A stretch of 46,873 nucleotides of DNA from assembly GCA_017549505.1 (NCBI GenBank), contig JAFYUS010000060.1:1-46873 (forward strand). Direction: 5' to 3'. A model generated the notes under the pieces. It saw only the letters and a program-made list of their open reading frames with translations. It searched no databases and was not told the DNA's origin. The stretch comes from Bacteroidales bacterium (lineage in GTDB: Bacteria > Bacteroidota > Bacteroidia > Bacteroidales > UBA932). The position numbers and the translations under genes are program-made. The first letter of the stretch is position 1. The number at the start of each line of letters is the position of its first letter. Shown here piece by piece: positions 1 through 46,873 of the stretch.

Positions 1-83
1 ATGTAGCAGAACTCGTATCCTGCATCGGTTTCTGCTAAGATTCCGGCCAGGCTATTCTTGTAGTATACTTCAGCTCTTTTCAT
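1..83 (-). CDS. HipA N-terminal domain protein (HipA or HipS), 3' part outside window
   Basis: Reading from the ATG at 81-83 on the minus strand gives 27 codons beginning MKRAEVYYKNSLAGILAETD, then the window ends. This opening strand pattern (K-A-x-V-Y-Y-x-N-x-x-A-G-x-L-x-E) is typical of the N-subdomain 1 of HipA-type serine/threonine kinases, the toxins of hipBA modules. In many Bacteroidota this subdomain is a separate short protein (HipS) followed by a kinase (HipT). The window is too short to decide between a full HipA and the split form. The start codon lies inside the preceding hipB-like gene (14-nt overlap), so the two are translationally coupled. Recognition is by pattern only, from 27 residues. 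Confidence 0.6.
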   Translation of the reverse strand, partial: MKRAEVYYKNSLAGILAETDAGYEFCY

Positions 84-288
84 TGAGTTCTTCCGATCTT
101 ACGGGTGCCAATTCGTAACCGAACATGGCAAGCACCTGGTTGACTTTATCCATTCTTAGGGTAGGTTTTCCCTGCTCAAGTTGACGCACGAAGTTAAGAC
201 CTACACCGCATTTGAGGGCGAGATCTTCCTGGGTCAGTCCGTATTCTTTACGGAGTGTTTTGAGTGTTGCAGACAGTAATGATTTCAT
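70..288 (-). CDS. HipB-like XRE-family antitoxin / repressor
   Basis: A 72-residue protein if started at the ATG at 286-288. An ATG 24 nt upstream would give 80 residues but falls within the operator and transcription start area. Residues about 8-62 form an XRE/Cro helix-turn-helix: LRKEYGLTQEDLALKCGVG, then FVRQLEQGKPTLRMDKVNQVL, split here by the recognition helix. The short tail is charged. This is the usual layout of HipB antitoxins, which repress their own operon and hold the HipA kinase inactive. The next gene starts inside this one, as in hipBA loci. Three palindromic boxes with about 40-bp spacing lie just upstream, supporting autoregulation. Family is confident; partner identity is inferred from the partial gene. 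Confidence 0.8.
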   Translation of the reverse strand: MKSLLSATLKTLRKEYGLTQEDLALKCGVGLNFVRQLEQGKPTLRMDKVNQVLAMFGYELAPVRSEELNEKS

Positions 289-293
289 AAAAC

Positions 294-392
294 TACATCT
301 TATCTGATGCAAATATAATAAATTTTGTAGAATTACATCATATCGGATATAAAAATGTGTTATGGCTGTTAAATTGCATTAGAACGGATGTA
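294..392 (-). promoter_or_regulatory. hipB promoter with three operator-like boxes
   Basis: A -7 element TATATTTG (consensus TAnnTTTG) reads on the minus strand at 310-317. Three related 18-bp boxes follow the pattern TGCATC-N6-GATGTA. On the minus strand the first is TGCATCAGATAAGATGTA at 294-311, overlapping the -7 box. The second is TATATCCGATATGATGTA at 334-351. The third, at 375-392, reads TGCATTAGAACGGATGTA on the plus strand. Their starts are 40 and 41 bp apart, close to four helical turns, so they would face the same side of the DNA. HipB proteins are known to bind several spaced palindromic operators upstream of hipBA; assignment here is inference from position and symmetry. Confidence 0.6.
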
Positions 393-571
393 ATTCTGCC
401 TATTTTGTCTATGAGGTTTCTATAATTGTGCTATTTTTCAACTTACGGGGCAATATTGTTTCCGTTATTTCATTGTTGACCATGTACAATAATTTATATG
501 TTTTGATTGAAAACTATGAAAAAATCAAAATTGGAGTGACTTTTTCATAGTTTCCGATAATATTTGAGTTT

Positions 572-599
572 GAATTCGCGATTTGCAAATCGCAAATTC
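572..599. repeat. 28-bp near-perfect palindrome
   Basis: Arms of 14 bp, GAATTCGCGATTTG and CAAATCGCAAATTC, meet with no spacer and differ at a single position (577 against 594). The inner 16 bp, GCGATTTGCAAATCGC, is exactly palindromic. Having no loop and no T-run, it looks more like a dimeric protein-binding site than a terminator. Its outer half-site (AATTCGC) recurs in the palindrome at 1253-1275. Confidence 0.7.
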
Positions 600-617
600 T
601 CATAATTTAATAGCGCC

Positions 618-696
618 TTTCACATAATCCGTGCTATTTTGAGGGATGATTTTCACATAATCCGCCCAATTTTTAGCCGAATTTTCACATTTTCCG
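618..696 (+). repeat. Three 14-bp direct repeats, period 32-33 bp
   Basis: TTTCACATAATCCG occurs exactly at 618-631 and 651-664, and with two changes (TTTCACATTTTCCG) at 683-696. The starts are 33 and 32 bp apart, about three helical turns. Intervening sequence is only loosely conserved. Too few and too short for a CRISPR array; the regular phasing suggests a multi-site binding region (regulator, replication or recombination protein). Confidence 0.65.
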
Positions 697-772
697 GATT
701 TTGATGGTGTGTGGAATTGTACAAATCTGGCAATAAAGTGCGTTTGTTGGTAATTTCCTGTGTTTTCGGTAT

Positions 773-790
773 TTACTTTCCGATACAGAA
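773..790 (-). other. mnmE 3'-end remnant / attachment-like site
   Basis: On the minus strand this reads TTCTGTATCGGAAAGTAA, which encodes F-C-I-G-K-stop, the universally conserved C-terminus of MnmE. No other part of mnmE is attached. Matching copies sit at the true mnmE end (9467-9484) and directly beyond it (9448-9465), all in the same orientation. Integrative elements such as SGI1 are known to insert at the 3' end of mnmE (trmE) using an 18-bp site at exactly these codons. I read this as the distal att site of a past or present integration, placing the island at 791-9447. Confidence 0.7.
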
Positions 791-1116
791 TGTAAAATCT
801 GCAAATATAAGAAATTGATAATCAGTACATTTACCTCCAATTACGGGGGCAGATACTATGCCGAGGGACGGAGGAGGGACGGAAAATATACAAAAATCTG
901 CAAAGACGTTTTTCCAGTTCTTTGTATATCTTTATAATCTGGCGAAAATTCGGAGTTATTTTTAACTCAAAATCTGGTTGTTAAAAAGTGTTGGCGCTAT
1001 TTTTGTTCCTTTGTGGCAAAAATCGAAATCTGTCTCTCAGGGGACACTTTTGTCCCTCCAGACTCTCATTCTGTCCCATCTGCATAACAAATATATATTA
1101 TAGCCGGAAGATCAAA

Positions 1117-1162
1117 GGTTTAGTTTAGGTTATAGATATATAATATGGCGATAAACTAAACC
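1117..1162. repeat. 11-bp perfect inverted repeat
   Basis: GGTTTAGTTTA (1117-1127) and TAAACTAAACC (1152-1162) are exact reverse complements separated by 24 bp of A/T-rich sequence. It could be an operator or a folded recombination site. There is no transposase or target duplication to support an insertion-sequence end. Confidence 0.55.
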
Positions 1163-1252
1163 GAACCAAGAAATTCTCCGAGCTATCACCTTATTTTCTT
1201 TTGGTAGGCAATTGTATCTCTATTTGTGGTTTTATGCACGTTTTTTGTTCTT

Positions 1253-1275
1253 AAATTCGCTAAAAATGCGAATTT
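1253..1275. promoter_or_regulatory. Candidate AbiEi operator and downstream promoter
   Basis: AAATTCGC (1253-1260) and GCGAATTT (1268-1275) are perfect 8-bp arms around a 7-bp spacer, 23 bp in total. AbiEi antitoxins are known to autorepress by binding inverted repeats of about this length before abiE. A possible promoter lies downstream: TTTG at 1319-1322, 20 bp, then TATTTTG at 1343-1349, one base short of the TAnnTTTG consensus, 38 bp before abiEi. Assignment is inference from position. Confidence 0.4.
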
Positions 1276-1386
1276 GAGGATAAATTTCTATCAAAAATAC
1301 CACGATTTGAAGAAAAAGTTTGGTTGAACAAAATAAAAAGAGTATTTTGCAACAAATTTAGGATGGTATTCATAAAATAAACGAAG

Positions 1387-2148
1387 ATGGCTACAAAAAT
1401 ACAGCAAATATTAGAAGCGGCGCCCAATGAATCGGTTTTATTTGGCTCGTGGCTTTCAAGCCAGGGCCTGGATGCTCGTGGTCAGTATGCTTATATGAAA
1501 AGTGGATGGCTTGACCGTATATCGAAAGGAGTTTATAAGATACACGGGACAGAACCAAGCCTGTTTGCTGCTGTATCGTCATACAACACTCAACTTAGTA
1601 AGAGTTGTGTTGTAGGTGCATATACAGCTTTGGAACTCCGCGGATACTCCCATTACCTGCCAATGGGGAAACCTATGGCTTATCTGTTTACAGACAAAAG
1701 CAACAAGTTACCTTCATGGTTACTAAAAGAGGAGTGGGATATGACCATAAAATATATGACTACCTCTTTTCTGGGTGATGAGCTGTTGGGGGTAGAAACC
1801 ATGACAATCAATCAACATGATTTGCTGGTGTCATCTCCAGAGCGTGCCATGTTGGAATGTTTGAACTTGCCGGATGCATCATCATCTTTGCTCGATATCT
1901 ATTATATCATGGAGGGCTTGACAACATTGCGTCCCAAGTTGGTTCAGACATTACTGGAGGCTTGCACGTCACAGAAAGTGAAACGACTGTTCTTATATAT
2001 GGCAGAAAAGGCTGGCCACGCCTGGTATAAGGCTTTGAAACAGGAGAATATTAATCTTGGCACATCTAGGTTTATGATTACTCCAACAGGAAAGTACATC
2101 AATAAGTATAATATGACAATATCTAAAGAACTGGCAGAATATGAATAA
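1387..2148 (+). CDS. abiEi: AbiEi-family antitoxin (type IV toxin-antitoxin), winged helix
   Basis: 253 residues, a normal length for AbiEi. Residues about 20-52 (WLSSQGLDARGQYAYMKSG then WLDRISKGVYKI) match the N-terminal winged-helix domain, which binds DNA. The middle and C-terminal parts (VVGAYTALELRGY near residue 77; SSPERAMLECL near 150) match the AbiEi C-terminal domain. In known systems AbiEi represses the operon and counteracts AbiEii without forming a stable complex. Its natural partner abiEii is not next door but 3.6 kb downstream, behind two DUF262 genes. Its last codons (KELAEYE) overlap the start of the first DUF262 gene by 8 nt, and the same 22 bp recur just before abiEii. First gene of the island operon; start ATG chosen because the family begins near this point. 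Confidence 0.8.
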   Translation: MATKIQQILEAAPNESVLFGSWLSSQGLDARGQYAYMKSGWLDRISKGVYKIHGTEPSLFAAVSSYNTQLSKSCVVGAYTALELRGYSHYLPMGKPMAYLFTDKSNKLPSWLLKEEWDMTIKYMTTSFLGDELLGVETMTINQHDLLVSSPERAMLECLNLPDASSSLLDIYYIMEGLTTLRPKLVQTLLEACTSQKVKRLFLYMAEKAGHAWYKALKQENINLGTSRFMITPTGKYINKYNMTISKELAEYE

Positions 2149-3652
2149 TTTGACGTTATCAATAACTACTATAGGTGATTTACTCCTTCGTCAAACCATA
2201 ACTATAACGGATAACGGGGGGCCAATCAAAGGCGTAAAATTGTGTGTGCCTATTTATCAACGTCCATACAAATGGACTGCTCGTAATGCCATTCAATTGC
2301 TTGATGATATTATTGATGCAAAGAATAGCAACAAAGAAAGATACAGAGTCGGCACGCTTATCCTTCATAAAGCAAAGGGTAAGAACCTATATGATATTGT
2401 TGATGGTCAGCAACGAACAATAACTTTCTCACTTCTTCTAACAGCATTAGGAGAAAAAGGTATAGAGTTCTTGCAACAGAAGATATATGATAATGAACAC
2501 AATAACCATAACATTGCAAACAATTATAATGCACTTTACCGAAGGGTTGGATTTAAATCTGAGGAAAGCGAGTCAGCTATAGAACATCAACGAGAAATGG
2601 AACGTCTTAAGGAGTACATTGAGAATAGGTGTGAGTTGATAGTTGTGATAACCTCCGATGTATCAGAAGCGTTCCAATTCTTTGATTCTCAAAATGCTCG
2701 AGGTAAGGCTCTTTACCCTCATGATTTACTGAAAGCGTACCATCTTCGTGAAATGAATGACATTAGTGATGAAGAAACAGAAAAGATAGTAAAGGATTGG
2801 GAACAGGTCTCACAAAGTGGTTTAGCCGATTTCTTTGGTAATTATCTATATCGTATTAAAGAGTGGGTAAGTGGCAACAAAGCCAATGTCTTAAATGAGC
2901 ATAATATCCAGATGTTCAAAGGTATTACACGTTCTGCAAGGACACCTTATGCCCAATTCTATAAGAGTGCCTATTGCTATGCTGACATGGTTAACTCTTC
3001 TGCTATGCCTTTTGTTTCGGGAACTCGAAATGTAAATGCGTTCCAGCTGAACACACCAATAATTGCAGGCAAACCATTCTTTGAATATACAAAACACTAC
3101 TATAATATACTCAAGGATATACAGAACAACAATAAGTATGAGGGGTTCTATATCAACGATAATATTATAGTTAAAACTCTGGATCGATATTTCAAAAAAG
3201 GTATAGGTAATGGCATAGCACGTCTGATGTTTGATACCTCTGTTCTACTTTATGTTGATAGATTTTGTCCAGAAACATATCCGACGAAAGAAGATATGGA
3301 ACTATTTGAACAATTTGTTATATATGCGTTTATATGGGCTTATTCATTGAGAGCGCAATACACTAACCTCGGCTGGCTTTCTGCACAGAATTATATTATG
3401 GGGTGGAGTGATAAAATTAATACATTCAATATGTATAAGCTGATTGCTAAACAAGATACGCCAGCCTCTTTACTAAGTGCTTTGGCAGATAAACTTAATC
3501 CTCTTTCTAATGAGGACATTAAAGATGGTTGGGCGCAGGAATGCTGTGAGTATAGTGGCAATGGTGAAATATTGAAGAATCTTAAGGATGAAAAAGATGG
3601 TGTGTATAAAAACTATCTGTGTTTCTTCCAATTAAATGGTTTCTATAAATAA
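2141..3652 (+). CDS. DUF262 (GmrS/ParB-like) protein without a recognisable nuclease domain
   Basis: 503 residues. The DUF262 hallmarks are present: VPIYQRPYKW (residues 36-45), DIVDGQQRT (85-93, containing the DGQQR nucleotide-binding motif) and DSQNARGKALYPHDLLKAYH (about 182-201). In GmrSD, BrxU and SspE enzymes this ParB-like domain binds and hydrolyses NTP and senses modified DNA. The usual C-terminal HNH (DUF1524, H-x-x-P then G-N-L) is not visible here; the last 200 residues are unassigned. The start ATG lies inside the abiEi stop region (8-nt overlap), and the next DUF262 gene begins 2 bp after its stop, so the two are likely made together. I infer a sensor or regulatory half of a two-protein type IV restriction system. 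Cytoplasmic. Confidence 0.75.
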   Translation: MNNLTLSITTIGDLLLRQTITITDNGGPIKGVKLCVPIYQRPYKWTARNAIQLLDDIIDAKNSNKERYRVGTLILHKAKGKNLYDIVDGQQRTITFSLLLTALGEKGIEFLQQKIYDNEHNNHNIANNYNALYRRVGFKSEESESAIEHQREMERLKEYIENRCELIVVITSDVSEAFQFFDSQNARGKALYPHDLLKAYHLREMNDISDEETEKIVKDWEQVSQSGLADFFGNYLYRIKEWVSGNKANVLNEHNIQMFKGITRSARTPYAQFYKSAYCYADMVNSSAMPFVSGTRNVNAFQLNTPIIAGKPFFEYTKHYYNILKDIQNNNKYEGFYINDNIIVKTLDRYFKKGIGNGIARLMFDTSVLLYVDRFCPETYPTKEDMELFEQFVIYAFIWAYSLRAQYTNLGWLSAQNYIMGWSDKINTFNMYKLIAKQDTPASLLSALADKLNPLSNEDIKDGWAQECCEYSGNGEILKNLKDEKDGVYKNYLCFFQLNGFYK

Positions 3653-3654
3653 TA

Positions 3655-5691
3655 ATGGCTATGAAAGATTTGAAAACTATTCTTGAAGAATGTTCGATTA
3701 ACGACATCTATTTCTCGAACAGAGGGACATCTATCTTATACAAAATACCTATCTATCAGCGTAATTATGCTTGGGAACGTGAAGAAATACGTGCTTTGAT
3801 AAATGATGTATATGATTCGATGACGAAGTCAGTTTACTATATCGGTACTCTTGTCACATACAAGCGTGACGAGAATATCTATGAAGTTATTGATGGTCAA
3901 CAGCGTCTGACAACAATTTACATTATCTTGAAGGCTTTGGGTATTGAAACGATTGGAAACCATCTTACTTATTCTGCAAGAAAGATTTCTGCTACGACAA
4001 TAGAGAAAATGCCTAAGTTTAGTGAAGAAAAAGATCAGGGTATTGTTGACGGATTCAATTATGCAAAGGAAGCACTCAAAGACATTGTTGGCGAAAAGAA
4101 GGCTGACATGGAAGCATTCCAGGATTTTTTCTTGAACAAGGTACATATCATTCACTATCGTGTGCCGAAAGATGTGGATTTAAATCACTATTTTGAGGTT
4201 ATGAACTCTCGTGGTGAGCAGTTAGAAAAGCATGAGATAATAAAAGCTAAACTCAGCAATCAATTAACAGGTGATGACGACGCGATGCAGAAGTTTAGTC
4301 GTATATGGGAGGCTTGTAGCGACATGGGTTTCTATATTCAACAGAAACTTCCTGATATAAATGTCTTTGGTAAAACTATGGAAGATTTTGTTATAGAGTC
4401 TTTCGACGAGTTCCCTAGTTCTAATGTAGGCTCATCTTCGTCATTAGGTATGAAAACTATTTCAGAACTTTTATATTCACCTATAAGAATGATAGATAAA
4501 TATGGAGAATTTGACAATAACGATCATTTTCAACCGATAATAGACTTTCCGAATTTTCTATTGATTGTCTTGAAAATTACAAGGTCGTGGAATGAAGATG
4601 ATTTCGATCCTTTGAGTTTTACGCTTGACGATAAAGAACTCATTAAGGAGTTCGAGAAGGTAAATCTTACCCCAGAGTTCGTTAAGGACTTTGCATACAA
4701 TCTCCTCTTGGCTAAATATTTTCTTGATAATTATGTGATTCATCATGCAAATGGAGAAGACAGAGTCTTAGAGAATCCCTGGAAGTTGCAATATTATTAT
4801 AAGAATGGTAATAAGACTGCTTATCTAAAGGATTTGTATGAGGATAGAAAAGCACAACAAAACGAAGTAATCCAATTACTTTCCATGTTTGAAGTCGCTT
4901 TCACACCCAAACAAAGAAAGAACTATCTGTTCTATTGTTTATACCATTTGTTTGAGGATTGTGACCTTGATAACTATGTGGAGTTCTTAAGAAAACTGGC
5001 AGATAAATATTTCTTCGATGTGTATCTTGATGCGAGCAAACTCAATGATATGAATCAGCCCAAACCTAATAGTTTTGATGATACTATTCTTAATGGAAGT
5101 GAACTAAACGTTGAATTAGAAGATGTTGAGCGAGATTTTGATAGTATTTATTCTATTGGTTCATGCAATATACCTCTTTACGTATTTAACTATACGGATT
5201 ATAAAATTTGGAAGAAATATGCAGAGGAACTTCGTGGAAACAAAGCAAAGAAGGACTCTCGTAATAGAATAGACTTTTTCAAAGCATTAGGTTGTAGTGA
5301 CTTTGAGTTAGATGTTTTCAATAACTTCTATTTCTCACGAACTAGAAAAAGTTTGGAACATTATTATCCACAAGCCAAGGCTGGTGATGATATGCCAATT
5401 AGTACGCAAGATATAAATTGCTTTGGCAATTTTGCCATGATAGGGTCTGATGCAAATAGTTCTGGTTCGAATTGGAATCCAATTGATAAAAAGAATCGCT
5501 ATCTTGATACAAAGTCAAACCCAGTGAGTGTAGCTTCTTTAAAGTTCCGAATTATGCTACAGATATGTCAGGATAATTACGATGCAGGAATTAAGAACAA
5601 AAATATTAAGCGTCTATTTGGTTTAGAATGGAATGTCGAAGATATGGTTCAACATCAAGAGAAAATGCTCGAGATTATTATGAACTATTAA
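3655..5691 (+). CDS. DUF262-DUF1524 (GmrSD-like) type IV restriction enzyme
   Basis: 678 residues; an alternative ATG lies two codons in. The N-terminal DUF262 domain has IPIYQRNYAW (31-40), EVIDGQQRLTT (77-87) and EVMNSRGEQLEKHEIIKAKL (about 182-201). The C-terminal end carries an HNH-type DUF1524 signature: H569-Y-Y-P, then INCFGNFAMIG (about 587-597) and ANSSGSNWNP, giving the histidine and asparagines expected of the nuclease. GmrSD-type enzymes cut DNA with modified (for example glucosylated) cytosines, using NTP. Paired with the shorter DUF262 gene upstream, so sensor and effector roles may be divided. It is followed by 53 bp that includes an abiEi remnant, then abiEii. No membrane segment or signal peptide. 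Confidence 0.8.
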   Translation: MAMKDLKTILEECSINDIYFSNRGTSILYKIPIYQRNYAWEREEIRALINDVYDSMTKSVYYIGTLVTYKRDENIYEVIDGQQRLTTIYIILKALGIETIGNHLTYSARKISATTIEKMPKFSEEKDQGIVDGFNYAKEALKDIVGEKKADMEAFQDFFLNKVHIIHYRVPKDVDLNHYFEVMNSRGEQLEKHEIIKAKLSNQLTGDDDAMQKFSRIWEACSDMGFYIQQKLPDINVFGKTMEDFVIESFDEFPSSNVGSSSSLGMKTISELLYSPIRMIDKYGEFDNNDHFQPIIDFPNFLLIVLKITRSWNEDDFDPLSFTLDDKELIKEFEKVNLTPEFVKDFAYNLLLAKYFLDNYVIHHANGEDRVLENPWKLQYYYKNGNKTAYLKDLYEDRKAQQNEVIQLLSMFEVAFTPKQRKNYLFYCLYHLFEDCDLDNYVEFLRKLADKYFFDVYLDASKLNDMNQPKPNSFDDTILNGSELNVELEDVERDFDSIYSIGSCNIPLYVFNYTDYKIWKKYAEELRGNKAKKDSRNRIDFFKALGCSDFELDVFNNFYFSRTRKSLEHYYPQAKAGDDMPISTQDINCFGNFAMIGSDANSSGSNWNPIDKKNRYLDTKSNPVSVASLKFRIMLQICQDNYDAGIKNKNIKRLFGLEWNVEDMVQHQEKMLEIIMNY

Positions 5692-5728
5692 TCTCAGTAA
5701 CAAGAAGTGTATAAAAGGTTTATTATTC

Positions 5729-5750
5729 AAAGAACTTGCAGAATATGAAT
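5729..5750 (+). repeat. Duplicate of abiEi 3' end in front of abiEii
   Basis: These 22 bp match 2125-2146 at 21 of 22 positions. In the upstream copy they encode KELAEYE and hold the start ATGAAT of the first DUF262 gene. Here they preserve KELAEYE in one frame and supply the ATGAAT start of abiEii. The copy is therefore a fossil of the original abiEi/abiEii junction and the mark of the DUF262 pair being placed between the two. Confidence 0.75.
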
Positions 5751-6671
5751 GGTGTAAGATCAAGTGTTTACGCTCAGAAAGTAGAACTGCTACTACGTCT
5801 TATTCCGATAGTGATGGAAGAGGATGTGTTTGCCATACATGGTGGTACTGCCATCAATCTTTTCTTGAAGGACTTGCCACGTTATTCTGTAGATATTGAT
5901 TTGACCTATATCCCATTGGCTGACCGTCAGACAAGTTTGGATGACATCAATATGCATCTGAATGTCATCGCGGAAAAGGCAAAGAAAGCTTTCAAAGGGA
6001 TGCATATCGTTCCAAACTTCAGTACCTGCAAACTGTTGTGCGAATATCGAGGTAGGCAGGTGAAGATAGAGGTTAACCAGACCAAGAGAGGTATTATAGG
6101 TGGTGATGTTCAAACAATACCATTGAGCGAGAAAGCACAGGAAGAGTTTTCTCTCTTTTGTGAGGCAAATGTTGTTCCGACGACACAATTATATGGTGGT
6201 AAGATTGCAGCAGCACTCTCTCGTCAGCATCCTCGTGATTTATTTGATGTGAAATATATGGATATACCATTGAGCGAATGCCGTGAGGGACTTATCTTCT
6301 GTTTGCTTGGCAGCGACAGACCCATCCATGAGTCATTTACTCCACGACTGATTGACCAGCGAGAAGCAATGGAAAACCAGTTCTCTGGTATGACTGATAT
6401 TCCTTTTTCATACGAAGAGTTTGAAGCGACTCGTGCCAAACTCATTAATGATGTAAAGTCGTTGATGACAGAAGCGGATAAGAAGTTCCTTATCAGTTTC
6501 GAATCTGGTCAGCCAGAATGGGATGGCTATGAATTTGAGTACTTCAAGGATTATCCATCTGTACAATGGAAACTTCTTAATCTGAAGAAACTCGGCAAGC
6601 AGAATCCGCAGAAGCTGCAGGAAGAAGCGGAGAAACTAAGAAATCTCTTTAATTTCAATCTCAATAATTAA
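5745..6671 (+). CDS. abiEii: AbiEii-family nucleotidyltransferase toxin
   Basis: 308 residues from the ATG at 5745; a TTG nine bases earlier is open but the ATG sits in the conserved junction copy. The nucleotidyltransferase core is clear: HGGTAINLFL (residues 32-41), SVDIDLTY (48-55, catalytic Asp50 and Asp52), VKIEVNQ (106-112) and KIAAALSRQHPRDLFDVK (153-170, motif IV Lys153 and Asp165). AbiEii and its relatives (MenT) use NTP to inhibit growth, in MenT by adding nucleotides to tRNA 3' ends. Together with the AbiEi at 1387 it would form an abortive-infection system. The 53-bp gap before it contains the abiEi remnant; the next gene follows after 13 bp. All key residues are present, so it looks intact. 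Confidence 0.85.
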   Translation: MNGVRSSVYAQKVELLLRLIPIVMEEDVFAIHGGTAINLFLKDLPRYSVDIDLTYIPLADRQTSLDDINMHLNVIAEKAKKAFKGMHIVPNFSTCKLLCEYRGRQVKIEVNQTKRGIIGGDVQTIPLSEKAQEEFSLFCEANVVPTTQLYGGKIAAALSRQHPRDLFDVKYMDIPLSECREGLIFCLLGSDRPIHESFTPRLIDQREAMENQFSGMTDIPFSYEEFEATRAKLINDVKSLMTEADKKFLISFESGQPEWDGYEFEYFKDYPSVQWKLLNLKKLGKQNPQKLQEEAEKLRNLFNFNLNN

Positions 6672-6684
6672 CAGCTCACTACTT

Positions 6685-7689
6685 ATGTCATACCAAGATT
6701 TTCAACAGAGGGTTTATTCGTACTTGATTAAGTATAAGAAGGAAAACCTTAAGATTATTGATAAAGGTACTTCTGCACATGGAGTTGAACACGATTGTTT
6801 ATTACCAAAGCCATATAGCGAAGCCCAAATACCTATTATGCTTTATGATGGTATTAAAGAAACAGTGAAAGACATTCAAGCAAGCAAGTTTGCATATAAG
6901 CCTCACCTTGCAGCTTCTGTACATGTGGCAAGTTCTCAAACTGCATGTATCAACCTATTTGTGCCAATCTTGGAAAGTGAGTACGCAGACCAAATACTTA
7001 TAGGGGCAGGAGTCGTACCAAAAGAATTTGACCATATTGACAGAAACCAGCTTCGCAAAGGATATTGCTTTGAGTATTGGGAGTCAACACTTGAAGGAAC
7101 AAAAGGGCTTCTTGGAGATCATAGTCCTAATGCTGGTACAGACTCAGATGTTGCCATTGCATATCGCAACAAGGACAACAGACTGTGCCTTTGGTTGATA
7201 GAGCACAAGTTAACGGAACGAGAATTTACGACTTGTGGAGGCTACCGTTCAAAGGGTATTTCTCACTCAGAGAAGGAGTACTGCACTTCTTGCGGTATTG
7301 AAGAAATTTTGGAAAACCACGATAAGTGTTATTACCACAAACATTGTGCTTACTTTTATTGGAATATTATGGATGCCCAATCTTCATTCTTCTGTGGTAA
7401 ATATGAAGGCAATGGCTGTCCGTTTAGATGCGGTATGAATCAACTATGGAGAAATCAAATGCTGGCTTTGGAACTTGAGAATAGAGGTGTATTTGAAGAT
7501 GTATATTTCTCGGTTGTCTCTCATCCAGATAATTCTTTTCTTGACAAGACTATGAATGAATATCGGGCACTAACAAATAACTCTCCAAAGTTCTATGACT
7601 TCAAATCAAATACACTTGTGGATGTTGCAATTGATTATTTGCCTGATTGGTCAAATTGGTACAAGAAGGTGTATTTAGGATTTGATTAA
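6685..7689 (+). CDS. PD-(D/E)XK nuclease-like protein with cysteine cluster
   Basis: 334 residues. A PD-(D/E)XK signature is visible as GTDSDVAIAYRN (151-162, Asp153/Asp155) and LWLIEHKLTE (169-178, Glu173-x-Lys175). Directly after it come eight cysteines in 66 residues: C184, C200, C203, C215, C221, C237, C245 and C249, with nearby histidines. This suggests one or two Zn sites or an Fe-S cluster, as in Cas4 and AddB-type nucleases. The pattern recalls the PGN_0703-like putative restriction endonucleases of Bacteroidota; that assignment is from memory. The gene starts 13 bp after abiEii and its stop shares one base with the next start (TAATG), so it is in the same operon. A defence nuclease is likely; substrate unknown. 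Confidence 0.6.
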   Translation: MSYQDFQQRVYSYLIKYKKENLKIIDKGTSAHGVEHDCLLPKPYSEAQIPIMLYDGIKETVKDIQASKFAYKPHLAASVHVASSQTACINLFVPILESEYADQILIGAGVVPKEFDHIDRNQLRKGYCFEYWESTLEGTKGLLGDHSPNAGTDSDVAIAYRNKDNRLCLWLIEHKLTEREFTTCGGYRSKGISHSEKEYCTSCGIEEILENHDKCYYHKHCAYFYWNIMDAQSSFFCGKYEGNGCPFRCGMNQLWRNQMLALELENRGVFEDVYFSVVSHPDNSFLDKTMNEYRALTNNSPKFYDFKSNTLVDVAIDYLPDWSNWYKKVYLGFD

Positions 7690-8389
7690 TGTATCACCAT
7701 GATTATGACAATATACAAATGATAGAACAACTCCGACCATTAATGACTCTTGATGCTAACATGAATACATCAGACATCGAAGAGCGTTTTGAACGAATAG
7801 CAAAGATGCTATTTGAATGTTTTGCTATTCAGAAGGGAAATACCATATACCACTTTAAAGAGATTGATTTTACTTCTACAATAAGAATCATCGTGATATT
7901 ATCACCCATCCACGTATATCTAAACCATTGTGTTGGTATGTAAACGACTTTGGAGGGATTGATTTAAATTTTTCCTGTATTATCAAACGTGAGTATAGGC
8001 CAAATAGTAAGGGAAAGATTGTCGAAAAGTATGTGTTGGATGATAGCGCATACTTTGGTGGCATCCTCATTCGTCAACTAATAAGTGAAGATGGTTGTGA
8101 AGTTCTAAATGGACCATGGGCTTGTGCAGAATTGTTTAGATGCTATGATGCCACAGGTGTTGACCGTGGATTTCCTGTTCTTGTGGAACATGATAATGGT
8201 ATGGTGGGCTATATCCGTAAACCTCGTGTTAATCTACTTAGGTCAAATCAATCTGTTGAAGATAAAGTTAATAATATTCTTTACCAATATCATGACAATG
8301 TACAATCTTCCAAAGAAACTTTATACCAAGATTTCATAAACTTCAAAGATAAACCATATGGATATGAACAACAAATTGCTTCACGATAA
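7689..8389 (+). pseudogene. Frameshifted gene, possible alkylpurine-DNA glycosylase (MPG-fold) relative
   Basis: An ATG at 7689 opens a frame that reads to a stop at 7943, but the sensible protein changes frame at the T-run 7868-7871. With one extra T the product would run KEIDF-YFYNKNHRDIITHP and end at 8389, about 233 residues. Downstream segments are CWYVNDFGGIDLNFS, YFGGILIRQLI and NGPWACAELF. Their order (E-I-D-x-Y, D-x-x-x-H, Y-V-x-x-x-G-I-x-L-x, G-I-L-I-R, N-G-P) resembles the alkyladenine glycosylase (AAG/MPG) fold, whose catalytic Glu would be the E of KEIDF. This is a weak by-eye match. The frameshift may be a real inactivation, a sequencing or assembly error in a homopolymer, or programmed slippage. 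Its upstream overlap (TAATG) and 32-nt downstream overlap show tight coupling. Confidence 0.5.
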
Positions 8390-9248
8390 AAATACAAACG
8401 TAGTATTTCTATCTCCTTGTTTGAATACTAAAAAATATGGTAATCCTAAGTTCTATAAGGAGTTGATGACCATACTAAAGGAAATGGGTATAGAAACAAG
8501 AGAACTTAAGTGCACTCGCGATTATTGGGCTCGTGACTATATGCCTATTCAATTGGGCGAAAATGATTTTTTGAAGTATCATTATTATCCAGATTATCTT
8601 ATAAATAGGGATGATATTGATTCGATAACGGATGTTTCAAAAGTGATATCCGGTATGGGTATTAACTGTCGTTCTACCAATTTAATCATAGATGGTGGCA
8701 ATATGGTGCCATGCGGTCCTTATATTGTGATGACAGATAAGGTGTTTTCTGAAAACAGGAAAAAGAAAGATGATTGGGAATTCAAAGCCTTGCTAGATTC
8801 CGAGCTTGGTCATCCTGTTATCATTATTCCCTGGACTTCACATGAAGATGATGTGTATGGACATTCAGATGGTTTCATCAAATGGTGTGGTGATAATCGA
8901 ATACTGATGGGTAATCATGGTGATTGCTATCCTGAAGAAGCAGCATCCATCCGTCGGATTCTTGAAAGTTATGGCTTTGAAGTTACAGAAATTCGTTTCA
9001 AGGACAAAGTTGATACTCCTTGTTATGAGTTCAACTGGGCATATATCAACTTTCTTCAGGTAGGTAAAAACATCATAATGCCTAAATTCAACATTGAAGA
9101 AGATGTAATAGCTCAACAATACATTCAAGAAGCATTCCCCGATTGCTGTATCCGTCAAATAGAAATGGCAGAAATTGCAAAAGAAGGTGGCGCTTTACAT
9201 TGTTTAAGCTGGAATGTACATCTTCCAAAATCAGATGTAAAAACATAA
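8358..9248 (+). CDS. Agmatine deiminase / peptidyl-arginine deiminase family enzyme
   Basis: 296 residues; start at 8358 gives a 32-nt overlap with the preceding gene, and an ATG two codons in is an alternative. Family motifs are in order: RDYWARDYMP (54-63), IDGGNMV (111-117), YGHSDGF (167-173, His169 and Asp171) and GGALHCLSWN (277-286, nucleophile Cys282). This is the guanidino-group-modifying fold used by agmatine deiminase and Porphyromonas-type PAD, which convert guanidino groups to ureido groups with release of ammonia. Length is short of typical agmatine deiminase (about 350-370). There is no signal peptide, so it acts in the cytoplasm. Finding it as the last gene of a defence operon is unusual; an effector that modifies protein arginine or small guanidines is possible but unproven. 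Confidence 0.7.
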   Translation: MDMNNKLLHDKNTNVVFLSPCLNTKKYGNPKFYKELMTILKEMGIETRELKCTRDYWARDYMPIQLGENDFLKYHYYPDYLINRDDIDSITDVSKVISGMGINCRSTNLIIDGGNMVPCGPYIVMTDKVFSENRKKKDDWEFKALLDSELGHPVIIIPWTSHEDDVYGHSDGFIKWCGDNRILMGNHGDCYPEEAASIRRILESYGFEVTEIRFKDKVDTPCYEFNWAYINFLQVGKNIIMPKFNIEEDVIAQQYIQEAFPDCCIRQIEMAEIAKEGGALHCLSWNVHLPKSDVKT

Positions 9249-9447
9249 ATCACCACCTATGAGATCTATTTGTCCCTCGGCTATTTTCTACTATCTCGGG
9301 GGACAGATGGGGGACAAAACGGGCGAAAAACTGCAAATATCGAAGTTAAAAATCAAAAATCTGCAAAAATGGATGAATTTTTAAATGCTTGAAATGATGT
9401 GATTTACGAGCTGTATTTGCAGATAGTATGCTTTTCTTTGCAAAAAA
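9249..9447. other. Non-coding right end of island with GGGAC repeats
   Basis: GTCCCTCG (9272-9279) and CGGGGGAC (9297-9304) can pair into an 8-bp stem without a following T-run. The block GGGACAGATGGGGGACAAAA followed by CTGCAAA (about 9299-9340) resembles the left-end block at 865-905 (GGGACGGAGGAGGGACGG, then CTGCAAA), so similar sequence lies inside both island ends. No gene is visible. Confidence 0.5.
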
Positions 9448-9484
9448 TCACTTTCCCACGCAGAATCTACTTCCCGATGCAGAA
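9448..9484 (-). other. Tandem mnmE 3'-end copies (attachment-like site)
   Basis: Two 18-bp units lie 19 bp apart on the minus strand. The first, TTCTGCATCGGGAAGTAG (9467-9484), is the genuine end of mnmE (FCIGK-stop). The second, TTCTGCGTGGGAAAGTGA (9448-9465), encodes FCVGK-stop and lies just outside the gene. A third copy is at 773-790. A tandem duplicate right at the gene end is expected when elements integrate repeatedly at, or excise imprecisely from, the same attB. Confidence 0.75.
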
Positions 9485-10966
9485 ATTAGCAAAGATATTC
9501 CCCAGCACCTCGTCTGTGGAGATTTCTCCGACGATGCTGCCGAGGTGGTAGATTGCTTCGCGGATGTCCTGGGCGGCGAGGTCGGTCGGGAGGCCGGCGG
9601 CGAGGCCTTCGCGGACGCGGAGGAGGGAAGTGCGGGCATCGCTTAGGGCCTGGGCATGACGCTGGTTTGTAACCAAGGTGGTGTCGCTGTCTCCTAGCAG
9701 ATCACGCTGTGAAAAGGCCAGATATGAGCGCAGATCTGATAGACCTGCCCCTGTTTTGGCAGATATTGGGATGATTTTTACCTCTCCTTTGTCATTATAA
9801 TTGTTGTTTGATTCAACTAACTTACTATCAATATAGGAAACAATATAGTTTTCGATAGTAACATTTTTGTTAACCTCTGAGATGTCAGTTTTATTGAGCA
9901 AAAAGACCAGTTTCTGGCATGTAAAGTCGACCTTGTCAACAATCGAGCGGATAGTCTCGCATGTGCTTTCGAAATCTCTTGTAAGGTCGATCATTCCGAG
10001 GACAATCGATGCTTCGCCGATCTTCTTGAAGGTCCTCTGGATGCCGATCTGTTCGACCACTTCCGTGGTCTCACGGAGACCGGCAGTGTCGATGAAACGG
10101 AAGAGGATTCCGTCTATGTTCAGTGTCTCCTCGACTGTGTCACGTGTGGTGCCATGGACGTCGGAGACGATTGCTCGGTCTTCGCCGAGCAATGCATTAA
10201 GCAATGTACTTTTTCCAGTATTGGTGGCTCCTGCAATCGCGACAGGAACTCCATTCTTTATCGCGTTTCCAAGGCGGAAAGAATCAATGAGTCTGCCCAC
10301 ATGGGCGATGATCTGTTCGAGCAGGGAGTCGAGACGGGTCCGGTCAGCAAATTCGACTTCTTCCTCGCTGAAGTCAAGCTCCAGTTCCATCAGAGAAACC
10401 AGTTCGAGAAGTTCGCCTCTCATGCCGCGGAGCTCTGAGGAGAATCCTCCTTTCATCTGCTTGAATGCTATCCTGTGGGCAGCTGCATTCTGGGATGCTA
10501 TGACATCAGCTACTGCCTCTGCCTGGGCAAGGTCCATCTTGCCGTTAAGAAAAGCCCTTTGGGTAAACTCTCCAGGTTCTGCAGCTCTTGCTCCTGCTGC
10601 ATATAGAAGTGACATGATTTCCGACACGATATATGATGATGCATGACACGAAATCTCAACGGAATTTTCCCCTGTATAAGAGTGTGGTGCACGGAAGACA
10701 CTGACAAGAACTTCGTCAATAATATGCTTGAAGCTTTTGTTTGATAACGCATCGCAATCATTTGAGTTGCAATTATCTATAATATTATATATAACTCCAA
10801 ACTTTAAGGTATATCCATCGGCTTCGCTTATGCTTCCCTTACGGCATGTAACAACCTTGTCGGCAATGGTCAATGCATCAGGACCGCTGACTCTGATTAC
10901 GGATATCGCTCCGGTTCCGGGAATAGTTGCCGGTGCACAGATGGTATCTTCGTTTCTAATGTACAT
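9467..10966 (-). CDS. mnmE: tRNA modification GTPase MnmE (TrmE)
   Basis: 499 residues, a little longer than the usual 450-460 because of insertions in the N-terminal (near residue 65-75) and G domains (near 370). MnmE with MnmG makes the 5-carboxymethylaminomethyl modification of wobble uridine in tRNA. The N-terminal tetrahydrofolate-binding domain begins IRNEDTICAPATIPGTGAIS. The inserted G domain shows G1 GATNTGKS, G2 GTTRDT, G3 DTAG and G4 LNKTD. The C-terminus FCIGK keeps the catalytic Cys. Its own promoter overlaps the carA promoter. The 3' end serves as an integration site for the neighbouring island, which leaves the protein intact. Confidence 0.97.
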   Translation of the reverse strand: MYIRNEDTICAPATIPGTGAISVIRVSGPDALTIADKVVTCRKGSISEADGYTLKFGVIYNIIDNCNSNDCDALSNKSFKHIIDEVLVSVFRAPHSYTGENSVEISCHASSYIVSEIMSLLYAAGARAAEPGEFTQRAFLNGKMDLAQAEAVADVIASQNAAAHRIAFKQMKGGFSSELRGMRGELLELVSLMELELDFSEEEVEFADRTRLDSLLEQIIAHVGRLIDSFRLGNAIKNGVPVAIAGATNTGKSTLLNALLGEDRAIVSDVHGTTRDTVEETLNIDGILFRFIDTAGLRETTEVVEQIGIQRTFKKIGEASIVLGMIDLTRDFESTCETIRSIVDKVDFTCQKLVFLLNKTDISEVNKNVTIENYIVSYIDSKLVESNNNYNDKGEVKIIPISAKTGAGLSDLRSYLAFSQRDLLGDSDTTLVTNQRHAQALSDARTSLLRVREGLAAGLPTDLAAQDIREAIYHLGSIVGEISTDEVLGNIFANFCIGK

Positions 10967-10982
10967 CTCAGTAATATTTTAT

Positions 10983-11018
10983 ATTGCAAAATTACCATAA
11001 TTTTCCTATCTTCGCAAA
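10983..11018. promoter_or_regulatory. Overlapping divergent promoters for mnmE and carAB
   Basis: For mnmE (minus strand): TTTG at 11015-11018, 20-bp spacer, TAATTTTG at 10987-10994, 21 bp before the start codon. For carAB (plus strand): TTG at 10984-10986, 20-bp spacer, TATCTTCG at 11007-11014 (7 of 8 consensus). The elements interlock, so the two promoters would compete for RNA polymerase. The carA transcript would have a leader of about 230 nt. Confidence 0.65.
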
Positions 11019-11061
11019 GATTTACTGAACCCTAAAGGGATATTATCTAAAAGGAAGAATT

Positions 11062-11172
11062 ATGTGTAAACGATCAAATATCGGAACATGCATGAAAGTG
11101 AACGCATTACAAGATAATGCACACTCTTCTTTTTCCTTTTTTACTGATATTGTCGGCCATTTTCTCTTCTAG
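11062..11172 (+). CDS. carAB leader peptide (36 aa), candidate
   Basis: A 36-codon frame starts ATG at 11062 behind a purine-rich AAGGAAGAA and ends TAG at 11170-11172. The peptide starts MCKRSNIGTCMKVNALQDN and its second half is rich in Phe (SSFSFFTDIVGHFLF), because it crosses a 19-base pyrimidine run at 11124-11142. Its stop codon falls in the loop and first base of the right arm of the terminator at 11155-11190. E. coli pyrL, the pyrBI leader, has the same logic: a translated U-rich pause tract with Phe codons, then an attenuator. No homology to PyrL is claimed; the parallel is architectural. Confidence 0.5.
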   Translation: MCKRSNIGTCMKVNALQDNAHSSFSFFTDIVGHFLF

Positions 11173-11190
11173 AGAAGTGGTCGTTTTTTT
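11155..11190 (+). terminator. Intrinsic terminator acting as carAB attenuator
   Basis: Left arm GGCCATTTTCTC (11155-11166) pairs with GAGAAGTGGTC (11172-11182), giving 11 pairs with one bulged U and some G-U, loop TTCTA, followed by a run of seven T (11184-11190). It lies about 170 nt into the predicted carA transcript and 59 bp before carA, inside or next to the leader reading frame. A ribosome reaching the leader stop would cover the stem and let transcription proceed. Confidence 0.65.
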
Positions 11191-11248
11191 ATACCACCTG
11201 AGGAAGTTCGGTGAAATGGAACTGAAATAAATTTAAACAAACTATAAA

Positions 11249-12358
11249 ATGAAACTTAAAGCAACACTTCGTCTGGAGAACGGCATGGAATTCCATGGAT
11301 GGTCGTTCGGCTGCGCGCAGTCTGTCAGTGGTGAAGTGGTCTTCAACACCTCGATGGTAGGATACCCTGAGCAGTTGACTGACCCTGCATACAACGGACA
11401 GATCCTGTGTCTCACTTATCCTCTTATCGGTAACTACGGTGTGCCTTCTGAAGCGCTCGTAGCTGAATCCCTTTCTGCAAAACTTGAGTCTGAAAAGATC
11501 CAGCCTAAAGGTCTGATCGTTTTCGATTACTGTGAGGAGTACAGCAACTGGGAAGCAGAGAAAGGACTTGAGCAGTGGATGAACGAACAGGGACTTACAG
11601 GTATCTACGGAATCGATACCAGAGAGCTTACCAAGATTCTCCGAGACAAGGGTTCTATGAAGGGCGAAATCATTCCTGAGGGAGCAGCGAAGCCAGCTGA
11701 GGCTGAAAAGCCATCACCTGCAGCTGTTACTTGCAAGGACGTAATAGTTTATGCGTCAACGGCTGCTCAGGATGTGGAGAATATCAATGGAAGCAAGGCT
11801 GCAACTGCAGAAGGAAAGAAAGTCGTTGTCGTTGACCTTGGAGTAAAGCACAGCATCATCAGAGGTCTCCTCTCACGTGGTGCAGAAGTCATCAGAGTTC
11901 CGTATGATTACGACTTTACTCAGATGGAATATGACGGAGTATATGTCTCAAGCGGTCCTGGATGCACATGCAATTGCGAGGGAACGATAGAAATACTCAA
12001 GAAGGTCCTCGGTGGCAACAAACCGGTATTCGGAGTCGGCATGGGATACCACCTCATCGCCAAGGCTGCAGGATGCGAGCTCGAAAGACTTGCACATCCT
12101 CACAGAGGTGCCAACCAGCCTGTAAGAAAGGAAGGCACAAACCGCACATATATTTCTTCACAGAACACATATCGCGCTGTAAAGGCAAAGTCAATCCCGT
12201 CTGACTGGGATGTCTACTTCACCAACCTTAATGACGGTGCTGTAGACGGCATCCGCCACAAGACCAAGCCATTCGCAGGTCTCAACTTTGCTCCTGAAGT
12301 ATGTGTAGGCCGTGACGAAAACGTAACTCCACTTGATGAATTCATCAGCAAACTCTAA
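11249..12358 (+). CDS. carA: Carbamoyl-phosphate synthase small subunit, glutaminase site degenerate
   Basis: 369 residues, normal length. The N-terminal domain (LENGMEFHGWSFG, residues 9-21; NTSMVGYPEQLTDPAY, 33-48) and the C-terminal class I amidotransferase fold are both present, joined by an Ala/Glu/Lys/Pro-rich linker (about 144-160). CarA normally hydrolyses glutamine and channels ammonia to CarB. Here the nucleophile elbow reads FGVGMGYH: the catalytic Cys is Gly264 (codon GGC at 12038-12040). The catalytic His in the usual HPE is Ala348 in NFAPE, and the SQNH motif is SQNT; Glu350 remains. Glutamine hydrolysis is therefore not expected. Vertebrate CPS1 shows a comparable loss of Cys and uses free ammonia. 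Followed directly by carB; preceded by an attenuator. Confidence 0.9.
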   Translation: MKLKATLRLENGMEFHGWSFGCAQSVSGEVVFNTSMVGYPEQLTDPAYNGQILCLTYPLIGNYGVPSEALVAESLSAKLESEKIQPKGLIVFDYCEEYSNWEAEKGLEQWMNEQGLTGIYGIDTRELTKILRDKGSMKGEIIPEGAAKPAEAEKPSPAAVTCKDVIVYASTAAQDVENINGSKAATAEGKKVVVVDLGVKHSIIRGLLSRGAEVIRVPYDYDFTQMEYDGVYVSSGPGCTCNCEGTIEILKKVLGGNKPVFGVGMGYHLIAKAAGCELERLAHPHRGANQPVRKEGTNRTYISSQNTYRAVKAKSIPSDWDVYFTNLNDGAVDGIRHKTKPFAGLNFAPEVCVGRDENVTPLDEFISKL

Positions 12359-12364
12359 TTGGTT

Positions 12365-15300
12365 ATGATAGACAACAGCATAAAGAAAGTCCTCGTGCTC
12401 GGTTCGGGAGCACTCAAGATCGGTCAGGCCGGAGAGTTTGACTATTCTGGTTCACAGGCCCTCAAAGCCCTCAAGGAGGAAGGCATCGAGACCATCCTCA
12501 TCAACCCGAACATCGCGACTGTTCAGACATCTGAGCAGGTTGCTGACAAGGTATACTTCCTCCCCGTTACAGCATACTTTGTCGAGAAGGTAATCCAGAA
12601 GGAAGCTCCTCAGGGTATCCTCCTTGCATTCGGTGGCCAGACTGCGCTGAACTGCGGTGTGGATCTCTATGAGGCAGGAATCCTTGAGAAATATAATGTA
12701 AAGGTTCTTGGTACTCCAGTCCAGGCAATCATGGACACTGAGGACCGCGAGTTCTTCAATGCGAAGCTTGCTGAAATCAATGTAAAGACAATCAAGTCAC
12801 ACGCCGTAGAGACTGTAGAAGCCGCTAAAGAAGCTGCGAGAGAGCTCGGCTATCCTGTAATCGTACGTGCAGCATACGCTCTCGGTGGTCTTGGTTCAGG
12901 ATTCTGCAACAACGAGGAAGAACTTGTCACTCTCTGCGAAAGTTCGTTCTCGTTCTCTCCACAGGTTCTTGTCGAGAAGTCTCTCAAGGGCTGGAAGGAG
13001 ATCGAGTATGAGGTGATGCGTGACCGTTATGACAACTGTATCGCAATCTGTAACATGGAGAACTTCGACCCGCTTGGAATCCATACAGGTGAGTCCATCG
13101 TCGTCGCTCCAACCCAGACCCTCAGCGCTAAGGAATGTCAGTTCCTCCACGATCTTGCGATCAAGATGGTACGCCATATCGGCATCGTCGGTGAGTGTAA
13201 CGTCCAGTATGCATACGATACTGATTCGATGGAATACTATGTCATCGAGATGAATGCCCGCCTTAGCCGTTCATCTGCTCTCGCATCGAAGGCGACCGGA
13301 TTCCCGATCGCGTTCGTTGCGGCAAAGATCGGTCTCGGATATGGTCTCTTCGATATCCAGAACTCTGTGACAAAGCAGACCCCTGCATTCTTCGAGCCTG
13401 CGCTCGACTATGTTGTGGCTAAGATCCCGCGCTGGGACCTCTCGAAATTCACCGGAGTATCCCGCAAGATCGGTTCGTCGATGAAGTCTGTCGGCGAAGT
13501 CATGTCCCTCGGACGTAACTTCGAAGAGATCATCCAGAAGGGTCTCCGTATGATCGGTCAGGGAGCCAACGGATTCGTAGGAAACAAGGAGATCAAGGTT
13601 GACAATATCGATGAAGCTCTCAACGAGCCTACAGATAATCGTATCTTCGTGATCAGCAAGGCGATGCAGGCTGGCTACACTGTCGATCAGATCCACGCCC
13701 TCACAAAGATCGACAAGTGGTTCCTTAACAAGCTCATGGGTATTGTAGAGACCCACAAGGAGATGCGTCAGTACGACAACTGCGAGTCGATGCCGCTTGA
13801 CCTTCTCAAAAAGGCCAAGGTTCAGGGATTCTCTGATGTCCAGGTTGCAAATGCTCTTTACAAGGGAATGGATACTGAGATGGCAGAAGACATCGTCCGT
13901 GCATTCCGTAAGGCTCATGGTATCGTACCATGCGTAAAGCAGATCGATACCCTCGCAGCTGATTATCCTGCAGCGACAAACTACCTCTATCTCACATACG
14001 GTGGAAACTTCAATGATGTAAAGTATCAGCACGATAAGAATTCCGTGATCGTCCTCGGATCAGGTGCATACCGAATCGGTAGCTCTGTAGAGTTCGACTG
14101 GTGTTCTGTAAACGCACTCCAGACCATCCGCAACCAAGGATACAGGGGAGTGATGATCAACTACAACCCTGAGACAGTTTCTACTGACTACGACATGTGC
14201 GACCGTCTGTACTTCGACGAGCTCACATTCGAGAGAGTAATGGATATCCATGACCTCGAGAATCCTCATGGAACAGTAGTTTCAGTGGGAGGTCAGATTC
14301 CAAACAACCTTGCGCTCCGTCTCGACCAGAACAAGGTCAACATCCTCGGTACCAAAGCGACTTCAATCGACAAGGCTGAGGACCGTCATAAGTTCTCGTC
14401 AATCGTCGATGCCCTCGGAATCGACCAGCCTAAGTGGAAGGAACTTACCAATTTTGATGAGGTTGACCAGTTCATCGACCAGGTAGGATTCCCTGTCCTC
14501 GTACGTCCTTCATATGTGCTTTCAGGTGCTGCGATGAACGTATGCTACAACCACGAGGAGCTTCGCAACTTCCTCGGTCTTGCAGCAGAAGTGTCTGAGA
14601 AACACCCTGTTGTGATGTCTGAGTTCATGCAGCGCTGCAAGGAAATCGAGTTCGATGCCGTTGCCGATAACGGTGAGGTAATCGCATACGCTATCTCTGA
14701 ACATGTAGAGTTTGCAGGTGTACACTCAGGAGACGCAACTATCCAGTTCCCTCCACAGAAGCTATATGTAGAGACAGTCCGCCGTATCAAGAAGATTGCC
14801 AAGAAGATCGCTTCTGCTCTCGAGATTACAGGACCGTTCAACATCCAGTTCCTCGCAAAGGACAATTACATAAAGGTAATCGAGTGTAATCTCCGTGCTT
14901 CACGAAGCTTCCCATTCGTTTCCAAGGTACTTAAGATCAATATGATCGAGCTCGCAACTAAAGCAATGCTCGGACTTAAGCCGGCTGCGCCGCGCAAGTC
15001 CGCTTTCGACCTTGACTATGTAGGTATCAAGTCTTCTCAGTTCTCATTCTCTCGTCTGCAGCAGGCTGACCCTGTACTTGGTGTCGACATGCACTCAACA
15101 GGTGAGGTAGGATGTCTTGGTGACGACTTCAATGAAGCACTCCTTAACTCAATGCTTTCTGTAGGTTATGAGATTCCTAAGAAGAATATCCTGATCTCGT
15201 CAGGTAACGCACTTCAGAAGGCAGATCTCCTCGGAGCATGCAAGCTTCTCCATGAGCGTGGATATAAGCTTTACGGTACTGAGGGCTCGGCAAAATACCT

Positions 15301-15601
15301 TAATGAAAACGGCGTTCCTGTCGAGCGTGTCATCTGGCCTACAGAAGCTCAGGATCCTGAACTTGCCGGCCAGTACAAGCAGGCAATGGAGATGCTCGCA
15401 AACAAGGAACTTGACCTGGTGATCAACATTCCTAAGAACTTCTCGCACAAGGAGCTCACAAATGGATATTATGTACGTCGCGCTGCAGTGGACTACAACA
15501 TCCCGCTGATTACAAATGCCCGACTTGCAACAGCTTTCATCCGTGCGTTCTGTGCAATGTCTATCGACGACATCCAGATCAAGTCTTGGGATCAGTATTA
15601 A
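12365..15601 (+). CDS. carB: Carbamoyl-phosphate synthase large subunit, CPS1-like
   Basis: 1078 residues from the ATG at 12365 (a TTG two codons upstream is open and directly follows the carA stop). Two ATP-grasp halves are visible, opening LVLGSGALKIGQAGEFDYSG and IVLGSGAYRIGSSVEFDWCS, with an oligomerisation region between and an MGS-like allosteric domain from about residue 940. It makes carbamoyl phosphate from bicarbonate, ammonia and two ATP for pyrimidines and arginine. Many segments (QAGEFDYSGSQALKA, VGECNVQYA, SSVEFDWC, GGQIPNNLA, ECNLRASRSFPFVSK) match eukaryotic CPS1/CAD better than E. coli CarB. The C-terminal domain keeps a Trp (VIWP) and an Asn (VINIP) at positions that bind N-acetylglutamate in human CPS1, from memory, while others differ. 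Strongly biased codon use suggests high expression. Confidence 0.95.
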   Translation: MIDNSIKKVLVLGSGALKIGQAGEFDYSGSQALKALKEEGIETILINPNIATVQTSEQVADKVYFLPVTAYFVEKVIQKEAPQGILLAFGGQTALNCGVDLYEAGILEKYNVKVLGTPVQAIMDTEDREFFNAKLAEINVKTIKSHAVETVEAAKEAARELGYPVIVRAAYALGGLGSGFCNNEEELVTLCESSFSFSPQVLVEKSLKGWKEIEYEVMRDRYDNCIAICNMENFDPLGIHTGESIVVAPTQTLSAKECQFLHDLAIKMVRHIGIVGECNVQYAYDTDSMEYYVIEMNARLSRSSALASKATGFPIAFVAAKIGLGYGLFDIQNSVTKQTPAFFEPALDYVVAKIPRWDLSKFTGVSRKIGSSMKSVGEVMSLGRNFEEIIQKGLRMIGQGANGFVGNKEIKVDNIDEALNEPTDNRIFVISKAMQAGYTVDQIHALTKIDKWFLNKLMGIVETHKEMRQYDNCESMPLDLLKKAKVQGFSDVQVANALYKGMDTEMAEDIVRAFRKAHGIVPCVKQIDTLAADYPAATNYLYLTYGGNFNDVKYQHDKNSVIVLGSGAYRIGSSVEFDWCSVNALQTIRNQGYRGVMINYNPETVSTDYDMCDRLYFDELTFERVMDIHDLENPHGTVVSVGGQIPNNLALRLDQNKVNILGTKATSIDKAEDRHKFSSIVDALGIDQPKWKELTNFDEVDQFIDQVGFPVLVRPSYVLSGAAMNVCYNHEELRNFLGLAAEVSEKHPVVMSEFMQRCKEIEFDAVADNGEVIAYAISEHVEFAGVHSGDATIQFPPQKLYVETVRRIKKIAKKIASALEITGPFNIQFLAKDNYIKVIECNLRASRSFPFVSKVLKINMIELATKAMLGLKPAAPRKSAFDLDYVGIKSSQFSFSRLQQADPVLGVDMHSTGEVGCLGDDFNEALLNSMLSVGYEIPKKNILISSGNALQKADLLGACKLLHERGYKLYGTEGSAKYLNENGVPVERVIWPTEAQDPELAGQYKQAMEMLANKELDLVINIPKNFSHKELTNGYYVRRAAVDYNIPLITNARLATAFIRAFCAMSIDDIQIKSWDQY

Positions 15602-15610
15602 GATTGAATA

Positions 15611-16768
15611 ATGGAAAAGCATAATGTGTACCTGGCTTCAAAGCCTAGATACGAAATACTCGACGGCCTCCGTGGCGTTGCGGCAGTATTGGTAGTACTT
15701 TTCCATATCTTCGAGACATATTCAAAGGGACCCGCCTACCAGATAATCAACCATGGTTATCTGGCGGTGGATTTCTTTTTTGTGCTCTCCGGATTTGTGA
15801 TAGGATACGCCTATGATGACAGATGGGACAAGATGACGACATGGGGATTTTTCAAGAGACGTCTTGTACGTCTCCACCCTATGGTAATAATGGGTTCCGT
15901 GATTGGACTATGCTGTTATTTCTTCGGTCAGAACCCTAATTTTGGCCTTGAAGGCTATGCTCCTCTTTGGAAAATCCTTCTTGCTTTCTTGATGGGATGT
16001 CTCATGCTTCCTTGCGGCAAAGGCCTGGACGTACGTGGTTGGGGAGAGGTGAACCCTTTCAATGGCCCTTCATGGTCCCTGCAGTTTGAGTATATCGCAA
16101 ATATCCTTTATGCATTTGTCCTGAGAAGACTCCCTAAACTCGTACTTGCGATACTTACTGCGATCGCGGGATTCCTTACCTTGGACATATGCCTTGACTG
16201 GAATGTTTTCGGTCTTCTTACTGAGGCACATGCAGGAAGAATCTACACAGTGATCGGCGGCTGGAGTCTAAGCTCCCAGGAGTTATATGTCGGCTTTACA
16301 CGCCTTCTTTATCCATTCCTCAGCGGCTTGCTGATTTCACGTATCGGTAAGTTCATCAAGGTAAAGTGCGGATTCTGGTGGTGTTCTCTCCTCCTTGTAG
16401 TGATCTTCTCACTTCCATGCATCGGAGGACCGGACAACATCCTGAACGGTATTTACAACTCACTCGCCATCCTCGTCCTTTTCCCTGTAATTGTCATGAT
16501 GGGAGCAGGCAGCAGCATAATCGGGGAGAAGAGCACGAAAGTATGTTCTTTCCTTGGTGAGATTTCATACCCTCTCTATATCACACACTATCCGATCATG
16601 TACATGCAGATGAACTGGGCGTGGTCAAATCCTGATGCTCCGCTCTATGCACATGTGATAGTGGCGATATCTACAGTAGCTCTTTCAATCGGAATGGCTT
16701 ACGCATTCCTTAAGCTTTATGACCTTCCTGTACGTAAGTGGCTGACAGAAAAGTGGCTTAAGAAATAG
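15611..16768 (+). CDS. Acyltransferase family 3 (OafA/YrhL-type) membrane protein
   Basis: 385 residues with about ten hydrophobic segments. The N-terminus has the family signature: EILDGLRGVAAVLVVLFHIF (residues 16-35, with the conserved His), then GYLAVDFFFVLSGFVIGY and the FFKRRLVRLHP arginine cluster after the second helix. A late segment SYPLYITHYPIMY matches the last conserved motif of the family. Members transfer acyl groups, often acetyl, to sugars of O-antigen, exopolysaccharide or other envelope glycans. The gene starts 9 bp after carB, so it is probably co-transcribed, though no functional link to carbamoyl phosphate is known. Substrate cannot be told from sequence. Confidence 0.85.
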   Translation: MEKHNVYLASKPRYEILDGLRGVAAVLVVLFHIFETYSKGPAYQIINHGYLAVDFFFVLSGFVIGYAYDDRWDKMTTWGFFKRRLVRLHPMVIMGSVIGLCCYFFGQNPNFGLEGYAPLWKILLAFLMGCLMLPCGKGLDVRGWGEVNPFNGPSWSLQFEYIANILYAFVLRRLPKLVLAILTAIAGFLTLDICLDWNVFGLLTEAHAGRIYTVIGGWSLSSQELYVGFTRLLYPFLSGLLISRIGKFIKVKCGFWWCSLLLVVIFSLPCIGGPDNILNGIYNSLAILVLFPVIVMMGAGSSIIGEKSTKVCSFLGEISYPLYITHYPIMYMQMNWAWSNPDAPLYAHVIVAISTVALSIGMAYAFLKLYDLPVRKWLTEKWLKK

Positions 16769-16827
16769 CGAATCGGCATAGAAATTGACTTTTCTCGTGA
16801 CAGTGTAATTTTATAATTATTAGTGTT

Positions 16828-17358
16828 ATGAGAAAAGTCATTTTATTTATGTCAGTTGCAGTCATGATTGCTGCATTGGCAGGATGCAAAAGCAGCAATG
16901 CAGAGCAGCGTAAGGCGATGAACGAGCCGATGAAACAGGAGCGCGAGTTCATGGACCAGGCCATCCGACATCGCAGTCCCGACGTTATGAGGGTAGATGT
17001 CATCGACAGCACGGTCGTATTTACACATATCTATGATGGAATCGTTGATATAAAGGCATATACATATGATGGTGATGTATGCGTCGAAGCTGAAAGAGTA
17101 TATACATTCCCGACCCAGATGAGCGCTCTGCGCCACTATCGCGACGCCATAGAGAGGGCAGAGCTCTACGACGATGTGGAAATGTTCAACAATCAGGTCA
17201 GATACAAGCTCAAGGATACTCAGTACCAGCTTGAAACCAAGGACCACAACAAGCACCAGCTCAAAGCCAAATTTGACAAGCAGATTGCAGATGCAAAGGC
17301 TGACATGGCTCGTGAAAAAGCCAAGAGACATGAGCATCGCGACCATCACGAGAAGTAA
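16828..17358 (+). CDS. Small lipoprotein of unknown function
   Basis: 176 residues. A lipoprotein signal peptide is clear: MRKVILFMSVAVMIAALAGC, lipobox LAGC with Cys20, followed by KSSNAEQ without an Asp at +2. The mature part is charged, helical in its last 70 residues (TKDHNKHQLKAKFDKQIADA) and ends in a His/Lys/Glu-rich tail (KRHEHRDHHEK) that could bind metal or act as a flexible anchor. I do not recognise the family. A possible promoter lies upstream (TTG at 16785-16787 and TAATTTTA at 16806-16813, spacer 18). It faces the GH31 gene across a bidirectional terminator. Confidence 0.75.
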   Translation: MRKVILFMSVAVMIAALAGCKSSNAEQRKAMNEPMKQEREFMDQAIRHRSPDVMRVDVIDSTVVFTHIYDGIVDIKAYTYDGDVCVEAERVYTFPTQMSALRHYRDAIERAELYDDVEMFNNQVRYKLKDTQYQLETKDHNKHQLKAKFDKQIADAKADMAREKAKRHEHRDHHEK

Positions 17359-17374
17359 ATCCATACATATATAT

Positions 17375-17449
17375 ATCAGAATCCCCGCTGTGCGCGAGCG
17401 AAGCATTTCCCTATGCTTCTGCGTAGCGAGCCACAGCGGGGATTCTGAT
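17375..17449. terminator. Nested-hairpin bidirectional terminator
   Basis: Outer arms A-TCAGAATCCCCGCTGTG (17375-17392) and CACAGCGGGGATTCTGA-T (17432-17449) are perfectly complementary over 18 bp. Inside is a second stem, GAAGCAT (17400-17406) with ATGCTTC (17413-17419), loop TTCCCT. It lies between convergent genes (lipoprotein, plus; GH31, minus), with A/T-rich flanks on both sides. Confidence 0.8.
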
Positions 17450-17464
17450 TATTGAGACGCGACC

Positions 17465-19888
17465 TTATAGAGTCACTTCCTGACCGTTGTAATCAATAGT
17501 TATGATGTTGTTCTGGCCGACGATACGGACGTTGAACTTCCTGTTCTTGAGCATTCCCGGGAATTCTCCCTTTACTTCGCCTACAGTAAGTTTCTGCGCC
17601 TTGTCGTTCCACTTGAAGGTGATTGTCGAATACGCACCCTTCTCATAGTTGTAGTTGTCTCCTTCATCTTCATAAAGGACAAATTCAGCGTCAGCACCCG
17701 GATACACTACGATATCGAGGTTGTCCCACTTGCTCTCTTCAGCGTACATCATTACCGGAGCCATCGGAATAATGCTTCCGGCGCGTACGAACATAGGAAC
17801 TTCGTCGAACTTTGACTCGACAGTCACATCCTGACCTCCCTTGTACTTTGCCTCTGTCCAGAAGTAGTACCAGTCCGCACCGGCAGGAAGATAGCTGACA
17901 GCAGTCTTGCTCTTGCTGAAATCCACAGATTCAGCAAGCTTCTGTGCAACTTCATTCCTGTCCCATCCTGTCATTGCATTTGTCCTGATGACCTTCTCTT
18001 CAGTGTACTGAGGGTCAACTATAGGGGCAGCAAGAATGCTTCTTCCGAAAAGGAACTCGTCAGTCATGTCCCATGTCTTCTTGTCTGCAGCAAAATCATA
18101 TATGAGGGCTCTCATATAGCTCTCATCTTCAGATGTTACCTGCCATGCAGTGCTGTAGATGTAAGGAAGGAACTGATAACGGAGTCTGATGCTCTTTTCG
18201 ATTGCGTCGAATGCCGCATCACCTTTCTTACCAAACTGGTAGATCTCGCGTGGAGCGTCAGCTCCATGGCTTCGGAATACAGGACAGAAGAATGCATACT
18301 GCATCCAGCGCACATAAAGCTCCTGAAACTGCGGGTTCTTCGGTGCTGATCCGCCACCCATCGTATTGTAGCTGTTGCAGAAGAAACCTCCTATATCCGT
18401 ATTGAAGTTAGGACATCCTGTCATAGTGTAGTTAAGTCCTGCAGGTACCTGCTTGCGAAGCATTTCCCATGAAGAATTGACGTCTCCGCTCCAGAGACCT
18501 GCACCATATCTCTGCTGGCCTGCGAATGCGGAACGCGTCATGATGAATGCGCGCTTTTTGTCAGAATCCTTGCGAAGATTGTCGTATACACCGCTCACTG
18601 ATGCAAGAGGGAAAGCATTCCTGTATCTTCTCCATGTACCGTCTCCGGCAGAATGGTCATAATGTGAATCCTGAGCATTGAAGAAGTCCGGGTCAGTAGA
18701 GTCCATCCACCATGCGTCAATGTCGTAGTCTACGAGCCTCTTGAGGTTTTTCCAGTAGATCTCTCTTGCTTCCGGATGGAGGGCGTCATATACCCTTACC
18801 CCGCTAGGATAATCCATGCGAGGAGGCCAGAATGCGCTCAGACCGCTCTGAGGCCATGTCTGGAAATCATAGAGAAGGCCTTTGGCTTCAAGATCCCTGA
18901 ATGCCTGTGTCATAGGACCGAAACTTGCCCAGATGCTGATCATGATATGTGCATTGTTCCTATGTACCTCATCAACCATCCATTTTCCATTGACGTATGT
19001 CTCAGCAAGGAAGTCCATCGCATTCCATGTATAGTTGCTGCCCCAGTACTGCCAGTCCTGGATGATACCGTCGAGAGGAACGTTGTTCGCTCTGTGCCAT
19101 CTTACGACTTCCATAAGTTCGTCGACTGACTTGTATCGCTCACGGCACTGCCAATATCCGAATGTCCAGAGCGGGAACATCGGTACGTCACCGCTGAGGT
19201 TGCGGATCTGGGCATTCACACCGTCGGCAGAGCCGCCGTACATGAAGTAATAGTCGATGTCGTCGCCGACCTCGGCAGAGAATTTCATACCTTCTTCATT
19301 ATCGATGAACTGCGAACGTGAATAATTGTCCCAATATATGCCCCATCCCTTGATGGATTGGATCACATGCTGATAGTCCTGTGTATTGTTCTGTTCCATG
19401 TTCCAATGGGTGGAACCACGGTGGCTGAGCTTGCCGTCCTGGGTCACTCCGAGTCCGTATATCGGCTCGTCCTTGTCAAGCTGATAGACTATGTTTGTAC
19501 GAAAACTTCCTGCGTCCGGACCTTCCTTCCTTTCCTCGAAACTATATCCCTTTTCCTTCAGAAGGTTCTTTCCTTTAGTGAGGAACTGCACGAGTCCTGT
19601 CTTCTTGTCGATCTTTACAGTAAGGACCGGGCTTTTCAGGGTTACAGAAGATGCGTTTTCTGATTTCTGGATCTTCACATCCTGCGGCTGCATTGTAACG
19701 ACAAGGCTTTCTCTCGTATTACCTTGTTTTCCAGCCGGTACTTTGACGATCCTGACGATTTCAGGAGAGTAGAATGTCACTTTGGTGACTGCGTCTTGTG
19801 TCGTCACTTCTACAGGCGACACAGGTCCTGCCAATGCTTCGGCAATGAAAGCTGCAAGGCAGATGATGGTCATCAATGTATTTTTCAT
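17465..19888 (-). CDS. Glycoside hydrolase family 31 (alpha-glucosidase/alpha-xylosidase type), secreted
   Basis: 807 residues from the ATG at 19886-19888; the frame is open 39 codons further but this start gives a signal peptide, MKNTLMTIICLAAFIAEALAG. A galactose-mutarotase-like N-domain comes first (EPIYGLGVTQDGKLSHRG). Then follows the GH31 barrel: NVPLDGIIQDWQYWG, WWMDSTDPDFF (predicted nucleophile Asp of WMD) and RYGAGLWSGDVNSSWE (predicted acid/base Asp of SGD). C-terminal beta domains include the motif YVRWMQYAFFCPVFRSHG. GH31 enzymes retain configuration while cleaving alpha-linked glucose or xylose. Substrate cannot be decided. It is not flanked by SusC/SusD genes, so it is not in an obvious polysaccharide utilisation locus. 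Lies downstream of rho with a terminator between. Confidence 0.9.
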   Translation of the reverse strand: MKNTLMTIICLAAFIAEALAGPVSPVEVTTQDAVTKVTFYSPEIVRIVKVPAGKQGNTRESLVVTMQPQDVKIQKSENASSVTLKSPVLTVKIDKKTGLVQFLTKGKNLLKEKGYSFEERKEGPDAGSFRTNIVYQLDKDEPIYGLGVTQDGKLSHRGSTHWNMEQNNTQDYQHVIQSIKGWGIYWDNYSRSQFIDNEEGMKFSAEVGDDIDYYFMYGGSADGVNAQIRNLSGDVPMFPLWTFGYWQCRERYKSVDELMEVVRWHRANNVPLDGIIQDWQYWGSNYTWNAMDFLAETYVNGKWMVDEVHRNNAHIMISIWASFGPMTQAFRDLEAKGLLYDFQTWPQSGLSAFWPPRMDYPSGVRVYDALHPEAREIYWKNLKRLVDYDIDAWWMDSTDPDFFNAQDSHYDHSAGDGTWRRYRNAFPLASVSGVYDNLRKDSDKKRAFIMTRSAFAGQQRYGAGLWSGDVNSSWEMLRKQVPAGLNYTMTGCPNFNTDIGGFFCNSYNTMGGGSAPKNPQFQELYVRWMQYAFFCPVFRSHGADAPREIYQFGKKGDAAFDAIEKSIRLRYQFLPYIYSTAWQVTSEDESYMRALIYDFAADKKTWDMTDEFLFGRSILAAPIVDPQYTEEKVIRTNAMTGWDRNEVAQKLAESVDFSKSKTAVSYLPAGADWYYFWTEAKYKGGQDVTVESKFDEVPMFVRAGSIIPMAPVMMYAEESKWDNLDIVVYPGADAEFVLYEDEGDNYNYEKGAYSTITFKWNDKAQKLTVGEVKGEFPGMLKNRKFNVRIVGQNNIITIDYNGQEVTL

Positions 19889-19909
19889 GGTTTTAGTGTT
19901 ATATAAAAA

Positions 19910-19946
19910 CAAAATTACCCAATTTATTGGATAAATCGGGTAATTT
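19910..19946 (-). terminator. rho terminator with embedded GH31 -7 element
   Basis: AAATTACCC (19912-19920) and GGGTAATTT (19938-19946) are perfect 9-bp arms; inside, ATTTAT (19922-19927) pairs with ATAAAT (19931-19936) around TGG. It lies 19 bp beyond the rho stop. On the minus strand the distal arm continues as TAATTTTG (19910-19917), a consensus -7 element 21 bp before the GH31 start codon. A matching -33 TTTG was not seen. Confidence 0.6.
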
Positions 19947-19964
19947 GATGGAAATAATATCTTT

Positions 19965-21833
19965 TTACATGTCGTCCTTGTCCATGTTCTGGAGAAGTGC
20001 ATCATTGGTACCGTATTTCTGCATGCGGTTCTGGAGAAGTTCCATGGCTTCGATGCAGTTCATGTCAGCAAGGAACTTGCGCATGATCCAGATACGGTTT
20101 GCAAGGGCAGGGGAGTAGAGAAGGTCGTCTCGTCTTGTGCTTGACAGAGTAACGTCCACAGCCGGGAATATACGCTTGTTGGAAAGTCTTCTGTCGAGCT
20201 GGAGCTCCATGTTACCTGTTCCCTTGAATTCTTCGAAGATGACTTCATCCATCTTGGAACCGGTTTCTGTCAATGCAGTAGCAAGGATTGTGAGCGAACC
20301 ACCGTTCTCGATGTTACGGGCAGCTCCGAAAAATCTCTTAGGCTTGTGGAGTGCATTTGCATCGACACCGCCGGAAAGAACCTTTCCTGAAGCCGGCTGA
20401 ACTGTATTGTATGCACGTGCAAGGCGTGTTATCGAATCCAGAAGGATTACAACATCGTGTCCGCACTCAACCATTCTCTTTGCCTTCTCGAGTACCATGT
20501 TAGCAACCTTGACATGGCGCTCTGCTGGCTCGTCAAAGGTCGATGCAACGACTTCCGCCTTCACGCTGCGTGCCATATCTGTCACCTCCTCAGGACGTTC
20601 GTCGATAAGAAGGACGATCATGTAGACTTCCGGATGGTTGTCAGCGATTGCATTTGCAATTGACTTGAGGAGCATGGTCTTACCTGTCTTAGGCTGTGCC
20701 ACGATAAGTCCTCGCTGACCCTTACCGATAGGAGTGAACATGTCTACGATACGGCATGACATATCGTTGTGTCCGTTTCCGAGAAGGTTGAATTTTTCTT
20801 CAGGGAAAAGCGGGGTAAGGAAGTCGAATGGAATCCTGTCGCGGATAAATTCAGGGGTACGACCATTTATGAACTTGATGCGGACGAGAGGGAAGTACTT
20901 GTCGCCTGCCTTAGGTGGACGGATCTCGCCTGTCACTGTGTCACCAGTCTTGAGAGCGTGTTGCTTGATCTGATACTGTGATACATATACATCGTCAGGA
21001 GAGTTCAGGTAGTTGTAGTCAGACGAACGGAGGAATCCATAGCCGTCAGGCATGATTTCAAGGACTCCTGTAGCCTCTACGACGCCTTCAAATTCAGGAG
21101 CCTGTTCCTGTTGCTGACGCTGCTTTTCCTGGTGCTGCTGAGGCTGCTGATTCTGCTGGTTGTTGTTTCTGTTCTCCTTATTGTGACGATTCTGGCCATT
21201 ATTCTGGTTGTTGCCATTGTTGGCCTGATTGTTCTGGCGAACTTCAGCTACCTGTTCAACTACCTCTTTCGCTTCAATGACCTCTGCTTCAGGAGCGGCA
21301 GGCTGGGCAGTTACCTGATTCTGTGGCTGGCCGCCTTTCTGAATCCTGTTCCTTTTCTGCTTCGGCTTCCTAGCTTCTGCCTTTACTGTTTCTGCTGCGG
21401 CAGGTTCTTCCTTAGGAGCAGGTTCTGCCACTACTTCTGCTGGCTGCGGTTGTTGTGCCTGCTGCTCTTCTTTAACGTTGTTCTTCGGCTTGCGTCCACG
21501 TTTCTTAGGCTGCTGTGCCTTTGGCTCTGCAACTGCTTCTGCAGGCTCTTCTTCTACTGTTTCCTGCTTCTGTCCCTTCACCTCTGTCTTCTCTTCCTTT
21601 ACAGGCTTCTCAACAGGTTTCTCAGTCTTTGATTCGGACTTTCTAGGACGGCCTCTCTTAGGCTTGGCCGGCTTTTCAGGGGCATTGTGTGCATTATGCC
21701 TTGCTTCCTCATCAAGAATTGCATAGACAAGAGCGTCTTTGTCCATCTTCTTGAAACCTTTGATGTTGAGTTCTGAGGCGAGTGCATGGAGTTGCTCCAT
21801 ACCCATTTCTCTCAGTTCAAAAATCTTATGCAT
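19965..21833 (-). CDS. rho: Transcription termination factor Rho with long disordered N-terminal insert
   Basis: 622 residues against about 420 in E. coli. Residues 1-43 are the Rho N-terminal helical domain ([20 protein letters not shown]). Residues about 46-247 are low complexity: first Lys/Pro/Glu-rich with AT-hook-like KRGRPRK (59-65) and KKRGRKPK (110-117), then Asn/Gln-rich. The cold-shock RNA-binding domain (about 250-325) and the hexameric ATPase follow, with Walker A QPKTGKT (380-386), Walker [11 protein letters not shown] and R-loop [20 protein letters not shown]. Rho unwinds RNA from paused polymerase to end transcription. In Bacteroides thetaiotaomicron the disordered region of Rho was reported to drive condensates and support gut colonisation. 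Own promoter at 21897-21927. Confidence 0.97.
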
Positions 21834-21896
21834 AAATAATATTAATAATGATTGATTTTTCAGTCATTGGGGATATCCTCATGACTCGGGGAGACA

Positions 21897-21927
21897 CAAA
21901 GATAGCAATAAAAAATCATAAGGACAA
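21897..21927 (-). promoter_or_regulatory. rho promoter
   Basis: On the minus strand TTG (21925-21927) precedes a 20-bp spacer and TATCTTTG (21897-21904), an exact TAnnTTTG. The predicted start leaves a leader of about 60 nt before the rho ATG at 21833. The leader contains GGATATCC (21871-21878), a short palindrome. Confidence 0.7.
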
Positions 21928-21945
21928 TTTTATCCTGAGATTTTA

Positions 21946-24720
21946 TCAATATGCATTATCCCAGAAGCTGCTGCTCTTCTTGAATCGCAAAAGGTCTGCC
22001 AAAGCTGCAGCATTTGCCTGAATTCTGAAACTCCATGACTGCCACTGTCCCGAAGGAATCCACGAAACATTGATGTTGAAGCAGTGAAGGTCGTATGTTC
22101 CTGTAAGCTGAGTAGTTGTCATTTTCATCGCCATGAGGTCGAATCCGGAGCTCATGTTCAACGACATGCGTGGAGTCAGCTTTACGTTTCCGCTGAGATT
22201 GACAGTCTGCGTGAAGTTGTTCTTGGTTATCTTCTGCCCGTTGGAGAACTGGTACGCCTTATTATAGCTGAAGCTGTAACTCATGTTCAGCGACCAAGGC
22301 ACGTTAGGATTCATGTAGTAGACCCATCCTCCAGGTATATATTCTCCTGTTATAGGGTGATAATATATTCTTTGATATGCAGCAGTAGCACCTGATCCCA
22401 TACCGCTTCCGTTGGTTCCGTCATTACCTTTCATCGTACCGTCTCCTGAGAGCGAATAAGAAAGGGACATGCTTGCGTTGGTAAGGCGCAGAAGACCTTG
22501 TCCTTCCTGTACCGCATATCTGTTGATCTTTCTACCTGACGGATTGTTCTTGTCGACAAGGATCGCATATGGATCGAAGTTCATGTTTGCACTGACACCG
22601 AGCTTGCCGAATACTGACGTGTTCATTGTGACTCCGACATTGTTCATCTTCAGAGAGTCAGCAAGGAAGTTGTAGCTTGTCGACAGGTTCAGGTTGTCGA
22701 TAAGCTTTATCTTCTTCGAACCGGTTCCTGTAGTATCCTTAAGGTCACGGACCTTTGCCTCAAAGTTGTTACCTAAAGACATGCTCATGCTGGCTGTCTT
22801 ACCTTTGCCCGGAACAGAACCAAGCTGTCCCTGATAGATATTGTAGTCCTGAGTCTTTATCTGTCCGTTCTTGTCTGTGTATGTCAAAGTTCTCCATCCG
22901 TTGAAATGCGTACCTTTCTCAGGACTGAACGATGCGGATATGGATGGTGACACGACGTGCCTGATGGCCTGGAGCTTTCTGTGCTTTCCGAAATTGAACA
23001 TACCGTATAGTCGCGTACTCATCGAGACGCTGCCGGAATATGTATGGGTAGCACCAAATGCGCCGAAGGCCTTTCCTTTCTCATCCTCGACCCTGCCTGT
23101 CTCAGGATTATATACCTTATGGTTTTCACGGAAGAACCAGCTCATACCGTACTGAACGCTAGGAGTTACGTTTATGTACTTGAATGCAGTGAAGTTCGGG
23201 AGACCGATCTGGAAGTTATGGTTCATACCGTTCTGGAACTTGTCCATGAAGCCTGGCTTACCGAATTCAGATGCCTTGAAGTTGATCTTGTTCTGCAGGG
23301 AAGTGTTGTATCCGAGAGAGAATTTTTCATACCATTTTTCCTTACCGATCCTTACCTTCTGCTTGAAAGGATAGAATCTGCTTACGGAGAAGGTCACGTT
23401 AGGGAGGGTGAACGAGTATGAACTGTCTCTAGAGTTCTGGTTGTGCAGGGCATTTATGGACAGGTTTATCTTACCGTTCCAGTTCTTCGAATACGAGATG
23501 GATGATGATATCTGGTTCTGCAATGCCTGCTGAACGTTGGTCGCGTTATATTTGCTGTTTGAAGGGCTGGAGAAGTTTACCGATGCAGAGAAGGTTGTTC
23601 CTGGTCTTGCCTTGGCATCCTGTGAGTGGTTCCACCTTACTGCGAAGTTTCGGGTCTGGAAGAAGTCCGAGCTACCTTTCTCTCCAGTCTGGTCATTCGA
23701 ATATGTAAGCGAGAAGCTACCGTTGAACTTGTAGTTTACCTTATATCTTGAGTTAAGGTCCACAGCCCATGATCCGAGGGTGTAGATGTCACCTGTTAGA
23801 GCGATGTCGAAGTAGTCTCCCAATACGAAGTACATACCGAGGTCTCTGAGGTAGAATCCACGGGACGCTTCCTCACCGAAGGTGGGGAAGAGGATACCCG
23901 TGGCCCTGTCGGGCCTCTTTGGAATGAATCCGAACGGAAGCACTATCGGGAGCATCGGCACTCCTTCGACGACCGGCCATGCCGGTCCGAAGACCGTCTT
24001 CTGAGACGGTTGGGTCATGACCTTGGCGGCAGAAAGGTGCAGGTAGTAGTGCGGTTCATCGCAGTCGCAGACAGTGTAGCGTCCATTGGTGATGTTTATG
24101 GACTTGTCAGGAAGCATCTTGATGTTCTTTCCGTGGAGAATACCATCCTGCTCCTGGGTCAGCATGTTTGTGATTCTGGCCTTCTGGGTATTGAAATTAT
24201 ACCTGACCTCTTCCATCGTATATGACTTCTGTCCTTCCTGCATCACAGGTTTGCCTTGGATTACGCCGTCCTTGTCCTTTGTGCCTCTGGCGTAAAGGAT
24301 GCCGGAATTGAGGTCATATTCCATATAGTCCGCGGTGAGCTTCATGTTTCCGTATGTGACCGATACATCACCATAGTAATATATGAGTCTCTTGCCGTTG
24401 CTGAAATCTTCGACAATGGAGTCCTTTGCTGTTGTGAATGCCGGGGCCTGAAGGGAACTCTTCCTGAGAAGGTTCACTGAATCGATAGCTGCGATCGAGT
24501 CTGCACGATGGGTCGAATCCATTACTGCGCGCAGCGAATCTGATATTACGGGTGCAGCAAGCGAGTCTGCCGGTAATTCTACGGCACCTCTGCCGACGCG
24601 CTTTGCGCGTCTGCTGTTCTGAGATGATGCAGTCAACGAGCCCAATGTAAGCATAAGCACCAGGGCAATGCATAATCTGGCTGTCAACCTTGCAGATATT
24701 ACCTTATTATATATAGTCAT
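21946..24720 (-). CDS. lptD: LPS-assembly outer membrane protein LptD
   Basis: 924 residues. A signal peptide opens the protein (hydrophobic ALVLMLTLGSLTASS near residues 19-33). Residues about 105-245 form the OstA/LptA-like jellyroll (YYYGDVSVTYGNMKLTADYM, then ITNGRYTVCDCDEPHYY). The rest is a large beta-barrel of alternating polar/aromatic strands (FGFIPKRPDRATGILFPTFG marks the family in Bacteroidota) and ends in an aromatic-rich strand region. LptD with LptE inserts lipopolysaccharide into the outer leaflet. Two cysteines close together (CDC) sit in the N-domain; whether they replace the disulfides of E. coli LptD is unknown. Divergent from the amidase gene with its own promoter. Confidence 0.9.
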   Translation of the reverse strand: MTIYNKVISARLTARLCIALVLMLTLGSLTASSQNSRRAKRVGRGAVELPADSLAAPVISDSLRAVMDSTHRADSIAAIDSVNLLRKSSLQAPAFTTAKDSIVEDFSNGKRLIYYYGDVSVTYGNMKLTADYMEYDLNSGILYARGTKDKDGVIQGKPVMQEGQKSYTMEEVRYNFNTQKARITNMLTQEQDGILHGKNIKMLPDKSINITNGRYTVCDCDEPHYYLHLSAAKVMTQPSQKTVFGPAWPVVEGVPMLPIVLPFGFIPKRPDRATGILFPTFGEEASRGFYLRDLGMYFVLGDYFDIALTGDIYTLGSWAVDLNSRYKVNYKFNGSFSLTYSNDQTGEKGSSDFFQTRNFAVRWNHSQDAKARPGTTFSASVNFSSPSNSKYNATNVQQALQNQISSSISYSKNWNGKINLSINALHNQNSRDSSYSFTLPNVTFSVSRFYPFKQKVRIGKEKWYEKFSLGYNTSLQNKINFKASEFGKPGFMDKFQNGMNHNFQIGLPNFTAFKYINVTPSVQYGMSWFFRENHKVYNPETGRVEDEKGKAFGAFGATHTYSGSVSMSTRLYGMFNFGKHRKLQAIRHVVSPSISASFSPEKGTHFNGWRTLTYTDKNGQIKTQDYNIYQGQLGSVPGKGKTASMSMSLGNNFEAKVRDLKDTTGTGSKKIKLIDNLNLSTSYNFLADSLKMNNVGVTMNTSVFGKLGVSANMNFDPYAILVDKNNPSGRKINRYAVQEGQGLLRLTNASMSLSYSLSGDGTMKGNDGTNGSGMGSGATAAYQRIYYHPITGEYIPGGWVYYMNPNVPWSLNMSYSFSYNKAYQFSNGQKITKNNFTQTVNLSGNVKLTPRMSLNMSSGFDLMAMKMTTTQLTGTYDLHCFNINVSWIPSGQWQSWSFRIQANAAALADLLRFKKSSSFWDNAY

Positions 24721-24763
24721 TAATTATAATCGGTTCTTTTATGTCCTTTTGCAATAAAAGTGT

Positions 24764-24810
24764 TATTTTTGCAACTCGCAAATTTAAGACTAATTTCATT
24801 CATTACCAAA
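24764..24810. promoter_or_regulatory. Divergent promoters for lptD and the amidase gene
   Basis: For lptD (minus): TTTG at 24807-24810, 20-bp spacer, TAAATTTG at 24779-24786, both exact. For the amidase (plus): TATTTTTG at 24764-24771, exact -7, though no TTTG at the right distance was found. Both envelope genes are thus expressed from a 103-bp shared region. Confidence 0.65.
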
Positions 24811-24823
24811 TTGGGATAAGGAT

Positions 24824-25987
24824 ATGACTACGAATCGTAGGATTTTATATAGTTTTTTGATTATTGTACTGACACTTTGCAGCACATTGCATCTTTCAGG
24901 CCAGAATTCCGTAGAAAATCTGGGACTGAAGACCGTGGTCATAGATCCGGGACATGGTGGAAAGGATCCGGGAGCACCAGGAAAGACATCCAAGACCAGC
25001 GAAAAGCACATCGTTCTTTCCATCTCAAAGCAGCTTGGTGAAAAGATCAAGGCGGCCTATCCCGATGTCAAGGTAGTATATACAAGAAGTACGGATGTGT
25101 TCGTCGAGCTCAAGGAAAGAGTCAATATCGCAAAACGCAACAAGGCTGATCTCTTCATATCAATCCATTGCAATTCGAACAATTCATCGCAACCGTATGG
25201 TGCTTCTGTCCATATCCTGGGTCCTAAATCCAATAACAAGAAGAACCAGAGAGATTACTTTGCAGCCAGCCAGTCAGTGGCACAGAGGGAAAACTCCGTG
25301 ATGCTTCTGGAAGATGACTATAAGACCAGTTATCAGGATTTCAATCCTGAGTCAGCAGAGTCGGTCATCAGCAACAGCCTGTTATGGTCTGCTAATTATG
25401 GCAGCAGCCTGATGTTCGCTGCAGAACTTGACGGGGCTTTCAGGAAGCCGCCTTTCCGTGAGAGCGGATATACAGGTATCCACCAGGATATATTCTATCT
25501 CCTTTGGGCTACGAACATGCCCTCAGTCCTGCTGGAGCTTGGCTTCATCTCCAATACAGCCGACTACAACTATCTTAGCTCGGTGTCCGGCCAGGAAAAG
25601 GTCGCTCAGCGCCTTTTCGATGCCTTCAAGGTCTATAAGACTAATTTCGATGCAAGCATGAATGTGACTTCAGCTCCGCTGGAAGTCACTGAAACCGTTT
25701 CCAACCCGCAGCTGATGAATGAAAAACCATCGGCAACTGTCTCGGATACCCATTATGGAGTACAGATCATGGGTCTGGGCAGAAAACTTTCTGCAAAGGA
25801 TCCTGCCTTGAAGGGACTTTCTGTTGAAATTGTCCCTCCGGCAGATGGCGGAAAGATTTACAAGTATGTTGCAGCTTGGTCAGAAAGCCTCGAAGGTGCG
25901 AAGTCTCAACTTTCCTCAATAAGAAAGAAATTTCCTGATGCCTTTCTTGTAAAGATCGAAGGAAATATAGTGTCACGTGTAAAATAA
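24824..25987 (+). CDS. N-acetylmuramoyl-L-alanine amidase (Amidase_3) with C-terminal SPOR-like domain
   Basis: 387 residues. A signal sequence or anchor is at residues 7-26 (ILYSFLIIVLTLCSTLHLSG). The zinc amidase domain is complete: VVIDPGHGGKDPG (38-50, His44), Glu60 in KTSEKHI, SIHCN (113-117, His115) and LLELGFIS with the catalytic Glu (about 244). It cleaves the bond between muramic acid and the stem peptide during cell separation. The last 80 residues (HYGVQIMGLGRKLS, then KYVAAWSESLEGAKSQLSSI) look like a SPOR peptidoglycan-binding fold, which would direct it to denuded septal glycan. Typical of AmiC-like proteins in Bacteroidales. Confidence 0.92.
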   Translation: MTTNRRILYSFLIIVLTLCSTLHLSGQNSVENLGLKTVVIDPGHGGKDPGAPGKTSKTSEKHIVLSISKQLGEKIKAAYPDVKVVYTRSTDVFVELKERVNIAKRNKADLFISIHCNSNNSSQPYGASVHILGPKSNNKKNQRDYFAASQSVAQRENSVMLLEDDYKTSYQDFNPESAESVISNSLLWSANYGSSLMFAAELDGAFRKPPFRESGYTGIHQDIFYLLWATNMPSVLLELGFISNTADYNYLSSVSGQEKVAQRLFDAFKVYKTNFDASMNVTSAPLEVTETVSNPQLMNEKPSATVSDTHYGVQIMGLGRKLSAKDPALKGLSVEIVPPADGGKIYKYVAAWSESLEGAKSQLSSIRKKFPDAFLVKIEGNIVSRVK

Positions 25988-26301
25988 TAATCACCAAGCT
26001 ATCATTTGCGATGATTTCCCTATTCCAGATAGTTATGAACAACTATTTGTTAAAAAATGAATATTAGAATCATTCTAAATTGTAACTATCTATAATACGT
26101 GATATTTAGAGTTTTTGCATGATTATATAATGTTGAATATCAATATATTAACATTCTACATTGCGGCTCTTGAAAATAATATGGGGTTGTAAAATAAAAT
26201 TAATTTGCAAGAGCTTTTTTCATTTTTTATTACTTTTTTTTCCTCATCTTTGTACTCCCGTTTCGAAGGCGGGTGTGATACTTGACATTTACCTATTAAA
26301 G
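25988..26301. other. AT-rich region upstream of dnaA
   Basis: No gene. It contains a palindrome TTAGAATCATTCTAA (26064-26078), an inverted repeat GATAGTTA (26028-26035) with TAACTATC (26083-26090) around it, ATAGTT/AACTAT (26030-26035 and 26042-area), and a T-rich tract before dnaA. A weak -7-like CATCTTTG is at 26245-26252. I saw no clear cluster of TTATCCACA DnaA boxes, so an origin is not claimed. Confidence 0.5.
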
Positions 26302-27723
26302 ATGACTGACGAAAGATACATACATGTTTGGAACAACTGTCTGAATTTCATTCAGCAGAACATCGATCCGAAGCAGTTCAACCTGTGGTTCAGGCCGGTC
26401 AAGCCTGTATCATTGGTGGAATCTACGCTGACGGTCGAGGTTCCTTCCGAGTTCTTCCGTGAGTATCTCGAGGGTGCATACCTTGATATTCTCAAGGCTG
26501 CCCTTAAGAAAGAATTGGGTGTCGGTGCAAAACTTGTATATGTAGTCACCCCTGTCCAGAAGCAGCCATCACTTGTCTATCCTGCATCGCATGGAAATGT
26601 CCCTGTAAACAAGACCATGTCTGTAGAGACATTCTCTAGAGGAGGTAATCCGGGACCATTTGTTTTCCCAGGTATCCAGAGAGTGCAGGTAAACCCACAG
26701 CTCAACCCTGTTTATTGCTTCGAGAACCTTGTGGTAGGAGAGTGCAACAAGATGGGATTCACAGCAGGTGAGAGCATCTCTGCCGCTCCTGGTAAGACAG
26801 CATTCAACCCGCTTTTCCTGTTCGGTGGCCCTGGTCTCGGCAAGACCCATCTTGCTCAGGCTATAGGTATAGAAATTAAGAAGAAGTATCCTGAACTAGT
26901 TGTATTGTACGTTCCTGCCAACAGGTTCAAGACCCAGTACATGGATGCAGTCAATGTGAAGAACAAGCTGACCGACTTCCTTGCTTTCTATATGAAGATG
27001 GATGTACTCATCGTTGATGATATCCAGGACCTTATGGGACAGAGCACGCAGAATGCGTTCTTCAATATCTTCAATCATCTCCATCAGTCAGGAAAGCAGC
27101 TGATCTTTACGTCTGACCGACCTCCTGTAGATCTTGAGAACTTTGAGGAAAGACTTCTCTCACGTTTGAAGTGGGGTCTGTCGGTAGAACTTCAGAAACC
27201 TGATTATGCAACAAGACTTCAGATGCTCAAGGCCAGAGCCTTCAGAGAAGGAGTAAGACTTTCAGATGAGGTACTTGAATTCCTGGCTACACGTATCAAG
27301 TCTAACTTCCGAGAACTCGAAGGAGCACTGATTTCATTGATAGCAAATGCAACGCTTGCGCATAAGCAGATCACAGTCGAACTCGCAGAAAAGATTACAG
27401 ACAAGATTGTCGGTGAACAGCAGGCTGACGTGACTATAGACAAGGTACAGAAGGTTGTATGTGAGTATTTCAACATAACACGCGATGACCTCCTCTCCAA
27501 GACAAGAAAGCGCCAGATTGTCCAGGCACGTCAGATTGCAATGTACATGTCAAGAAATCTGATCAACTGCTCTCTGTCGACGATCGGTGCCGAAATAGGA
27601 GGTAAGGACCATGCGACTGTACTCCATGCCTGCACGACAGTAAACGACCTGATGGCTACTGACAAATCGTTCAAGCAATATGTTACCGATATCGAAAAGA
27701 TACTGGTTCCTGTAAGAAGATAA
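26302..27723 (+). CDS. dnaA: Chromosomal replication initiator DnaA
   Basis: 473 residues from the ATG at 26302; the frame is open another 47 codons, but that stretch is AT-rich, non-conserved and overlaps the likely promoter, and MTDERYIHVWNNCLNFI is a normal domain I start. Domain I (1-85) interacts with helicase; a short linker follows. The AAA+ domain has Walker A GGPGLGKT (175-182) and Walker B VLIVDD (235-240). The DNA-binding domain IV ends with the DnaA signature STIGAEIGGKDHATVLHAC. It binds DnaA boxes and opens the origin. Followed by a terminator and pepD. Confidence 0.97.
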   Translation: MTDERYIHVWNNCLNFIQQNIDPKQFNLWFRPVKPVSLVESTLTVEVPSEFFREYLEGAYLDILKAALKKELGVGAKLVYVVTPVQKQPSLVYPASHGNVPVNKTMSVETFSRGGNPGPFVFPGIQRVQVNPQLNPVYCFENLVVGECNKMGFTAGESISAAPGKTAFNPLFLFGGPGLGKTHLAQAIGIEIKKKYPELVVLYVPANRFKTQYMDAVNVKNKLTDFLAFYMKMDVLIVDDIQDLMGQSTQNAFFNIFNHLHQSGKQLIFTSDRPPVDLENFEERLLSRLKWGLSVELQKPDYATRLQMLKARAFREGVRLSDEVLEFLATRIKSNFRELEGALISLIANATLAHKQITVELAEKITDKIVGEQQADVTIDKVQKVVCEYFNITRDDLLSKTRKRQIVQARQIAMYMSRNLINCSLSTIGAEIGGKDHATVLHACTTVNDLMATDKSFKQYVTDIEKILVPVRR

Positions 27724-27743
27724 TCGAGATAAATTTAGATAAA

Positions 27744-27771
27744 TCCCTATAAAGTTCTAACTTTGTAGGGA
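27744..27771 (+). terminator. dnaA terminator with embedded pepD -7 element
   Basis: TCCCTATAAAGT (27744-27755) and ACTTTGTAGGGA (27760-27771) form a 12-bp stem (one G-U), loop TCTA, followed by an A/T-rich run. The loop and right arm contain TAACTTTG (27758-27765), an exact TAnnTTTG -7 element, with TTTA at 27734-27737 in the -33 position (20-bp spacer). The pepD ATG is 20 bp further on. Confidence 0.65.
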
Positions 27772-27784
27772 TAAATTTTATATT

Positions 27785-29218
27785 ATGAATTCTGAAACAG
27801 TACTTTCATTCTTTAAGGAAATAACAAAGATTCCAAGGGAATCAGGTCATGAGGAACAGATCATTGCATATCTTCAGGAATTTGCAGCATCCAGAAATCT
27901 TGAATGCAGGACAGATGAGGCCGGAAACGTACTCATCGTCAAGGAAGCTGCACCGGGACATGAAGATATACCGGCAATCGTCCTTCAAAGCCACTCTGAC
28001 ATGGTCTGTGAAAAGAACGAAGGTGTCGAGCACGACTTTGCCAAGGATCCTATACGATATGTGATCGAAGACGGATGGATGATCGCTCCTGACACAACTC
28101 TCGGAGCCGACTGCGGCATCGGTATCGCCGCGCAGCTGGCGATTCTTGACAGCGATCTGCCATGCGGCAAGATCGAATGTCTCTTCACGACCTCGGAAGA
28201 AACAGGACTTGACGGTGCGATGGCCCTCCAGCCGGGCTTCTTCAGCGGCAAGGTCCTTCTCAACCTTGACTCTGAAGATGAGGGAGAAATTTTCGTAGGA
28301 TGCGCAGGCGGAATCGACACGACTGCAGAGTTCCATTATACAGAAGAGCCTGTATGCGAGGACTTTGAACTCGAAGAGGTTTTTGTCAAGGACGCCATGG
28401 GAGGACACAGTGGTGACGACATCAACAAGGGCCGTGCAAATTCAGTACAGCTTCTTGGAACCTTCCTCTACAGTATTCTTGACCTGGACTGGCAGTTGGT
28501 TTCTATCGACGGCGGCAACAAGCGCAATGCAATTGCGCGCGAGGCCAAGGCCGTCATCGCAGCAGAACCTGACACACTTGATATCATAAATGAAAGACTG
28601 GAGGAATATGCATCTGATGTGGCTGAAGAATATGGAGTTATAGAAACCAATCTCAAGTTAGGATATGAGCCTGTAGACGAATGCTCTTCTGCAGCCATCG
28701 ATGAAATGACAACATGGAATCTCATCACAGCCCTCTGTGCTTCACCACATGGTGTACTCAAGATGAGCCAGGAGATCGAAAACTTTGTCGAGACTTCAAC
28801 CAATCTTGCTTCAGTAAAGATGACTGAACCGGGAGTTATACGTATCGGTTCAAGCCAGCGAAGCTGCGTGACCGCTGCACGACGTGCAGCAGCAGCCAAG
28901 ATGGAAGCATGTTTCGTGCTTGCAGGTGCTATAGTAAAGCATGAAGGTGAATATCCTGGTTGGGCTCCAGCTGCAGAATCTCCGATAAGAGACGCTTGCG
29001 TTGCTTCATATAAGAAGCTTTTTGGAGTAGAACCTAAGGTAAAGGCAATCCATGCTGGTCTTGAATGCGGACTCTTTACCGAGAAATTCCCGGGACTTGA
29101 CATGGTTTCGTTCGGACCTACCCTCCGTGGAGTACATGCACCGGGAGAACGTCTTGACCTGGCATCCCTTGACAAGTTTGTCGCACTTCTCACAGACGTC
29201 GTAACCACATACAGATAA
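27785..29218 (+). CDS. pepD: Aminoacyl-histidine dipeptidase (M20 family)
   Basis: 477 residues, the usual length for PepD/M20C. Metal-site motifs are all visible: LQSHSDMV (68-75, His70 and Asp72), LGADCGIG (107-114, bridging Asp109), TTSEETGLDG (136-144, Glu138 as base, Glu139 as ligand), LNLDSEDEGE and the final IHAGLECGLF with its His. The lid/dimerisation domain carries GGHSGDDINKGRAN. It splits dipeptides such as carnosine and other Xaa-His substrates in the cytoplasm, recycling peptides. Probably transcribed with rpe, which begins 20 bp after its stop. Confidence 0.93.
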   Translation: MNSETVLSFFKEITKIPRESGHEEQIIAYLQEFAASRNLECRTDEAGNVLIVKEAAPGHEDIPAIVLQSHSDMVCEKNEGVEHDFAKDPIRYVIEDGWMIAPDTTLGADCGIGIAAQLAILDSDLPCGKIECLFTTSEETGLDGAMALQPGFFSGKVLLNLDSEDEGEIFVGCAGGIDTTAEFHYTEEPVCEDFELEEVFVKDAMGGHSGDDINKGRANSVQLLGTFLYSILDLDWQLVSIDGGNKRNAIAREAKAVIAAEPDTLDIINERLEEYASDVAEEYGVIETNLKLGYEPVDECSSAAIDEMTTWNLITALCASPHGVLKMSQEIENFVETSTNLASVKMTEPGVIRIGSSQRSCVTAARRAAAAKMEACFVLAGAIVKHEGEYPGWAPAAESPIRDACVASYKKLFGVEPKVKAIHAGLECGLFTEKFPGLDMVSFGPTLRGVHAPGERLDLASLDKFVALLTDVVTTYR

Positions 29219-29238
29219 TCATTCTTAACCGATATACA

Positions 29239-29880
29239 ATGACTAAGATTGCTCCTTCATTGCTGGCAGCTGACTTTCTGCATCTTGACAAAGCCGTAGA
29301 TATTGTGAACAACTATGCCGACATCTTCCATCTTGACGTGATGGATGGTGTATTTGTGCCTAATATATCTTTCGGATTTCCTGTAATTGAGGCTGTGGCT
29401 AAGAAGGCTGAAAAGCCTATGGATGTCCACCTCATGATAGTCGAGCCGGAGAAGTATGCTGAAAGGTTTGCAAAGGTAGGGGCTTCCATGATTTCTTTCC
29501 ATCTTAACGCGACTGAAGATCCTGCAGGTCTCCTGCAGAGCATCCGTTCATGGGGTGTCAAATCAGGACTTGTCATCAATCCGGACATACCGGTCGAAAG
29601 TCTGTTCCCATATCTGAAGGATGCTGATTATGTACTGCTCATGTCTGTATTTGCCGGCTTCGGAGGACAGAAATTCATCGAAGCCACATACGACAGGATC
29701 AGAACTCTTAAAGCCGAGATAGAACGTCAGGGATTGAATATCATGATAGAAGTCGATGGGGGAGTTTCAGTATCAAACTCCAAAGCTCTGACTGAAGCAG
29801 GTGCTGAAATCCTTGTAGCCGGCAGTGCTGTCTTCAAATCCTCAGATCCGGCAGCTGTCATAGCTGAAATGAGAGGTTAA
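29239..29880 (+). CDS. rpe: Ribulose-phosphate 3-epimerase
   Basis: 213 residues, full length. TIM-barrel motifs: APSLLAADFLHL (residues 5-16), FHLDVMDGVFVPNISFG (30-46, metal ligands His and Asp), MDVHLMI (62-68), VLLMSVFAGFGGQKF (132-146) and MIEVDGGVS (168-176). It interconverts ribulose-5-phosphate and xylulose-5-phosphate in the pentose phosphate pathway. Its stop codon overlaps the stop of the convergent birA gene: both use the TTAA at 29877-29880. Confidence 0.97.
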   Translation: MTKIAPSLLAADFLHLDKAVDIVNNYADIFHLDVMDGVFVPNISFGFPVIEAVAKKAEKPMDVHLMIVEPEKYAERFAKVGASMISFHLNATEDPAGLLQSIRSWGVKSGLVINPDIPVESLFPYLKDADYVLLMSVFAGFGGQKFIEATYDRIRTLKAEIERQGLNIMIEVDGGVSVSNSKALTEAGAEILVAGSAVFKSSDPAAVIAEMRG

Positions 29881-30656
29881 ATGATATAACTTATCTCTTT
29901 GAAGGCGAATTCTTTGAGTTCGCCTTTTTCTGTATCCTCCACTATTAGGAGGCCAATATCTGTAAGTCCCTTGATCCTGCCTTTAAAGGTACGCATTTCA
30001 AGCAGGTCTGTATATTCTGTCAAAATATCCTTACGCCACATCTGGGACAGGTAAAGTCTGCGGAGACGGGACAGCCCTCCGGTTATGTTCAGATAACGGG
30101 TGCAGTAGCCTTTGAAGATGTATACGAATTCTTCAAGGAGAGGCTCGAGGGAAATTGATTGTGACCTCGTGTTTCCGGACAGCGCCATAGATGTGGGATT
30201 AGGAAGTGATGGGTCGAACGTTGTCTGGTTGACATTCAGTCCGATGCCGATGATACTGGATGCCATGGAGCCGTCGCGAACGGAATTCTCTATAAGTATG
30301 CCGCAGATCTTCCGGTCCGAAACGTAGATGTCGTTAGGCCATTTGATCTTAGCCTCTATGTCGTGCGAGGCAAGCAGGTCGACAACAGCAAGTGCTGCTG
30401 CTTCGCTTACGGCGAACTGGTCGCATGCGCGCAGCGGAGAGACCAGCCCTGACTCATGACCATACTTCATGACTACACTGAAAGTAAGATTTTCTCCAGG
30501 TACAGAGGACCAGCTGTTTCCTCTCTGTCCGCGGCCTGCAGTCTGTCGGTATGCTGACACGACTGACAAATTGTCAAGTGACAGAATGTTCCTTCTGGCC
30601 TCTTCATTGGTCGAATCTGTCGTGTCCAGCCATATAATGTCATGCTTCTTTGTCAT
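29877..30656 (-). CDS. birA: Biotin--[acetyl-CoA-carboxylase] ligase, catalytic domain only
   Basis: 259 residues. It opens HDIIWLDTTDSTNEEARR, holds the biotinyl-AMP loop TAGRGQRGNSW (residues about 38-48), then IKWPNDIYVSDRKICGILIE (108-127) and GIGLNVNQ. The C-terminal SH3-like domain is present. There is no N-terminal winged helix, so it is a monofunctional ligase and not a repressor, as is usual outside the E. coli type. It attaches biotin to carboxylase carrier proteins. Divergent from rsfS, whose promoter reaches into its first codons. Confidence 0.93.
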   Translation of the reverse strand: MTKKHDIIWLDTTDSTNEEARRNILSLDNLSVVSAYRQTAGRGQRGNSWSSVPGENLTFSVVMKYGHESGLVSPLRACDQFAVSEAAALAVVDLLASHDIEAKIKWPNDIYVSDRKICGILIENSVRDGSMASSIIGIGLNVNQTTFDPSLPNPTSMALSGNTRSQSISLEPLLEEFVYIFKGYCTRYLNITGGLSRLRRLYLSQMWRKDILTEYTDLLEMRTFKGRIKGLTDIGLLIVEDTEKGELKEFAFKEISYII

Positions 30657-30723
30657 GGTGCATTTTTTGCTTATCTTTGTCCGGATTTTTTACAAAAATA
30701 ACAATAATCAGATACATGGACAA
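30649..30723. promoter_or_regulatory. Crossing promoters of rsfS-ftsH and birA
   Basis: For rsfS (plus): TTTG at 30649-30652, 19-bp spacer, TATCTTTG at 30672-30679; the -33 element lies over the birA start codon. For birA (minus): TTG at 30721-30723, 20-bp spacer, TATTTTTG at 30693-30700; its -33 lies inside the rsfS coding start (ATG at 30716). Each promoter therefore begins inside the other gene. Confidence 0.65.
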
Positions 30724-31063
30724 CAAAGAACTTAAGGTCATTGCTGATGCAATGCTTGAAAAGAAGGGACAGGACGTGGTCTCACTCGACCTCAGATCAA
30801 TCGGTACAGCCATTTCAGACCATTTCATAGTATGTAATGCCGACTCGACTCCGGCTGTAGTAGCAATCGCAGACAACGTAGAGGAAAGAATGATAGAGAA
30901 GTGCAGGAGAAAGGTAAACCGCACTCAGGGAAAGGAAAATGCCTTCTGGGTAATCCTTGATTACGGCGACATAGTCGTACACGTATTCCAGACTCCTTAC
31001 AGGGCATTCTACAGGCTGGAAGACCTTTGGGCTGACGCAGAAAGAACAGCCTACGAAGACTAA
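30716..31063 (+). CDS. rsfS: Ribosome silencing factor RsfS
   Basis: 115 residues from the ATG at 30716; an earlier in-frame start would extend through the promoter. The core DUF143 pattern is present: VIADAMLEKKGQDVVSLDLR, ISDHFIVCNADS, and WVILDYGDIVVHVFQ (family W-x-x-x-D-x-x-x-x-x-x-H-x-F). RsfS binds ribosomal protein uL14 and blocks joining of the subunits when nutrients are scarce. First gene of the rsfS-ftsH-cdsA run, an arrangement common in Bacteroidota. ftsH begins 15 bp after it. Confidence 0.95.
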   Translation: MDNKELKVIADAMLEKKGQDVVSLDLRSIGTAISDHFIVCNADSTPAVVAIADNVEERMIEKCRRKVNRTQGKENAFWVILDYGDIVVHVFQTPYRAFYRLEDLWADAERTAYED

Positions 31064-31078
31064 ACATCAAACAAGACT

Positions 31079-33034
31079 ATGGCAGAAAAGAATAACGCAC
31101 CTCGCGGGAAAAAACCCGTGAAGTTTACCTTTAATATATCCTGGATATATTTCATCCTCCTTATCGGAATCGGATGGATGTTCTTCAATCAGGAAGGCGC
31201 CAATCCGCAGAAGGAAGAATGGGATGAAGTCAAGAAACAGTGGCTTGCAGGAGATATAAAGGAAGTCGTTTTCGTAAGGAATGAGTTTGAGGGCCATGTC
31301 ACAATGAAGCCTGAAAAGCTTGGAAATTACGAAGATAAGTTCGGTGGCAATGTACCGAAAAAATCCCCGCATTTCGTCTTCCTCGTTTCCGGAAGCTTCA
31401 ATGCAGAGGAAATGTTTTCTCAGCTGAACGATCAGATGCCTGAAGACCAGAAGGTAAAGGTAGTGATTGAAAATCATGAGAGCTTCTGGGGCATGATAGA
31501 ATGGCTGATTTTCCCTCTTCTTCTTATCCTTATGTGGGTATTCATGTTCAGAGGCATGAACCGTAACATGGGAGGCGGTGGCGGGCCTGGCGGAGTCTTC
31601 AATGTCGGCAAGGCAACAGGAAAGCTCGCTGAGAAGGACAGCATCAAGGTGACATTCAAGGATGTCGCCGGACTTTACGGAGCTAAAGACGAGGTTATGG
31701 AAATCGTCGATTTCCTCAAGAATCCGAAGAAATACACTGCACTTGGAGGAAAGATTCCAAAGGGAGCCCTCCTGGTAGGCCCTCCGGGTACCGGTAAGAC
31801 GCTTCTTGCCAAGGCAGTAGCAGGAGAGGCAGATGTACCTTTCTTCTCTATCTCAGGTTCGGATTTCGTGGAAATGTTCGTAGGAGTAGGTGCGTCGCGT
31901 GTTCGTGACCTCTTCCGTCAGGCTAAGGAGAAGGCCCCATGCATAGTCTTTATTGACGAGATCGATGCAGTCGGACGCGCAAGAAGCAAGAACGGTGGAT
32001 TCTCATCAAATGACGAACGTGAAAACACTCTTAACCAGCTCCTTACAGAGATGGATGGCTTCGGCTCTAATTCAGGAGTAATCATCCTTGCAGCTACAAA
32101 CCGTGCAGACATCCTCGACAAGGCTCTCATGCGTGCCGGACGATTCGACAGGCAGATCCACGTCGAGCTCCCTGATCTCAAGGAGAGGGAAGAGATATTT
32201 ACAGTACATCTCAGAGGACTCAAGCTGGCTGAAGACTTCGACCTCGAATTCCTTGCCAAGCATACCCCTGGCTTCTCAGGTGCTGATATTGCAAATGTCT
32301 GCAACGAAGCTGCCCTTACTGCAGCCAGAAAGAACAAGACAGCAATAGAAAAGCAGGACTTCCTTGATGCAGTAGACAGAATCGTCGGAGGTCTGGAACG
32401 TAAATCAAAGATAATCACGCCGGAAGAGAAGAGGTCCATAGCCCATCATGAGGCAGGACATGCCACAGTAAGCTGGCTTCTTCCATATGCCAACCCTCTT
32501 TTCAAGGTTACTATTGTTCCTAGAGGCCAGGCACTCGGTGCAGCATGGTATCTCCCTGAAGAGCGTCAGCTTGTGACCAAGGCCCAGATGATCGATGAGA
32601 TGTGCTCGCTGATCGGAGGTAGGGTAGCGGAAGAAATCATCAACGGACAGCCTTCGACTGGAGCACTCAACGATCTTGAGAGACTGACCAAGATGGCGTA
32701 CGGTATGGTTACATACTACGGTATGAGCGACAAGGTAGGAAACCTTTCGTTCTATGATTCAAACGGTTCACGTGCATATGACCTTACAAGGCCTTATTCA
32801 GAGAAGACAGCGGAGCTGATCGACAAGGAGGTCAAGGAACTTGTAGAGATGATTCATGACAGGACAGAGAGGATCCTCAAGGATAATTTTGAAGGTTTCA
32901 GCCAGTTGGCAGAACTTTTATTGGAGAAAGAAGTTATCTTTGCAGATGATCTTGAGAGAATCTTCGGTCCAAGAGCCGGTGCAAAGCCGGGCGAAGAGAT
33001 TCCAAAGGATCCTGAAGAACTGTCTAAAGAGTAA
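31079..33034 (+). CDS. ftsH: ATP-dependent zinc metalloprotease FtsH
   Basis: 651 residues. Two membrane helices (about 21-36 and 140-157) flank a periplasmic domain of about 100 residues; a Gly-rich linker ([10 protein letters not shown]) follows. The AAA+ module has Walker A GPPGTGKT (234-241), Walker B IVFIDEID (289-296), the pore motif FVEMFVG and arginine fingers in MRAGRFDRQ (351-359). The protease site is HHEAGH (456-461) with third zinc ligand in ALNDLERL. FtsH removes damaged and regulatory membrane proteins. The acidic tail ([13 protein letters not shown]) is unstructured. It ends 2 bp before cdsA. Confidence 0.97.
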
Positions 33035-33036
33035 TT

Positions 33037-33867
33037 ATGAACAATTTTATCAAAAGGACAATATCAGGTATAGGATTCGCGGCGGTAATGCTCGCCGCGT
33101 TCCTTACCAATGAATATGTATATGGTGTAGTGATGCTGCTTTCGCTCGTCATCATGATGAAGGAATTCCTTACCATGACATGTGGAAACAACTACCCCTA
33201 TTCACAGGTGTTGTCCATCCTTTCAGGTGCAGTCCTCTTCACGCTCATCTACCTGTACAAGGCTTTCGAATTTCCCGGACGTCTTGTGATACTGGCTTTT
33301 GTGCCGGTCTTTCTTCTGATGATAAACTCGCTGTACCTCAAGGACAAGAGCCGTTTCGACAAGTTTGCAAACCTGTATACGGCCCTTATGTATATAGCTG
33401 TTCCGTGGTCTCTTCTTAATTTTGCAGTCTTCAATTCAGCAGGGGAGTTCAACGGCATCCTTCTCTTATGCTTCTTCTGCATCATATGGGGAACTGATGT
33501 AGGTGCCTACATATTCGGAATCACCCTTGGACAGAAATATGGAAAGAAGCTCTTCCCGTCGATTTCTCCAAAGAAGTCATGGATCGGTTTCTGGGGCGGT
33601 CTTGCAACTGCCATCGGTGTTGCTGTCGGCCTGCATTATGCCGGATTATTCAGATTTGACCTGATACATTGCATCTTCATGGGAGCTCTTCTCTGCGTTG
33701 CCGGAGTGTATGGAGACCTCATCGAATCACAGTGGAAGAGACATTACAATGTCAAGGATTCAGGCAACGTGATTCCGGGTCATGGCGGTCTTCTTGACAG
33801 ATTTGACAGCGCCCTCATCGCAATTCCTATCGGAATCATCTATCTGGTCGTGATGAATGTACTATAA
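33037..33867 (+). CDS. cdsA: Phosphatidate cytidylyltransferase
   Basis: 276 residues with about eight hydrophobic helices. The CDP-alcohol signature region is complete near the C-terminus: ISPKKSWIGFWGGL, YGDLIESQWKRHYNVKD and the final SGNVIPGHGGLLDRFDS, including the catalytic acidic and lysine residues. It makes CDP-diacylglycerol from phosphatidate and CTP at the inner membrane, the precursor of all phospholipids here. The following psd gene acts in the same pathway, but has its own promoter. Confidence 0.95.
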   Translation: MNNFIKRTISGIGFAAVMLAAFLTNEYVYGVVMLLSLVIMMKEFLTMTCGNNYPYSQVLSILSGAVLFTLIYLYKAFEFPGRLVILAFVPVFLLMINSLYLKDKSRFDKFANLYTALMYIAVPWSLLNFAVFNSAGEFNGILLLCFFCIIWGTDVGAYIFGITLGQKYGKKLFPSISPKKSWIGFWGGLATAIGVAVGLHYAGLFRFDLIHCIFMGALLCVAGVYGDLIESQWKRHYNVKDSGNVIPGHGGLLDRFDSALIAIPIGIIYLVVMNVL

Positions 33868-33878
33868 GGCCTTTTATT

Positions 33879-33910
33879 TTTGCCTTATTGCTTGATTTTT
33901 CGTACATTTG
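33879..33910 (+). promoter_or_regulatory. psd promoter, likely leaderless transcript
   Basis: TTTG at 33879-33882, 20-bp spacer and TACATTTG at 33903-33910 match both promoter elements exactly. The ATG at 33917 follows by only 6 bp, so transcription should start within a few bases of the initiation codon, with no room for a ribosome binding site. Confidence 0.65.
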
Positions 33911-33916
33911 CGCGCT

Positions 33917-34570
33917 ATGATACATAAAGATTGCTACGGTACCGTACTCCTCGTATGGTCGATTTCTCTGGTTTTCGCTTTTGTGGTTCTGCGGTTCATA
34001 CCGTGGACATTCGTTTCATATCCGCTCGCTGTAATACCTATGTTCTTCATGGGATTCGTTCTCTTCTTCTTCAGAGTACCGAACAGACAGAGTATTGGAG
34101 CCGACAACGATGTGACTTCTGTCGCTGACGGAAAGATTGTCGTGATCGACAAGGTATATGAAGGCGAATATCTTCAGTCAGAGTGTCTTCAGGTTTCAAT
34201 ATATATGGACTTCTTCAATGTCCATGTGAACTATTGGCCTGTCAGTGGTGAAGTGAAATATTACAAATATCATCCGGGAAAATATATGCTTGCTTTCCTT
34301 CCTAAGGCATCAGAACTGAATGAACATACTTCGACTGCAATCAGCAGCCCATACGGAGATGTGTTCTTCAAGCAGATTGCCGGAACCTTCGCAAGACGTA
34401 TAGTATGTTATGCCAAGCCTGGTTCGGAAGAGATAAAGGGTACGCAATGTGGTCTTATCAAGTTCGGATCACGTATCGACATGTATTTCCCGCTTGATGC
34501 TGAAATCAAGGTTAAGTTAGGCGATTACGTAAAGGCTAGTGAATCTGTAATCGCTACACTTCAGAAATAA
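33917..34570 (+). CDS. psd: Phosphatidylserine decarboxylase proenzyme (short type)
   Basis: 217 residues from the ATG at 33917; a TTG three codons upstream is part of the promoter. Two N-terminal membrane helices precede the core: FFFRVPNR, ADGKIVVID, CLQVSIYMDFFNVHVNYWP and YHPGKYMLAFLPKASELNEH. The self-cleavage site is KFGSRID near residue 190, where Gly-Ser gives the pyruvoyl cofactor. It converts phosphatidylserine to phosphatidylethanolamine. Pairs with cdsA upstream in phospholipid synthesis; the next gene starts 2 bp later. Confidence 0.93.
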   Translation: MIHKDCYGTVLLVWSISLVFAFVVLRFIPWTFVSYPLAVIPMFFMGFVLFFFRVPNRQSIGADNDVTSVADGKIVVIDKVYEGEYLQSECLQVSIYMDFFNVHVNYWPVSGEVKYYKYHPGKYMLAFLPKASELNEHTSTAISSPYGDVFFKQIAGTFARRIVCYAKPGSEEIKGTQCGLIKFGSRIDMYFPLDAEIKVKLGDYVKASESVIATLQK

Positions 34571-34572
34571 TT

Positions 34573-35622
34573 ATGGAAGAACAACTCATATATATAATAA
34601 TGATCGTCTCGATCGCATTGTCAGCCTTGTGCTCGACGCTAGAGGCGACTTTGCTTTCAACACCTTTGTCCTTCGTGACAGGTCTTGAAGAACAGGGAAT
34701 CAAAGGAGCAGCACGTCTGAAAAAACTTAAACAGAATCCTGACAGACCTATATCTGCAATCCTATGTCTCAATACGATTGCAAACACTGTAGGTGCATCG
34801 ATAGTCGGTTCTTTGGTATATGAAGTCTATGGTGATGCTATTGTAGGTATTTTCTCAACCATCTTTACCCTTTGTATACTCTTCTTCTCTGAAATCATAC
34901 CTAAGACGATCGGAACAAGCTACTGGAGAAGCCTGGCACTTCCGGCATCATCCATCATCAGCGGTATGATCTTCATCACTTATCCTCTTGTATGGATTCT
35001 CGAGAAGTTCACCAAGCTGATTTCGTCAAGATCGGAACAGGTGAGTGTCAGCCGCGAGGATATCTCCGCTATGGTAAGCGTTGCTACAGAAGAAGAAGAG
35101 ATAGAGAAGGAAGAGAAGAAGATGATTCAGAACATCCTCAAGCTGGATGAAGTCACTGCTCACGAGATCATGACCCCTAGCGTTGTTGTAGAGATGGTTC
35201 CGGGCAACATGACCATCAAGGAGTTCTATGAAAGCGACAATACACATTCACGTATCCTTGTATATGACGAAGATAATGATGAATATGTTACAGGTTATGT
35301 ACTTCGTCAGGAAGTCCTTGAAAAGATGGCTGAAGACAATTTCGATACGACTCTTGATGATATTCTTCGTCCTATCATGACCTTCGGGGAAGAAGATTCA
35401 GTTTCAGATATATGGGAGAAACTTCTTGAGAAGAAGGAACATATCTCTGCAATCCTCGATGAATACGGCTCTCTGCGAGGCATCGTGACGATGGAAGACG
35501 TAATTGAAACAATGCTCGGTCACGAGATCGTAGACGAAAAGGACGAGGTCGTGGACATGCAGGAATACGCAAAGGAACAATGGGAAAAAGCCCAGAAGGA
35601 AATTGAAAAGGTAGAAGATTAA
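34573..35622 (+). CDS. CNNM-domain membrane protein with CBS pair (hemolysin/CorB family)
   Basis: 349 residues. The CNNM (DUF21) domain spans residues 1-140 with three to four helices and the conserved NTIANTVGASIVGSLVYE and FSEIIPKTIG segments. A linker rich in Glu/Lys follows, then a CBS pair (MTPSVVVEMVPGNMTIKEF; HISAILDEYGSLRGIVTMED). Relatives such as CorB/CorC take part in Mg2+ transport, and CBS domains bind adenine nucleotides. The C-terminal CorC_HlyC domain seen in many homologues is missing; it ends with an acidic/helical tail after the CBS pair. Transported ion not provable from sequence. Confidence 0.88.
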   Translation: MEEQLIYIIMIVSIALSALCSTLEATLLSTPLSFVTGLEEQGIKGAARLKKLKQNPDRPISAILCLNTIANTVGASIVGSLVYEVYGDAIVGIFSTIFTLCILFFSEIIPKTIGTSYWRSLALPASSIISGMIFITYPLVWILEKFTKLISSRSEQVSVSREDISAMVSVATEEEEIEKEEKKMIQNILKLDEVTAHEIMTPSVVVEMVPGNMTIKEFYESDNTHSRILVYDEDNDEYVTGYVLRQEVLEKMAEDNFDTTLDDILRPIMTFGEEDSVSDIWEKLLEKKEHISAILDEYGSLRGIVTMEDVIETMLGHEIVDEKDEVVDMQEYAKEQWEKAQKEIEKVED

Positions 35623-35632
35623 CGTAATACAC

Positions 35633-35704
35633 AAACCAACAACCCCTCGAATCAGGAAGCATATCCCTTATTTTCTGCTTCCGGGTTCGAGGGGTTGTTG
35701 GTTT
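35633..35704. terminator. Nested-hairpin bidirectional terminator
   Basis: Outer arms AAACCAACAACCCCTCGAA (35633-35651) and TTCGAGGGGTTGTTGGTTT (35686-35704) are perfect over 19 bp. An inner stem GGAAGCA (35655-35661) pairs with TGCTTCC (35676-35682). It lies between convergent genes (CNNM protein and ispG). The inner core GAAGCATATCCCT closely resembles that of the terminator at 17375-17449. Confidence 0.85.
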
Positions 35705-35712
35705 ATATGCTA

Positions 35713-37041
35713 TCAGGCGTTTTCTATCAGTTCAAGGAGTTTGTCGATTGCTTCGTCTTCAGGAACATGGCGGAGGACTGGAGTCTTTCCTTTGTAAATC
35801 GAGACTTTGTTATTTCCTTCTCCGACGTAGCCCCAGTCGGCATCAGCCATTTCTCCTGGGCCATTAACTATACAGCCCATGACTGCTATTACCATTCCTT
35901 TAAGATGTGCAGTCCTGCGCTTTACCTCATTGAATGTGCTTTCGAGGTTGTACATTGTGCGTCCGCAGCCCGGGCAAGCGATGTATTCAGGTCTGTAGAA
36001 ACGTCTTCTAGCCGCCTGCATCAGTTCGTCAACCAGATATTCTGCATATTCACTGCCGTCAAGACATACTTTGACACCATCTTCCATATAAGAACCGCAG
36101 AGCACTACTTCGTCAAGTTCCTTGTCAAGAAGTCTCTTTCCGAAATCGCAGGCGAAATCCATAAGGAGTCTTTCGCGCGACGGTGCGTCATAAATGGCTA
36201 CAGCTTTCTTTCCTTCAAGAGAAAGAGATACCATTGTCGAATTCAGTCTGTGGTCATACCTGTCAGCGAGATACTGAGCAACCGGAATCTCGTTGGCAGG
36301 GTCTTCAGTAAGGGATACTCGTATGGTATTTCCTATGCCTTCTGAAAGGAGAGCTGAAATTCCGACAGCAGATTTGATTCTACCTGCATCGCCGTTTCCT
36401 GCTTCTGTAACTCCCAGATGCAGAGGGAATACAACACCTTTGTTCTGCATTTCCTGGGCAAGAAGTCTATATGCTTCCACCATGACAAATGTGTTGCTGG
36501 CCTTGAGTGAAACCACAACATTGTAGAAGTCATTCTCCACACACATGTCAAGCCATTCCATGACAGCTTCCTTCATGGCAAGAGGTGTGTTTCCATACAG
36601 ATTTGTGATTCTTTCACCAAGGGAACCATGGTTAAGACCGATTCTGATTGCTGTTCCGTTTGCCTTGCAGACCTCTACTAGTCTTGCGAACTGCTCGCGT
36701 GCCTTTTCATGATCCTTATGAAAATTTCCGGGATTGATCCTTACCTTTTCCACGACTTCCGCTGCGGCGATGGCAATTTCAGATGAGAAATGGACATCAG
36801 CTACAAGGGGAGTGTCGATGCCTCTCTGCCTGAGGATATCACGGATCTGCCTGAGAGACTCGACCTGAGCAGGTGAGGGAACTGTAAGTCTTATGAGTTG
36901 TGCACCGGCCTCATGAAGTCTTACGCATTGAGCTACTGATGCTTCAACATCAGATGTATGTGTGTTGCACATTGTCTGTACAACGATAGGAGACTCACCT
37001 CCGATGGTGACGTTTCCTGCATGAACGGTAAGTGTATCCAT
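35713..37041 (-). CDS. ispG: (E)-4-hydroxy-3-methylbut-2-enyl-diphosphate synthase
   Basis: 442 residues. The TIM-barrel domain starts near VTIGGESPIVVQTMCNTHTSD and runs to about residue 260. The [4Fe-4S] domain is at the end: CPGCGRTMYNLE and VMGCIVNGPGEMADADWG supply three Cys and the catalytic Glu. IspG reductively opens MEcPP to HMBPP in the MEP isoprenoid pathway. Between the two domains are about 90 extra residues, more than in E. coli (372 aa) but, from memory, fewer than in the three-domain enzymes of about 600 residues usual in Bacteroidota. Last gene of the ligA operon; its ATG shares one base with the preceding stop (TAATG). Confidence 0.93.
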   Translation of the reverse strand: MDTLTVHAGNVTIGGESPIVVQTMCNTHTSDVEASVAQCVRLHEAGAQLIRLTVPSPAQVESLRQIRDILRQRGIDTPLVADVHFSSEIAIAAAEVVEKVRINPGNFHKDHEKAREQFARLVEVCKANGTAIRIGLNHGSLGERITNLYGNTPLAMKEAVMEWLDMCVENDFYNVVVSLKASNTFVMVEAYRLLAQEMQNKGVVFPLHLGVTEAGNGDAGRIKSAVGISALLSEGIGNTIRVSLTEDPANEIPVAQYLADRYDHRLNSTMVSLSLEGKKAVAIYDAPSRERLLMDFACDFGKRLLDKELDEVVLCGSYMEDGVKVCLDGSEYAEYLVDELMQAARRRFYRPEYIACPGCGRTMYNLESTFNEVKRRTAHLKGMVIAVMGCIVNGPGEMADADWGYVGEGNNKVSIYKGKTPVLRHVPEDEAIDKLLELIENA

Positions 37042-37886
37042 TATTCTGTCTTCTTTGTTCCGTAAACAAGATCCCTTGCCTCCTGTCTTAACGCCGCTTT
37101 TGTCTTTCCTGTCCTCTTTGTAAGATGGACATGTACTCCTGCTGAAACTGTTACGTTCATAGGGTAGGCGAATCTGTAATAATATTGGCTGTAGTGGTCC
37201 GGATCATAGAGGGTGCCGAACGAATGCTTATATGTTGCCTTAATGTGAATTTCAATAGGGTCAAATACCAGTCCTATTCCTGCAGATCCTTTTAGTCCGT
37301 AATCCCATCTGCGGTCTGTCTCCACGAATGAGTTCTCTACTTCCGGCCTTACGTTTCCTGTCTTTCCGGGATATCGGTGGATACCGAAACGGTAACCGGC
37401 ATAACATCCGGCTTCTGCGATTATCTTGAAGTTCCACAGGTCGTAATGGCAATGCATCGATATCGGCATCTCAAGAATGTCGTAGACAGCCTTTTCCGCC
37501 CCCTCGATCTTATAGGTATAGTCCCTGTCCTCATTATATTCGAACTGATAACCTTCCTGTGTGTAGTTGAGACCTATCTGGAATCCGAAGAACGGCATGT
37601 ATCCGAACATCTTTCCGTATTTAGTGTAGGCTATTCCGATGTTCATCGGAAGAATAAGAGTTTCCTGCTTCTGTGCAGGATTCCACATGACTTTGCTCAG
37701 ATTGGCTCCATATGATATACCAAGCATCGAATAGTCATTGATCTCAAGTTTCTGCCTTACATCCAGCGAATCAAGGAACTCATCTGTATATGACTCGACA
37801 GTCAGACCTTTCGGGAGGAGTTCTGACTGAGCATGAAGACCTGTAAATGCTGCAGATAACAACAATATGGCAAAGAGTCTCTTCAT
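37041..37886 (-). CDS. Outer-membrane beta-barrel (porin-family) protein
   Basis: 281 residues. Signal peptide MKRLFAILLLSAAFTGLHAQ, with Gln after the Ala-x-Ala-like site typical of Bacteroidota exports. The mature part alternates short aromatic strands and turns (LGISYGANLSKVMW, FFGFQIGLNYTQEGYQFEY, GYRFGIHRY) and reads as an eight-to-ten-strand barrel of the PorT/OmpW-like kind. A basic C-terminal tail (KRTGKTKAALRQEARD) follows the last strand. No enzymatic motif. Conserved position between the Ig-like lipoprotein and ispG suggests an envelope assembly role, but I do not know its function. Confidence 0.75.
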   Translation of the reverse strand: MKRLFAILLLSAAFTGLHAQSELLPKGLTVESYTDEFLDSLDVRQKLEINDYSMLGISYGANLSKVMWNPAQKQETLILPMNIGIAYTKYGKMFGYMPFFGFQIGLNYTQEGYQFEYNEDRDYTYKIEGAEKAVYDILEMPISMHCHYDLWNFKIIAEAGCYAGYRFGIHRYPGKTGNVRPEVENSFVETDRRWDYGLKGSAGIGLVFDPIEIHIKATYKHSFGTLYDPDHYSQYYYRFAYPMNVTVSAGVHVHLTKRTGKTKAALRQEARDLVYGTKKTE

Positions 37887-37892
37887 AAGCGC

Positions 37893-39686
37893 TTATTTGA
37901 ACATTTCTTCAACATCTACACTCTGGTCAATCTCCATCTTTTCCGGAATATCAATCAGGAATGTACCGTCTTCAAGTTTATAGAAACGAACCTTTTCCGG
38001 CTGTCTGTGTTCAAGCAATATACCTGTATCTACAAGACCGTTCCTGTTAAGGTCTTCAGTAATTCTGATGGAATACTTTCCTGCTTTCAGATACGGGAAC
38101 TTGAGCACATCATCCTTCTCCACGATATATGTACGGATAATCTTGTTTCTCTTGTCATTAAGCAGATCAACAATATATTTGTTCCTTACATTGGTGAGGC
38201 TGAGGTTCATTGTACTCAGTTTTTCATCAGAAGGAAGAGTGACTTTTACCTCAGAGCTGTCATTGTAGAATCCGTTGATGTCCTTGAACTTGCGATGCGG
38301 TATCTTGAGGAAATATTCATAACCGGGCTGCAGTTCTATGGAAGGACGGATTATGTATTTCCTTAGATTCAGCGTATCCTGAGTCACAGTGTATTTTGCT
38401 GTCGCTTCCTGCTGGCGAGGATTAAGGTAACGGAATGTAAGCGAATCAAAAGCTGTCTCTACAACAGGATACTTGAATTCCATTGTAAAACCATACTGTT
38501 CGACGGTTTCAGGTTTTGCCTCCAATGTAAATACAGCAGTCGTATCTTCTTTCTTTATGTCGCGGGAAGAACTCTTGCCAGGAGATTTCTTAGGCTTGAC
38601 AAGCTTGATTTCCTCTGTAAAGCTATTGAGAAGTCCAAGTGTGTCTGTCTTCATGTACTTGACATTCAGGAAAAGTGTATCCGGCTGTTTCCTTGAATCA
38701 TTGATCCATATCTCGAGACTGTCCTGTACCTGATTGAACTGGGTAATTACCTTGTCGGAAGGTATTCCCTTGAACCAGAGAGAGTCAATCTGAGCATAAG
38801 GGGCCATGAATGTTATGTATGCAGTCCTTTCGCCGATTCTTTCCTTGTTGACTATCATCTGCTTGGATGGCTTTTCCTTGAAAAGGTTCAGCTCAACTTC
38901 AGTTTTACGCGCCAGGCAGTTTAATGTATCATCCATCTCGAATTTCATAAGCTCCGGAAGAGAGTCGTTCACCATGATGGTAGGGTGGAACAAGGTGTCG
39001 ATGAAAGCCACCTTCTCTGTTTCAGGATCATACTTGTTGTTATTATTCTCATCAAAGATGGCATACATCCTGTAGATGGTGTCCTGTATGTTCCTGAGGC
39101 AGAAGAAACCCCATTGATCGGTCTTTACAGCTGCATCAGGTCTTGAAAGGAATAGGGCAGAGTCCGCATGGTCCTTATAGAGCATCACAGTAGCTCCCTT
39201 TATAGGGTCAAGGGTGTTGCAGTCCTGAACAATTCCTGTGACCATCATCGAGTCTATCTTTTCTCCTGTAGAAAACACGAGCGTGAATCCCGGAAACATG
39301 TTTCCTTCATTGTTGTCACCGATCGCATTAGTCAGGTCCAGAGTATATGTCTTGTTCGAATCCAGGTCGCTTTCGAATGAAATCACCACACCCTTTCCCT
39401 TGAGCTTGTACTTAGGCATCTTTTCAAGAGGAGGGGAGAGGAAAAGGCTCTTAGGGTCCTTTACCTGGACGTATTCGTTGAACTTGATCTCCAGTTTTGT
39501 TCCATGTACCGGTACATTGATCATACCCAGTTCTGGGTAGATCTCGGTGATCACCGGAGGGATGGTATCTTTTGGACCACCGCTCGGAGGAGTGGTCGTA
39601 TTTGCGCATGAATGCGAAAACATCATCGACCCCAACACCAGGGTGATGGGGAGGATTGGAAAGAATTTTGATATGAATCTCTTCAT
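37893..39686 (-). CDS. Ig-like domain lipoprotein (Bacteroidota family)
   Basis: 597 residues. A lipoprotein signal ends at a Cys near residue 28 (MMFSHSC), followed by ANTTTPPSGGPKDTIPPVI, which is characteristic of a widespread Bacteroidota family with an N-terminal Ig-like (Big_5/SbsA-like) domain, residues about 35-130. A carboxypeptidase-regulatory-like fold may follow (VTGIVQDCNTLDPIKGATV). The remainder is beta-rich and ends with DLNRNGLVDTG, a Ca-binding-like loop. Likely attached to the periplasmic or outer face of the outer membrane. Function unknown. Sits 6 bp from the barrel protein gene and 10 bp from rel. Confidence 0.8.
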   Translation of the reverse strand: MKRFISKFFPILPITLVLGSMMFSHSCANTTTPPSGGPKDTIPPVITEIYPELGMINVPVHGTKLEIKFNEYVQVKDPKSLFLSPPLEKMPKYKLKGKGVVISFESDLDSNKTYTLDLTNAIGDNNEGNMFPGFTLVFSTGEKIDSMMVTGIVQDCNTLDPIKGATVMLYKDHADSALFLSRPDAAVKTDQWGFFCLRNIQDTIYRMYAIFDENNNNKYDPETEKVAFIDTLFHPTIMVNDSLPELMKFEMDDTLNCLARKTEVELNLFKEKPSKQMIVNKERIGERTAYITFMAPYAQIDSLWFKGIPSDKVITQFNQVQDSLEIWINDSRKQPDTLFLNVKYMKTDTLGLLNSFTEEIKLVKPKKSPGKSSSRDIKKEDTTAVFTLEAKPETVEQYGFTMEFKYPVVETAFDSLTFRYLNPRQQEATAKYTVTQDTLNLRKYIIRPSIELQPGYEYFLKIPHRKFKDINGFYNDSSEVKVTLPSDEKLSTMNLSLTNVRNKYIVDLLNDKRNKIIRTYIVEKDDVLKFPYLKAGKYSIRITEDLNRNGLVDTGILLEHRQPEKVRFYKLEDGTFLIDIPEKMEIDQSVDVEEMFK

Positions 39687-39696
39687 CTACAATGAT

Positions 39697-41940
39697 TTAT
39701 AAATCTGTCCTGATTACACTCTGGATACCTTCGATCTTCTCCAGCTTTCTTGTCAGCTTCTCGAGGTCACCCATATCATGGACATAAAGGTCAATATATC
39801 CTTCGAAGACTCCGTCTTCAGTACCGAGGCAGAATTTCTTTATGTTCACGCTGAGCACAAAGGAAATGTATCTCGTGATGTCGTTGATCATTCCGATACG
39901 GTCGAATCCCTTGAGGGAAAGACGTACCAGGAACGAAAGGTTCTGTGTCTTCGCGTGTTCCCATTTAGGCATCACGATCTTGTCGCCGAACTTTGAAGCA
40001 AGATTGTTTGCAGTAGGACATGACTTCTTGTGTACTGTCACAGTGCCGTCTGATGCCTTGAATCCTACTACGCTGTCTCCCGGAATCGGGTTGCAGCATG
40101 AAGCGATGACATACTTATGCTTGTCGTCATTACCGTCGATTACGTAATCTTCCTTCTTATCTTCCTTGGTGCTCTTGAACCACGGGAAATTCCATCCGGA
40201 CGACTTCTTCTTGGCCTTTTCATGGGCTTTCTTCAGGACTTCCGGAAGATTATTGAGCTTGATGACACCGATACCGACGCGGAAATACAGTTCGTCAGGC
40301 TTGCTTTCGAATACTTCATATCCGTCCATGAGCATATTGACGGTCTTGTCTCCGAACTTGTATCCAAGAGCTTCAAGTTGCTCCTGGACCATCTTGCGTC
40401 CGATCTTTATCGTCTCCTGTCTCTCTCCTTTAAGATAATCGACAACGATGCTCTTTGCCTTTCTTGTCTTGAGGAAGTTCAACCACTCGCTCTTAGGCTT
40501 CTCATTCTCTGCTGTAATTATCTCGACCTGGTCACCGGTCTTAAGAACATATGAAAGCGGTACAAGACGAAGGTTGACCTTTGCTGCGATTGCCTTGTTA
40601 CCTATTTCTGTATGGATGGCATATGCAAGGTCAAGAGCTGTTGCTCCTTTCTCGATGCTCCTCTGTTCGCCTTTAGGGGTGAATACAAGGATGTCCGTCT
40701 TGATAAGGTCATTGTGGATCATGTCAAGAAGATCAAGGGCATTGACATCAGGATTGACAAGGATCTCCTTGACCTTGGTGATCCACTTGTCCATCTCGCT
40801 CTCGTTTGATTCCGCGAATCCGTCCTTCTTGTATGCCCAATGGGCTGCAATACCTTTCTCGGCGATTTCATTCATTCTCCTTGAGCGGATCTGTACCTCC
40901 ACCCATATGCCGGACTGGCTCATTAGCGTGCAATGGAGGGCCTCATAACCGTTGTTCTTAGGATAGTTGACCCAGTCTCTCACGCGGTCAGCCTTGTAAC
41001 GGTAAAGTGCTGTAATGATGGAGAATATATGGTAACACTGGTCTCTTTCAGTCTCTTTCTGTGTGTTTTCGGGATCGAAGATGATACGTACCGCATAAAG
41101 GTCATAAATCTGGTCGAAGGTGATGCCCTTGGTCTGCATCTTATGCCATATAGAGTACGGCGTCTTCACTCTCTTCTTTATCTCAAATCTGAATCCGGCC
41201 TTGTTAAGAGCGTCTTCGATAGGAGCGATGAAGTCGTTGATACGGTCTTCCTTGTCTGAAATATTCCTGTTGATCTGTGCAGAAATCTCATTGAATGCCT
41301 CCGGTTCCTTGAATCTGAGCCAGATATCTTCCATTTCGGACTTCACGCTATACAGACCGAGACGGTGGGCGAGAGGAATGAAGACGAACATGGTCTCGCT
41401 CAGGATCTTGTCCCTCTTATGTTCGGGCATGAATTCAATAGTCCTGCAGTTATGAAGGCGGTCAGCGAGTTTTATCAGAACAACCCTCACGTCGTCGTTA
41501 AGGGTCAGGAGGATACGTTTGAAGTTCTCGGCCTGCATACTTTTCTGCTGCGCCTTGTCTTCATTGTCGAGTACGGTCTTGATCTTAGTAAGACCGTCCA
41601 CCAGAGTCGCCACCTTGTCACCGAAAAGGCTGCGCAGATCGTCTACGGTATAGTCAGTATCCTCCACGACGTCATGAAGCAAGGCGGCTACGATAGACTT
41701 GTAACCTAGTCCGATATTGCTGACGACTATCTTTGCGACAGCGATAGGGTGAAGTATGTATGGTTCGCCTGAACGTCTCCTGACGCCCTTGTGTGCTTCA
41801 TTGGCGAAATCAAAAGCCTTCTGTATTATCTCCAGTTCCTTTGCGTCGCTGCAACGTTTGCGGGCAGCTTCGAGAAGGTCGGCATAGTCTCTTGCAATGA
41901 CCTCATGGTCCTGCGCGGTAAATTCTGAAATTTTACCCAT
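39697..41940 (-). CDS. Bifunctional (p)ppGpp synthetase/hydrolase (Rel/SpoT)
   Basis: 747 residues, full length. The hydrolase domain keeps His64 and the HDVVED motif (89-94) plus DRLHNCRT; the synthetase domain has YDLYAVRIIF, NYPKNNGYEALHC and EVQIRSRRMNEIAEKGIAAHW. TGS (IHTEIGNKAIAAKVN), zinc-finger-like (CCNPIPGDSVVGF, then KKSCPTAN) and C-terminal ACT domains follow. Both catalytic centres look intact, so it should make and degrade ppGpp in the stringent response. No second synthetase is in the window. Third gene of the ligA operon, with 14 bp from yihY. Confidence 0.95.
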   Translation of the reverse strand: MGKISEFTAQDHEVIARDYADLLEAARKRCSDAKELEIIQKAFDFANEAHKGVRRRSGEPYILHPIAVAKIVVSNIGLGYKSIVAALLHDVVEDTDYTVDDLRSLFGDKVATLVDGLTKIKTVLDNEDKAQQKSMQAENFKRILLTLNDDVRVVLIKLADRLHNCRTIEFMPEHKRDKILSETMFVFIPLAHRLGLYSVKSEMEDIWLRFKEPEAFNEISAQINRNISDKEDRINDFIAPIEDALNKAGFRFEIKKRVKTPYSIWHKMQTKGITFDQIYDLYAVRIIFDPENTQKETERDQCYHIFSIITALYRYKADRVRDWVNYPKNNGYEALHCTLMSQSGIWVEVQIRSRRMNEIAEKGIAAHWAYKKDGFAESNESEMDKWITKVKEILVNPDVNALDLLDMIHNDLIKTDILVFTPKGEQRSIEKGATALDLAYAIHTEIGNKAIAAKVNLRLVPLSYVLKTGDQVEIITAENEKPKSEWLNFLKTRKAKSIVVDYLKGERQETIKIGRKMVQEQLEALGYKFGDKTVNMLMDGYEVFESKPDELYFRVGIGVIKLNNLPEVLKKAHEKAKKKSSGWNFPWFKSTKEDKKEDYVIDGNDDKHKYVIASCCNPIPGDSVVGFKASDGTVTVHKKSCPTANNLASKFGDKIVMPKWEHAKTQNLSFLVRLSLKGFDRIGMINDITRYISFVLSVNIKKFCLGTEDGVFEGYIDLYVHDMGDLEKLTRKLEKIEGIQSVIRTDL

Positions 41941-41954
41941 AGTATCGTGTAAGT

Positions 41955-42881
41955 TTAATCCTCTATATTATAATTGTCAACATGTTGGAATGCATAGGAA
42001 AGTTCCGCTCCTATCAGGATTATGAACCAGCCTATGTTTATCCATACCATGAAAAGCGGTACAGCAGCAAATGCTCCGAAAATACCGTTCATCCTTGTCA
42101 CCATCACCTGTGTCTCGAGATACATGTAATTGACGATGGCAAATGCTATTCCGGCAGGAATAGCCGCGCGAAGCGCCTCCTTATAGTTCACTACGGCATT
42201 CGGTATGAACTTGTACATCGCCGAGAAGGTGAATGTAGCGACAACGCTGAACAGGATCCATGTTACCAATGTCTTCACGATGGAAAGTGATTCCATGTCA
42301 AGGCCAAGATAGCTCAATGCATGGGAATATGCCACAGTACCACCGAAGAATACGAAAACTATGAAAGGGGATACGAAGAGCATAGCGATGATTACGGAAA
42401 GCCTCTTTATTATGTTGCGGGCCTTATGGACCCTCCACACATTGTTGAAAACCTTTTCAACATTCATCATCATCCATATCACGATCCATGCGAAGAGAAG
42501 GGCACTGACCAGACCAACAGTCCCGCTCTTGGCGGTATCGATGATGTTCTGGGCAAAGCCCAGCACCATATCGATGGTCTGCTGGCTGTTGTTGAAATAC
42601 TGGTACAGGAAATCCTTAAGCGTCTCTGCAATGCCGAAACCATCAGTAATGGCAAAGGCAATAGCAAGGAAAGGAACCACTGACATGGTGCTGAAGAAAC
42701 TCAGGGCAACTGCCTGGAATCCGATCTTCTCACTGGAGAAGGTCTTGATCGTTATGGCAGCGACCTTCAGGTACTTGATAAACCTGGCCTTGGCTTTGGA
42801 GAATTCCTCCAGATCCAATTCCCAGATGTCATTCCTGAAGAAATCCTTCAGCAGGTGGGTTTTCTTTAACAGTTTCTTCAT
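41955..42881 (-). CDS. YihY/BrkB family inner-membrane protein
   Basis: 308 residues with six predicted membrane helices. The family pattern is clear: FFSTMSVVPFLAIAFAI near residue 61, AKSGTVGLVSALLFAWIVI, WRVHKARN, and the final WINIGWFIILIGAELSYAFQ. Once called ribonuclease BN by mistake; the real function of the family is unknown, and transport or envelope roles have been suggested. The N-terminus carries a charged cytoplasmic extension. One base separates it from the ligA stop, so the pair is translated together. Confidence 0.9.
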   Translation of the reverse strand: MKKLLKKTHLLKDFFRNDIWELDLEEFSKAKARFIKYLKVAAITIKTFSSEKIGFQAVALSFFSTMSVVPFLAIAFAITDGFGIAETLKDFLYQYFNNSQQTIDMVLGFAQNIIDTAKSGTVGLVSALLFAWIVIWMMMNVEKVFNNVWRVHKARNIIKRLSVIIAMLFVSPFIVFVFFGGTVAYSHALSYLGLDMESLSIVKTLVTWILFSVVATFTFSAMYKFIPNAVVNYKEALRAAIPAGIAFAIVNYMYLETQVMVTRMNGIFGAFAAVPLFMVWINIGWFIILIGAELSYAFQHVDNYNIED

Positions 42882-42882
42882 C

Positions 42883-44973
<2,091 letters not shown>

Positions 44974-44976
44974 CTA

Positions 44977-45062
44977 CAAATTTAAGAAAACGTTTCCATA
45001 TCTGCAATATATGAGAGTAGTATCGTTTTTCTTGTAATTTACTGCAAAAAATGATAAATTTG
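44977..45062. promoter_or_regulatory. Divergent promoters for the ligA operon and pfkA
   Basis: For ligA (minus): TTG at 45005-45007, 20-bp spacer, TAAATTTG at 44977-44984. For pfkA (plus): TTG at 45032-45034, 20-bp spacer, TAAATTTG at 45055-45062. Both -7 boxes are exact. The pfkA transcript has a leader of about 65 nt, containing GCAATTTTTGCGGC; ligA has a leader of about 12 nt. Confidence 0.7.
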
Positions 45063-45134
45063 CGACGCAATTTTTGCGGCTTGACCAAAAGATTACTTAT
45101 AACAACAGTATAAACTTTAAACAGAATTAGAAAG

Positions 45135-46370
45135 ATGAAAGATGCAGTAATTATTCTCTGCGGCGGTGGTCCCGCTCCAGGAATGAACTCAGTTTCAATG
45201 AGTGTAGCAAAGACATTCCTTGCAAAGGGATTCAGAGTTATCGGTCTTCACAAGGGTTATTCAGGACTCTTCTGCAAGAACGCACAGATCGAGGACCTTA
45301 CTTTCGCAACAGCAGACCGTTACTTCAACAGAGGTGGTTCATACCTTCAGATGAGCCGTTTCAAGCCAACTGACGCTGACTTTGAGAACAACTTCAACCT
45401 TGACCTCTTCAAGGACAACAACATCAAGCTCCTCGTTACCATCGGTGGTGATGATACAGCTTCTACTGCAAACCGTATCTCAAAGTTCCTCGCAGCAAAG
45501 GGATATCCTATCGCTAACATCCACTGTCCTAAGACAATCGACAACGACCTTCCTCTTCCTGCAAACGCTCCTACTTTCGGATACAACTCTGCAAAGAACG
45601 AGGGTGCACACCTTGCAAGAACAGCATACGAAGACGCACGCACTTCAGGAAACTGGTTCGTACTCTGCGCAATGGGCCGTTCATGCGGTTCGCTTGCACT
45701 CGGTATCGGTGAGGCAACACACTGCCCGATGACCATTATCCCTGAGATGTTCAACAAGACCCAGATCAACCTTGACAAAATCATCAAACTTTCTATCTCA
45801 GCTATCATCAAGAGAAAGCTCATGGGAATCGAGTATGGTTCAATCGTTACTGCAGAAGGCCTCTTCCATGACCTTGACATCAAGGAACTTGAGGCTGCAG
45901 GTGTACACTTCACATATGACGACCACGGTCACCCTGAGCTCGGTAAGCTCTCTAAGGCTGTCCTCTTCAACGACCTCCTTGAGAAGGAGATCAAGGCAGT
46001 AGGTCTCAAGGTGAAGAGCCGTCCGCTCGAGATCGGTTACGACGTTCGTTGCCAGGACCCTATCGCATATGACCTTACTTACTGTACAGAGCTCGCAATG
46101 GGTGTATACCAGCTCTACAAGGAAGGCAAGACAGGCTGCATGGTATATGTAGACTCATTCGGAACAGTTTCTCCTCTCTACCTTGCTGACCTCCAGGACC
46201 CTACAACAGGAAAGATTCCGCCAAGAATCGTAGACATCAACTCAGGTACAGCTCAGAACTACTACGAGTACATCGCACACTACGTAACTGAGGCTGACTA
46301 CGAAGCAGTCAAGGCTCTCGGCATCGAGAACCCTGAGGCATACGACTTCAAGAAGATCCTTAACTGGTAA
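45135..46370 (+). CDS. pfkA: 6-phosphofructokinase, PPi-dependent type
   Basis: 411 residues. Motifs: CGGGPAPGMNSV (9-20), VTIGGDDTAS (101-110), CPKTIDNDLPL (131-141, catalytic Asp136 and Lys133) and MGRSCGSLALG. The second Asp of GGDD takes the place of the Gly found in ATP-dependent enzymes, and Lys in PKTIDND is the PPi-type residue. It therefore should use pyrophosphate (EC 2.7.1.90) and run reversibly between fructose-6-phosphate and fructose-1,6-bisphosphate. Codon use is strongly biased, as for a highly expressed glycolytic gene. Single-gene transcript with its own promoter and terminator. Confidence 0.93.
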   Translation: MKDAVIILCGGGPAPGMNSVSMSVAKTFLAKGFRVIGLHKGYSGLFCKNAQIEDLTFATADRYFNRGGSYLQMSRFKPTDADFENNFNLDLFKDNNIKLLVTIGGDDTASTANRISKFLAAKGYPIANIHCPKTIDNDLPLPANAPTFGYNSAKNEGAHLARTAYEDARTSGNWFVLCAMGRSCGSLALGIGEATHCPMTIIPEMFNKTQINLDKIIKLSISAIIKRKLMGIEYGSIVTAEGLFHDLDIKELEAAGVHFTYDDHGHPELGKLSKAVLFNDLLEKEIKAVGLKVKSRPLEIGYDVRCQDPIAYDLTYCTELAMGVYQLYKEGKTGCMVYVDSFGTVSPLYLADLQDPTTGKIPPRIVDINSGTAQNYYEYIAHYVTEADYEAVKALGIENPEAYDFKKILNW

Positions 46371-46413
46371 TCTAGCTCAGCACTTAAGTTGCTTACATAC
46401 AATTAATTATATG

Positions 46414-46446
46414 ATTAAGGGTGGGTCAAAATGACTCATCCTTAAT
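46414..46446 (+). terminator. pfkA intrinsic terminator
   Basis: ATTAAGGGTGGGTC (46414-46427) pairs with GACTCATCCTTAAT (46433-46446) over 14 bp with two G-U pairs, loop AAAAT, followed by TTTTG. It starts 43 bp after the pfkA stop. The next 165 bp up to the histidine kinase gene show no feature. Confidence 0.8.
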
Positions 46447-46611
46447 TTTGTTATGCGTTGATTATTAAAGGTTTTTATGTATTGCACTGCTTTACCCAGC
46501 CCGGCCGATTCATACGCATGTCCACTAAATTCCTTGTTTTTGTGGACGAGATGCTCATATAGGGCTATATGTCTGAACAATTAAGATTTATAAATGCGAT
46601 TCCCGGCTGTT

Positions 46612-46873
46612 TTATTTTTCAAGCGTAAACTCAAATCTTAAACCTCCATCGGGACGATTGCAGGCAGTGATGGTACCACCATGGAAGATGACCGCGTGTT
46701 TTACTATGGATAGTCCTAGTCCGGTGCCTCCCTTTTGTCTGGATCTGCCTTTGTCTACGCGGTAGAACCTCTCGAATAACCGTGGAAGACATGTCTCTTC
46801 AACGCCTACTCCATCATCTTCAAAAGAGACTCTGCAATAATCATCATTATTTTCAAGCAGGGTTATGTATATC
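46612..46873 (-). CDS. Sensor histidine kinase, C-terminal part (HATPase domain)
   Basis: The last 87 codons of a minus-strand gene whose 5' part lies outside the window; stop TAA at 46612-46614. The frame carries the ATP-binding motifs of two-component kinases: G1 FEDDGVGV, F box LPRLFERFYRVDKGRSRQ and G2 KGGTGLGLSIVKH, then the closing strand LRFEFTLEK. The wording is closest to PhoR/ResE-like membrane kinases. Which response regulator it serves cannot be told here. Confidence 0.85.
   Translation of the reverse strand, partial: IYITLLENNDDYCRVSFEDDGVGVEETCLPRLFERFYRVDKGRSRQKGGTGLGLSIVKHAVIFHGGTITACNRPDGGLRFEFTLEK

What the first reader, a model, noticed from the sequence alone, without database searches (positions are those of the whole stretch)
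1387..9248. Composite defence operon: AbiE split by a DUF262 pair plus nuclease, possible glycosylase and deiminase
Seven same-strand genes with overlaps or gaps of at most 53 bp lie in AT-rich DNA between two attachment-like sites. Seen directly: AbiEi and AbiEii motifs, two DGQQR DUF262 proteins, a D...EHK nuclease signature and a Cys-type deiminase. Known: AbiE is an abortive-infection toxin-antitoxin, and GmrSD cuts modified phage DNA. Inference: this is one multi-layer unit in which AbiEi may regulate the whole operon and AbiEii may penalise its loss. I do not know of a described system with this gene set.
Basis: partly seen in the sequence, partly recalled or inferred. Interest (0 to 1): 0.85.

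Follow-up and report, generated by a model that had tools for sequence, protein, structure and literature searches.

The report
Split AbiE operon carrying DNA-defence cargo
A small island in a bacterial genome, probably of the Bacteroidales, carries a toxin-antitoxin operon that was split by the insertion of a two-gene system resembling a known phage-DNA restriction system, followed by swappable genes, among them an apparently undescribed pairing of a DNA-repair-type glycosylase relative with a deiminase.

Summary
The genes are real: AbiEi, two DUF262 proteins, AbiEii, a PD-(D/E)XK-type nuclease, a glycosylase-like gene (frame-broken here) and an agmatine-deiminase-like protein, in AT-rich DNA between imperfect repeats of the mnmE 3' end. 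They are separate modules. (1) The DUF262 pair is a widespread two-gene unit laid out like the published TgvAB restriction system: adjacent in 78 of 83 loci, the other five ending at a contig edge. (2) It was inserted exactly at the AbiEi/AbiEii junction: in 20 of 20 fetched AbiE relatives the two genes are neighbours, and here the AbiEi 3' end is repeated before AbiEii. AbiEi plus the pair occurs in six loci, window included. (3) The gene after AbiEii differs in all five loci that show it; the exact set was seen only here. (4) The last two genes form an independent module, fused in three relatives: a homologue of AAG-type DNA glycosylases (profile E 1.8e-7; catalytic Glu and Tyr positions invariant in 25 of 25) and a deiminase with its catalytic Cys. 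A two-sequence seed profile hits 13 of 40 deiminase loci, always beside the deiminase, and 0 of 170 control loci. My searches listed no description of this module; its defence role is inferred.

The parts
771..790 (+). left attachment-like site (imperfect copy of the mnmE 3' end)
   Evidence: 20 bp, 3 mismatches to 9465-9484; mean 0.01 in shuffles; same pattern in L098 8734-8753 and L102 6057-6076
1244..1284 (+). 17-bp-stem palindrome upstream of AbiEi; possible operator or terminator
   Evidence: inside the stretch shared with L098 and L102, not with L033; function not tested
1387..2148 (+). AbiEi antitoxin/regulator (AbiEi_3_N + AbiEi_3)
   Evidence: PF11459 2.3e-47, PF17194 2.8e-21
2120..2146 (+). 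AbiEi 3' end, first copy of the junction repeat
   Evidence: 27 bp, 89% identical to 5724-5750
2141..3652 (+). DUF262 protein a (GmrSD_N + DUF7834), TgvA-like layout
   Evidence: PF03235 1.5e-29, PF25202 1.5e-54; QR, DGQQR, FxxxN in the translation
3655..5691 (+). DUF262 protein b (GmrSD_N + weak GmrSD_C/DUF1524), TgvB-like layout
   Evidence: PF03235 2.1e-35; PF07510 2.2e-4, 21.5 bits, below its cut-off of 23
5724..5750 (+). second copy of the AbiEi 3' end, in front of AbiEii
5736..6671 (+). AbiEii nucleotidyltransferase toxin (ATG start possible at 5745)
   Evidence: PF08843 2.2e-23; PADLOC AbiEii 6.7e-107
6685..7689 (+). cargo: PD-(D/E)XK-type restriction nuclease (REase-ARP)
   Evidence: PF22558 2.2e-17, PF20796 1.8e-9; a relative lies inside a type I R-M operon in L320
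7689..8389 (+). AAG-type DNA glycosylase homologue ('gene 6'), in two ORFs (7689-7943, 7928-8389) because the frame breaks near 7867
   Evidence: hhalign prob 93.8, E 1.8e-7 against AAG with the intact family; intact copies in L032, L033, L098
8358..9248 (+). agmatine/peptidyl-arginine-deiminase-like enzyme
   Evidence: PF04371 3.4e-23; homologues with solved structures, best 6b10 at 1.7e-25; Asp112, His169, Asp171, Cys282 invariant in 29 of 29 (that these are catalytic is recalled)
9465..9484 (+). right attachment-like site, the 3' end of mnmE

Best explanation
This is an 8.7-kb genomic island without an integrase of its own, at the 3' end of mnmE, that carries a modular defence operon. The core is an AbiE type IV toxin-antitoxin operon into whose gene junction a two-gene DUF262 system with the layout of TgvAB was inserted, so that DUF262a took the start position that AbiEii holds in unsplit operons. 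Behind AbiEii is a slot whose genes differ between strains (here a nuclease), and behind that a separate glycosylase-deiminase module. Shown here: gene content, junction repeat, recurrence of the core, change of cargo, independence of the last module. Inferred from known families: AbiEi represses its own promoter and thereby sets expression of the genes behind it; AbiEii keeps the island from being lost; the DUF262 pair senses hypermodified phage bases and cuts that DNA; the nuclease cuts invading DNA; the deiminase and the AAG-type glycosylase act together on DNA, the deiminase altering a base or adduct that the glycosylase then removes. The last step is the least certain, and in this genome the glycosylase frame is broken.
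For: Junction: AbiEi 3' end repeated before AbiEii in the window (27 bp, 89%); in L102 a 77-bp stretch before AbiEii matches the window's AbiEi end at 90% and lines up with L102's own AbiEi end. 20 of 20 fetched AbiE relatives (of 32 places found outside the two split loci) have AbiEi next to AbiEii, 18 of them overlapping by 4-23 bp. Core recurs: AbiEi before the pair in 6 of 83 rows; AbiEii complete in 4 (window, L033, L098, L102), truncated in L104, cut by the contig end in L099. Cargo: DUF3800 x2 in L033, KAP NTPase in L098, unknowns in L102 and L104. DNA homology to L098 and L033 stops at 6634-6644 and resumes at 7724-7741. DUF262 pair adjacent in 78 of 83 rows; TgvA and TgvB have the same two layouts and both are needed (PMC11411939, passages). 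Glycosylase homology. Module linkage: a seed profile from two fusion proteins outside the sampled genomes hits 13 of 40 deiminase loci, all within 1.2 kb and on the same strand, and 0 of 170 control loci, 1.9 Mb. Defence-type neighbours: hsdR/hsdM (L238), GmrSD_N and HNH (L068), AAA-DUF4435 (L035).
Against: No promoter, transcript or phage assay. GmrSD_C in DUF262b is below Pfam's cut-off. 16 of 40 deiminase loci lack the glycosylase partner, and 14 of 41 partner places have no deiminase within 2.5 kb; of the 18 partner places that were not in the search profile only 4, window included, have one. The glycosylase is frame-broken in the window. Some deiminase relatives adjoin Sel1-repeat proteins or have signal-peptide-like starts, which does not fit a DNA role well. 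In a DUF262a tree of 28 chosen rows the AbiE-positive loci are not one clade: 4 changes, at least 2 forced by well-supported branches, although they share the junction.
Confidence: 0.72

Rival explanations
1. One reading: all seven genes are one dedicated multi-layer system that is selected and inherited together under AbiEi control.
For: Same strand, overlaps and short gaps; the core plus the glycosylase-deiminase end recurs in L033 and L098.
Against: Exact set seen only in the window among 83 rows; cargo differs in all five AbiE-positive loci that read past this point; 23 of 40 deiminase loci have the partner but no core gene in the stretch fetched; core and module differ in divergence from L098 (96% and 83% DNA identity).
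Confidence: 0.1
2. The island is a passive pile of defence genes gathered at an integration hotspot and partly decaying; the AbiE split is an accident with no functional coupling.
For: Glycosylase frame broken; AbiEii truncated in L104 and AbiEi lost in L100 except for about its last 117 bases; tandem att-like repeats beside the mnmE end in L033.
Against: The junction keeps the 8-bp overlap that couples AbiEi to the next start codon; AbiEi, DUF262a, DUF262b and AbiEii are open and 87 to 99.7% identical in protein to the copies in L098, L033 and L102.
Confidence: 0.17
3. The deiminase module is not a DNA-defence system: the deiminase acts on agmatine, arginine or protein arginine, and the glycosylase-fold partner only binds or regulates.
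For: The closest known enzymes are agmatine and peptidyl-arginine deiminases; Sel1-repeat-like partners in L036, L037, L039, L057, L062 by eye and in L034 by Pfam.
Against: Partner keeps the AAG catalytic Glu and Tyr positions in 25 of 25; relatives lie in an R-M operon and in viral contigs; other loci pair the deiminase with HNH-like proteins.
Confidence: 0.3

Closest known systems
AbiE type IV toxin-antitoxin
   Same: AbiEi_3 antitoxin and AbiEii nucleotidyltransferase families, in that order on one strand
   Different: AbiEi and AbiEii are separated by a 3.5-kb two-gene insertion; in 20 of 20 fetched relatives they are neighbours
TgvAB, two-gene GmrSD-like type IV restriction (PMC11411939, passages seen)
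   Same: first gene DUF262 only, second DUF262 + DUF1524 (the latter weak here); QR, DGQQR and FxxxN motifs; more distant DUF262 pairs lie beside hsdM genes in L091 and L095
   Different: embedded in AbiE instead of type I R-M; no direct sequence comparison with TgvAB was made; substrate unknown
GrwAB (PMC12137116, passages seen)
   Same: two DUF262 genes, both needed, against modified DNA
   Different: gene order reversed: GrwA has the DUF1524 domain and comes first
AAG (alkyladenine/3-methyladenine) DNA glycosylase, PF02245
   Same: homologous over about 150 columns, with ExExY, LIR, GP and YRF blocks in the same order
   Different: no PF02245 hit by hmmscan; fused or coupled to a deiminase; base excision not shown
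Agmatine / Porphyromonas-type peptidyl-arginine deiminase, PF04371
   Same: Cys, His, Asp blocks invariant
   Different: short (about 280 aa), often coupled to a DNA-glycosylase homologue
Brig1 anti-phage DNA glycosylase (PMC11078745, passages seen)
   Same: DNA glycosylase in defence loci
   Different: Brig1 belongs to the uracil-DNA-glycosylase superfamily, not AAG, and acts alone

Membership tests
AbiE type IV TA | AbiEi-family antitoxin | tested here: met
   PF11459 2.3e-47
AbiE type IV TA | AbiEii nucleotidyltransferase toxin | tested here: met
   PF08843 2.2e-23, PADLOC 6.7e-107
AbiE type IV TA | the two genes form a bicistron | tested here: not met
   separated by the DUF262 pair; neighbours in 20 of 20 fetched relatives
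AbiE type IV TA | antitoxin neutralises toxin without binding it; represses promoter | not testable with these tools
   needs bench work
TgvAB-like two-gene GmrSD | adjacent DUF262-only gene and DUF262 + DUF1524 gene in that order | tested here: inconclusive
   GmrSD_N in both above cut-off; GmrSD_C in b 21.5 bits against a cut-off of 23
TgvAB-like two-gene GmrSD | QR, DGQQR, FxxxN motifs in both | tested here: met
   seen in the translations; motif list from PMC11411939
TgvAB-like two-gene GmrSD | sequence similarity to TgvA and TgvB themselves | not tested
   their sequences were not fetched
TgvAB-like two-gene GmrSD | restricts phages with modified cytosines, both genes needed | not testable with these tools
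   plaque assay
AAG DNA glycosylase | profile homology to PF02245 proteins | tested here: met
   prob 93.8, E 1.8e-7; 30 column shuffles at most prob 2.1 (E 0.022), reversed 0.2. By hmmscan no PF02245 hit
AAG DNA glycosylase | catalytic Glu and stacking Tyr (E125, Y127 in human AAG, recalled) | tested here: met
   E52 and Y54 invariant in 25 of 25; ExEAY aligned with ExEFY
AAG DNA glycosylase | excises a base | not testable with these tools
   needs assay
Agmatine/arginine deiminase | Cys, His, Asp catalytic residues | tested here: met
   invariant in 29 of 29
Integrative island at mnmE | direct repeats of the mnmE 3' end at both edges | tested here: met
   a relative sits beside mnmE in L102
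Integrative island at mnmE | own integrase | tested here: not met
   no PF00589 match in the window, six elsewhere in the genome

The most novel reading that the evidence does not exclude
The last two genes are an undescribed anti-phage module in which an agmatine-deiminase-type enzyme converts an amidine- or guanidine-like group in phage DNA (a hypermodified base such as a 7-deazaguanine derivative, or a normal purine) and its AAG-type glycosylase partner excises the product, leaving abasic sites: a deaminate-and-excise restriction. In some loci an HNH-like protein may take the glycosylase's place.
Probability: 0.25. Interest if true: 0.87.

Novelty: new variant of a known kind. Interest (0 to 1): 0.6.

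Why it matters
The split AbiE operon with its junction repeat is a clear snapshot of how a toxin-antitoxin operon takes a restriction system under its own start signals, and suggests a way by which cargo becomes addicted to its island. The glycosylase-deiminase module would, if it acts on DNA, be a new chemistry of phage restriction. Its glycosylase part was found in 38 of 393 genomes of the window's order, 28 of which also have a strong deiminase match, and it is small enough to test in a laboratory strain.

Tried and rejected
No plasmid record matches window 1-12000 by megablast. Viral contigs with DUF262a or the window deiminase alone gave no relative; the deiminase alignment gave 13 loci, 4 of them with the glycosylase partner. 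No RNA family at gathering threshold in 1-11500. The two broken pieces of gene 6 have no hit in Pfam, PADLOC or NCBIfam; intact fusions show only the deiminase and chance-level hits in Pfam; the PDB sequence search gave no believable hit (a repeat-rich chain and a tag region); PHROGs gave one weak family of unknown function for one relative. The idea that the protein before the deiminase in L049 and L070 is a UDG-superfamily glycosylase came from a recalled motif; Pfam gave nothing and hhalign to UDG gave prob 0.1 (two-sequence profile), so it is dropped. The narrower gene-6 alignment A4 scored weakly against a four-sequence AAG profile (prob 27.9); the wider A2 scored 83.8, and 93.8 against 33 AAG sequences. 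A Fisher test for co-occurrence (p 6e-23) is not used as evidence: the search profile was built from 23 of the 27 linked places, so its size is inflated; one search replaces it. 'ARP' in the nuclease family name could not be resolved. A strict Bacteroides-type promoter motif (recalled consensus) was not found before AbiEi.
Full report
What is there. The window is contig 60 of a 2.1-Mb, 78%-complete genome. From 1387 to 9248 there is a same-strand string of ORFs with overlaps up to 32 bp and gaps up to 53 bp. Pfam gives AbiEi_3, GmrSD_N + DUF7834, GmrSD_N + a sub-threshold GmrSD_C, AbiEii, REase-ARP/PDDEXK_13, two ORFs without a hit, and PAD_porph; PADLOC agrees on AbiEi and AbiEii. G+C drops to 35-40%.

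Where it sits. Bases 771-790 and 9465-9484 are a 20-bp direct repeat with 3 mismatches, mean 0.01 in shuffles. The right copy is the end of mnmE; on its strand it codes for FCIGK-stop. In Xylanibacter ruminicola D31d (L102) the left-edge sequence and the 9223-9465 stretch flank a relative of this island beside mnmE. L033 shows tandem att-like copies there, as if the site had been used more than once. From recall, this gene end is also the site of the SGI1 island family. No Phage_integrase match lies in the window; six exist elsewhere in the genome.

The DUF262 pair. DUF262b follows DUF262a in 78 of 83; the other five stop at a contig edge. AbiEi is labelled in only 6 rows. The layout equals that of TgvA/TgvB, a V. 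cholerae pair in which both genes are needed and both DGQQR motifs and the His-Me nuclease matter (PMC11411939, passages); a second such pair, GrwAB, has the reverse order and is also active against 7-deazaguanine phages (PMC12137116, passages).

AbiE was split by it. AbiEi precedes the pair in the window, L033, L098, L099, L102 and L104. AbiEii follows in four; L104 keeps only its start (DNA homology to 5812) and L099 is cut by its contig end. Of 34 AbiEii places in 393 genomes of the window's order, two are split loci; I fetched the best 20 of the other 32. In 20 of 20 AbiEi directly precedes AbiEii, 18 overlapping by 4-23 bp, one gap of 17 bp and one of 109 bp where the frame has a stop. 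In the split loci the AbiEi 3' end also occurs just before AbiEii: 27 bp at 89% in the window; in L102 77 bp that match the window's AbiEi end at 90% and line up with L102's own. DUF262a uses the ATG position that AbiEii has in unsplit operons. So the pair was inserted at the junction. L100 has no AbiEi ORF but keeps about its last 117 bases, and nests among AbiE-positive rows in a DUF262a tree of 28 chosen rows. That tree asks for 4 changes of the AbiE label, at least 2 on well-supported branches, and does not show one clade; the shared junction argues for one origin with losses, or recombination.

Cargo changes. DNA identity to L098 is 96% over 1115-6634, absent over the nuclease, then 83% over 7724-9469; L033 behaves likewise. 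In place of the nuclease L033 has two DUF3800 proteins, L098 a 905-aa KAP NTPase, L102 and L104 proteins without a believable Pfam hit. The nuclease is rare: 3 of 237 genomes including the window's, one of them inside a type I R-M operon (L320). The exact gene set was seen only in the window.

The last module. In L033, L098 and L032 the two last genes are one 509-514-aa protein. In the window the first half is broken by a frame change near 7867, at the catalytic motif, and a length change near 8374 leaves the deiminase as its own ORF. This may be real decay or an assembly error. The deiminase family with E up to 8.1e-21 has 48 places in 393 genomes (weaker matches, down to 1e-5, include what look like ordinary agmatine deiminases and were left out); I fetched 40. 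An iterated profile finds the partner fused in 1, within 400 bp upstream in 14 and downstream in 3, 520-1548 bp away on the same strand in 6, and absent in 16. As an unbiased check, a profile from only L098 and L032, neither of the sampled genomes, hits 13 of the 40 loci (E up to 0.01), all 13 within 1.2 kb of the deiminase and on its strand, and 0 of 170 control loci, 1.9 Mb. A genome-wide search with the 25-row profile found 41 places in 38 of 393 genomes, 27 within 2.5 kb of a strong deiminase place; but 23 of those 27 were in the profile. Of the 18 that were not, 4 (window included) are near a deiminase and 14 are not, some of these at contig ends. So the glycosylase family also lives alone. 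Upstream genes of the pair differ from locus to locus, so this is an independent module.

What the partner is. A profile of 25 partner proteins against 33 AAG proteins from genomes of the window's order and class gives probability 93.8, E 1.8e-7 over 150 columns; reversed AAG 0.2, 30 column shuffles at most 2.1, deiminase and DUF262 profiles 0.1. The ExEAY motif of AAG aligns with ExEFY here; E52 and Y54 are invariant in 25 of 25. From recall these are human AAG E125 and Y127; a following Asp-x3-His or Tyr, present in most rows, would match D132 and H136. The deiminase is homologous to solved agmatine and peptidyl-arginine deiminases, with Asp112, His169, Asp171 and Cys282 invariant in 29 of 29.

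Why defence. Module or deiminase relatives lie between hsdR and hsdM (L238), behind a GmrSD_N and an HNH protein (L068), behind AAA-DUF4435 (L035), behind a protein with a sub-threshold ADP-ribosylglycohydrolase match (L032), and in 13 viral contigs, 4 with the partner. Mutually similar HNH-like proteins adjoin the deiminase in L046, L048, L060 and L067, and one on a Flammeovirga plasmid (L319), where no glycosylase is seen; Pfam HNH scores are below cut-off in L046, L048, L067 and L319 and absent in L060. Against a DNA role, several loci add Sel1-repeat proteins. A chemical reading is possible: the deiminase family attacks guanidine or amidine carbons, and AAG enzymes remove deaminated purines (both recalled), so the two could deaminate and excise. 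This is inference only.

Print. Searches for agmatine/arginine deiminase with anti-phage, phage-defence or defence-island terms, 3-methyladenine glycosylase with anti-phage or deiminase, and AbiE/AbiEii with DUF262 or cargo terms listed no paper whose title or opening abstract describes the split AbiE operon or the module. I saw listings only (15 of 27, 12 of 285, 12 of 16, 0, 4 of 4 and 10 of 10 papers), apart from the passages named above.

Verdict. Composite island: new variant of a known kind. Glycosylase-deiminase module: the most novel part, defence role unproven.

Noticed in passing
window 70-312 minus: Y4mF/HipB-family antitoxin HTH just outside the left att-like site; its partner would lie beyond the window start.
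   Followed up: no
L242 5845-6858, L246 6001-6482, L247 5965-6906: Deiminase-like proteins in viral contigs behind a 318-334-aa protein and a 1400-1680-aa protein: a phage-borne branch without the glycosylase.
   Followed up: no
L238 5832-6713: A free-standing deiminase of this family sits between hsdR and hsdM of a type I R-M operon.
   Followed up: partly
L086 7266-13407: A DUF262 pair with a DUF6088 (AbiEi-like) gene upstream and ORF6N-like and Fic genes downstream: possibly another TA-embedded pair.
   Followed up: partly
L033 10180-10270: Tandem near-copies of the mnmE 3'-end repeat, as if several islands had used the site.
   Followed up: no
L049 609-1241, L070 8241-8993: A shared 210-250-aa protein of unknown family sits before the deiminase where the glycosylase would be.
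   Followed up: partly
window 1244-1284: 17-bp-stem palindrome about 100 bp before AbiEi; candidate AbiEi operator.
   Followed up: no
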